The position numbers and the translations under genes were made by a program. This document shows, one piece after another, positions 1 to 49,993 of a stretch of 49,993 nucleotides of DNA. Origin of the DNA: an uncultured Clostridia bacterium (GTDB lineage: Bacteria; Bacillota; Clostridia; Oscillospirales; Acutalibacteraceae); the NCBI GenBank assembly GCA_946185345.1, contig CAMHJC010000005.1, positions 1-49,993 of the forward strand, in the 5' to 3' direction. Each line of letters starts with the position of its first letter. Within the stretch, counting starts at the first letter, position 1. The notes under the pieces are model-generated. The model made no database searches. It was given only the letters and a program-made list of their open reading frames with translations, and was not told the DNA's origin.

Positions 1-1
1 A

Positions 2-306
2 GTGCCTGAGCCGGAGGAGAATTCCTCATCCGCACCCGAAGTGCCTGAGCCGGAGGAGAATTCCTCATCCGCACCCGAAGAACCGGCACCGGAGGAGAAT
101 TCCGCATCCGCACCCGAAGAACCGGCACCGGAGGAATATTCCGCATCCGTACCCGAAGAACCGGCACCGGAGGAGAATTCCGCATCCGCACCCGAAGTGC
201 CTGAGCCGGAGGAGAATTCCTCATCCGCACCCGAAGTGCCTGAGCCGGAGAAAGATTCGCCATCCGCACCCGAAGAGCCTGAAACGGAGAAAGATTCTGC
301 TTCCGG
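2..306 (+). repeat. 39-bp in-frame coding tandem repeat
   Basis: Repeated gagccggaggagaattcctcatccgcacccgaagtgcct-like units, period 39 nt (13 codons). Confidence 0.85.
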
Positions 307-550
307 CAAAAAAGAGGTCAGTGAAGCTGAAAGGGCCGGAACAAAGGCATTTGTCATTCGGGTCATAGCCGTAGTGGCGGCAGTACTGGGTGTGATTCTG
401 CTGATCAGCGGAATCGTACTTCACAGGCTGGACGGGGAAAGCCGAAAGACGCGAGAAAAGGCCCAGATGCCGGAGGAATATATCGACGAATTCTTTTCCG
501 ACGAGAATTTTGAACCACAGATTGAGGATTATATAGAGCCTGAGGCGTGA
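2..550 (+). CDS. Pro/Glu/Ser repeat protein with one C-terminal transmembrane helix (5' end probably outside the window)
   Basis: Open from the window edge; about 7-8 copies of a 13-aa unit (VPEPEENSSSAPE / EPAPEENSASAPE), then the hydrophobic segment AFVIRVIAVVAAVLGVILLISGIVL. Confidence 0.7.
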   Translation: MPEPEENSSSAPEVPEPEENSSSAPEEPAPEENSASAPEEPAPEEYSASVPEEPAPEENSASAPEVPEPEENSSSAPEVPEPEKDSPSAPEEPETEKDSASGKKEVSEAERAGTKAFVIRVIAVVAAVLGVILLISGIVLHRLDGESRKTREKAQMPEEYIDEFFSDENFEPQIEDYIEPEA

Positions 551-567
551 GGAGGAACTGTACCTGA

Positions 568-1860
568 ATGGAAAACAATATGTACGTCAGTTCGCCGGGT
601 GAAGGTATCACCTTCCGTGCGGTGCGTGAGACGAGGTTTAAAAATGCCTGTATATCGGTGCATTTTCTTCTTCCGCTCAGCCGTGAATACGCAACGGTGA
701 ATTCCGTCATGATGTACCTGCTGCACCGTTCGTGCGCCAGATATCCCAAGTACAACGAGTTTCGCAGGGAACTGGCCATGCTTTACGGGGCGGATGTGAC
801 GACGTCGGTCTCCAATATCGGCAACTGTCAGATGCTTACAGTGGAAATAGCCATGACTGACGACAGGTTTCTGCCGGACGGTGAGAGCATTTCCCGTGAA
901 TGTGCCGCTTTGCTCAGTGAAATAATATTCCGTCCTGTGGTTGACGAAGACGGGGAACTGTTCCGAAGCGAGGACATAGAAGCTTCGGTCAGAGTCATCA
1001 GGGAACGCATCCAATTGCGCATTAATGACAAGGCAGAGTACGCCTCGCACCGATGCATTGAGATCATGTGCGAGGGGGAACTTCTGAGCGTCGAAGCCGG
1101 GGGATACATCGAGGATCTTCCGACCATTACGAGAAAGGATCTTGCCGGGGCATGGCGAAGGATGCTGAGTCTTGCGGCGGTCAATATCATAATGGTGGGA
1201 GCGGTGGCGCACGAACCGGTTGAAGAAATCTTTGCCCGTGAATTCGCCGCCATAGACCGCCGGTATGCCGGACTGCCCGATCCTCCCAAAATGAAGGAAG
1301 ACCTGCACGAGCGTGAAGTGGTCGAGCGGATGGACGTCAGGCAGAGCAAGATGATCATCGGCATGCGCCTGCCGGTCATAGAGCCGGATGACCGCACAAT
1401 GGCGGCACGGCTGATGTCAATGATTTACGGCGGCGGTACCTCCAGTCTGTTATTTAACAATGTGAGGGAAAAACTCAGCCTGTGCTACTACTGCTCGTCG
1501 ATGTATTTAAGCAGAAGCGGACTGATGTTTGTCAGCAGCGGCATCGAGGAGAAGAATTACCGTAAAGCCGTGGAGGAGATAAAGAATCAGCTTTCCGCCA
1601 TCGCCGACAATGAATTTACGGATGAAGTCTTCGAGGCGACCCAGATAAACGACTCCATCGGCTCCATAGAGAGATGGTACTGCATGCAGTTTCTGGACGG
1701 CTGTGTCCGCACACCGGAACAGGCCGCCGAGCGATTGAAGGCGGTCACCCGGAGCCAGGTGGCGGAATGTGCGTCGCTTGTACGCATGGACACCATCTAC
1801 CTGCTTGCGCCTGAAAACAGGGAGGAGAATTCCGGTGAGGAAGGAGGCGCGGAGCAATGA
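568..1860 (+). CDS. M16 family peptidase-like protein, YfmF type (no HxxEH zinc motif)
   Basis: 430-aa ORF with M16-like sequence (MSMIYGGGTSSLLFNNVREKLSLCYYCSSMY); inactive partner next to an HxxEH-containing paralogue. Confidence 0.85.
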   Translation: MENNMYVSSPGEGITFRAVRETRFKNACISVHFLLPLSREYATVNSVMMYLLHRSCARYPKYNEFRRELAMLYGADVTTSVSNIGNCQMLTVEIAMTDDRFLPDGESISRECAALLSEIIFRPVVDEDGELFRSEDIEASVRVIRERIQLRINDKAEYASHRCIEIMCEGELLSVEAGGYIEDLPTITRKDLAGAWRRMLSLAAVNIIMVGAVAHEPVEEIFAREFAAIDRRYAGLPDPPKMKEDLHEREVVERMDVRQSKMIIGMRLPVIEPDDRTMAARLMSMIYGGGTSSLLFNNVREKLSLCYYCSSMYLSRSGLMFVSSGIEEKNYRKAVEEIKNQLSAIADNEFTDEVFEATQINDSIGSIERWYCMQFLDGCVRTPEQAAERLKAVTRSQVAECASLVRMDTIYLLAPENREENSGEEGGAEQ

Positions 1861-3146
1861 GCACCATAAGTGACAGATTTCACGTTTATGATGACCCCCT
1901 GACGGGAGAAAGGGTGTATTACGCCACACACCCGACCGGTGTTAAGATGGCGATATGCCCTAAACCGGAGTTCAATTCGTCCTACGCAATTTTCGGCACA
2001 AAGTACGGGGCTATTGACAATGATTTCAGCGTGGACGGCGGTGAATTTACAAAGGTTCCGGACGGAATAGCCCATTATCTGGAGCATAAGCTTTTTGAAA
2101 ACGAGGATTGCGGAGCCTTCGAGCGTTTTGCCAAAACAGGCGCCAGTGCCAATGCCTACACATCCTTTGACAAGACCTGTTATTACTTCTCCTGCTCGGA
2201 GCGTTTTGAACAGTCGCTTGAAATACTGCTTGATTTCGTGCAGAAGCCTTACTTCACGGATGATACCGTGCTCAAGGAACAGGGCATCATCGCGCAGGAA
2301 ATTGTCATGTATCAGGACAGCCCCAACTGGCTTGTGTTCTACAATCTGATGAAGGCTATGTATCGTGAGCATCCGATCAGAACCGACATTGCCGGCACGG
2401 TGGAATCCATCGCTCAGATCACCCCGGAACTGCTTTACCGATGCTACCGTACCTTTTACAATCCCGGCAATATGGTTCTGGCAGTCGCCGGAAATGTCGA
2501 TCCTCAGACCGTCATGGAAATCTGCGACAGGATGCTTCTGCCAAATGACAGCCCGGTCATCGTGAGCCGCTGTCCTGAGGACGACGGCAGGATCGTTCAG
2601 CCTTTCACGGAGCAGGAATTCGACGTTCCGGTGCCGATTTTCCAGCTGGGATTCAAGGAAAAGTGGCGGAAAATCAGCGAGCGCGACAGTCTTCTCTCCG
2701 GTATCGTAAGAAGTGCCGTGTTCGGCCCGATGTCGGACTTCTACACCCGAATGATGAAAAAAGAACTGATCAGTCCAGGATTCAGCTCATCATTCATGTA
2801 TCACAGAGGCGTGCAGGCTTCGATACTGATGGGACAGAGCCGTTCGCCGGAAGTGCTGAGGGATGAGATATTTGCCGAGATTGAACGTGTCAGGCGGGAA
2901 GGCATTTCCCCGAAACTCTTTGAGTGTGCCAGGAGAAGTGCCTACGGCAGCATGATTTCCGCTTTCAACAGTGTCGATGACATAGCCGACTCGCTGGCGG
3001 ACGACCTGCTTTTTGACACGAGCTGCTTTGAGGAAGTCAAGGCGGCCGCCGAAGTGACAGTCGATGAAGGCAACGCAAAATTTCTGGAGCAATATGATAT
3101 CAATAACAGCTCGCTGTCGGTGGTCAGACGGCGAGGGGAGGCGTGA
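1857..3146 (+). CDS. M16 family zinc metallopeptidase, YfmH type
   Basis: 429 aa; HYLEHKLFE (HxxEH) motif; 4-nt overlap with the upstream paralogue. Confidence 0.88.
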   Translation: MSTISDRFHVYDDPLTGERVYYATHPTGVKMAICPKPEFNSSYAIFGTKYGAIDNDFSVDGGEFTKVPDGIAHYLEHKLFENEDCGAFERFAKTGASANAYTSFDKTCYYFSCSERFEQSLEILLDFVQKPYFTDDTVLKEQGIIAQEIVMYQDSPNWLVFYNLMKAMYREHPIRTDIAGTVESIAQITPELLYRCYRTFYNPGNMVLAVAGNVDPQTVMEICDRMLLPNDSPVIVSRCPEDDGRIVQPFTEQEFDVPVPIFQLGFKEKWRKISERDSLLSGIVRSAVFGPMSDFYTRMMKKELISPGFSSSFMYHRGVQASILMGQSRSPEVLRDEIFAEIERVRREGISPKLFECARRSAYGSMISAFNSVDDIADSLADDLLFDTSCFEEVKAAAEVTVDEGNAKFLEQYDINNSSLSVVRRRGEA

Positions 3147-4198
3147 GAATAATGAATGTGAGTTTTCCGAAACTCGGTTTGGAGTTTAATATCGATCGGG
3201 TTGCGTTCAGTCTGTTCGGACTGGAAATTTACTGGTACGCACTGTTCATCATGACAGGCTTCATTCTGGCGGTGCTGTACGCCTGGAGGAGCTGCAAGCG
3301 ATTCGATGTCAGGATGGATCCGCTCATTGATGTGGTGCTGGTCGGTCTGTTCTTTGGAATACTGGGAGCCAGAGCCTACTACGTCATTTTCAGGCTCAAC
3401 AGCTACAACAGTCTGTGGGACATGATCAATATCAGAGACGGCGGTCTGGCCATTTACGGCGGAGTGATAGCCGCCTTTGTATCGGGTCTGATCATGTGCA
3501 AATATGTGGAAAAAATCGAAATTCTGCCCGTATTTGATATTGCCGCCATCGGATTCCTGATCGGGCAGGGAATAGGCCGCTGGGGCAATTTCATGAACCA
3601 GGAGGCATTCGGCAGTGAAACCGGATTGCCTTGGGGCATGTACAGCTCCAATACCTTTTATATCAAGGTGGTGGACGGTGTATCCCATAAAATCGGCCCG
3701 ACCACAGTACACCCGTGTTTCCTCTACGAATCAATATGGTGCCTTGCGGGATTCCTGCTGCTGCACTACATCAGCTGCCGCCAGTACAGATTCAAGGGAC
3801 AGATTTTCCTGAGCTATCTGGTCTGGTACGGCCTGGGCAGAGCATGGATTGAGGGTCTGAGAACCGACAGTCTCTGGCTGGTGGAAAATGTCATCAAGGT
3901 TTCGCAGCTTCTTGCGATCATCTGCGTGCTTGCGGCCGGAGCGCTGCTCTATCTCGGCTGGAATCATATGCCGCTCAGGCTTCCCAGACGCAAATCTGCC
4001 GGAAAAGGCAAGGGAATAGCTGGACTGGTTGACGGATGGACGCTAGCCGATGTGAATTTCCAGCCTACCAGAGTGTGGCAGGAAACGCATGCAGACGCTT
4101 CCTCCGACAGTGAACCTTCTGGTGAGGAGTCTGCCGAAGCCGCACAGGAGACCGAAGCTTCAGCGACGCCGGAACAACAACGGCCGGTTGTTCGCTGA
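3143..4198 (+). CDS. lgt: Prolipoprotein diacylglyceryl transferase
   Basis: Multi-TM protein with GGLAIYGGVIAA and GQGIGRWGNFMNQEAFG Lgt signatures; acidic C-terminal tail. Confidence 0.93.
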   Translation: MRIMNVSFPKLGLEFNIDRVAFSLFGLEIYWYALFIMTGFILAVLYAWRSCKRFDVRMDPLIDVVLVGLFFGILGARAYYVIFRLNSYNSLWDMINIRDGGLAIYGGVIAAFVSGLIMCKYVEKIEILPVFDIAAIGFLIGQGIGRWGNFMNQEAFGSETGLPWGMYSSNTFYIKVVDGVSHKIGPTTVHPCFLYESIWCLAGFLLLHYISCRQYRFKGQIFLSYLVWYGLGRAWIEGLRTDSLWLVENVIKVSQLLAIICVLAAGALLYLGWNHMPLRLPRRKSAGKGKGIAGLVDGWTLADVNFQPTRVWQETHADASSDSEPSGEESAEAAQETEASATPEQQRPVVR

Positions 4199-4216
4199 AT
4201 TGAATAAACGAGAGAG

Positions 4217-5299
4217 GTGATTTTTATGGACAACTGGAACTCAGACGGCTACGGCCTTGAAACCAATATGAATTCCGACGATGACGATGAAATGGCGGCG
4301 TTCGAAGCCGAATGTGACAGGAGACTGAAGCAGGAGCATGAGCGACGGGCCAGGGAAGAGAAGGAGAGCGCCGCCGCAGAGGCCGCCCAGGAGAAGCAGG
4401 AGGAGGCTGCCCCCGAGCCTGAACCGGAACCCGAACCGATACCCGAACCGGAGCCTCAGCCGGAACCCGAACCGGAGTCAAAACCCGAGCCAAAACCCGA
4501 GCCAAAACCCAAAAAAAAGCAGGAGGACGAACTGGCCGCCATCATGCAGGTCGAATCCAACGAGAGCATGATGCATGCCTCCGCCAGATCGGGAAATGCC
4601 TATATGGAGGAAGAGACGGAAGAGGAGAAAAACGAAAATCTCCCCAAATGGCTCAGGCTCCTGTTTACCGTTCTGCTTCTGATTCTCGGCGGAATCGGCA
4701 TGTACACCATGTTATGCATGAACTATCATTCCTACATTTTCGATCCGCTCTGCTTTATAGAAATTACGATTTGCCTGCTGACGGCGGTAGGCATCAACGC
4801 TTCTTTGATTCAGTTCCGTGTCGGCAAGGAAGTCATAATGAGGGTAGCGGCGTTTGCTCTGTTTGGATTTTACTGCGTTTATGCGGCGGATTCGCTTTTC
4901 CTGAAAAAACTGCTGGCAGACGGCATTGACAAGGACAATTTTATTTCATATGCCAAGGGACATATTAATGCCGATGTGGTTGACGGTCTTTCGGCAATGA
5001 GTACAACTGATATGTTCAGCTGCGCCATGATGGTGGTGCCGTTTGCCTTTATGCTGCTTATGCTGTTCAAGCCGTTCCGTGAGATAGTGCTTTATATGCT
5101 GACCATCGCATTTCTGTTTTTTGCCGTCGGAGCGGTGAGAATGCTGTGCCTTGTCGGCTCATTCAATCTGTCTCAGGGCTGTATGGCGCTGGCAGGAGCC
5201 ATTGCGGCCTATCTGCTGTTTGTATTTCCGCCCTTCAACAGATTGCTGTACAATTCGGGACTGCTCTTATGGGAATATGACGACGATGACGACTATTAA
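4217..5299 (+). CDS. Membrane protein with charged, PEPEP-rich N-terminal region and several TM helices
   Basis: 360 aa; (EPEPEP)n low-complexity segment followed by hydrophobic helices; SD-like gagaggtg upstream. Confidence 0.75.
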   Translation: MIFMDNWNSDGYGLETNMNSDDDDEMAAFEAECDRRLKQEHERRAREEKESAAAEAAQEKQEEAAPEPEPEPEPIPEPEPQPEPEPESKPEPKPEPKPKKKQEDELAAIMQVESNESMMHASARSGNAYMEEETEEEKNENLPKWLRLLFTVLLLILGGIGMYTMLCMNYHSYIFDPLCFIEITICLLTAVGINASLIQFRVGKEVIMRVAAFALFGFYCVYAADSLFLKKLLADGIDKDNFISYAKGHINADVVDGLSAMSTTDMFSCAMMVVPFAFMLLMLFKPFREIVLYMLTIAFLFFAVGAVRMLCLVGSFNLSQGCMALAGAIAAYLLFVFPPFNRLLYNSGLLLWEYDDDDDY

Positions 5300-5356
5300 T
5301 CGCATTCGTTTCATATATCAATCATCATTATCAAATTAATACGGAGATGATCTTAC

Positions 5357-6211
5357 ATGGCAAAGATAATAGACGGCAGGGCAGTAGCTGCCAAGGTGCG
5401 TGCGGAGGTTGCCGCCGAGACGGCAGAGCTGAAGGAAAAGGGAATAATCCCCGGACTAGCCGTTATCATCGTGGGAGACGACCCTGCTTCCAGAGTATAT
5501 GTCAACAATAAGAAAAAGGCATGCGCCGAGGTCGGATTTAAATCAGAGGAATTCGCTCTGCCGGCTGACACGGATCAGAGTGAACTGCTCGCTCTGGTCA
5601 AATGTCTCAACGACCGCAGCGATATCAACGGCATACTCTGCCAGCTTCCGCTGCCGGAGGGACTGGACGATAAAGCGGTGATCAAGGCGATTGCGCCCGA
5701 AAAGGACGTAGACGCCTTCAGCGAGGAAAATGTAGGCAAGATCATGATAGGCAAATACAACTTTCTGCCCTGCACACCTGCCGGCATCATTGAACTCATC
5801 AAGGACAGCGGCATAGAGATTTCCGGTAAGGAATGTGTTGTCATAGGACGCAGCAACATTGTCGGCAAGCCAATGGCGATGCTTCTGCTGCATGAGAACG
5901 GCACGGTAACCATCTGCCACAGCCGCACGAAGGATCTCGGCGAAGTCACACGCCGCGCTGATATTCTTGTGGCGGCAGTCGGCAAGGCAAAATTCGTCAC
6001 CGCCGATATGGTCAAGGAAGGCGCCGTTGTCATTGACGTTGGCATGAACCGCGACGAAAACGGCAAGCTCTGCGGCGATGTGGATTATGCCTCGGTAGAG
6101 CCGAAATGTTCGGCGATCACGCCTGTTCCGGGCGGAGTCGGCCCGATGACCATTGCCATGCTCATGAAGAATACCCTTATGGCGGCCAAAGTCCAGAACG
6201 GCCTCCAATAA
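5357..6211 (+). CDS. folD: Bifunctional methylenetetrahydrofolate dehydrogenase/cyclohydrolase
   Basis: 284 aa; GRSNIVGKPMAMLLL and TPVPGGVGPMTIAMLMKNT signatures. Confidence 0.96.
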   Translation: MAKIIDGRAVAAKVRAEVAAETAELKEKGIIPGLAVIIVGDDPASRVYVNNKKKACAEVGFKSEEFALPADTDQSELLALVKCLNDRSDINGILCQLPLPEGLDDKAVIKAIAPEKDVDAFSEENVGKIMIGKYNFLPCTPAGIIELIKDSGIEISGKECVVIGRSNIVGKPMAMLLLHENGTVTICHSRTKDLGEVTRRADILVAAVGKAKFVTADMVKEGAVVIDVGMNRDENGKLCGDVDYASVEPKCSAITPVPGGVGPMTIAMLMKNTLMAAKVQNGLQ

Positions 6212-6222
6212 CTCATACATCA

Positions 6223-6271
6223 AGCGCCCTGTATTTCGGGAACGGTTCCGAAAATACAGGGCGCTTTTTTT
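6223..6271 (+). terminator. Rho-independent terminator after folD
   Basis: agcgccctgtatttcgg / ccgaaaatacagggcgct hairpin followed by a T tract. Confidence 0.9.
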
Positions 6272-6281
6272 GGGGAATTCA

Positions 6282-7406
6282 TTAGTTTTTAAAAATAAAT
6301 CTCTTCTGAATGAAATAATTGGTGATAAAGAGTATCGTATCGACAATCGCCTTGATAATGACTTCATTCCAGCCGAGCAATTCAAAGAGGAATTTGACGG
6401 ACTTGGCGGAAATCGTCATCTGCACGAGGGCGAGGCAGAAATATTTAACAGCCGAGGAAACAATATTTCCCTTTTTATGGAAAACAACATTCTTGTTGAC
6501 GATAAAATTGACCGTAGCGGAAATCACACGGGCGATCATGGTTGAAAGCTCGATCCGATAGCCGAAATCAGGCGAAACGGAAGGAATAATCAGCTTGGCC
6601 AGCAGGGTGAAGAGCAGCAGATCGAGCAGCGTGCAGCTGACGGAGGTGAAAATAAAGGAGAAAAAACTGCGGAAAATCAGCCAGTAGATTTTAATCGAGT
6701 CAATGATGGGATTGAAATGTGAGCTGCTGTTTTCGTCTATGTAAACCGTCTCAATGGGGATCTCGAAAATCTCGATTTTCTGCCTGCGGCACTCAATGAG
6801 CATGTTCATTTCGTACTCAAAACGCTCGCCGGCAATATCAAGCATATTGGGGACGATTCTGAGCGGAATTCCACGCAGTCCGGTCTGGGTGTCCATCAGC
6901 TTCTGTCCGAACATAGCGGCAAAAACCCATGAAGTCACCTTATTGCCGAATGAAGAACGTGCGGGAATATTTGGCGAATTGAAATTGCGTGATCCGAGCA
7001 CCAGACGGTTGTCGTTTTTAATCAGCTCCCTGGCCACCCGAATGGTATCCTTGAGACGGTGCTGACCGTCGGCGTCGCCTGTGACAATTCCGACGCAGTC
7101 GGGAAGGCTTTTGAGTATATACTCCATACCTGTTTTTAAGGCACGGCCCTTGCCTTTGTTGACCTGATGCCGCAGAACGGTGCATTTGTTCATGTCGGCT
7201 ATTTCGTCAAAGATAGGATCGTACTCTTCCGAACTGCCGTCGTTGATCACCACTATTTCTCTGAAATTCTCTGCCGCAAGCTGCCTGACATAGTTGGTCA
7301 GCTTTTGGTCAGGATTGAGCGAGGGAATCATGATGGCTATGTTCATCGCATTGTTTGACTGTTTTTTTAATCTTTCACGCCTTTTGGCGGCTTGGCTTTT
7401 TTTCAT
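6282..7406 (-). CDS. Family 2 glycosyltransferase fused to a C-terminal GtrA-like membrane domain
   Basis: N-terminal GT2 sequence (IMIPSLNPDQKLTNYVRQL...VVINDGSS...GDADGQH); C-terminal multi-TM region with NFIVNKNVVFHKKG and NYFIQKRFIF, typical of GtrA-like proteins. Confidence 0.85.
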   Translation of the reverse strand: MKKSQAAKRRERLKKQSNNAMNIAIMIPSLNPDQKLTNYVRQLAAENFREIVVINDGSSEEYDPIFDEIADMNKCTVLRHQVNKGKGRALKTGMEYILKSLPDCVGIVTGDADGQHRLKDTIRVARELIKNDNRLVLGSRNFNSPNIPARSSFGNKVTSWVFAAMFGQKLMDTQTGLRGIPLRIVPNMLDIAGERFEYEMNMLIECRRQKIEIFEIPIETVYIDENSSSHFNPIIDSIKIYWLIFRSFFSFIFTSVSCTLLDLLLFTLLAKLIIPSVSPDFGYRIELSTMIARVISATVNFIVNKNVVFHKKGNIVSSAVKYFCLALVQMTISAKSVKFLFELLGWNEVIIKAIVDTILFITNYFIQKRFIFKN

Positions 7407-7428
7407 TTCTTCATCGCTTTCAAAAAAA

Positions 7429-9240
7429 TTATTCCTCGTCCAGCTTAAGCACTGCCATAAACGCCTCCTGAGGCACTTCCACGGAGCCGAGCTGCCTCAT
7501 GCGCTTTTTACCTTCCTTCTGCTTTTCCAGCAGCTTTTTCTTTCGGGTGATGTCACCGCCGTAGCATTTGGCAAGCACGTCTTTCCGCAGGGCCTTGACA
7601 GTTTCACGGGCAATGATTTTGCCGCCGATGGCCGCCTGAATAGGCACTTCAAAGAGCTGGCGCGGAATATGCTCCCTGAGCTTTGCCGTCATTTTGCGGG
7701 CGCGCGGATAAGCGCTGTCGGTGTGTACAATAAACGAAAGCGCGTCCACCACTTCGCCGTTGAGCATCATGTCAAGCTTGACCAGGCTGGAACGCTGATA
7801 TCCGGCAGGTTCGTAATCAAACGAAGCATACCCCTTGGTGCGGCTTTTCAATGCGTCAAAGAAGTCGTAGATGATCTCGTTGAGCGGCAGCACGTAATGA
7901 ATATCCACACGGTCGGTGTCGATGTATTCCATCCCCTTGAATACGCCTCGTCTGTCCTGGCAAAGCTCCATGATATTGCCGACGTATTCCGTGGGAGAAA
8001 AAATGTGGGCCTCGCAGATCGGCTCCTCTGCGTAATTAATCAGAGAAGGATCGGGATAATTGGTAGGATTGTCGATGTAAGTAGTCTGTCCGTCGGTGCC
8101 GATGATTTTGTAAATAACGCTGGGCGCAGTGGTGATCAGGTCGAGATTGTATTCTCTCTCAAGTCTTTCCTGAATGATCTCCATGTGGAGCAGTCCGAGA
8201 AATCCGCAGCGGAATCCGAAGCCGAGTGCGACGGAGGTTTCAGGTTCAAATGAAAGGGAAGCGTCGTTGAGCTGGAGTTTTTCCAGCGCTTCGCGCAGGT
8301 CGCCGTATTTGGCGCCGTCGGCGGGATATATGCCGCAGAAGACCATCGGGTTGGCCTTGCGGAAGCCCGGAAGAGGCTCGTCGGCAGGACGGGAAGCATT
8401 GGTCACGGTATCTCCGACCATGGCTTCCGAAACGGTCTTGATAGAAGCTGCGATGTAGCCCACTTCACCGGCGGCAAGCTCTCTGACGGGTTCGAGTGTT
8501 GTCGTGCGCATATAGCCGCATTCCACTACGTTGAATTCCGCGCCGGTGCTCATCATGCGGATGGTGTCACCCGGCTTGAGTCTGCCAGACATAAGGCGCA
8601 CGTAAACGATGACGCCTTTGTAGCTGTCGTAATAGCTGTCAAAGATAAGCGCTTTCAGCGACGCGTCACGGTCGCAGTCGGGCGCCGGAATATCGGTGAC
8701 GATTTTTTCCAGAACCGCCTCGATATTCAAGCCTACCTTGGCGGAAATCTGCGGAGCGTCCTCGGCAGGCAGGCCGATAACGTCCTCTATCTCATGAATA
8801 ACTCGCTTGGGATCGGCAGACGGAAGGTCGATTTTGTTGATGACCGGCACCACTTCAAGGCCGGCGTCGATAGCGAGATAGGTATTGGCGAGCGTCTGCG
8901 CCTCAATGCCCTGACTGGCGTCGACCACCAGTATGGCGCCTTCACAGGCGGCAAGCGAGCGGGAAACCTCATAATTGAAGTCGACATGACCGGGGGTGTC
9001 GATCAGGTTGAATGTGTATAATTCACCGTCGGAAGCCTCGTAATTGATGGTGACGGCGTGGGATTTAATGGTAATGCCTCTTTCACGTTCAAGGTCCATA
9101 TTGTCGAGAATCTGGTCTTCCATTTCACGCTGGCTGACGGAATAGGTCTTTTCCAGAATGCGGTCGGCGAGAGTGCTCTTGCCGTGATCAATATGCGCAA
9201 TGATGCTGAAGTTGCGGATTTTATCCTGTGGAGCTGACAA
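7429..9240 (-). CDS. lepA: Elongation factor 4 (LepA) GTPase
   Basis: 603 aa; [35 protein letters not shown]. Confidence 0.97.
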
Positions 9241-9281
9241 TTTGATTTACACCTCATACATGTATTTGTGGAATCCGAAGA

Positions 9282-9809
9282 TTATTTGTGCGTATTTCTT
9301 CCATCAATTCCTGATGACTGAGCCGAATGGGACGGAGCGGCGCTCTGCCGGTTCCGTGAGGAATTGGCCGGAAATCTTCTGCCGGCGGCAGACTGGGAAG
9401 GATTGGCTCTGCGAACCGGCCTGCCTTCGGATGAATCGGGGTAAGGATTGGCTCTGCGAACCGGCCTGTTTTCGGACGAATCGGGGGAAGGATTGGCTCT
9501 GCGAACCGGCCTGTTTTCGGACGAATCGGGAGAAGGATTGGCTCTGCGAACCGGCCTGCCTTCGGAAGCTTGACTGCTGCCTTCAACCCTGGCTTTGCGG
9601 AGTGCGTATACGAAGCATACCGCCGTAATAACGAAATCCACCAGAATTAGGAAAATGTGATCCAGGGAACGCGCCAGGGGAGTGATAATGACAAAAGTCA
9701 ACTGAATGAGACCAAGCAGAGCGAAGACGATTCCGGTGATAATGCTGACAAGGACATTTTTATCGCCTGATCTGATGATGTCCTTCAGTCTGTTGATGAT
9801 ATTTTTCAT
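9282..9809 (-). CDS. Small two-TM membrane protein with Arg/Pro-rich tandem-repeat tail
   Basis: 175 aa; two hydrophobic helices, then about four copies of SSENRPVRRANPSPD. Confidence 0.7.
   Translation of the reverse strand: MKNIINRLKDIIRSGDKNVLVSIITGIVFALLGLIQLTFVIITPLARSLDHIFLILVDFVITAVCFVYALRKARVEGSSQASEGRPVRRANPSPDSSENRPVRRANPSPDSSENRPVRRANPYPDSSEGRPVRRANPSQSAAGRRFPANSSRNRQSAAPSHSAQSSGIDGRNTHK
9401..9568 (-). repeat. 45-bp in-frame coding tandem repeat, about 4 copies
   Basis: gattggctctgcgaaccggcctg(cc/tt)ttcgga recurs at 9401, 9446, 9491 and 9536, exact 45-nt spacing. Confidence 0.9.
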
Positions 9810-9860
9810 AATAAATCCCTGCCCTTAAATGCACTTAAAACCTGCGAGCGATCAAAAAAA

Positions 9861-10751
9861 TCAATATTTTTTCAGATTGCGGTAATATCTGTCGGGAAGC
9901 AGCCTGCCGCCGGAACGAATCGTACCCGAACCGCCTGCGCTGTATCTTTTCCTGCTGCCGGGAGACACATTCAGCTTGGGAGTCCGGCTGCGGATAACCA
10001 CCGAGAAAATATATCCCACGGCAAATATAATCAGTCCCCAGCCGATAAGTCCCAGCAGAAGAGAAGCCGCGCTGCTGTTGCGCTGCTGCTTTGCGTATTC
10101 CAGAAGCATGGGGTCTGTGGTGGACGAATAAAGATCGAGGTCGGTATTGTCATCGTCGTCGTGAATGATTCCTCCGCCTTCGGGAGAGGAGGAGACTTCG
10201 CCCGGAACGGCGGAAGATGTGCTGCTGTCGCCTTCGCCTACTTCCAGGATGTATTTGGCGGAGATGGTGACGTTTTTGGATTTGCTGGAGGAGCCGGTGT
10301 ATTTTTTGACATAGGCGGTAATCGTGACGACGCCGCTTTTCAGACCGACCACCTTCACGGCGCGGTCATCAATCTTTTTGACGGTGGCGATAGAGGAGTC
10401 CGATGTCTCATAAGTGGTATTGAAATTATAGCCCATGTCCTTTATGGTCAGATAAAGCACCGTGGATTTTCCTGCGGTAATGCGCTTGGTGTTGGATTCC
10501 AGAAAACCGACCGTGCCGAGCGTTTCCTGAGGATTGGACGAAACGATCACTTCCGACACATTGGCGTCCGGATCGGATGCCGCGTCGGCATTGCGTGTGG
10601 TAGCGGTGGTATTGGAGGATGTGGTTGAATTCTGCCCGGTGGCAAAAACCGAGGGCGAATAAGCGCAAACGGCGCCGACTGTCAGAGCGGCCGCCATCAG
10701 GCCGGAGAGCCTGCGGACAATAGGTATTTTGTGCTGTTCAGTTCCATTCAT
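9861..10751 (-). CDS. Secreted/membrane-anchored protein with Ig-like (BIG2-type) domain
   Basis: 296 aa; N-terminal signal peptide-like segment, Ser/Thr-rich linker, VVGLKSGVVTITAYVKKYTG resembling Ig-like repeats, C-terminal TM helix. Confidence 0.65.
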   Translation of the reverse strand: MNGTEQHKIPIVRRLSGLMAAALTVGAVCAYSPSVFATGQNSTTSSNTTATTRNADAASDPDANVSEVIVSSNPQETLGTVGFLESNTKRITAGKSTVLYLTIKDMGYNFNTTYETSDSSIATVKKIDDRAVKVVGLKSGVVTITAYVKKYTGSSSKSKNVTISAKYILEVGEGDSSTSSAVPGEVSSSPEGGGIIHDDDDNTDLDLYSSTTDPMLLEYAKQQRNSSAASLLLGLIGWGLIIFAVGYIFSVVIRSRTPKLNVSPGSRKRYSAGGSGTIRSGGRLLPDRYYRNLKKY

Positions 10752-10930
10752 GCCGGATTCCTCCGATGCTTTTAGATTGAAATGCCATTGTTGGATAGCT
10801 CATGTCATTTTATTATATCAAATAATTCAGGTGATTTCAAGTTCAAAGTTCGCCGAGTGTGTTAATATTGTATAAAAATTTAAAGACCGGGAAGAATAAA
10901 AAATAAACAGAAGAAGGGACTTGATGGTCA

Positions 10931-11374
10931 ATGAGAGTGGAGATCAGGCAAAAATGTTCGTCTAAATACACCATACTGCTGAGAATATACTGCTTTATGA
11001 CGGCATTTGTCGCAATGTGCGCCGCCGTCACGCTGGAAGTGTGGCATATTTCCTACGGTGCGTTGGCGGCCGCCGGTTTCTGTGCGGCGATGTGCTGTGC
11101 GGCGGTCGTAATTCCCATGAGTTTCGGCAGAATCCATTATACACGCAGCGGAGGCTGCCTGAGAGTGGAAAAGGGACTCTTTGTGAGAAAAACCCTGATC
11201 ATCAACCGCAGCGAAATACGCTGTTCCCAGATTAAGGGAGGCCTGTTCCAGCGAAGACTGGGTCTGTGTACGGTGATATTCTTTACAGGCGGAGGAAACG
11301 TAAAGATCAGGGGGGTCAATATCAGAGACGGAATGATGCTCAACCGGGCACTCGGTGTTGAGGCGGTGAGCTGA
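10931..11374 (+). CDS. Membrane protein with bacterial PH-like domain (YdbS/YdbT type)
   Basis: 147 aa; two TM helices then LRVEKGLFVRKTLIINRSEIRCSQIKGGLFQRRLGLCTVIFFTGGG. Confidence 0.6.
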   Translation: MRVEIRQKCSSKYTILLRIYCFMTAFVAMCAAVTLEVWHISYGALAAAGFCAAMCCAAVVIPMSFGRIHYTRSGGCLRVEKGLFVRKTLIINRSEIRCSQIKGGLFQRRLGLCTVIFFTGGGNVKIRGVNIRDGMMLNRALGVEAVS

Positions 11375-11376
11375 CC

Positions 11377-12720
11377 TTGGCGGCGGAGAAGGATTGCGGA
11401 ATGTGTTTTTCGCCTCATTGGTCGGCATCGGTCAGACCGGAGATGATTCTTTGTGCGGCGGCAGGCGGTCTGTATGCTCTGATTGCGGTCATCCGTGGAG
11501 ACTTCGGGCCGGATGGCTGGGCGGTGATGGCATTATCGGCGGTTGTTGCGGCCGTCCGGTTTGTCATCGCGGAGTACGGACGAAGGCATACCCTGTGGCG
11601 GATTGACCGTAATTCCATCAAGGCGGCAGGTCCGGGCGCTGAAAAAATCATGCGGTTGGATTCGCTGGTTTTCATCGAATGTCGGTACGTCTCCTATTAC
11701 GGAATATTCGGAGGAGTCAGGGTGAGCATTTTCTCCGACGGTGTGCGAGGCGTGTGGATTTCGTCCGTACTGTCGAAGGAACAGGCAAAGCGGCTGATGA
11801 ATTTCGTCCGCAGTGCATCCGCCGGCAACTGCGAGGCAGAAGAAAAGCTGGTTCCGGGCAGGCTCTCGTCGTTGGCTCACGCCGTCACATCCGAACGCAC
11901 ATTGTTCCTGATGATGGTTTCGGCGCAGCTGACGGTGCTGGCGGAAGAAGGCGGACTGATCAATCTCATTGCTCCGGCTTTGCTGCTCTCCGCCGTGGTG
12001 AATAGTATATTAACCGCTGTCTACGGCTGCGGAATGTCATTCTGCCTGACGAGGTACGGTTGCGAAGTGGCGCTGGGGATAGGCGGAGGAAGGAAATTAT
12101 TGATACCGAAAAACGCTGTCGCAGGAGTAAGAGTGTGCTGCGGTCCGGCGGATGTGATATGCGGTACAGGCAGCATGGAACTGGTATGCAGAGGAGGAAG
12201 GACGATTCCATGCCTGCTGCGTGAGCGTTGCGCAAAGCTCAAAGAATACGCCATGCGTCTCACGGACGCCGGAGGGGAATCGGGTGCCGTGCTGTCCGAT
12301 ACTGATGCGCTGAGAAAAGAATACGCAATGGGACTTATCGGAAGTCTGTCAGGCGGTATGATCGGTGCGCTGCTTGTCTTTTCATCGGACAGCCTGACCG
12401 TCCGAATGTTGGCGGCAGCGGCGGTTAACATTCTGGCATTGGCGGCAGTCCGCTGCTGTACCGGAATGAAATGCGCCTGTCAGTTCGGGATAAGAATGTC
12501 GCCGGCGGCCGTATCTGCCGGAGGAATGTATCGGTGTCGGGCCGTATTCTTCTGCTACAGGAGAGAAAGCGTAGCGGGACTGCGGATGACAGGCTCGGTT
12601 TTCATGAGAATGAACGACCGCTGCCGAGCGGCTCCCTATTCCTCCGGAAGCCGCCCGGGAGTGTGGTGCAGATGTGTTCCTTATGCTGCGGTCAACGGAC
12701 TTGTGCGACGATTTGGCTGA
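11377..12720 (+). CDS. Membrane protein with PH-like repeats (YdbT-like), TTG start or downstream ATG at 11401
   Basis: 447 aa; repeated paired TM segments followed by PH-like strands; adjacent to the smaller PH-like gene. Confidence 0.5.
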   Translation: MAAEKDCGMCFSPHWSASVRPEMILCAAAGGLYALIAVIRGDFGPDGWAVMALSAVVAAVRFVIAEYGRRHTLWRIDRNSIKAAGPGAEKIMRLDSLVFIECRYVSYYGIFGGVRVSIFSDGVRGVWISSVLSKEQAKRLMNFVRSASAGNCEAEEKLVPGRLSSLAHAVTSERTLFLMMVSAQLTVLAEEGGLINLIAPALLLSAVVNSILTAVYGCGMSFCLTRYGCEVALGIGGGRKLLIPKNAVAGVRVCCGPADVICGTGSMELVCRGGRTIPCLLRERCAKLKEYAMRLTDAGGESGAVLSDTDALRKEYAMGLIGSLSGGMIGALLVFSSDSLTVRMLAAAAVNILALAAVRCCTGMKCACQFGIRMSPAAVSAGGMYRCRAVFFCYRRESVAGLRMTGSVFMRMNDRCRAAPYSSGSRPGVWCRCVPYAAVNGLVRRFG

Positions 12721-12797
12721 GAAAAGGATTACAAGAAAAATAATGATAAAACTATATAATTGAGTTGATGATTTCGTTAAAAATCACTAATTAACTA

Positions 12798-12831
12798 TTG
12801 ACAAACCCCCGATATTATGTTTTAATATACT
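12798..12831 (+). promoter_or_regulatory. Putative sigma-A-type promoter for glmS
   Basis: TTGACA at 12798-12803 with TTTAAT/TATACT candidates for the -10 at 12821-12831, upstream of the ribozyme. Confidence 0.6.
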
Positions 12832-12885
12832 GTAAGCATAAATCGGGGGTGAGTTGGTTTTAATCATTTTGTCATGTTAAGTCAA

Positions 12886-13063
12886 AAGCGCCTGAGCCTT
12901 TCTGCGTAATATCATTATGCTTCATTGTATACGTAATAAAAGGCTGACGAGGGTGGAAGTTTATCGAAACAATCGGCGGATGCTTCCCGGCTTCGCAGAG
13001 AAGCTGCATATCGGCAGACAAAGACTTCGGAAAACCGGAGAACAGAATTGCCGTTACTCTGTT
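12886..13063 (+). ncRNA. glmS ribozyme: glmS ribozyme (glucosamine-6-phosphate-activated)
   Basis: Characteristic core: AAGCGCCTGAGCCTTTCTGCG ... GGCTGACGAGGGTGGAAGTTTATCGAA ... TCGGCGGATGCTTCCCGGCT ... GACAAAGACTTCGG ... CAGAATTGCCGTTACTCTG; directly upstream of glmS. Predicted cleavage between A12887 and G12888. Confidence 0.97.
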
Positions 13064-13085
13064 AATCATTGGAGGTTAGTAATTT

Positions 13086-14897
13086 ATGTGCGGTATCGTA
13101 GGATACATAGGTGATAAAAATTCGACTGAGATACTTCTGGACGGCCTGAAAAAGCTGGAATACAGAGGTTATGACTCGGCCGGCGTCGCCGTCTTTGAGC
13201 ATGACAAGGTCAGTGTGATCAAGGCAAAGGGACGCATTAAAAATCTGGAGGATAAGATAGGCGAGGGTGTTCCGCAGGGCGTCTGCGGTATCGGTCACAC
13301 ACGCTGGGCCACTCACGGGGAACCTTCCGACGTCAACAGTCATCCTCACAGAAGCGGCAAGGTCACGCTGGTACACAACGGCATTATCGAGAATTATGCC
13401 GAACTGAAGGAAAAGATGAAGGCGGAAGGGCGTACTTTTCTCTCGGAAACCGACACAGAAGTGGCTGCGCAGCTCATCGACAAATATTACGACGGCGACC
13501 CGATCGACGCCATTTTTACGGCAATTGCCAGAATTCGCGGCTCCTACGCATTCGGCGTGCTGTTTGACGATTACCCGGAAAAGCTTTTTGCCATTCGCAA
13601 GGACAGTCCGCTGATAGTCGGCATAGGTGAAGGGGAAAACTTCATCGCTTCCGACATTCCGGCGATTCTCAGCAGAACCAATCATTATTACCTGCTCGAG
13701 GAGAATGAGCTTGCGGTTATCACGGCAGATTCCATCAGGATACTCGGAGCCGACAGACAGCCCATTGAAAAGGAAGTTTTTACCGCAACGTGGGACGTTT
13801 CGGCTGCCGAAAAAGGCGGATACGACCATTTCATGCTCAAGGAAATCAATGAACAGCCCAAGGTGCTTGCCGACACGATTCTTCCCCGTCTCAAAAACGG
13901 CGCGAAGGGCATCTTCGCAGAGGAAATGCCCGATATTTCCAAAATCAGACGGCTGCATGTCGTGGCCTGCGGAAGTGCGCTTCACGCAGGAATGGTCGGC
14001 AGACATATGATCGAGCGCATTGCCAGGGTTCCGGTTATTACCGAGGTCGCTTCGGAATTCAGATATTCCAACCTGCTCTTTGAGGAAGGCGACGCCGTGG
14101 TGGTTATTTCCCAGAGCGGCGAGACGGCCGACACGCTGGCCGCCCTTCGCATTGCCAAAAAGAGAGGAATACCGACCATCGCCATAGTCAATGTGGTTGG
14201 TTCCACGATTGCCCGTGAAGCGGACATCGTGCTTTATACATGGGCAGGACCTGAAATAGCCGTTGCCACTACCAAGGCCTACACCTGCCAGGTGGCGGTC
14301 ATGCTGATGATGGCGCTGCGCTTTGCCTGCGAGCGAGGCACCGTTTCGGATGCGGATCTGGAGCATTATTCCGATCTGCTCAGACAGATTCCGGACGTGG
14401 TGGCCGATGTCATCGGCAATGCGGATATCTATAAGGAAATGTCCCAGAGTTACAAGGATTGTGAGGATCTCTTCTTTATCGGCAGAGGATACGACTGTGC
14501 GCTCTGCTGGGAGGCCTCCATCAAGCTCAAGGAAATATCCTACATTCATTCCGAAGCCTACGCCGCCGGAGAACTCAAGCACGGCACGATTTCGCTCATT
14601 GAGCCGGGAATGCCCGTGGTGGCCATTGCCTCGGGCGATAAGCTCTTTGAAAAGACCGTGAGCAACGTCAAGGAAGTCAAGGCGAGAGGCGCCAGGGTGA
14701 TCCTTCTCTGCAAGAAGGGAGCAAGCGTTGACAGCACCATTTATGACCATCTGATCGAAGTGCCTGACGTGGACGAATTCATACGTCCCATAGCCGCTAT
14801 CGTTCCGCTTCAGATATTTGCCTATTATACCGCAGTAGCAAGAGGCTGCGATGTGGATAAGCCGAGAAATCTGGCCAAATCGGTGACGGTTGAGTAA
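13086..14897 (+). CDS. glmS: Glutamine--fructose-6-phosphate aminotransferase (isomerizing)
   Basis: 603 aa; MCGIVGYIGDKN N-terminal Cys amidotransferase; C-terminal SIS domains; KSVTVE C-terminus. Confidence 0.98.
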   Translation: MCGIVGYIGDKNSTEILLDGLKKLEYRGYDSAGVAVFEHDKVSVIKAKGRIKNLEDKIGEGVPQGVCGIGHTRWATHGEPSDVNSHPHRSGKVTLVHNGIIENYAELKEKMKAEGRTFLSETDTEVAAQLIDKYYDGDPIDAIFTAIARIRGSYAFGVLFDDYPEKLFAIRKDSPLIVGIGEGENFIASDIPAILSRTNHYYLLEENELAVITADSIRILGADRQPIEKEVFTATWDVSAAEKGGYDHFMLKEINEQPKVLADTILPRLKNGAKGIFAEEMPDISKIRRLHVVACGSALHAGMVGRHMIERIARVPVITEVASEFRYSNLLFEEGDAVVVISQSGETADTLAALRIAKKRGIPTIAIVNVVGSTIAREADIVLYTWAGPEIAVATTKAYTCQVAVMLMMALRFACERGTVSDADLEHYSDLLRQIPDVVADVIGNADIYKEMSQSYKDCEDLFFIGRGYDCALCWEASIKLKEISYIHSEAYAAGELKHGTISLIEPGMPVVAIASGDKLFEKTVSNVKEVKARGARVILLCKKGASVDSTIYDHLIEVPDVDEFIRPIAAIVPLQIFAYYTAVARGCDVDKPRNLAKSVTVE

Positions 14898-14957
14898 TAG
14901 GGTAAAAAGTTAATGCCGTAACCCGTCGGTCATTATTAAGCAATTCATCGAAAACAT

Positions 14958-14999
14958 ACCGCTGATTTTTTTCGTATAGGAAAAAGTCAGCGGTTTTTT
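14958..14999 (+). terminator. Rho-independent terminator after glmS
   Basis: accgctgattttttt...aaaaagtcagcggt hairpin followed by T tract. Confidence 0.85.
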
Positions 15000-15018
15000 A
15001 ATTTTTTCATTCAAAGCC

Positions 15019-15068
15019 TTGACATTTATTGAATATGTGTTATAATAAACATATGAATAATTGTTCAT
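15019..15068 (+). promoter_or_regulatory. Promoter plus ArsR/SmtB-type operator
   Basis: TTGACA (15019-15024), 16-nt spacer, TATAAT (15041-15046); near-palindrome ATGAATAATTGTTCAT (15053-15068) at the expected start of transcription. Confidence 0.75.
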
Positions 15069-15090
15069 TTATTGAATGGAGTGATTTTTT

Positions 15091-15468
15091 ATGGATATCA
15101 ACAACGAAATGGAATTTGCCGAGGAGTTTGAAACGGAACCGTCGCACAGCGATTATGTTGATCTTGTGCGCAGTGATATGTACGACATAGACCGTGTATA
15201 TGATCTTGCCGAATTGTTCAAGATCTTCGGGGATTCCACACGGCTGAGAATCATGTCCGCCCTGCTGAATCACGAGCTGTGCGTGTGCGATATTTCCGAG
15301 GTGCTGGAGATGAACCAGTCGGCCATATCCCATCAGCTCAGAGTGCTGAGAACAGCGGGACTCATCAAGGTGCGGCGGAGAGGGAAATCTGCCTTTTATT
15401 CTTTGGACGATGACCACGTTAAAAAAATTATCGAAATGGGCTTCGAGCATATCAACGAGAAGGACTGA
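15091..15468 (+). CDS. ArsR/SmtB-family metal-responsive transcriptional regulator
   Basis: 125 aa; LAELFKIFGDSTRLRIMSALLNHELCVCDISEVLEMNQSAISHQLRVLRTAGLIKVRRRGKSAFYSL with metal-site ELCVCD. Confidence 0.93.
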   Translation: MDINNEMEFAEEFETEPSHSDYVDLVRSDMYDIDRVYDLAELFKIFGDSTRLRIMSALLNHELCVCDISEVLEMNQSAISHQLRVLRTAGLIKVRRRGKSAFYSLDDDHVKKIIEMGFEHINEKD

Positions 15469-15484
15469 AAGGGAGGCATCAACC

Positions 15485-17701
15485 GTGGAAAAAATCAAAT
15501 ATACGCTGGAAGGGCTTGACTGTGCCGGCTGTGCCGCAAAGGCGGAAGCGGCCGTCAACAAGGCACCATGGATAGAAAAAGCCACCGTCGATTTTATGAA
15601 CAAGCGTCTGACGGTTCATCTCAGCGACATCAACCCGAATGCCGACGAGGATATTCAGAAGATAGTGGACAGCGTGCTTGTGGGTGTAAATGTTGTGCAG
15701 TACGACGATTCGGAGGAACGGGAAAACCACCGGAAAAAGCACGGACGGAAGCATTGCGCCGCCGGTTCCTGCGACTGCTGTGAGGACGAGGACTGTGCCG
15801 ACAGCCATGAGAACGCTCATTTACATGAGAACGCTCATTTACATGAGCATAGCGAATCGGAAAATCCGACACTGATGGTGATTACCACGATGCTGGCACT
15901 GGCTGCCGGAGCTTTGGGAATTGCGGCACATTTCATTGAGTTTCCGCATAATGAATTTGTCTCGGCCGCCGGATATATCTGCGCCATTCTTTTCGCCGGG
16001 TATGACGTATTTATCAAGGGCGTGAAGTCAGTCATTAAACTCCGGCTGGACGAAAGCGCACTCATGGCCATTGCGATGATTGCGGCGGCCATTCTCGGGG
16101 AATTCTTTGAGGGTGCCATGGTGGCGGTGCTTTATCGCATCGGCGAATGGCTGGAGGACAAAGCGGTTGACAATTCCCGGGAGAGCATAGCGGCACTTGC
16201 CGAGATACGCCCTGACACCGCCAATGTCAAGCGAAGCACCGGCGTTGCCGTTATTCGGGCGGAAGAAGTGGAAGTCGGCGAGACGATCCTCATTCGCCCC
16301 CACGAAAGGGTGCCGCTTGACTGCATTGTGACCGAGGGCAGTTCGGACATTGACAGTTCGGCTCTCACAGGTGAATCACTCCCCATAGAAGCCGAACCGG
16401 GAAGCGAATTGCTCAGCGGCATGATGAACGGCGACGGATCACTGACGGCGCGTGTCACCAGCAATTACGAGAATTCCGCTGCCGCCAGAATCATCAGCCT
16501 TGTCACCGAGTCGGCAGAAAACAAGGGAAACGCCGAAAAATTCGTCACCCGCTTTGCGGTGGTATACACGCCGATTGTTGTGGGTCTTGCCTTTATGATT
16601 GCGGTCATTCCTCCGCTTCTGGGATTGGGTGAGTTCAGGGATTTTATCATACGCTCGCTGACGTTCCTGGTGGCGTCATGCCCGTGTGCCATTGTCATTT
16701 CGGTGCCGCTTGCCTTCTTCTCCTCGATAGGAGGAGCCTCGAAATTCGGCGTGCTGGTCAAGGGCGGCAATTTTGCCGAGCTGCTTGCCAAGGCCCGTGC
16801 GATTGCCTTTGACAAGACCGGCACCGTCACCGAAGGCAGGCCGGAAGTACGGCAGGTAGTGAGCGGAGAAGGATTTACTCCCAACAGTGCGGCGCAATTG
16901 GCGGCGGCGGCGGAGATTAATTCATCACATCCCTATGCGCAGGCCATCAGAGAATACGCCGGCACAGTGGAGAATATCACCGGGTATAAAAATTTCTCCG
17001 AGCTTGCGGGACATGGCGTGAGCTGTGAGGACGGTCAGGGAAGGCAGATTCTCTGCGGCGGTGCGAAGCTGATGAAGAAGTACGGTGTGGATATTCCGGA
17101 AGGAGCCGGTGCGCAGGCCTATGTCGCATGTGACGGACGGCTTGCGGGAAGTATTCTCATCAGCGACAGTCCGAAAGAAGGCGTCAGCGATGCCATTGCC
17201 GGACTCAAGGCACTCGGAGTGGAAGATGTGACCATGCTCACCGGAGACGGCTTTGAAAGTGCTAAAGCGGTTGCCGAAAGTGTAGGAATCAAAAACTTCC
17301 GTGCCGAGCTGCTTCCCGAGAACAAGGTCGATGCCGTGGAAAAAATAAAGGCAAAGGGCATGGTGACGGCATTTGTCGGCGACGGAATCAACGATGCGCC
17401 GGTGCTTGCCGCTGCCGATGTGGGAATAGCGATGGGGCTTGGTTCCGGTGCTGCGATTGAGGCGGCGGACATGGTGCTTTCCTCCAACAATCTCGGCACG
17501 CTGCCCAGAGCGATCAGGCATTTCCGCAGGACGATGGGAATCATCAAATTCAACATAGCCTTTGCGCTTGTTTTCAAGGCGGCGGTGCTGATCGCGGCGG
17601 CATTCGGATACGCTCCCATGTGGGCGGCGGTGTTTGCTGACGTTGGCGTCTGCCTGATCTGCGTTGCCAATGCGTCAAGGCTGATCGAGCCGAAGAAATG
17701 A
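15485..17701 (+). CDS. Heavy-metal (Zn/Cd/Pb-type) P1B-ATPase with N-terminal HMA domain and His-rich linker
   Basis: GTG start after gggagg; GLDCAGCAAK HMA motif, [46 protein letters not shown]. Confidence 0.93.
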   Translation: MEKIKYTLEGLDCAGCAAKAEAAVNKAPWIEKATVDFMNKRLTVHLSDINPNADEDIQKIVDSVLVGVNVVQYDDSEERENHRKKHGRKHCAAGSCDCCEDEDCADSHENAHLHENAHLHEHSESENPTLMVITTMLALAAGALGIAAHFIEFPHNEFVSAAGYICAILFAGYDVFIKGVKSVIKLRLDESALMAIAMIAAAILGEFFEGAMVAVLYRIGEWLEDKAVDNSRESIAALAEIRPDTANVKRSTGVAVIRAEEVEVGETILIRPHERVPLDCIVTEGSSDIDSSALTGESLPIEAEPGSELLSGMMNGDGSLTARVTSNYENSAAARIISLVTESAENKGNAEKFVTRFAVVYTPIVVGLAFMIAVIPPLLGLGEFRDFIIRSLTFLVASCPCAIVISVPLAFFSSIGGASKFGVLVKGGNFAELLAKARAIAFDKTGTVTEGRPEVRQVVSGEGFTPNSAAQLAAAAEINSSHPYAQAIREYAGTVENITGYKNFSELAGHGVSCEDGQGRQILCGGAKLMKKYGVDIPEGAGAQAYVACDGRLAGSILISDSPKEGVSDAIAGLKALGVEDVTMLTGDGFESAKAVAESVGIKNFRAELLPENKVDAVEKIKAKGMVTAFVGDGINDAPVLAAADVGIAMGLGSGAAIEAADMVLSSNNLGTLPRAIRHFRRTMGIIKFNIAFALVFKAAVLIAAAFGYAPMWAAVFADVGVCLICVANASRLIEPKK

Positions 17702-17718
17702 GTATTATTAAATCAATC

Positions 17719-17776
17719 AATCCGCACATACGTTCTGCTAAAATGCAGCAGCGTGTGTGCGGATTGTATTTTTCTT
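17719..17776 (+). terminator. Intrinsic terminator after the metal ATPase
   Basis: aatccgcacatacgttctgc / gcagcagcgtgtgtgcggatt hairpin followed by a T-rich stretch. Confidence 0.75.
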
Positions 17777-17780
17777 AAGT

Positions 17781-18938
17781 TTAATCTTTCGGTGCTGTGC
17801 AAATGATAACCTCACGAACCTCCGGGTCAAGGGGAGAAGTGTCCGGACGGGACAGGCTGAACCGGACATAGCGGCTGCCGCTTTCATCGAGGTTGTAAAT
17901 CAGCTCGTAGTGAGTATAGTAGTCGTATATCGGTTCGTCCGGCTGTCCGTACTGGGCGATCACTTCCTGTGCGGTGGTCTGCTTGTCAAAGATGAAGTTG
18001 CCGGGGAGAATGGCGTATTCAAAGCCGTTGTCGAAACGAATCCAGAGTTCCGTTATGAGAGAATCATTGCGGGGCTGCCTGAGTTCCTCGGCAGTTTTCA
18101 TACCGATCCATAATTCTTTATCGTCCTTTACATAGCTGGTATAGGAATTCTCTTTGACCTTCCAGCCATGCGATGTGAATTCACCGAATGTCATGGGAAG
18201 CGTGTATAGATTGCCCTCGAGGTACACCTGACAGCTTTCCAGTCCGTTCGCAATATCGACCTTCGGAATTTTGGTCCGGTCAAGAATGGACTGATCGTTT
18301 TCAATGATGCGGTTAATCATGTGAGCATGAATACTCTCTGTATTGCCGGATTCATCGAGGTTGGCGGAAAAACCGATCTCATTGTAATACGTTTGAATAT
18401 AATACCTTGCGATGTATGAATCTTCATCAAATATCAGCTCAGGTTGCCCGTATTGATTCATAATGTCATCGTAGGAGATACTGCTGTCAAAGGCAAATCC
18501 CCCCGGCAGGATCACATCGTATTCCTCACAGGCGTCAAAGTAAACGCCGACAGCCAGACACTCGGACGGCTTTATGATTTCGGCTGTGGGATTGTAAAGC
18601 TCCATACCCAGAGAAAACTCTGAGCCGTCTGTTTTTTCCAGATTGAAGATGATTTTCGGGTCTCCCGGTTTGATTTCGTAACGGTTGTATGACTCGTATA
18701 ATTTCCATCCGTTCTCATAAAATTCGCTCACGGGACACGGCAGGGAATAGAGGTGTCCGTCTATCGTAACCTGATAGCTGAAAAGATCATCGGACAGCTC
18801 GTCAACAGTGACAACTTCATCGCTTGCCGGCTCTGACGAATCGCCGCCGTTTTCTTTGTGGCGGCAGGAGGAAAATGCGCAGATCATCATTCCCGCAGCC
18901 AGTAGCAATGCGGTAATTTTTAGTGTGTTTGTTTTCAT
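17781..18938 (-). CDS. Lipoprotein with two tandem copies of a related domain
   Basis: 385 aa; signal peptide and lipobox (MICAFSSC); internal duplication (YQVTIDGHLYSLPCPVSEFYENGWK vs CQVYLEGNLYTLPMTFGEFTSHGWK). Confidence 0.8.
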   Translation of the reverse strand: MKTNTLKITALLLAAGMMICAFSSCRHKENGGDSSEPASDEVVTVDELSDDLFSYQVTIDGHLYSLPCPVSEFYENGWKLYESYNRYEIKPGDPKIIFNLEKTDGSEFSLGMELYNPTAEIIKPSECLAVGVYFDACEEYDVILPGGFAFDSSISYDDIMNQYGQPELIFDEDSYIARYYIQTYYNEIGFSANLDESGNTESIHAHMINRIIENDQSILDRTKIPKVDIANGLESCQVYLEGNLYTLPMTFGEFTSHGWKVKENSYTSYVKDDKELWIGMKTAEELRQPRNDSLITELWIRFDNGFEYAILPGNFIFDKQTTAQEVIAQYGQPDEPIYDYYTHYELIYNLDESGSRYVRFSLSRPDTSPLDPEVREVIICTAPKD

Positions 18939-19107
18939 CTTATTTGGACTCCTTTTTTCTGCTACCTACTACCTTCTACCTGCTTTATAGTAGCATAGGA
19001 TTCCTAAAATGTCAACAAATAACATATCTAAATTTTTTTCTAATTAATTTATCGTAAAGTATTTACTTTTCTGTTTGGATGATGTATAATTGAATCGTTT
19101 TTAGTGA

Positions 19108-19509
19108 ATGAAATACATCATGTGCGTATGGATTGGAGGAATAGAAATAGCTGCAGGAAATTTTAAAAGCACATTTAAACGGGGTGCAACGGCGCTGCTG
19201 GTTCTGACACTGCTTCAGAAAAGGGATATGTACGGGTATGAGATCATACAAACCCTGATCAAGCGGAGCAACGGCAACTTTTTCATACCGGAGGGAAGCC
19301 TGTATCCTTCCCTGTATAAAATGATAGACAACGGATACATCAGCAGTCGGGAAGTGCCTGTCGGAAAGGCGTCCACGAGAATTTACTATCATCTTGAGGA
19401 AGCGGGCAGGCTTCATCTCAAGCAGCTGCTTTCGGATTATCAGTCGGTGAAAAACGACATAGAAAACATTTTAAACAGAAGTGGGGAAAACGCATCAGAT
19501 GAAGACTAA
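19108..19509 (+). CDS. PadR-family transcriptional regulator (start codon uncertain)
   Basis: RGATALLVLTLLQKRDMYGYEIIQTL...FFIPEGSLYPSLYKMIDNGYISSRE...RIYYHLEEAGR. Confidence 0.92.
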   Translation: MKYIMCVWIGGIEIAAGNFKSTFKRGATALLVLTLLQKRDMYGYEIIQTLIKRSNGNFFIPEGSLYPSLYKMIDNGYISSREVPVGKASTRIYYHLEEAGRLHLKQLLSDYQSVKNDIENILNRSGENASDED

Positions 19510-19909
19510 CATCGAAAGGGATTTAAAAGGGTACTATAAAGAGATTTCCAAGGCGCTGCCGAAGGACGGCAGAAAGACGCTTCTGCCGGATATCAAGGCT
19601 GGAGTGAATTCCTATCTAGCCGAAAATCCGGATGCCGCCATTGACGATGTCATCGCTTATGTAGGCACGCCGGAGTGTATCGCGGGTGAATATTACGCCA
19701 ATCAGGACGGCACCAAGATCACCAGGGAGATCAAGGCAAGCCGGCTGATCCTGACCATTGTCATCTCAATTGTGATGTTTGTGCTGGTCATCTACATCGG
19801 ATTTATGCTCTATACCATTGTAAAAGATGTTCTGGGCTTTCCCACCTATCGCGGAGATGTGGTTGAAATAGGCAGGCCGTTTGATGTGACCGAGACGGAT
19901 TTGGATTGA
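19499..19909 (+). CDS. Membrane protein with N-terminal HAAS/DUF1700-like region
   Basis: 136 aa from the internal ATG; overlaps the padR stop; one TM helix. PadR plus HAAS-type membrane partner is a common pairing. Confidence 0.75.
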   Translation: MKTNIERDLKGYYKEISKALPKDGRKTLLPDIKAGVNSYLAENPDAAIDDVIAYVGTPECIAGEYYANQDGTKITREIKASRLILTIVISIVMFVLVIYIGFMLYTIVKDVLGFPTYRGDVVEIGRPFDVTETDLD

Positions 19910-20092
19910 GTCTGGCTGACATCATGGTGTAATGAATGATTGGAGTCATTCATATTAAAACCGTTGCGCTCATGCCTTGTATGAATTTATTGTAAATTCG
20001 TTGCGTAGGGTATTGACAATTATATCAAATAGCAATATATTTTAATTGAAATTCATAAAAATTTTATCGTTTATCGGTATTCAAGAAAAGAG

Positions 20093-20578
20093 TTGAAGAT
20101 GGCTGTGACTCATGCAAAGCGTTCAGGTCTGATTCGGTTTTCCGTTATGATGCTTCTGTGCGTGCTGATCCTGTCAGGGTGCGGATTATTGGACGAATCA
20201 AAAAAATACGGTGCGCTTCCGGAGCCGCCGGTCAGCTTCACACAGCAGGAGTATGATAATCCCGACAATCCGGAGGACGGATACATGGCGGTGGAGTATA
20301 ACGGCAGGCTGTATGTTCCCTTCGGCACACTCAGGGGGATTATTACCCCGAAGGACGTAAAGGAGTGCATCGGCTATGTCTATCGGGAGGAATTCCCTGA
20401 CGACACCAACAGTCACCTTTACACGCTAGTCGATGACCCTGAGGTCAATTTCCTGATGGATTACTATGTGAACAGCATCATGGAGCAGCCGGATTTCTAT
20501 CGCGCCATTGATACCCGCAGCAGAGAGATTGACATTCCGTCCTACATCGAATCGCTGGATTACGATGTATGGAAATGA
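20093..20578 (+). CDS. Putative lipoprotein
   Basis: 161 aa; MLLCVLILSGCGLLD lipobox. Confidence 0.75.
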   Translation: MKMAVTHAKRSGLIRFSVMMLLCVLILSGCGLLDESKKYGALPEPPVSFTQQEYDNPDNPEDGYMAVEYNGRLYVPFGTLRGIITPKDVKECIGYVYREEFPDDTNSHLYTLVDDPEVNFLMDYYVNSIMEQPDFYRAIDTRSREIDIPSYIESLDYDVWK

Positions 20579-20616
20579 TTTTTAGACTATTCCTTAACAA
20601 TTCTGTTGACGCGAAA

Positions 20617-20649
20617 AGTCCGTGCAATGAAAAATTGTGCGGATTTTTT
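20617..20649 (+). terminator. Intrinsic terminator
   Basis: tccgtgcaat / attgtgcgga hairpin plus T tract. Confidence 0.75.
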
Positions 20650-20783
20650 GCATTTTTGCGGGAAGAATATTTCCTTAACAATATAATGCTTGAAATTTAA
20701 TACAGCATAAGCTATAATATTTCGGATAACATGTTAAATGGGGAGTATGCCCTAATTTTTTAAATACGAGGAAGGATTGCGTT

Positions 20784-21512
20784 ATGGGATTTTTCAACAC
20801 GCTTGGCGACACGCAGCAAATGCTGCTCTATATTCTGACGATGGTGCTGATGCTCTTTTTCATCATGCCTGTGCATGAATGTGCGCACGGACTGATGGCA
20901 AAGGCATTGGGGGACGATACCGCCGAAAGAGCCGGACGACTGACCCTCAATCCCATGGCTCACCTCAATCTCTACGGAGCACTGATGATGTTCCTCATAG
21001 GCTTCGGCTGGGCCGAGCCGGTGCCGGTCAATCCGGTGCGTTTCCGCAATCAGAAGCGCCGGCAGGGATACATGGCGCTGGTCGCCTTTGCCGGGCCGCT
21101 CTCCAATCTGATCATGGCCATTCTGGGGCTGATTGTTTACCGCGCAGGTCTCTGCTTCGATATGAGCTATGATTTCTTCTATGCGTTTTATTTTGTGATG
21201 ATACGCATTGTCATTCTCAATATCGGACTGGCAGTTTTCAACATGCTGCCCATCATGCCGCTGGACGGATCGAGAATTCTCAACTGGATCATGCCGGACA
21301 AGCTGATGTACAGGATCGAGCATGCTCTCAGCAGGATTAATCCCATCGTTTATCTGGTGATTTTTTATCTGGCCATTCAATTTTTGAGCGGCCCGTTGTG
21401 GAGTGTTGAGATGTCCCTGTTCAGCTGGCTCGGCGGCATAGTCGACTGGATATTCAATGTTCTGGGTCTCGGCGTATCGACTTCAGTCATCAGATTTCTG
21501 TATGGCATATGA
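20784..21512 (+). CDS. Site-2 protease-like M50 family membrane metalloprotease
   Basis: HECAH zinc motif and NMLPIMPLDGSRIL motif in TM segments. Confidence 0.93.
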   Translation: MGFFNTLGDTQQMLLYILTMVLMLFFIMPVHECAHGLMAKALGDDTAERAGRLTLNPMAHLNLYGALMMFLIGFGWAEPVPVNPVRFRNQKRRQGYMALVAFAGPLSNLIMAILGLIVYRAGLCFDMSYDFFYAFYFVMIRIVILNIGLAVFNMLPIMPLDGSRILNWIMPDKLMYRIEHALSRINPIVYLVIFYLAIQFLSGPLWSVEMSLFSWLGGIVDWIFNVLGLGVSTSVIRFLYGI

Positions 21513-21540
21513 TCAATTTCCGGAAGTGAGTGCGCAGCGC

Positions 21541-22272
21541 ATGGAAAAAATATCTTACAAGCTGGAGGTCTTTGAAGGGCCGCTCGACCTGCTGCTTTAT
21601 TTGATTTCAAAAAACAAGCTCAATATTTACGATATTCCGGTAGCCGAGCTGCTGGAGCAGTACATGGCGCACATCGACCTGATGCGTCTGGAAAATATGG
21701 ACGTTTCGAGTGAATTTCTCACCATGGCGTCAAGACTGGTCTACATCAAGACCGCCATGCTCATGCCACGCAAAGAGGAAGCCGAGGAGCTGAAAAAGGA
21801 ACTCAGCGGCGAGCTGATCGAGTACCAGCTCTGCAAGCAGATGGCAGGCAAGCTGGCGGAAAAGGTGAGTTTTGACGGCTTTACACGCACCGAGATGAAG
21901 ATAAGTCACGACCTGACCTACAGCCGTTCGCATAAGGCGGAGGAACTTGTCAGGGCTTATGTCAACGCCATAGGCAGAGGACTCAGGAAGAAGCCGCCGT
22001 CCAAGGAGAATTTCCGTGCCATTGTCGGCAAAAAAATCGTATCGGTCACGGAGCGGATCGGCTTTGTGCTAAAGAGCATTTACAAAACCAAACGGCTGCG
22101 ATTTTCCACTCTGTTTGAAAGAGCCGAATCACGCAGCGAACTGATAGCGACATTTCTGGCGGTACTGGATCTGATACGCAGCCGCAAGGTCAACATTGAC
22201 GACAACAATATTATGACAATCAACGAGAGTGGTGGACGCAATTGGAATCAATCGGACTCAGAGCAACAGTAG
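21541..22272 (+). CDS. scpA: Segregation and condensation protein A (start at 21541 or 21505)
   Basis: MEKISYKLEVFEGPLDLLLYLISKNKLNIYDIPVAELLEQYM. Confidence 0.93.
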   Translation: MEKISYKLEVFEGPLDLLLYLISKNKLNIYDIPVAELLEQYMAHIDLMRLENMDVSSEFLTMASRLVYIKTAMLMPRKEEAEELKKELSGELIEYQLCKQMAGKLAEKVSFDGFTRTEMKISHDLTYSRSHKAEELVRAYVNAIGRGLRKKPPSKENFRAIVGKKIVSVTERIGFVLKSIYKTKRLRFSTLFERAESRSELIATFLAVLDLIRSRKVNIDDNNIMTINESGGRNWNQSDSEQQ

Positions 22273-22823
22273 AGGCTATGATATTCGCCGGAGGTGATCC
22301 GGTGAGCTGTGAGAGAATGGCCGATGTGCTGGGCGTGGATAAGGGTGTGATCGATGGCGTCTGCTCCGAACTCAACGACTTCTATCAGCAGAACGGCTCG
22401 GCGCTTCGTGTGGTGAAGCTGGGCGGACAGTATCAGATGACGACCCGGGATGAATACGCACCGATCATCCGCACGCTGCTCGATCTCAAAAAGGACGCTC
22501 CTCTTTCGGGCGCGGCCATGGAAGTGCTGGCCGTGATCGCCTACAACGAGCCTGTCACCAAGAATTTCATCGAAAGAGTGCGAGGCGTCGATTGCTCGGG
22601 CGTTGTCAATACCCTTCTGGCAAGGGGACTGATTGAGGAACGGGGAAGGCTCGACCTTCCCGGCAGACCGATGCAATACGCCACAAGCCCCAATTTCATG
22701 CGCTGCTTCGGACTGGAATCGATGGGCGAACTTCCCGCCATTCCGGACGGAACGCAGGCCGATCTACAGATAACCCTCGAAGAAGCCATAGAAAGCGCTC
22801 AGGAAAGCGCTCAGCAGAACTGA
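22242..22823 (+). CDS. scpB: Segregation and condensation protein B
   Basis: 193 aa; EVLAVIAYNEPVTKNFIERVRGVDCSGVVNTLLARGLIEERGRLDLPGRPMQYATS; overlaps scpA. Confidence 0.95.
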   Translation: MESIGLRATVEAMIFAGGDPVSCERMADVLGVDKGVIDGVCSELNDFYQQNGSALRVVKLGGQYQMTTRDEYAPIIRTLLDLKKDAPLSGAAMEVLAVIAYNEPVTKNFIERVRGVDCSGVVNTLLARGLIEERGRLDLPGRPMQYATSPNFMRCFGLESMGELPAIPDGTQADLQITLEEAIESAQESAQQN

Positions 22824-22834
22824 GCTAACTGAAA

Positions 22835-22957
22835 AGTGAATAGTGAATAGTGAATAGTGTCGGAAGGGCTGTCGCCCTTGAAATAATTTTTTATTTCAGC
22901 GCCGCAGGCGCTCCGAAAACTATTATCTATTATCTATTATTTATTCTCTATTCACTA
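22835..22957. repeat. Intergenic cruciform-type element with heptamer inverted arms
   Basis: (gtgaata)x3 left arm, right arm tattatctattatctattatttattctctattcacta; three internal stem-loops. Confidence 0.75.
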
Positions 22958-22991
22958 AGCGAACGTATGTGAGCGTCATAAGATCGGAGGT

Positions 22992-23840
22992 GTGCCGTTG
23001 ATTGTTTTAAAAATATTCGGTATCATACTGAAAATAATCGGCCTGCTTCTGCTGATAATATTACTGCTGCTGCTGGCGGCAATGTGCGTTCCGGTTCATC
23101 TGGAGATAAAGTACGAGCCGGAAGTGACCTTCCGCATCAGATATCTGTTCATCAAATACACCGTCGCAGGCGAAACCGGGCCAAAGAAGCCGCCCGGGGT
23201 ATTCCGCAGGATGCTGGCGGCTGCGGGACGTTTTCTCGGCATGGTATTTGGCGCAGTCGGGCAGTTTTTCTCGGCGGTATTCCGTGGACTGAAAAAAGCC
23301 TTCGCATGGATAAAGGCAAGACTTGGCCTCCGTCCAAAGCAGAAAAAGCCGGCCGAAAAGAAGCAGGCAAAACCCAAAAAGAAAGAAAAGGGCTTTTTGG
23401 GGTCGCTGTTTGAACAGTGCGGCCTGTTCGGTACCATCCAATTCTTTGCCGATATCGGCAAAACGCTGGGCGGTACGATGGTTCGCATTTACCGGGGGGT
23501 AAAGATCAACCGGCTGGTGCTTCACGTATCCGTTTCGGGGGAGGATGCAGCCGATACCGCCATTCAATACGGCAGAATCTGCGCCGGAGCGTTTCCCGCA
23601 CTGTCATTCCTGCTGAGCCATACCCGGGGATATGACCCGTCCAACCCGAAAACCAAGGACATAGAGATCGTACCCGATTTTGCCGGAGAAGGCATTAAAA
23701 TATACTTAATCGGAGAATTCACGGTATTCCCGATATTCATCGTGGGAAATCTTCTGGGAGCAGTGATAAAATTTGCTGTATCACATATTAAAATTACCTC
23801 GGAAATAAAAAGAAAAAAAGAAAGGTCTGAAACAACATGA
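22992..23840 (+). CDS. DUF2953-like membrane protein (GTG start)
   Basis: N-terminal TM helix, Lys/Pro-rich linker, ADIGKTLGG...DAADTAIQYGRICAGAFPALSFL; gene sits directly upstream of ytfJ/gerW. Confidence 0.75.
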   Translation: MPLIVLKIFGIILKIIGLLLLIILLLLLAAMCVPVHLEIKYEPEVTFRIRYLFIKYTVAGETGPKKPPGVFRRMLAAAGRFLGMVFGAVGQFFSAVFRGLKKAFAWIKARLGLRPKQKKPAEKKQAKPKKKEKGFLGSLFEQCGLFGTIQFFADIGKTLGGTMVRIYRGVKINRLVLHVSVSGEDAADTAIQYGRICAGAFPALSFLLSHTRGYDPSNPKTKDIEIVPDFAGEGIKIYLIGEFTVFPIFIVGNLLGAVIKFAVSHIKITSEIKRKKERSETT

Positions 23841-24358
23841 GCGCAACAGAAAAAAAGACGGCTTCGGCTGAGACAGCCGAGAATTCCGCAGCCGATAAGG
23901 CAAAGACGCCGGTTCATCCGATCAAGGGCATGATGGACACCACTCTCTCCAAAATCAAGGAGATGGTGGACGTTTCCACCATCATCGGAGACCCGATCGT
24001 CAGCGGCGACACAACCATTATTCCGATTTCCAAGATGTCCTACGGCTTTGCCTCGGGCGGCTCGGACTTTGACGGAAAATCAGGACACCGCTGCTTCGGC
24101 GGCGGAGGCGGCGCGGGCGTTACCGTGCAGCCCGTGGCGTTTTTGGTGATAACCGGTTCAAGCGTCCGCCTGCTTCAGATAGACAACAACATGAATTCTC
24201 TCGACAAAGCGGTGGGAATGATTCCGAACCTTGTCGATCAGGTCAGCAGCATGCTTGCTGGATTAAAGGACAAAAAGAAGGATGACGAGCCTGATGTTTC
24301 AAAGGAAATGGCCGAAAAAGCCGAGCCTCTCACGCTCGATGAACAGATATCTGAATAA
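23837..24358 (+). CDS. ytfJ: Spore protein YtfJ/GerW family
   Basis: MMDTTLSKIKEMVDVSTIIGDPIVSGDTTIIPISKMSYGFASGGSDF. Confidence 0.93.
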   Translation: MSATEKKTASAETAENSAADKAKTPVHPIKGMMDTTLSKIKEMVDVSTIIGDPIVSGDTTIIPISKMSYGFASGGSDFDGKSGHRCFGGGGGAGVTVQPVAFLVITGSSVRLLQIDNNMNSLDKAVGMIPNLVDQVSSMLAGLKDKKKDDEPDVSKEMAEKAEPLTLDEQISE

Positions 24359-24495
24359 TGCCGGCTGCGGGACATTTTGCCATGTTTCACCCGTTGAATA
24401 ATTGAACCGTGTCTGCAAAGACTACACATAGCCTATATTATTTTTTTACAGGAGTATATGATTGTGTTGTTACATGAAAGAAGGCAGGGTATCAT

Positions 24496-25935
24496 ATGAA
24501 TCATTCAAAAGAATCATTTTTTCAATCCTTCGGATATATTAAACGGGCTGCGGCATTGGCAATCGCAGCGGCCATGGTGACGGCATTCGCCTTGTCGGTG
24601 AATGCGGACGGCAATCCCGTTTCCGCTTCCGGCAAGCCGAATTCCGCGTATGACGCGAGAACGGCCACCCGAACTTCCACGACTGCCGCCTCAAAAACCT
24701 CGGCCGCGCAAACGACTTCCACCACCGCCTCGGATGCTTCGGAGACAACGACCACCACCGCTTCGACCACGCCAACCGGCTCCGAAATTAACGAGAATGC
24801 GGTGGACGATACGGTGCAGACATCGACTGAACTCAATGAGGACGGTACCCCAAAGATCACCGCAGGCTCTGCGGTCATAATGGACTGTGACACCGGAATG
24901 GTGCTATACAGTTACAACGAGAATAATCAGATGCCGATGGCGAGTACCACCAAGATCATGACCTGTATTCTGGCGCTCGAGAGCGGAGATGTCGGCCGCA
25001 CCATAACCATAAATGACGAGTGTATGAAGATGCTTGACGGCACCAAAATCGGCCTGCTGCCGGGATATAAGATTACGATGTACGATCTGTGCGTCGGAAT
25101 GATGATGTATTCCGGCAATGACGCCGCCAACAGTGCGGCGGTTGCCGTGAGCGGAAGCATCTCGGCCTTTGTGTCCCTGATGAATGAAAAGGCGATGGAG
25201 CTGGGCATGCTCAACACCCATTTCGACACGCCGTCCGGACTGGATCAGTTTTCCGACGGCGCACATTATTCCACCGCCTATGATATGGCGCTTCTGGGCA
25301 GATACGCCATGCAAAATGCCGACTTCCGTGATATTGTAGGCTTCAAGGCGCGCAATATCTATTACGATGAATTCCCGAAGGGCAGAATGCTGGTCACTCA
25401 CAATTATCTGCTTCAGGGGCAGCAGTTCGGTTACGAAGGCTGCGACGGTATCAAGACCGGCGTGACCAATCTGGCGGGACAGTGCCTTGTTTCGCATGTC
25501 ACTTCCAAGGAAGGACTGCACCTGGTCTGCGTTACGCTCAACAATACCAACCGATGGAACGATCACAAGACGCTTTACAATTACGCCAAGAGCCTTTACG
25601 AGCAGGTTCCGGTCGATCCGGATATATCCTCCTTCGATGCCGCCATTGTGGGAGGAAGCCGCAAGCGCGTGCAGGTTGAATGTAAGCCTTCCGAGACTTT
25701 TAATGTCTTAAAGACCCAGAAGAAGGATGTCGCCAGAGAAGTTGTGTACGACGACTTCATTTATGCTCCCATAGAGAGCGGCGATGTTGTGGGACATTTG
25801 CGCTACACGGTCAACGGCATTGTGATAGCGGATTATCCCATAACAGCCATTGAGGATATCCGTTCCGTCACCAACGGCTGGTTCACTGATTATATCAAGG
25901 CCATTAGGGAACGTTCACAGTCAGAAGGCAGCTAA
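24496..25935 (+). CDS. dacF: D-alanyl-D-alanine carboxypeptidase (DacF-like) with Thr/Ser-rich linker
   Basis: STTKIM (SxxK), SGNDAAN, KTGVT active-site motifs; signal peptide. Confidence 0.92.
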   Translation: MNHSKESFFQSFGYIKRAAALAIAAAMVTAFALSVNADGNPVSASGKPNSAYDARTATRTSTTAASKTSAAQTTSTTASDASETTTTTASTTPTGSEINENAVDDTVQTSTELNEDGTPKITAGSAVIMDCDTGMVLYSYNENNQMPMASTTKIMTCILALESGDVGRTITINDECMKMLDGTKIGLLPGYKITMYDLCVGMMMYSGNDAANSAAVAVSGSISAFVSLMNEKAMELGMLNTHFDTPSGLDQFSDGAHYSTAYDMALLGRYAMQNADFRDIVGFKARNIYYDEFPKGRMLVTHNYLLQGQQFGYEGCDGIKTGVTNLAGQCLVSHVTSKEGLHLVCVTLNNTNRWNDHKTLYNYAKSLYEQVPVDPDISSFDAAIVGGSRKRVQVECKPSETFNVLKTQKKDVAREVVYDDFIYAPIESGDVVGHLRYTVNGIVIADYPITAIEDIRSVTNGWFTDYIKAIRERSQSEGS

Positions 25936-25951
25936 AAGGCAGCAGGGAGAC

Positions 25952-26131
25952 AGTTTGGAGTGTGGAGTGTGGAGTTAATGAGCGCCTGCGGCGCTGGAAT
26001 GTAAGCGCTCGCTTTTGTTGAATAAATCCAATCAGTCTTATAATACCATTTTAAGCGAGCTTGCGAGCGTTATATTTTAAGGCGCTTTGCGCCTTCCACA
26101 ACTCCACACTCCACACTCCACACTCCAAACT
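25952..26131. repeat. Intergenic element with near-perfect heptamer inverted arms
   Basis: agtttggagtgtggagtgtggagtt ... aactccacactccacactccacactccaaact; internal GC-rich hairpins (gcgcctgcggcgc, aaggcgctttgcgcctt). Confidence 0.85.
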
Positions 26132-26173
26132 ATTTTAAACATTTTTGACACACTTTAAGAGGAGGAGAAGGAT

Positions 26174-26983
26174 ATGGCCGAAAAGATACGGCTTCAAAAG
26201 CTGATAGCCGACTGCGGCATCGCCTCGAGACGAAAGGCGGAGCAGCTCATTGCCGAGGGCAAGGTTCGTGTCAACGGCAGGGTTGCCGGAATCGGGGACA
26301 AGGTCGACCCGGATGTCGACAAGGTCACTGTCGGCAGCCGCAAGCTGGTTCCGCACAGCAGCCGCAAGGTGTACATAATGCTGCATAAGCCGAGAGGCTT
26401 TGTGACCACGATGGAGGATGAAATGGGGCGCAAATGCGTTGCCGAGCTTGTTGCCAACGTGGAGCAGAGAGTGTTTCCTGTAGGCAGGCTGGACAGGGAC
26501 AGCGAGGGACTTCTGATCATGACCAATGACGGAGATTTCGCCAACAGGATCTCGCATCCCCGCAGCCATGTTTCCAAGACCTACCGTGTCACGGTGCGTC
26601 AGCAGGTGACGGAGGAGATGCTCGCCAAGCTGTCCGAAGGCTTGATGATCGACGGACAAATGACGCTGCCGGCGGACGTCAATCTCATCACCAAAGAGGA
26701 AAACCGCAACGTGATGCAGATCACGCTTTACGAAGGCCGCAACCGGCAGATTCGCAAGATGTGCGAGGAATTAGGTCTGGAGGTTATCCGGCTCAAGCGC
26801 ACGTCCGTGGGCAATGTCAAGCTCGGCATGCTGAAACCGGGCGACTGGCGTGACCTGAGCGACGATGAGCTTCGTTCGCTGATGGCTTCGGCTCAGATTT
26901 CGGCGTCGAGACAGAAGCGTGCGGCCAAGGCAGCCGATAATGCGCCTTATAAAAAATACAGGAATAAAAAGCAAGGAAGGTAA
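26174..26983 (+). CDS. RsuA/RluB-family pseudouridine synthase
   Basis: S4 domain then VGRLDRDSEGLLIMTNDGDFANRISHPR and EGRNRQIRKM. Confidence 0.95.
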   Translation: MAEKIRLQKLIADCGIASRRKAEQLIAEGKVRVNGRVAGIGDKVDPDVDKVTVGSRKLVPHSSRKVYIMLHKPRGFVTTMEDEMGRKCVAELVANVEQRVFPVGRLDRDSEGLLIMTNDGDFANRISHPRSHVSKTYRVTVRQQVTEEMLAKLSEGLMIDGQMTLPADVNLITKEENRNVMQITLYEGRNRQIRKMCEELGLEVIRLKRTSVGNVKLGMLKPGDWRDLSDDELRSLMASAQISASRQKRAAKAADNAPYKKYRNKKQGR

Positions 26984-26992
26984 ATCATCAAA

Positions 26993-27376
26993 ATGCTGGA
27001 AATACATCCTCTGACAGACGAAAAAGAACTGAGCGATTACATAGCGCAAAAAGGAATTCCTGAGGACGCGGCGGTTCTCAGGGCGTATGAAAATGACATG
27101 GTCACCGGAAATATCTCCCTCACGCTCGAAGCAGAGCCGAATGAGACCGGCGCTATGCGGGCCTTTTTAAGGATACACACCTTTGAATATCCGGACGATT
27201 TCACCGGCGAGCTGATGATCCGCGCGGCGGTCTCGTTTGCCTTTAACCGGACTGTACCGGAAGTCAGAATTGAGCGGCAGAAGGGCAATGAATTGTTTGA
27301 AAAAGTCGGTTTTCAATCCGACGGAAAATATTTGACAATTGCTACACAAAATGTGGTACATTTCTGTAAAAAATAG
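26993..27376 (+). CDS. Hypothetical protein, possibly a degenerate GNAT-like fold
   Basis: 127 aa; C-terminal NELFEKVGFQ resembles the GNAT C-terminal YEKxGF segment. Confidence 0.5.
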   Translation: MLEIHPLTDEKELSDYIAQKGIPEDAAVLRAYENDMVTGNISLTLEAEPNETGAMRAFLRIHTFEYPDDFTGELMIRAAVSFAFNRTVPEVRIERQKGNELFEKVGFQSDGKYLTIATQNVVHFCKK

Positions 27377-27531
27377 AAAAATTGCGGCGGCAGGCAAAAT
27401 AATATCTTGTATATATCGCCGATGTGTAATATAATGAATGTAAATATTTAATTAATTACAGTGGGGAAGTAGGTGCTCTTGTTCAGGGGCGGCCGATTCT
27501 CATACTGTTGTGAATTGTAGGAGGTTCAGCA

Positions 27532-28926
27532 ATGAGTTTAGAAAGCAAATTGCAGGAGGTTCGCGACACCAAAGCTGCCGTTAAGAATACCGTTGCTTAC
27601 GATCGCCTTGCAAAGCTCTTTGACGAGGGCTCCATGGTGGAGTTTGACTCGCTGGTCAAGTCGGAGGGCGGTCTTGCCGAGGTCGTTACGGCTTACGGTA
27701 CGGTGGACGGTCTGCCGGCATATGCCTTTGCGCAGAACGGCGATGTGACCGGCGGCGCAATCTCAAAGGCTCAGGCGAGAAAAATCAAGAAGGTTTACGA
27801 TTTTGCCGCAAAGACAGGCGCTCCCGTTATCGGTATATATGATTCCCAGGGAGCACGTCTGAAGCAGGGCGGCGCCATACTGGCCGCCTATGGCGATATG
27901 CTTCTCTGGAGCAGCAGCCTTTCGGGCGTTGTTCCTCAGATTTCGGTCATCGCAGGCACCTGCGTCGGCACCAATGCCCTTATCGCTAGCTGTGCGGATA
28001 TTGTCATAGCGGTCAAGGACGTTGATTTCGGCATAGAAACCAACGGCAGCGAGCGCAAAAGCGAGGACGTGGGCGAGAGCGTACATATTCTCTCCAAGAA
28101 CATCGACGATGCCCTTGCCAAGGCACGCACGCTGGTTGCGATGCTGCCCTCCAACAATCTCAGCGCTGCTATGAACGCCGACTTTGAAGAGCCTACCGTT
28201 TCGGGTGACGAGCTTGACGCCGTTTCTGCGGCAGTCGGCACCGAAACGAGAGTGATCTCCTACATTATCGCCGGTATTGTCGACGCAGGCAGTCTGGTCG
28301 ATTTCCAGACCGGCCACGGCAGAAGCGTGCTCACTGGTCTTGCCACCGTCAACGGCGAGACAATCGGCATTGTCTCCACCAGAAGCCGTTACAACAGCGG
28401 CAAGATGGACGCAAACGGCGCCGCCAAGGCCGCCCGTTTCGTTAGATTCTGTGATGCTTTTTCCATTCCGGTTGTCACACTGGTTGACACTCACGGCTTT
28501 GAGACCGTAAGGGATGCGGCCAAGCTGATGCATGCCTACGCCGAAGCCACCACCGTCAAGATGGCGATCATCATAGGCGCCGCTTACGGCCCTGCTTTTG
28601 TGGCGCTGGCAGGACGTGCCGCCAATGCCGATTTCACAGTGGCATGGCCGAATGCGGTCATTGCTCCCCTTGCTCCGGAGACATTCACAGCCATCATGTA
28701 CAATGACGAGCTTCGTGGCGTTGAAGATCCCGTCACAAAGCGCGCCGAGATAGAAGAGGATTACAGAAATACGCTGGCTTCTCCCGCGGCAGCCGCTTCG
28801 GAAGGATATATCGACGATGTGATCGCTCCTGCCGATACCCGTGCGGCGGTTGTGTCGGCTCTTGATATGCTGGCCTCCAAGAAGGTATCCCGTCTGCCCA
28901 AGAAACACTCCAACATTCAGCTGTAA
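27532..28926 (+). CDS. Acyl-CoA carboxyltransferase subunit (MmdA/12S-like, short form)
   Basis: 464 aa; carboxyl transferase domain sequence (IYDSQGARLKQGGAILAAYGDML, VTLVDTHGFETVRDAAKLMHAYAEATTVKMAIIIGAAYGPAF). Confidence 0.88.
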   Translation: MSLESKLQEVRDTKAAVKNTVAYDRLAKLFDEGSMVEFDSLVKSEGGLAEVVTAYGTVDGLPAYAFAQNGDVTGGAISKAQARKIKKVYDFAAKTGAPVIGIYDSQGARLKQGGAILAAYGDMLLWSSSLSGVVPQISVIAGTCVGTNALIASCADIVIAVKDVDFGIETNGSERKSEDVGESVHILSKNIDDALAKARTLVAMLPSNNLSAAMNADFEEPTVSGDELDAVSAAVGTETRVISYIIAGIVDAGSLVDFQTGHGRSVLTGLATVNGETIGIVSTRSRYNSGKMDANGAAKAARFVRFCDAFSIPVVTLVDTHGFETVRDAAKLMHAYAEATTVKMAIIIGAAYGPAFVALAGRAANADFTVAWPNAVIAPLAPETFTAIMYNDELRGVEDPVTKRAEIEEDYRNTLASPAAAASEGYIDDVIAPADTRAAVVSALDMLASKKVSRLPKKHSNIQL

Positions 28927-28999
28927 TGGGCCATTTATCACCGTTATCGTGACATAATTCAAATATTCACATATTCATATACATCAGGAGGAATTTCCA

Positions 29000-29368
29000 A
29001 TGAAAAATTTGAAGATTACCGTCAATGGCGTTGCATATGACGTTCAGGTCGAAGAGGTCGGCGGCGATACCGCACCTGCTGCTCCCAAAGCTCCCGCGGC
29101 GCCTGCCGCACCTGCCGCTCCCGCAGCACCTGCCGCTCCCAAGACTCCGGCAGCCGGCGAGACAGTCAATTCTCCTATGCCCGGTACCGTGCTTGATGTT
29201 CAGATCAAGCCGGGCGATTATGTACATGCGGGCGAAACCCTGTTGGTGCTCGAAGCCATGAAGATGGAAAACGCCATTGCCGCTCCTAAAGACGGAAAGA
29301 TCGTTGAGGTTTACGTTATCAAGGGACAGACCGTTGAATCCGGCACCGCACTTGTCACATTGGGCTGA
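29000..29368 (+). CDS. Biotin carboxyl carrier protein with Ala/Pro-rich linker
   Basis: 122 aa; LVLEAMKMENAI biotinylation motif; (APAAP)n hinge. Confidence 0.95.
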   Translation: MKNLKITVNGVAYDVQVEEVGGDTAPAAPKAPAAPAAPAAPAAPAAPKTPAAGETVNSPMPGTVLDVQIKPGDYVHAGETLLVLEAMKMENAIAAPKDGKIVEVYVIKGQTVESGTALVTLG

Positions 29369-29389
29369 TAGCGGACGGGAGGAAATATC

Positions 29390-30787
29390 ATGGCACAGAT
29401 TAAAGTTACCGAGACGGTGCTGCGTGATGCGCACCAGTCGCTCATTGCCACCAGAATGACCACCGAGGAAATGCTGCCCATGCTGGCTGACCTCGACAAG
29501 GTGGGATTCCATTCACTGGAATGCTGGGGCGGAGCCACCTTTGACGCATGCCTTCGCTTCCTCAATGAGGATCCGTGGGAGCGTCTGAGAACCATCCGCA
29601 AGACATGTCCCAATACCAAGCTCCAGATGCTGTTCAGAGGACAGAATATGCTGGGCTACCGTCACTACGCCGACGATGTGGTGGAATATTTTGTCGCCAA
29701 GTCGATTGACAACGGCATTGATATCATGCGTATCTTCGATGCGCTCAACGACATCAGAAATCTCGAAACATCCATCAACGCCGCAAAGAAGTACGGCGGA
29801 CATGTTCAGGGCTGTATTTCCTATACCACAGGCCCGGTTTTCACGCTTGATTACTTCACCAAGTACGCCAAGACCCTGGAAGATACCGGCGCCGATTCCA
29901 TCTGCATCAAGGATATGGCAGGTCTTCTCACGCCTTACGGCACTTACGACCTTGTAAAGGCGCTCAAGGAGACGGTCAAAATTCCGATTCAGCTGCACAC
30001 GCACTACACATCGGGCCTTGCCTCCATGTCCATGCTCAAGGCTATTGAAGCGGGCGTTGACGTAATCGACACCGCAATGTCTCCCATGGCGCTGGGTACT
30101 TCTCACCCGGCCACTGAGTCCATGGTTGCGGCGCTCAAGGGAACGGAATACGATACCGGCCTTGATCTCAACCTGCTCGCAAAGATCAGGGATTATGTCG
30201 AGACGCTGCGCCAGAAATATCTCGGCAGCGGTCTGATGAACCCGAAGATGCTGGAAGTCGACTCCAAGACGCTGCTTTACCAGGTGCCCGGCGGAATGCT
30301 CTCCAACCTTGTTTCCCAGCTCAACGAAGCCGGCAAGCTCGACAAGCTCAGCGATGTTCTCAATGAAGTTCCCCGTGTGCGTGAGGACGCAGGCTATCCG
30401 CCGCTCGTCACACCGACTTCTCAGATTGTCGGCACACAGGCCGTGCTCAATATCATTACAGGCGAACGCTACAAGATGACCACAAAGGAATTCAAGGGTC
30501 TGGTTCAGGGTACCTACGGCAAAACGCCCATGCCTATCGATCCGGAATTCCGCAAGAGAATCATCGGCGATCTCGATCCTATCGACTGCCGTCCCGCCGA
30601 TCTGCTCCAGCCCGAGCTTGATCAGCTTCGTGACGAGATGACCGAATATCTCGAGCAGGAAGAGGACGTACTCTCCTACGCCTGCTTCGGACAGGTTGCC
30701 ACCAAGTTCTTCCAGTCGCGCAGAGATGCCAAATACGGCATTGACAGCGCACATGCCGACATGGTGGAGAAGGTTCATCCGGTCTGA
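29390..30787 (+). CDS. Oxaloacetate decarboxylase alpha-like / 5S transcarboxylase-like carboxyltransferase
   Basis: 465 aa; ETVLRDAHQSLIATRMTTEEMLPMLADLDKVGFHSLECWGGATFDACLRFLNEDPWERLR. Confidence 0.93.
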   Translation: MAQIKVTETVLRDAHQSLIATRMTTEEMLPMLADLDKVGFHSLECWGGATFDACLRFLNEDPWERLRTIRKTCPNTKLQMLFRGQNMLGYRHYADDVVEYFVAKSIDNGIDIMRIFDALNDIRNLETSINAAKKYGGHVQGCISYTTGPVFTLDYFTKYAKTLEDTGADSICIKDMAGLLTPYGTYDLVKALKETVKIPIQLHTHYTSGLASMSMLKAIEAGVDVIDTAMSPMALGTSHPATESMVAALKGTEYDTGLDLNLLAKIRDYVETLRQKYLGSGLMNPKMLEVDSKTLLYQVPGGMLSNLVSQLNEAGKLDKLSDVLNEVPRVREDAGYPPLVTPTSQIVGTQAVLNIITGERYKMTTKEFKGLVQGTYGKTPMPIDPEFRKRIIGDLDPIDCRPADLLQPELDQLRDEMTEYLEQEEDVLSYACFGQVATKFFQSRRDAKYGIDSAHADMVEKVHPV

Positions 30788-30809
30788 TATATCCGTTTAT
30801 TAGTTTTCT

Positions 30810-30847
30810 CCCCGATGCTTTTTCTTCCAAAAGGCATCGGGGTATTT
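30810..30847 (+). terminator. Intrinsic terminator after the carboxyltransferase operon
   Basis: ccccgatgctttt / aaaaggcatcgggg hairpin; T-containing tail. Confidence 0.75.
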
Positions 30848-30916
30848 GATTTCCGATTTTTTTTGCGGGAATTCCAACCGTTTCTGTGTTTGAAAGGTTA
30901 TATTAATGAAAAAAGT

Positions 30917-31203
30917 CGATTGTAAAAGTTACAAAAGAAAAAAGCAAGCGCAGCACCATAACCAGCGAGCGTATGCGAGCGTGGAGTCCAGGGGGCAAGG
31001 CTCCCTGGCAGGGGTCTGGGGGCAGAGCCACACGAGGGAGGCGTAAGCCGACAGAGCAAGACCAGTGAGGACATCTGAAAGATTTGGGCGAATACAGAAT
31101 TAGCCCACTTATAACGATTTCCTTGCCCCGACCGGAGAATAGTCTTCGTTTTGAACAATGCATGACCCCACCAATTTCCGGCATTTTCCAAGTTTTACAA
31201 TCG
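30917..31203. repeat. Non-coding MITE-like intergenic element with terminal inverted repeats
   Basis: cgattgtaaaagtt (30917-30930) vs aagttttacaatcg (31190-31203); internal ccaggg...ccctgg hairpin; no plausible ORF. Confidence 0.65.
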
Positions 31204-31233
31204 CCTGAATGAATAAACAAAGGAGGCATTATT

Positions 31234-31512
31234 ATGAAGCTGAAAAAAATCGAAAGCTATGAAGCGGGGTACGGCATCATCAAAAAGGCTGCGGCAGCCG
31301 CTTCGGCGGTAGCTCTTCTCGGAGGAATGACCGCCTGCCGTCATTCCTTGTCGGGTGATGTGGAATACAATCCCCAGGAATATGACGGTAATATGTCGGT
31401 GCAGGTGATTTCCGACTCTGACATTTCGTCAGATGAATACTGCTCCTCTGAAAATGAAATCTTCACCCTTGAAGGCGATGTGGCGTATCTTCCCGATGAC
31501 GGCCAAAACTGA
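31234..31512 (+). CDS. Candidate radical-SAM substrate peptide 1 (92 aa) with lipobox-like segment
   Basis: Strong SD (aaaggagg); KKIESYEAGY, KKAAAAASAVALLGGMTAC, then SLSGDVEYNP and TLEGDVAYLP. Confidence 0.75.
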   Translation: MKLKKIESYEAGYGIIKKAAAAASAVALLGGMTACRHSLSGDVEYNPQEYDGNMSVQVISDSDISSDEYCSSENEIFTLEGDVAYLPDDGQN

Positions 31513-31528
31513 TGCGGAGGAATATGCG

Positions 31529-31792
31529 GTGGAAAAGAAGAAAATACTGTCGTACAGCGATGGATATTCACAATCAGACATATTAAAGAAAATCACAGCG
31601 GCCACATCGGCCGTACTGCTCTGCGGCAGCCTTGCCGCCTGCCGTAAGGAAGAGGAGCCGCTCACGCTGATGGGGGAGGAGGAGTATCTTCCGGACGTGT
31701 CGGAAACGGATTTTTCCGCCCCTGACGAGACTCTTTCGCTGATGGGTGAAGAGGAATATTTCCCGCTGGGTGAAGATTCACCGGTTGACTGA
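31529..31792 (+). CDS. Candidate radical-SAM substrate peptide 2 (87 aa, GTG start) with lipobox
   Basis: gcggagg SD-like sequence; KKILSYSDGY, KKITAATSAVLLCGSLAAC, then TLMGEEEYLP and SLMGEEEYFP. Confidence 0.75.
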   Translation: MEKKKILSYSDGYSQSDILKKITAATSAVLLCGSLAACRKEEEPLTLMGEEEYLPDVSETDFSAPDETLSLMGEEEYFPLGEDSPVD

Positions 31793-31818
31793 CAGGCCAT
31801 TGAGCCTCGGAGAAAACA

Positions 31819-32874
31819 ATGAACATATCACTGATACTGACCAAGCAGTGCAATCTGCGATGCCGATACTGCTTTGAGACACACGAGAATGTCTTTATGA
31901 CCGAAGAAACCGCACTGAAAGCCATTGACATGGCCGTGCGGAATAATGACAAAAGCGTGGGAGTGTCTTTTTTCGGCGGAGAACCTCTGCTTTGCAAAGA
32001 TCTGATCTACAGATGCGTGGAATATTCCAAACGCTTTGACGGAGTGAAATTCAGCTGGAACATGACCACCAACGGACTGCTGCTCAACAGGGAATTCCTT
32101 GAATTTGCCCGTGAGAACAAAATTTTCATCGCCATGTCTCACGACGGACTGATGACACGCGCCAACCGCCTGTATTCGGACGGAAGGAACTGCCTTGAAA
32201 CACTCGACAGCAGGCTGAAACTGCTTCTGAAATATCAGCCGTCCGCCTTCATCATGGCGACAACAACGCCCGAAACTGCGGGAGACGTGGCCGAATCCAT
32301 GAAATATCTCTTCGAAAGGGGCGTCAGGCGGCTCAATCTCGCCATCGACGCACGACCGGAAGCCGGCTGGGACGAGCCCTCAATGGAAGTGCTTTCCTCA
32401 CAGCTGAAAATGGTCGCCGGCTACGTCTGTGATCAGTTCTGCAAAGGCAGAGACGTCTATTTCAATCCTTTTGAGGAAAAAATCCTTGCCATCACCAGGG
32501 ACAGAGCCTGTCACATCTGCAAGCTCGGCATGAGAAAGCCTTACATCGACTGGAACGGACTGATCTATCCCTGCATCCAGTTCGGCGATGTGGCGGACTA
32601 TGTCATGGGAAGTGTGCAAACCGGAATAGACGCCGGGCGGAGAGAATCCATCTACCGCAAAAGTCTGCAATCACCCGAATTCTGTGAAGGATGCGCACAC
32701 CGAAAGCGATGCGTCAACGACTGCGCCTGCATCAATTTCCAGCAATGCGGCGAAATGTCGCAGGTCAGCGGAGAGCAGTGCGCCTTCCAGCGGATGCTCA
32801 TAGAATGCGCAGACGAAATGGCCCGGGAAATGCTCGAAAAGGACGAGAAGCGCTTTTCCGCTAGATATCTGTAA
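31819..32874 (+). CDS. Radical SAM/SPASM peptide-modifying enzyme-like protein
   Basis: CNLRCRYC (CxxxCxxC) near the N-terminus, FFGGEPLL; C-terminal Cx12Gx4C ... CEGCAHRKRCVNDC (Cx2Cx5Cx3C) ... C SPASM pattern. Confidence 0.93.
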   Translation: MNISLILTKQCNLRCRYCFETHENVFMTEETALKAIDMAVRNNDKSVGVSFFGGEPLLCKDLIYRCVEYSKRFDGVKFSWNMTTNGLLLNREFLEFARENKIFIAMSHDGLMTRANRLYSDGRNCLETLDSRLKLLLKYQPSAFIMATTTPETAGDVAESMKYLFERGVRRLNLAIDARPEAGWDEPSMEVLSSQLKMVAGYVCDQFCKGRDVYFNPFEEKILAITRDRACHICKLGMRKPYIDWNGLIYPCIQFGDVADYVMGSVQTGIDAGRRESIYRKSLQSPEFCEGCAHRKRCVNDCACINFQQCGEMSQVSGEQCAFQRMLIECADEMAREMLEKDEKRFSARYL

Positions 32875-32991
32875 ATAAGTATAAAAAAATCAATGGAAAC
32901 ATCCCCAAAAAACTACATTTCTGCTTGAGATTTGCATTGCATTTTACTTTCATTTCTGATAAAATGGTAGTTATGTGAGGAGGCTAATGCG

Positions 32992-35058
32992 ATGAAAGCA
33001 GAGGAAAAACCAATTATAACAGAATCAAAGGCACAGTCATCGGTTAATGACAAAAAGACGTTTGCCATGGGAATGGTCCAGAGTCTTATTTTGCCGGTGG
33101 CTGTGCTTTATATGGAAATACTGGCCAAATTAAAAATCTTCGGTAATGTGTTTGACGATAAGATTCCGTATCTTTTGTTATTGTCTCCGGCAATGGGATT
33201 TCTGCTGAGCGCATTGTCAATGCTGCTTCCGGCGAAGGCGCGAAGGGTGTACCTGCGCATCGTGCTGGGAATACTCGGCGTCTGGTTTTCGTTTCATGTC
33301 ATATACCATCATAATTTTCACACTTTTTTCTCGTGGAACAATATGGGACAGGCTATGGACGTGACACAGTTCTGGCGTGAAGCTCTGACTGCCGCCGGCG
33401 GTGTGTGGTATATGATAGCGGCGTTTTTTTTGCCTCTGACCGTTCTGTGCGTTGCCGGCAAACGAATGATTCCTGACAGAATCAGACTGAATCTTCCATG
33501 TGCGGCGGTTTCTGCGGCTTTGTTTTTAGGGCTGTATCTTCCGGCGCTGACCGTGATCAACAGCTATCAGGGCATTACCGATCAATACACACCCTACTAT
33601 TATTACACTTACATCCAGAGCGATCTTGATCAGAGCTTTCACTATTACGGCATCGTGAATACGACCCGTCTGGATATCAAGCAGCTGATTTTCGGAGCGC
33701 CTGTGGAGACCATCGTCCTTGACGATTATTACGAGGAAGTGTCCGGCAGCGATACCGATCCGGACGGCGTGGAATACGGCTGGAACATGATGGATATTGA
33801 TTTTGACAAGGCGGAAAACGCCACCGGCGACAGTCAGCTCAAAAGCCTTGATGCCTATTTCAAAACGGTTCAGCCGACCAGAAAGAACCGGTACACCGGC
33901 ATATTCAAGGGCAAAAATCTGATATTTCTCACACTGGAAGGCTTTTCCGACAAGGTGATCGATCCGGAGTTTATGCCTGTGCTTTACAGAATGTCAACCG
34001 AGGGCTTTGTTTTCCGTAATTCCTATAATCCCATGTGGGGAGGAAGCACCGCAACCGGAGAATATGCCAATCTTACCGGCAATTTTTACCCCAACACCAA
34101 GTGCATGAGAATCAGTGCAAAGACCTATCAGCCCTTCGCAATGGGCAATCAGTTTAAAAAGCTGGGCTACAGGACGCTTGCCTATCACAATAATTCCTAC
34201 ACGTTTTACGGCCGTCAGGATTCACACCCGAATTTCGGCTATGAATATAAGGGCGTCCGCAACGGTCTGAAGCTGGCGGAGCTTTCCTGGCCGAATTCCG
34301 ACAGGGATATGGCCGACGCCACGCTGGATGAATTTGCCAATCTCTATTCGCCTTTTCATGTTTACTATATGACATTCAGCGGCCATGCCAATTACGGCTT
34401 TTCGGAAAACGCAATGGCAAGGAAGCACAAGAACGATATTCCCGAGAAATACAGGAGCTATCCGGAGGATCTCCGGGGGTATTACGCAAGCCAGTATGAG
34501 GTTGAGCTGATGCTCGAGGCGCTTGTAGACAGGCTTGAGCGGGAAGGCAAGCTGGAAAACACGGTATTCGCAATGGCGGCCGATCATTATCCTTACGGAC
34601 TGAGCGACAGATCGCTCTCCATCCTTTACGGACTTCCCAAGGATAATATCCGCAATAACGCTGAACTGTACCGCAACAGATTCATTCTGTGGAGCGCTTC
34701 AATGACAGAGCCTGTCGAGGTGGACACGCCCTGCTCCACCATAGATATCCTGCCTACTCTCTCCAATATGTTCGGTCTGGAATACGACTCCCGCCTTATG
34801 ATGGGAACGGATATCATGGCGGAAGGCAGCCATATGGCGATGCTGAAAGTCAACGGCTGGTCATGGGTCAGCGCTCAGGGTGAATACAGCGCCGGCGACG
34901 ATACATTCACTCCGGCGAAAAGCTGCACCCTTACCGATGAGGAACAGAGGGATTACGTAGCTCGCATGAAGAAAATAGTGAGAGCCAAGACGACTTATTC
35001 CAATCTGATTATTGAAAAGGATTATTACAGTCACATCTTTGAGTTTATCAGGCAATAG
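32992..35058 (+). CDS. LTA synthase-like membrane sulfatase, copy 1
   Basis: N-terminal TM helices; KGKNLIFLTLEGFSD, WGGSTATGEYANLTGNF, AADHYPYGL, STIDILPTLSNMFGLEYDSRLMMGTDI. Confidence 0.92.
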   Translation: MKAEEKPIITESKAQSSVNDKKTFAMGMVQSLILPVAVLYMEILAKLKIFGNVFDDKIPYLLLLSPAMGFLLSALSMLLPAKARRVYLRIVLGILGVWFSFHVIYHHNFHTFFSWNNMGQAMDVTQFWREALTAAGGVWYMIAAFFLPLTVLCVAGKRMIPDRIRLNLPCAAVSAALFLGLYLPALTVINSYQGITDQYTPYYYYTYIQSDLDQSFHYYGIVNTTRLDIKQLIFGAPVETIVLDDYYEEVSGSDTDPDGVEYGWNMMDIDFDKAENATGDSQLKSLDAYFKTVQPTRKNRYTGIFKGKNLIFLTLEGFSDKVIDPEFMPVLYRMSTEGFVFRNSYNPMWGGSTATGEYANLTGNFYPNTKCMRISAKTYQPFAMGNQFKKLGYRTLAYHNNSYTFYGRQDSHPNFGYEYKGVRNGLKLAELSWPNSDRDMADATLDEFANLYSPFHVYYMTFSGHANYGFSENAMARKHKNDIPEKYRSYPEDLRGYYASQYEVELMLEALVDRLEREGKLENTVFAMAADHYPYGLSDRSLSILYGLPKDNIRNNAELYRNRFILWSASMTEPVEVDTPCSTIDILPTLSNMFGLEYDSRLMMGTDIMAEGSHMAMLKVNGWSWVSAQGEYSAGDDTFTPAKSCTLTDEEQRDYVARMKKIVRAKTTYSNLIIEKDYYSHIFEFIRQ

Positions 35059-35115
35059 CCTGATGATGGCGGTTCAATGTGTTATCAATCAATTTCATAG
35101 CAAACGGAGGACGAT

Positions 35116-37209
35116 ATGATGGAGGAAAAGCTGAAAGAAATACTGGAAGCGGTCGACAGGAAAAAATATATCAAGGAACTCTGCGGATTACTGTATCTGC
35201 CCCTGTCGCTGCTTTATCTGGAAATACTATCCAAACTGAGAATATTCGGAAAAGCGATTGACGACAAATTTCAGTATCTGCTGTTTCTGTCGCTTGGTAT
35301 GGGCTTTTTGCTGAGCGTAGTTTCCATGCTTCTGCCAGGCAAGCCGCGCAGGATATTTTATAAAGTGGTGCTGAGTGTGCTGGCGGTCTGGTTTTCCTTC
35401 CATGTGAGCTATTACAACAACTTTCACACATTCTTCTCGTGGCAGACCTTAGGTCAGGCCAAGGACGTGACACAGTTCTGGCAGGAGGCAATTGTTGCCG
35501 CCGCGGGGGTATGGTATGTCATACTGGCGTCATTTGTGCCGCTGATCATTCTGTGCGCTCTGGGAAAGTATGTGTTTACGGATGAGCTTCCCGGGAATCC
35601 CGCCTATGCCGGAATTGCGTTTGCGGCGTTTATCGTCATGTATCTTCCCATTGTCGTTCATATCAATCAATTCAAATCCGATTCGGATGAATACACACCC
35701 TATTATTATTATACATACATACAGAACGATCTCGATACCAGCTTTCAGTATTACGGCATATTCAACACAACCCGTCTGGACATCAAGCAGCTGATTTTTG
35801 GCGCGCCTGTGGAGGAATTCATTATCGACGATAACAGCAATGACGATATCGTTATTCCTGATGAAAACAAAGACAAAGAGGAAGCACCCAAAGAGTACGG
35901 CTGGAACGTAATGGATATTGACTTTGACAAGGCGGCGGACTCCACCAGAAACAGCCAGCTGAAAGCCATGGACAAGTATTTCAAAACGGTTCAGCCTACC
36001 CGGAAGAACGAATACACAGGCATGTTCAAGGGCAAAAATCTGATATTTATCACGCTTGAGGGATTCTCCGACAGGATCATCGACCCTGAATTCACGCCTA
36101 CTCTCTACAAGATGGCAACCGAAGGCTTCGTATTCAAGAATTTTTACAATTCCGTCTGGGGAGGAAGTACCGCCAGCGGCGAATATTCCAACATGACGGG
36201 CAATTTCTATACCACTGCCAACTGCCTCAAACTGAGCGGAGATAAATATGAACCTCTTGTTCTGGGAAATCAGTTCAAGAAAATCGGTTACAAGACGGTT
36301 GCCTATCACAACAACTCCTATACCTATTACGGACGTAACAAATCACACCCGAACTTCGGCTATCAATGGAAGGCCATCGGAAACGGCCTGAAGCTGAAGA
36401 GCAACTGCTGGCCAAGGTCGGACAAGGAAATGGCGGAGGCCACCGTGGGGGATTATCTGGGACTGGATCAGCCGTTCCATGCGTATTACATGAGCGTCAG
36501 CGGACACGCCAATTATACTTTTTCGGGCAATATGATGTCGACACGTCATCAGAGCGAGCTTACCGAAAAATACAACAATTGTCCTGAAGACGTCAGAGCG
36601 TTTGCCGCCTGTCAGCTTGAAGTGGAGCTGATGCTCAAGGCGCTGGTGGATCAACTGGATGAAGCGGGCGAGCTTGAGGATACGGTATTTGCGATGGCCG
36701 CCGACCATTATCCCTATGCGTTGAGCGATGAAGGTCTTTCGAAGCTGTACGGTCTGCCAAAAGGCGGAATCCGCAGTAATTTCAACCTCTACCGCAACGG
36801 ATTCATTCTGTGGAGCGCCTCAATGAAGGAGCCGGTGGTTGTAGAAAAGCCATGTTCGACCATAGATATTCTGCCGACGCTTTCCAATCTCTTTGAACTG
36901 GAATACGACTCGAGAATTCTCATTGGCAGCGATATCATGGCGGAAGGCGATCACTTTGCGCTGCTTAAAGTGGCGGGATGGTCGTGGATCAGCACGCAGG
37001 GAGAATACAGAGGAGCTTCCCAGACGTTCACTCCCAGCGAAAACTGCACCCTTTCCGAAAAAGAGCAGTCGGAATACGTCAAGAAAATCAACAAAGTGGT
37101 CAGAGCCAAAACCACCTATTCCAAGCAGATTCTCGACAAGGATTATTACAAGCACATATTTAAGTTTGTCAAGCAAGATACTTCCGGCGACACTGAGCCC
37201 CAGGAGTAA
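35116..37209 (+). CDS. LTA synthase-like membrane sulfatase, copy 2
   Basis: Highly similar to the upstream ORF over its length; GKNLIFITLEGFSD, WGGSTASGEYSNMTGNF, AADHYPYAL. Confidence 0.92.
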   Translation: MMEEKLKEILEAVDRKKYIKELCGLLYLPLSLLYLEILSKLRIFGKAIDDKFQYLLFLSLGMGFLLSVVSMLLPGKPRRIFYKVVLSVLAVWFSFHVSYYNNFHTFFSWQTLGQAKDVTQFWQEAIVAAAGVWYVILASFVPLIILCALGKYVFTDELPGNPAYAGIAFAAFIVMYLPIVVHINQFKSDSDEYTPYYYYTYIQNDLDTSFQYYGIFNTTRLDIKQLIFGAPVEEFIIDDNSNDDIVIPDENKDKEEAPKEYGWNVMDIDFDKAADSTRNSQLKAMDKYFKTVQPTRKNEYTGMFKGKNLIFITLEGFSDRIIDPEFTPTLYKMATEGFVFKNFYNSVWGGSTASGEYSNMTGNFYTTANCLKLSGDKYEPLVLGNQFKKIGYKTVAYHNNSYTYYGRNKSHPNFGYQWKAIGNGLKLKSNCWPRSDKEMAEATVGDYLGLDQPFHAYYMSVSGHANYTFSGNMMSTRHQSELTEKYNNCPEDVRAFAACQLEVELMLKALVDQLDEAGELEDTVFAMAADHYPYALSDEGLSKLYGLPKGGIRSNFNLYRNGFILWSASMKEPVVVEKPCSTIDILPTLSNLFELEYDSRILIGSDIMAEGDHFALLKVAGWSWISTQGEYRGASQTFTPSENCTLSEKEQSEYVKKINKVVRAKTTYSKQILDKDYYKHIFKFVKQDTSGDTEPQE

Positions 37210-37270
37210 CGCCAACGGTTCAATCAACGTCAGACGAGGCATTCCAACGAAGCCTTCTCTGGCGTTTTTT
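37208..37270 (+). terminator. Putative intrinsic terminator
   Basis: aacgcca ... agacgaggc/gccttctct ... tggcgtttttt imperfect nested hairpin and T tract. Confidence 0.5.
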
Positions 37271-37451
37271 GATATTTCACCGGGCATGCCGCAGCCGCTT
37301 GGACAGTCAGACCAATCCATCCGGCAGGCGAAAGGGGGAAATTGTAAAATTTAATAGAACAAAACAAAAAAAGCTGTCAATTCTGTTGAGATGACAATAA
37401 AAATATGGTATAATCAATGAATAATCTGATTGCAAGGACGGTAAAACAACA

Positions 37452-39497
37452 ATGCATACAAAATACACAATGGGCAGAAGCAACTGGCGCACATTTGAGC
37501 AGGGCTATGAAAAGGAATGGCTGCTCACCAACGGACTGGGCGGATATTCCTGCGGCACGGTCACGGGAAATACCGCCAGAATTCACGCAGGCTATCTGGT
37601 GGCTTCCCTCAGACCTCCGGTGGACAGGGTGAATGTTCTCTCCAAGATTCAGGAAAAAGTCACGGCAGGCGGCCGCACATTTGACCTTGCCTGTCAGGAA
37701 TACATCGGCGACCGCACGGAAGGATACCAATATCTTGAACAGTTCCGGATGGACATCGTGCCGACATACTGCTACCAGACCGACGAAATCTCCATAGAAA
37801 AAACCGTTGCGATGGAGCACGGCAGGAATACCGTTGTGGTATGCTACACCGTCAGCGGAGCGACCGAACCGGTCACCATCAGACTGACGCCGCTGTTTGC
37901 CATGCGCCCGATGGACAGGGTCAATTCACCTGCCGATATCGCCAATTTCAGCTCGTCTGTATTCGGAAGGACGATGCTTGTGGGACGCGGCGACGACAGC
38001 AGCTTCAACGCCAAATTCTACATCAGCGAGGGCGAATACAGCGACCGTTCGCTGATACCGACAAGCATGGCCGCTCCGACCTTCATTGCGGAGGAAAACC
38101 AGCTTCTCGCCATTGATTCAAGAGCCGGCTTCCGCGGTCTGGATACGCAATACACGCCCTACGACGCCGTTATTCAGGTCAACGCTGGTGAAACCAGGAA
38201 ATTTTTTGTCATCTGCTCCACCGAGGACGAGGACATCACCGCCAAAAACGGCTTTGAAATCGTCAGAACCTATACCGACAGAATGTACGACCTCATCCGG
38301 CAGAATCCCAACAGGGATATCTTCTCGGCTCACTTCACATGGGCGGCGGATGCGTTCATTGTTGACCGGCAGTCTACCGGTCTCAAGACCATCATGGCCG
38401 GATATCCGTGGTTTGCCGACTGGGGCAGAGACACAATGATTGCTCTTACCGGTCTGACGCTCTGCACCCATCGTTTTGACGACTGCGAGAAGATTCTCAA
38501 ATCCTTCGCCATGTACGAAAAGAACGGCCTGATTCCCAATGTATTCCCGAGTTCCGCCGACGATGAGCCGATCTACAATACAATGGACGGCTCGCTGTGG
38601 TATTTCTACGCTGTGGAACGCTATCTCCATTACACCGGCAAGGAAGAGAATTTCAACTTCATCAGGGACGAAATTTTCCCTGTGCTTAAGAAGATCATTT
38701 ACGCCTACGAAAACGGAACGGATTTTTCCATCGGCATGGACAGCGACGGACTGGTTCACGGCGGCAGCGAGAAGGATCAGATCACCTGGATGGACGTGCG
38801 TGTAGGCGACTGGGTAGTCACTCCCAGACACGGCAAGCCGGTTGAAATCAACGCCCTGTGGTACAACGCTCTCAAAGTCATGGAAATGCTCTGTGAGAAA
38901 TTCGAGCGTGACGGTTCGCACTACACCAATCTTGCGGCGCAGGTGAAGGCTTCGTTTGTCCGCAAATTCTGGAATGAGAGAGGCGGCTATCTCTATGATG
39001 TGGCCGATCCGTGCGAGGACAGGATCCGGCCCAATCAGATTTACGCCGTTTCGCTGCCTTACACCATGCTCGACAGACAGAAGGAGCTTTCCATTGTCAA
39101 CTGTGTCAGCCGACACCTTCTCACGGTATATGGACTGCGTTCGCTTTCCCGTACCGACCCTGAATACAAACCGCATTACATCGGCAGGCTGATCAACCGT
39201 GATGCGGCCTATCACATGGGAACCAGCTGGGGCTTCCTGATGGGCGGCTACATTTCGGCATTCTGCAAGGTGCATGACCATTCGCCGTACGCCATCAGAC
39301 GAGGCAAGGAAATCTGTTCCCGTTTCCTCGATCATATGAATGACGGATGCATCAACGGCGTTGCGGAAATATTTGACGGCGATTTCACCTGCACTTCCCG
39401 TGGCTGCTTTACACAGGCGTGGAGCGTCGGTGAAATGCTGAGAGCCTACACCGAGGACGTGCTGCCGTATCTGAAACGCACACCCGAAAACAAATAA
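37452..39497 (+). CDS. Amylo-alpha-1,6-glucosidase (glycogen debranching enzyme family)
   Basis: 681 aa; KEWLLTNGLGGYSCGTVTGNTARIHAGYLVAS, PWFADWGRDTMIALTGLTL. Confidence 0.92.
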   Translation: MHTKYTMGRSNWRTFEQGYEKEWLLTNGLGGYSCGTVTGNTARIHAGYLVASLRPPVDRVNVLSKIQEKVTAGGRTFDLACQEYIGDRTEGYQYLEQFRMDIVPTYCYQTDEISIEKTVAMEHGRNTVVVCYTVSGATEPVTIRLTPLFAMRPMDRVNSPADIANFSSSVFGRTMLVGRGDDSSFNAKFYISEGEYSDRSLIPTSMAAPTFIAEENQLLAIDSRAGFRGLDTQYTPYDAVIQVNAGETRKFFVICSTEDEDITAKNGFEIVRTYTDRMYDLIRQNPNRDIFSAHFTWAADAFIVDRQSTGLKTIMAGYPWFADWGRDTMIALTGLTLCTHRFDDCEKILKSFAMYEKNGLIPNVFPSSADDEPIYNTMDGSLWYFYAVERYLHYTGKEENFNFIRDEIFPVLKKIIYAYENGTDFSIGMDSDGLVHGGSEKDQITWMDVRVGDWVVTPRHGKPVEINALWYNALKVMEMLCEKFERDGSHYTNLAAQVKASFVRKFWNERGGYLYDVADPCEDRIRPNQIYAVSLPYTMLDRQKELSIVNCVSRHLLTVYGLRSLSRTDPEYKPHYIGRLINRDAAYHMGTSWGFLMGGYISAFCKVHDHSPYAIRRGKEICSRFLDHMNDGCINGVAEIFDGDFTCTSRGCFTQAWSVGEMLRAYTEDVLPYLKRTPENK

Positions 39498-39653
39498 CAA
39501 AGCACGGAAATCAATTTTAAAAAACGAAAAAAGCAAGCGCAGCAGACCATATATCCTATTCAGACTCGCTCTGCCCCAGATTTACGTTGCAGATGGGTGA
39601 ATTCAACAGAAGTACCCATCAAAATTGGTTTCCATGTATCCTTAAAAAACAGC

Positions 39654-39682
39654 TTTACAAAAAGAAAGTTTTGATATATAAT
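39654..39682 (+). promoter_or_regulatory. Putative metA promoter
   Basis: TTTACA - 17 nt - TATAAT upstream of metA. Confidence 0.65.
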
Positions 39683-39716
39683 AATAGACCACATATCAAA
39701 ACGGAAGTGACAGCAT

Positions 39717-40646
39717 ATGCCAATCAAGATCAACAACGAACTGCCCGCCAACAAGATACTCGAAAACGAGAATATCTTTACAATGACAGAAGAACGGGCC
39801 ACGATGCAGGATATACGTCCGCTGAAAATTATAATTCTCAATCTCATGCCCACCAAAATCGAGACCGAGACGCAATTTCTCCGACTGCTGAGCAATTCGC
39901 CTCTGCAGGTGGAGGTGGAGCTGCTCCAGACCGCTTCGCACGAAGCCAAGAACACTCCCACACGCCATCTGCTCGATTTCTACAAGACCTTTGACGAAGT
40001 AAGGGAAAACCGCTATGACGGCATGATTATCACCGGTGCGCCGGTGGAAAAGCTTCCCTTTGAGGAAGTGGATTACTGGCCGGAGCTTTGCGAAATCATG
40101 GAGTGGAGCAAGCGCAATGTCTACTCCACCATGCACATCTGCTGGGGAGCGCAGGCGGGGATGTATTATCACTTCGGCATAGATAAGACCACGCTGCCGC
40201 AGAAGCTTTCAGGCGTTTACCGCCACAGAGTCACCGCTCCGCTTCATCCGCTGGTGCGCGGCTTCAACGACTTCTACTGGGGACCGCATTCCCGCAATAC
40301 CGAGGTGTCCAGAGATGACATAGAAGCCAACGAAGAGCTGATTATTCTTACCACATCAAAGGACGCGGGCGTTTCACTGGTAGGCCACAAAAGCGGCAGA
40401 CAGTTCTTCTCGTTCGGCCATCTGGAATACGACCGCCAGACGCTTGCCAATGAATATTTCCGTGACGTAAACAGAGGACTCAATCCCGAAATTCCCTGCA
40501 ATTACTTCCCGAATGACGATGTCTGCGCCGTGCCGCTCCATTCCTGGCGTGCGCACGCCAATCTGCTTTTTGGCAATTGGCTGAATTATTACGTTTATCA
40601 GCAGACCCCCTATAATCTTTCCGACCTCAGCGAGATGACCATGTAG
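39717..40646 (+). CDS. metA: Homoserine O-acyltransferase (MetA family)
   Basis: 309 aa; [56 protein letters not shown]. Confidence 0.95.
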
Positions 40647-40698
40647 CCATTACGCTTTTGACTGGATAAATTCAAAATGAAAGACAGGATTGATCAAC

Positions 40699-41778
40699 AT
40701 GAAAAATTACAGAATCGCAGTGCTCAAGGGCGACGGAATCGGCCCGGAAATTGTCAACGAAGCCATTAAGGTGCTTGACGTTACCGCCGAGAAATGCGGC
40801 TTTACTGTGGAATACGATGAAGCTCTGCTCGGCGGCTGCGCCATTGACGCAACCGGAGTGCCGCTTCCCGACGAAACGGTCGCAAAGTGCAAGGCGGCCG
40901 ATTCCACGCTGCTCGGCGCGGTAGGCGGCCCGAAATGGGACACTCTTCCCGGAAGCCAGCGCCCTGAAAAGGGATTGCTCGGTATCCGCGCCGCACTGGG
41001 ACTTTTTGCCAACCTGCGCCCGGCACGCATTTTTGAGCCGCTGCGTGAGGCTTCTCCGCTGCGTGCCGATATTATCGGAGGATCGCTGGATATCATGGTG
41101 GTGCGTGAACTGACAGGCGGCATTTACTTCGGGGAAAGAGGCCGTTTGGAAGAAAACGGCGTCCAGGCCGCTTACGACACCGAGAAGTATTCCGTGCCGG
41201 AAATTGAGAGAATCGCCCGTATAGGCTTCGACCTTGCCATGAAGCGCGGTAAGAAGCTTTGCTCTGTCGATAAGGCCAACGTCCTCGAGAGCAGCCGCCT
41301 GTGGCGTGAGACAGTCACAAGAATCGGCAAGGAATATCCCGAGGTCGAGCTGAGCTACATGTATGTCGATAACTGCGCCATGCAGCTCGTGCGCAATCCT
41401 TCTCAGTTCGATGTGCTGCTCACTTCCAATATTTTCGGAGACATTCTCTCTGACGAAGCAAGCATGATTTCCGGCTCCATCGGAATGCTGGCATCCGCAT
41501 CGCTGGGCGCAAGCGGCTCGGGACTCTATGAGCCTATTCACGGCTCCGCTCCGGATATCGCAGGTCAGAATATCGCCAATCCCCTTGCGACAATCCTTTC
41601 GGTTGCCATGATGCTCAAATATTCTCTCGGTCAGCCGGAAGCCTCCGACATGATAGAGAAGGCCGTTGCCGATGTGCTTAATGAAGTCCGCACACCGGAT
41701 ATTTACGTGGAAGGCTTCCGGAAGGTCTCCTGCACTGAAATGGGCGATGCCGTCTGCGCCAAAATTAAGGCAATGTAA
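40699..41778 (+). CDS. leuB: 3-isopropylmalate dehydrogenase
   Basis: [67 protein letters not shown]. Confidence 0.95.
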
Positions 41779-41974
41779 TTTCACATAGACGGTTTGACGA
41801 TTATGTAAAAACAAAATAATTACCTCGGCTGCCGGCGTGCGTGTTTCTTCTGTACACACTCCGGCAGCGTTTTCGTATTCTGCGACAGGTGCATAAATAT
41901 TAACATACTGTTGTTGAATTAACGAAGGCTGTTTGGTATAATATACTATAAATCAACAATTAAGGAGTCTAGAT

Positions 41975-44863
41975 ATGAGTCATTATACCCTTTCGCAGAG
42001 CCGTTATATACGTGACCTCAAATGCGAAGTTAAGATTTACACCCACGATAAAACCGGCGCACGGGTTATCGTTATGCCTGCCGACGATGATAACCGTTCG
42101 ATCAGCATCGCTTTTTCCACACCTGCCGAAAATGATAAGGGCATACCGCACATTATCGAACATTCCGTGCTCTGCGGTTCGGAGAAATATCCGCTCAAAG
42201 ATCCGTTTGTCCAGCTGATGAAAGGCTCGATGTATTCCTTCCTCAACGCCATGACCTACAGCGATTTCACGGTTTATCCCGTGGCGAGCACCAACGAAAA
42301 GGACTTCAAAAATCTGGCGGACGTCTATCTTGACGCCGCTTTCAATCCTCTCATGCCTCACAAAAAGGAGGTTTTCCTGCAGGAAGGCAGACACTATGCG
42401 ATAGATGATGAGGAAACGCATGTGGAAGGCTACAACGGCGTCGTCTTCAATGAAATGAAGGGTGTGGAAGGCTCTGCCGACGCACTGCTGGAGGAAGCTG
42501 TCACCGCTTCTCTGTTCAAAGGAACTCCCTATTCGTACGAATCCGGCGGCCTGCCGCTTGCCATCTGCGACCTGTCTTATGAAGAACTGGTGGATTTTTA
42601 TCACAGACATTATACCGCCTCCAACTGCTTTATCTTCCTCTATGGAAAAATTGACGAGGAGGAGACGCTGGACTATATTTCAACGGAATACCTCGACAAA
42701 TACGAGCGCTCCGAGGTTTACCGGGTACCTGAGATTCCTGCCGACTGCTTTGAGGCCGACGTGAAGGCTCCCTATCCGGCGGACGAATCCAAGCTGGAAA
42801 ACGGCTTCTATTTCTCTTATAATTTTGCACTCCACATTCCTCATACGCCTTTGAATATGCTTACTCTCCGGGTGCTTGACAGAATTCTCTGCACCTCTCA
42901 GGGAGCCTACATCAAGAACGCCATGCAGAAGGAAGGTCTGGGCGAGGATTTCTATTCGATGGTCGATGAAATTGTCAAGGTACCGTGGTTCGGATTTGTC
43001 AGTGCTGGCTGCAAAGAGAGCGACAAGGATCGCTTCATGCGGATCATCGAGTCCACCCTTGCCGGTCTGGTCAAAAACGGCATAGACAAGGAGCGGCTGA
43101 ATTCTACGCTCAATATACTGGAATTCTGCGAAAAGGAGGACGCCGACACCTGGAAAACCAAGGGAATCTCCTTCTCATTGCAATTGCTTCCCAAGCTGCT
43201 CTACGATGAGGAAAATCCGCTGGAGCTGCTGGAATTCTTTGACGCCATTGATAAGCTCAAAGAGCTTGCGAAGACGGATTATTTCGAGCGGTTTATAGAG
43301 CAATATTTCGTCAATAATACTCACAGGAATATGGTCACTGTTTATCCGGATACAGAATTTACCGACCGTGAGGATCAGCTGATTGCCGGGAAGTGCAGCC
43401 AAAATGCCGCCAGAGAGGATTTTGACCAGTTGGTGAGTGATTACCGTCTGCTCAATGAATACCGCGGTTCAGAGGACACCAGGGAGAATGCCGAGCGAAT
43501 TCCGATTCTCAGCCGTGAAGACCTATCGTCCGACCCGGATTTCCAGCCTTCAAAAAGATTGGCCATTGAAGGCGGCGAATTGATTTATCAGGAACGTCCT
43601 ACCAACTCCATTGCCTACCTTGACTGGCGATACGATCTGCGCAGGCTCGACCAGTCGCTGCTTCCCTACTACAGGGTGTTTACCGAGCTGTTCGGAGCGG
43701 TGGATACCCAATCGCACGGCTACGCCGAGCTTTCCGACCTGATTGACAGCGTAACAGGCGGAATTTCACATCAGCTTGAAGTCCTCGAGTCGGTTAAGGA
43801 CGGCAGCGTTTCACCGACAATGAGCTGGCAGACCAGATTTTTGTACCACAACGCCGAAAAGGCATTTGACCTCAACCGTGAGATACTGCTGGAGACGGAT
43901 TTTTCGGATACCGACCATATCCGAGACATGCTGCTTCAGCTCAAGACAGGGTATGAGCGTGAACTGCTTGAATCGTCCAACGTCGTGGCGGAACATTTAG
44001 GTCTCAGCGCCTATTCCGAGGTCTATGCATGGACGGACGAATTGCAGGGATATTCCTTCTACCGGTTCCTCTGCGGTCTGCTCAGCGATTTTGACGAACG
44101 CAGGGAAGAACTTGTGACGGCCCTTGAAGCGATCAGAACGAGCCTTTTCGATGCTGACGGCTGGCGATTCTCCTATGTGGGCGAGGAATGTTTCCTTTCA
44201 CAGGCGAAAAGCATGACCGAAAGCTTTGTCAGGCTTCTTCACGGCAGGGAAGAGAAGGAAATGGCAGCGGTTTCCCTGTCCGCCAGACAGAGCACAGCGC
44301 TGTATTCTCCCTCACAGGTTCAGTATGCGGCTCTCTGCGGCATGCTTCCCGGTGAAGCTTCCGAAAAATACGGTTATCTGCTTGTGCTCCAGCATCTTCT
44401 GGATACAGATTATCTGTGGCAGAATATCCGTGTGCTTGGCGGCGCTTACGGAGTGGGAGTAAAATTCCTGCGCACGGGAGCGGCAGTGATGGTATCCTTC
44501 CGTGATCCGAACCTGGACGAAACTTACCAGTGTTACCGCAATGTGGTCAATTATCTTCATTCTCTCGAAATGGACGAGCGGACGTTCCGTCAGTTTGTGA
44601 TCGGCGCACTCAACAAGCTTGACCGTCCGAGACCTGCCTATGTCAAGGGAATGTCCCAGATTCGCCGGGAACTCAACGGCATTACCGCCGATGACGCAGA
44701 GAAGATCAGAGAGCAGATCATTTCCGCCACGCTGGATGACATCAAGGCGCTGGCACCTTATCTCGAAAGTTGGCTTGACGGAGCAACAGAGACGGTTATC
44801 GGCAGCGAGCAGAAGATCAGATCCTCCGCTATCCACTTCGACAGCGTGAAAGCGCTGGTATAA
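41975..44863 (+). CDS. M16C (PreP/insulinase-like) zinc metallopeptidase
   Basis: 962 aa; GIPHIIEHSVLCGSEKYPLKDPFVQLMKGSMYSFLNAMTYSDFTVYP. Confidence 0.94.
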   Translation: MSHYTLSQSRYIRDLKCEVKIYTHDKTGARVIVMPADDDNRSISIAFSTPAENDKGIPHIIEHSVLCGSEKYPLKDPFVQLMKGSMYSFLNAMTYSDFTVYPVASTNEKDFKNLADVYLDAAFNPLMPHKKEVFLQEGRHYAIDDEETHVEGYNGVVFNEMKGVEGSADALLEEAVTASLFKGTPYSYESGGLPLAICDLSYEELVDFYHRHYTASNCFIFLYGKIDEEETLDYISTEYLDKYERSEVYRVPEIPADCFEADVKAPYPADESKLENGFYFSYNFALHIPHTPLNMLTLRVLDRILCTSQGAYIKNAMQKEGLGEDFYSMVDEIVKVPWFGFVSAGCKESDKDRFMRIIESTLAGLVKNGIDKERLNSTLNILEFCEKEDADTWKTKGISFSLQLLPKLLYDEENPLELLEFFDAIDKLKELAKTDYFERFIEQYFVNNTHRNMVTVYPDTEFTDREDQLIAGKCSQNAAREDFDQLVSDYRLLNEYRGSEDTRENAERIPILSREDLSSDPDFQPSKRLAIEGGELIYQERPTNSIAYLDWRYDLRRLDQSLLPYYRVFTELFGAVDTQSHGYAELSDLIDSVTGGISHQLEVLESVKDGSVSPTMSWQTRFLYHNAEKAFDLNREILLETDFSDTDHIRDMLLQLKTGYERELLESSNVVAEHLGLSAYSEVYAWTDELQGYSFYRFLCGLLSDFDERREELVTALEAIRTSLFDADGWRFSYVGEECFLSQAKSMTESFVRLLHGREEKEMAAVSLSARQSTALYSPSQVQYAALCGMLPGEASEKYGYLLVLQHLLDTDYLWQNIRVLGGAYGVGVKFLRTGAAVMVSFRDPNLDETYQCYRNVVNYLHSLEMDERTFRQFVIGALNKLDRPRPAYVKGMSQIRRELNGITADDAEKIREQIISATLDDIKALAPYLESWLDGATETVIGSEQKIRSSAIHFDSVKALV

Positions 44864-44885
44864 ATTTATAAAGGAGTACATTATT

Positions 44886-45089
44886 ATGGCAAAGATCAGA
44901 TTAAATGAAAACCCAGACGTAGTAGAGACGGTCAAGAAGGGACTGAATGCCAGAGGCGGATACTGTCCCTGCCGCCTTGAAATGACCGAAGACACCAAAT
45001 GCATGTGCAAGGAATTCCGTGACCAGATTGCCGACCCGGATTTTGAAGGCTACTGCCACTGTATGCTGTACTACAAGTCCAAGGAGTAA
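44886..45089 (+). CDS. Ferredoxin-thioredoxin reductase catalytic subunit-like small protein
   Basis: 67 aa; CPC-x9-CMC-x15-CHC cysteine pattern. Confidence 0.8.
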   Translation: MAKIRLNENPDVVETVKKGLNARGGYCPCRLEMTEDTKCMCKEFRDQIADPDFEGYCHCMLYYKSKE

Positions 45090-45105
45090 AGGAGAGAAAG
45101 CATCC

Positions 45106-45501
45106 ATGAAAGAAGTACTTGATTTTTTAAAGCAGTGCGGCGTGTTTTATCTTGCCACCGTTGAAGGAGATCAGCCGAGGGTGCGACCTTTCGGGGCGGT
45201 CTGCGAATTTGACTGCAGGATGTACATCATCACCGCCAACACCAAATCCGTCTATGCCCAGATGCAGGCGAACGGCAAGGTCGAAATTTCAGGCATGACG
45301 CCGGACGGCAGATGGATCCGTCTGACGGCCGAAGCCGTGCGGGACGATCGCCGTGAGGCAAAAGAAGCCATGCTTCAGGCCAATCCTGATCTTCGTTCGA
45401 TGTACAGCGAGGACGACGGCGTGATGGAAGTGCTCAGTCTGCAAAACGCGAGTGCGGTTATCTGTTCCTTCACCGCCGAGCCTGTGAACTATCACTTCTG
45501 A
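45106..45501 (+). CDS. Pyridoxamine 5'-phosphate oxidase-like (flavin-binding split barrel) protein
   Basis: FLKQCGVFYLATVEGDQPRVRPFGAVCEFDCRMYIITANTKSVYAQMQANGKVEIS. Confidence 0.88.
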   Translation: MKEVLDFLKQCGVFYLATVEGDQPRVRPFGAVCEFDCRMYIITANTKSVYAQMQANGKVEISGMTPDGRWIRLTAEAVRDDRREAKEAMLQANPDLRSMYSEDDGVMEVLSLQNASAVICSFTAEPVNYHF

Positions 45502-45574
45502 TTTTTCCAAAAAAGCAATGCCCGGTTGCCGGCAGTGAATCCACTCGCCTGACATCGGGCATTTAATGCAATGC

Positions 45575-45616
45575 TTGACAAATCATTCCGGATGAGGTAT
45601 AATTAGTTTAAACTAA
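45575..45616 (+). promoter_or_regulatory. copA promoter with adjacent perfect palindrome
   Basis: TTGACA (45575-45580), 17-nt spacer, TATAAT (45598-45603), then TTAGTTTAAACTAA perfect 14-bp palindrome (45603-45616). Confidence 0.85.
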
Positions 45617-45649
45617 CAGCGTTCTTTTACGCTGTTTTCAAAGGGAGGA

Positions 45650-48205
45650 ATGAAGATCATAGAACAGTACAATGTAACAGGAATGAGCTGTGCTGCCTGC
45701 AGCGCACGAGTCGAAAAAGCCGTGTCGAAGGTAGAAGGGGTGACATCCTGTTCAGTCAGTCTGCTTACCAATTCAATGGGCGTTGAGGGAAACGCCTCTC
45801 CGGCGGCCATCCTTGCAGCCGTTCAGGAGGCAGGCTACGGCGCATCAGTCAAGGGAATTTCAACTGGTAAAGGCGGCAGTTCTTCTCCAGAGGAGGATGC
45901 GTTGGCAGACCGTGAGACGCCGGTGCTGAAACGCAGGCTCATTGCCTCGCTGGGATTCCTCGCCGTGCTGATGTATTTTTCCATGGGACACATGATGTGG
46001 AACTGGCCTCTGCCGTCATTCTTTGACGGCAATCACGTGGCAATGGGACTTGTGCAGATGATTCTTGCGGCGATTGTCATGGTCATCAACCAGAAGTTCT
46101 TTGTCAGCGGTTTCAAAGGCCTGCTTCACCGTGCGCCGAATATGGATACGCTGGTTGCACTCGGTTCGGGAGCGTCGTTTGTCTACAGTGTTTACGCACT
46201 CTTCGCAATGACCGATTGCGTGGTGAAAGGCGATTCGGCAGGTGCGGAATCCTATATGCACGAATTCTATTTTGAATCGGCGGCAATGATACTCGCTCTC
46301 ATAACCGTGGGCAAGATGCTTGAAGCACGTTCCAAGGGCAAGACCACCGATGCGCTTAAAAGTCTGATGAAGCTTGCTCCAAAGACTGCCGTGCTGATTA
46401 AAGACGGACAGGAAACCACCGTTCCGATTGAACAGGTGCGGAGAGGAGACACATTTGTTGTGCGACCGGGCGAAAATATCCCGGTAGACGGAGTGGTAAT
46501 TGACGGAGTCAGCGCTGTGAATGAATCGGCATTAACGGGAGAGAGTATTCCGGTGGATAAATCTTCAGGCGATGCTGTTTCGGCGGGAACGGTCAACCAA
46601 TCGGGCTTCATCAGGTGTGAAGCCACCGGAGTAGGGGAGGACACGACCCTTTCACGTATCATCAGAATGGTGAGCGATGCTGCCGCTACCAAAGCGCCGA
46701 TTGCCAAAACCGCCGACAGGGTTTCCGGCGTATTTGTTCCCACTGTCATAGCCATCGCTCTGGTGACCGCAGCGGTGTGGCTGATTGCGGGCAAAAGCGT
46801 GGGCTTTGCTCTCGCAAGGGGAATTTCCGTTCTGGTCATAAGCTGTCCCTGCGCCCTGGGACTTGCCACTCCTGTCGCTATCATGGTTGGCAGCGGAATG
46901 GGCGCAAAGAGCGGAATTTTATTCAAAACGGCCGCATCTCTCGAACAGGCTGGCAGAATTCAGATTGTGGCGCTCGACAAAACCGGGACCGTTACGGAAG
47001 GCGAGCCGAGAGTGACCGATATCCTGCCGGCCGAAGGCGTGAGCGAACAGCGGCTTCTGTCCGATGCATTTGCTCTGGAAAGCAAGAGCGAGCACCCGCT
47101 TGCAAAGGCCATTGTCAGTGCGGCGTCAGAGCGTGGTATAACAGCCGAGGAAGTAACGGATTTTCAGGCGCTTCCGGGCAACGGTCTGACCGCAACCCTT
47201 AACGGTGCGATTATTTCAGGCGGCAGTATGAAATATATCGGCGGAATCTGCGATTTGACGGATCATCTCAAAGAAACAGCCGGTAATTTAGCTTCACAAG
47301 GCAAGACGCCGTTATTTTTCTGCACAAACGGCGAATTAATCGGCATCATTGCCGTGGCGGACACAATGAAACCCGACAGTCCGCAGGCAATCAGCGAATT
47401 GCGGAATATGGGAATTCGTGTGGTCATGCTTACCGGTGACAATGAGCGCACTGCGCATGCGGTTGGAGAGAAAGCCGGTGTAGATGATGTGGTCGCAGGC
47501 GTCCTTCCGGACGGCAAGCAGAGCGTTATTGAAGAATTGAAGCGTTACGGACGTGTGGCAATGGTTGGCGATGGCATCAACGACGCTCCGGCACTGACAA
47601 GCGCGGATGTCGGAATAGCCATCGGCGCAGGAACCGACATTGCCATTGACGCAGCGGAAGTGGTGCTGATGAAGAGCAGACTGAGCGACGTTCCGGCGGC
47701 AATTCGCCTTAGCAGGGGAACGCTGAGGAATATCCGGCAAAATCTATTTTGGGCGTTTTTCTACAATGTCATCGGAATTCCGCTTGCGGCAGGTATCTGG
47801 ATACCGATATTCGGCTGGGAGATGAATCCCATGTTCGGAGCGGCAGCAATGAGCCTGTCGAGCTTCTGCGTAGTGTCCAATGCTTTGCGTCTCAATTTTT
47901 TGAATATTCGAAGTGCGAGGCATGACAAGAAAATCAAAGCCGCGGAAGAGTTTACAATGAATACAACACAAGACAAGGAGAATGAAGAAATGTTTGGAAA
48001 GAACAAAATCACAATGAAAATCGAAGGCATGATGTGCGGTCACTGTGAAGCCAGAGTCAAGCAGGCTCTTGAGGCACTTCCCGAGGTTGTCAAAGCCGAT
48101 GTGAGTCATGAAAAAGGCACGGCAATTGTCACGGTGAATGAGGGTACTTCTGTGGATATTCTGAAACAGGCAGTGGAAGCGCAGGGATACAAGGTGATAG
48201 GATAA
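45650..48205 (+). CDS. copA: Copper-type P1B-ATPase with N-terminal HMA and C-terminal CopZ-like HMA domain
   Basis: 851 aa; [66 protein letters not shown]-terminal [18 protein letters not shown]. Confidence 0.94.
47990..48205 (+). CDS. Possible nested in-frame CopZ-like chaperone ORF (internal start in copA)
   Basis: AAGGAG at 47975-47980, 9-nt gap, ATG at 47990 in frame with copA; product [25 protein letters not shown]... (71 aa). Confidence 0.45.
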
Positions 48206-48231
48206 CGCTTTTCCGTCTTCAGACAATTGTG

Positions 48232-48277
48232 TCCGCACGGCATGGGAATGATTCATTCTGATGCCGTGCGGATTTTT
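48232..48277 (+). terminator. Intrinsic terminator after copA
   Basis: tccgcacggcat / atgccgtgcgga hairpin plus T tract. Confidence 0.9.
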
Positions 48278-48420
48278 ATTGTAAAGTCATGTTTTTATGG
48301 TTAAAAGTGGAAGAATATTTATCTGAAATACATCTTTAAAAATCCGCCGCATTTGTTGTATAATATCTAAAATATAATCAGCCGGATTCAACAGTGACAA
48401 CGGCAAAGGAATGTGATAAT

Positions 48421-49956
48421 ATGGATCATCAGAAAATTCTTGTTCTGGATTTTGGCGGACAGTACAACCAGTTAATTGCCAGACGAGTGCGTGATCTTGG
48501 CGTATATGCCGAGGTGAAGCCTTATACCACTCCACTTGAAGCTATTAAGGCGGAGGGATACATTGGCGTGATTTTCACAGGCGGCCCGAACAGCGTATAT
48601 GATGATAATTCCCCGAAGTATTCCACTGAAATATTTGAGCTTGGTATTCCTGTGCTGGGTATTTGTTACGGTGCTCAGCTGATGGCCTATCTCCTCGGAG
48701 GAGATGTCAAAGCCGCTCCGGTGAGGGAATACGGAAAGATCGAAATCAATGCGGACAAGTCATCTCCGCTTTTTTCGCAGGTCGATGAAAAGACCGTCGT
48801 ATGGATGAGCCACACCGACTACATTGCCGAACTGCCGGAAGGATTCAATGCCACCGCCCGGAGCAGTTCATGCCCGGTTGCGGCCATGGAAAACAGATCA
48901 CGCAATCTGTACGCCGTGCAGTTCCACCTCGAAGTGCAGCATACCGCCGAAGGAGACAAGATGCTCCGTTCCTTCCTTTATGATGTGTGTAAGGCAGCCG
49001 GCGATTGGACGATGAATTCCTTTGTGGAGGAGACAGTTGCGGCTCTCAGGGATAAAATAGGAGATAAGAAGGTGCTTTGCGCTCTTTCAGGAGGAGTGGA
49101 CAGTTCCGTAGCCGCCGTCATGATACATAAAGCGGTAGGCAAGCAGCTCACCTGTATATTTGTGGACAACGGACTTCTCCGCAAGAATGAAGGAGATGAA
49201 GTCGAAAAAGTATTCAAGGAGCAGTTTGACATCAATATGATCCGCGTCAACGCGCAGGAGCGCTTCTTAAGCAGATTGGCGGGAAAGACAGAACCCGAAC
49301 AGAAGCGAAAGGCAATCGGAGAGGAATTTATCAGAGTATTTGAAGCCGAGGCAAAGAAGCTCGGTAAGGTGGATTATCTGGTGCAGGGAACGATTTATCC
49401 GGATGTCATTGAGAGCGGCGCAGGCGATGCGGCCAACATCAAGAGCCACCACAATGTCGGCGGTCTGCCGGAGCATGTGGATTTTGAGGAAATTATCGAG
49501 CCGCTCCGTTATCTCTTCAAGGATGAAGTTCGCAGAGCAGGACTGGAACTCGGCATTCCGGAAAATCTGGTATTCCGTCAGCCGTTCCCCGGCCCCGGAT
49601 TGGCTGTCCGCTGCCTCGGTGAAATCACGGAGTACAAGCTGAATATTCTCAGAGAGGCCGATGCCATCTTCCGTGAGGAAATTGCCAAGGCAGGACTTGA
49701 CAGAGATATCAATCAATATTTTGCAGTGCTGACCGATATGCGTTCCGTCGGCGTTATGGGTGACGCAAGGACGTATGATTATACAGTTGCGCTTCGTGCC
49801 GTCAATACGACAGATTTCATGACCGCCGACTGGGCGAGAATTCCGTATGATGTGCTGGAAATTGCATCCAACCGCATTGTCAATGAGGTCGGACATATCA
49901 ACCGCATTGTCTACGACATCACCAGCAAGCCCCCCGCAACCATCGAGTGGGAATAG
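48421..49956 (+). CDS. guaA: GMP synthase (glutamine-hydrolysing)
   Basis: [86 protein letters not shown]-terminus. Confidence 0.98.
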
Positions 49957-49993
49957 TGGAAATTTAACCAAAAAAGTCCGGGAAGCCCCTATA

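Follow-up and report, generated by a model that had tools for sequence, protein, structure and literature searches.

The window, by which we mean the whole stretch of 49,993 nucleotides of uncultured Clostridia DNA analysed here, contains three consecutive open reading frames on the forward (+) strand. These are precursor 1 (31234..31512), a 92-aa prolipoprotein with an ATG start; precursor 2 (31529..31792), an 87-aa prolipoprotein with a GTG start; and a radical SAM/SPASM maturase of 351 aa (31819..32874) with a match to Pfam PF04055. The ORF coordinates and the gaps of 16 nt (between the precursors) and 26 nt (before the enzyme) agree with the arrangement described in an earlier note on this DNA, and each ORF has a ribosome site on its 5' side, AAAGGAGG for precursor 1 and GGAGG for precursor 2. 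A terminator-like hairpin (30810..30842, + strand, a consensus match only) lies 3' of an oadA-like gene; this putative terminator would set the precursor-enzyme operon apart from the upstream genes. Downstream of the enzyme gene are two tandem genes for LtaS-like membrane sulfatase-fold proteins (32992-35058 and 35116-37209), and other genomes of the genus have similar genes 3' of the enzyme. A functional tie to the flanking LtaS-like or decarboxylase genes was rejected, as these neighbours are not retained beside the enzyme in the loci that we read outside the genus. Elsewhere in the window, a glmS ribozyme (12876-13065, 86 bits) precedes a probable glmS gene at 13086.

Both precursors carry at residues 4-13 the KKIxSYxxGY stretch previously singled out, as KKIESYEAGY in precursor 1 (31243..31272, + strand; Y9, G12 and Y13 are invariant in 17 precursors) and, by comparison of the precursor sequences, as KKILSYSDGY in precursor 2 (31538..31567, + strand). 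Behind this leader both display the features of SPII lipoproteins, namely a positive n-region, a hydrophobic segment and a lipobox with an invariant cysteine past that segment: Cys35 in GGMTAC for precursor 1 (31336..31338, + strand) and Cys38 in GSLAAC for precursor 2 (31640..31642, + strand). Signal peptide and lipobox are assigned by sequence pattern only, and the comparison of precursors upholds the placing of a lipoprotein signal between leader and core. Across all precursors, small and large, the leader consensus is KxYxx(x)[GP]xY, followed by the signal peptide with its lipobox. Two points count against the explanation that we favour below: some relatives have a weak lipobox (GTAC, TTGC), and in two genomes of the genus a further ORF bears the leader but lacks a signal peptide. 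These ORFs (L007:5756-6004 and L009:5781-5981) are third small ORFs between precursor 2 and the enzyme; they retain the leader (KIDTYNAGY, RIEEYKAGY), contain FYGDIIYL or end in ICGNMSC, and may encode a soluble substrate or a regulator.

Beyond the lipobox, the small precursors (66-192 aa) share Gly-centred repeats with the consensus [LIVY]-x-G-[DENG]-x-x-[YVI]. Motif analysis places SLSGDVEYNP (31345..31374), YDGNMSV (31381..31401) and TLEGDVAYLP (31465..31494, whose Gly81 is invariant among the precursors compared) in precursor 1, and TLMGEEEYLP (31664..31693) and SLMGEEEYFP (31736..31765) in precursor 2, all on the + strand. The four ten-residue motifs of the earlier note are thus all present, but its list missed YDGNMSV. 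In the window genus we count 68 occurrences of the motif where shuffled sequences give 8.4 (at most 18 in 1000 shuffles), and in genus g329 25 where they give 2.9 (at most 9), an approximately eightfold enrichment in both genera analysed; the repeats are conserved rather than lost. They recur in separate genera, as LDGDVIV and LAGEVDV in g329 and also in G324, and those of G001 (VIEGAVPYSQP, LMGDVPYSQP, LEGETAYSEP) bear a striking likeness to the repeats of the window. Tyrosine is absent from 3 of 36 small precursors and cysteine past the lipobox from 12, precursor 2 being without one, as is every precursor found in G302 and G324. Glycine is absent from none; among the three residues compared, it alone occurs in every core. 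The suggestion that the repeats form a modified core at Tyr, Gly or Glu therefore stands only in part: the centre conserved across genera is Gly, flanked at -2 and +4 by hydrophobic residues, and neither Tyr nor Glu is obligatory. A Tyr- or Glu-centred core was rejected, since some precursors do without Tyr whereas all have Gly.

The enzyme starts only 10 residues before its radical SAM cluster motif, C11xxxC15xxC18 (31849..31872, + strand; invariant in 39 sequences), which leaves no room for an RRE domain and bears out what had been read from its N-terminus. The predicted SPASM pattern is likewise there: alignment of the cysteines gives a region from C234 to C321 (32518..32781, + strand) with two auxiliary cluster sites, comprising C234-G247-C252, C289/C292/C298/C302 and C321. 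The enzyme reaches no listed NCBIfam cut-off. Its best match is PapB (NF047865), at 173.5 bits against a cut-off of 340 (161-226 for distant members), and with the model for six-Cys SCIFF systems, TIGR03974, it scores 112 of 425 bits. In the tree these enzymes stand apart from the SCIFF-type maturases, several deep branches being long and unresolved. A structure search finds the closest folds in CteB, anSME and ChlB with its leader, all three peptide-modifying.

The PapB match (the highest in NCBIfam), the nearest solved fold being that of the thioether synthase CteB, and the presence of Cys near acidic residues in peptide 1 and most large lipoproteins could all be taken to mean that a PapB/SCIFF-type maturase performs ranthipeptide or sactipeptide chemistry here, joining Cys to Asp/Glu or C-alpha carbons, for instance in CSSENE of peptide 1. 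We think this quite improbable. The frequent absence of a core cysteine argues against thioether chemistry, and the conserved repeats have no Cys at all; ranthipeptides have a Cys-Xn-Asp/Glu core (PMC9413430), and a third of the small precursors offer no such cysteine. Nor do the precursors have the Cys-rich core that serves as thioether donor in sactipeptides. The PapB score is not only far under its cut-off but also under that of SCIFF-type maturases on the same profile (about 270-300 bits). The sole PapB above the cut-off, a protein of 447 aa with an N-terminal extension, adjoins a short Cys-rich peptide gene and ABC transporter genes, whereas the window enzyme has no RRE. In sum, PapB ranthipeptide maturases and CteB share with our system, besides the best profile and fold matches, a SPASM radical SAM enzyme adjoining a leader-bearing precursor; here, however, the RRE and the dedicated exporter are lacking, core Cys is not required by the sequences and the precursor is a prolipoprotein.

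A different reaction would be epimerisation, in which abstraction of the C-alpha hydrogen at the hydrophobic residues flanking Gly (Val, Ile, Tyr) would yield D-residues in a lipid-anchored peptide, as with EpeE. The hydrophobic positions at -2 and +4 fit this, and epipeptide epimerases act on Val and Ile (PMC8326336). We nevertheless hold it to be unlikely, because the best-conserved residue is Gly, which is not epimerisable, and because the structure of EpeE matches far less well (TMq 0.37, E 4.8e-6) than that of CteB or anSME.

Rumen and other uncultured Clostridia have relatives at 60-74% identity. Within the genus sample, the enzyme and at least one precursor are present in 18 of 18 genomes, and a precursor lies just upstream of the enzyme in 17. 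The exception, G306, has the precursor behind oadA on one contig (L061) and the enzyme directly behind argJ on another (L131), owing either to rearrangement or to faulty assembly. When 300 family genomes were searched with the precursor profile (E<=1e-6), it matched exactly the four that have a close enzyme. Further matches of that profile in the window's own genome were set aside as ordinary lipoproteins, matching in the signal region only. Purifying selection acts on both precursors, with pN/pS values of 0.23-0.45 in peptide 1 and 0.15-0.56 in peptide 2, and on the enzyme (0.13-0.31). Together with the enrichment of the Gly motif and the presence of both partners throughout the genus, this selection confirms the gene arrangement of the window as far from chance.

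A search of family, order, class and phylum samples with the enzyme profile brought in 25 more genomes with distant enzymes (31-41% identity), spread over several families and orders and beyond the class. The other matches near E=1e-60 are SCIFF-type maturases, as judged by their N-terminal sequences, and one unrelated enzyme (G1140). A leader-bearing lipoprotein gene adjoins the distant enzyme in 22 of the 25 genomes, by inspection of ORFs by eye with the sought features known beforehand. In two of the remaining genomes (G096 and G643) the contig begins inside the lipoprotein region, and in G693 the precursor region is frameshifted; the latter (L119:4386-5925) reads as a leader-like NIKPVKDKKVNEYS, a transmembrane segment that shows no obvious lipobox, and then GGEVMLSGAVEVV. 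Of the 64 matches that a strict leader-plus-lipobox pattern gave in 1704 ORFs, 50 adjoin the enzyme on its strand (at least 2 of these 50 being chance matches inside LtaS-like genes) and none adjoins a control SCIFF-type maturase. The co-occurrence of peptides and enzyme that had been proposed thus survives at both distances. As the neighbours vary from genus to genus while precursor and enzyme stay paired, the two form the minimal unit.

Recognition of the leader by the enzyme, likewise proposed before, gains support from a natural fusion. In the relative L008, precursor and enzyme are in frame with one TGA between them, and this stop was read through for an AlphaFold model. Leader residues 1-10 have a pLDDT of 90, the enzyme is mostly above 90 and residues 18-100 are below 50, so that the leader is the sole ordered part of the precursor, in an alignment of which just 8 of 39 rows contain the precursor. 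A large lipoprotein modelled without the enzyme has a pLDDT of about 50-55 in its leader region, although as a different protein it is an imperfect control. A 10-residue coil at pLDDT 90 implies, within the limits of such a model, that the leader docks on the RRE-less enzyme.

Small acidic lipoproteins are common, and G306 retains the enzyme although it is separated from the precursor; one might consequently suppose that the small ORFs are ordinary lipoproteins, that the enzyme acts elsewhere and that their co-location has some other cause. This we find highly improbable. Even where enzyme identity is down to 31-41%, in several families and orders and amid changing neighbours, the leader, lipobox and Gly motifs are still present next to the enzyme; the leader is the only part of the precursor that the model orders, and G306 has kept both genes.

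No Pfam, NCBIfam or PHROG family matches the precursors above threshold, consistent with the view that their family is new, and our literature search found no radical SAM system with lipobox-bearing precursors. Contrary to the earlier small-peptide framing, the system extends past small peptides: most of the distant enzymes pair with lipoproteins of 200-320 aa that have the same leader and lipobox, after which come a Gly-rich stretch, often HGxGxGSxGC, and then a separate domain. For this domain we found no known relatives in Pfam or NCBIfam, and no fold by PDB sequence search or by Foldseek (model pLDDT 73). One large lipoprotein (L083) bears both the repeats of the small type and the domain of the large type. 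Despite the common leader, the small repeat pattern is absent from most large lipoproteins, which counts against assuming a single chemistry for both kinds of precursor.

The architecture of the locus, its conservation, the co-occurrence of its parts, the lack of an RRE and the absence of a required core Cys can be read directly from the sequences, and the general hallmarks of a RiPP locus are there: a precursor gene adjoining a modifying enzyme, with a leader that is conserved and a core that varies or is repeated. We consider it likely that the locus is a RiPP-like system in minimal form, which produces modified lipoproteins through Cys-independent radical chemistry and housekeeping export. 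The SPASM enzyme would bind the KxYxx(x)[GP]xY leader within the n-region of the Sec/SPII signal peptide, and we infer that it then acts on the Gly-centred repeats in the C-terminal part, which is acidic and disordered, modifying them in the cytosol, before export, at the prolipoprotein stage. The likeliest target would be the invariant Gly or its flanking residues, with a crosslink or another C-H oxidation formed inside each repeat. The product would be exported by Sec, its lipobox Cys lipidated by Lgt, and signal and leader removed by LspA, leaving a short, membrane-anchored, modified lipopeptide with a presumed function on the cell surface. A signal peptide, with a leader inside it, can be removed through Sec, Lgt and LspA without a dedicated protease, so these housekeeping proteins would stand in for exporter and leader peptidase. 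This route would explain the missing ABC exporter and protease and is the simplest way to account for a leader that comes before a lipobox; their absence, remarked on in the earlier note, holds but is no longer an oddity.

The nearest named precedent is TIGR04133 (rSAM_w_lipo), which by its name is a lipoprotein-associated radical SAM family; like our system it ties a radical SAM/SPASM enzyme to a lipoprotein, but the window enzyme scores 48 bits against its cut-off of 425, and the window precursors match no NCBIfam model. The anSMEs are also SPASM enzymes without an RRE and have a similar fold (TMt ~0.75), and they can act in the cytosol on proteins destined for secretion; they need a Cys/Ser sulfatase motif and no leader, whereas the window system has Gly repeats and a leader. 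The cyclophane synthase ChlB (PDB 9gm3), a SPASM-type fold co-crystallised with its precursor leader region (TMt ~0.75), is only distantly related in sequence, and there is no evidence for a cyclophane motif in the window system.

We see even chances that these loci represent a new RiPP class, lipoprotein-RiPPs, in which the leader recognised by a SPASM enzyme is part of the n-region of a lipoprotein signal peptide and the enzyme introduces a Gly-centred modification of a new, Cys-independent kind into repeats or into an N-terminal stretch of larger lipoproteins, with Sec/Lgt/LspA acting as exporter and leader peptidase and membrane-anchored products occurring across Clostridia. Mining for RiPPs, which usually goes by RRE domains, Cys-rich cores and ABC exporters, would overlook such systems. 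If the proposal is true, radical peptide modification and lipoprotein biogenesis, usually treated apart, become joined; covalently altered surface lipoproteins, full-size ones included, are predicted in rumen and other anaerobic Clostridia; and a SPASM reaction not needing Cys is indicated.

Two other radical SAM proteins of the window's own genome (L149 and L150, on contigs C88 and C36) score 283 and 264 bits with TIGR04133 (cut-off 425), with no clear small lipoprotein partner within the short flanks read. One enzyme subclade (L085:4111-5220 and L110:4356-5465) has lost exactly C234, C252, C302 and C304 while keeping C289, C292, C298 and C321, and its lipoproteins have HGG stretches without the Cys present in most other large lipoproteins. 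By analogy with anSME, the lost cysteines would be the AuxI ligands and the retained ones those of AuxII, and the co-loss suggests that C304 is an AuxI ligand in this enzyme family.
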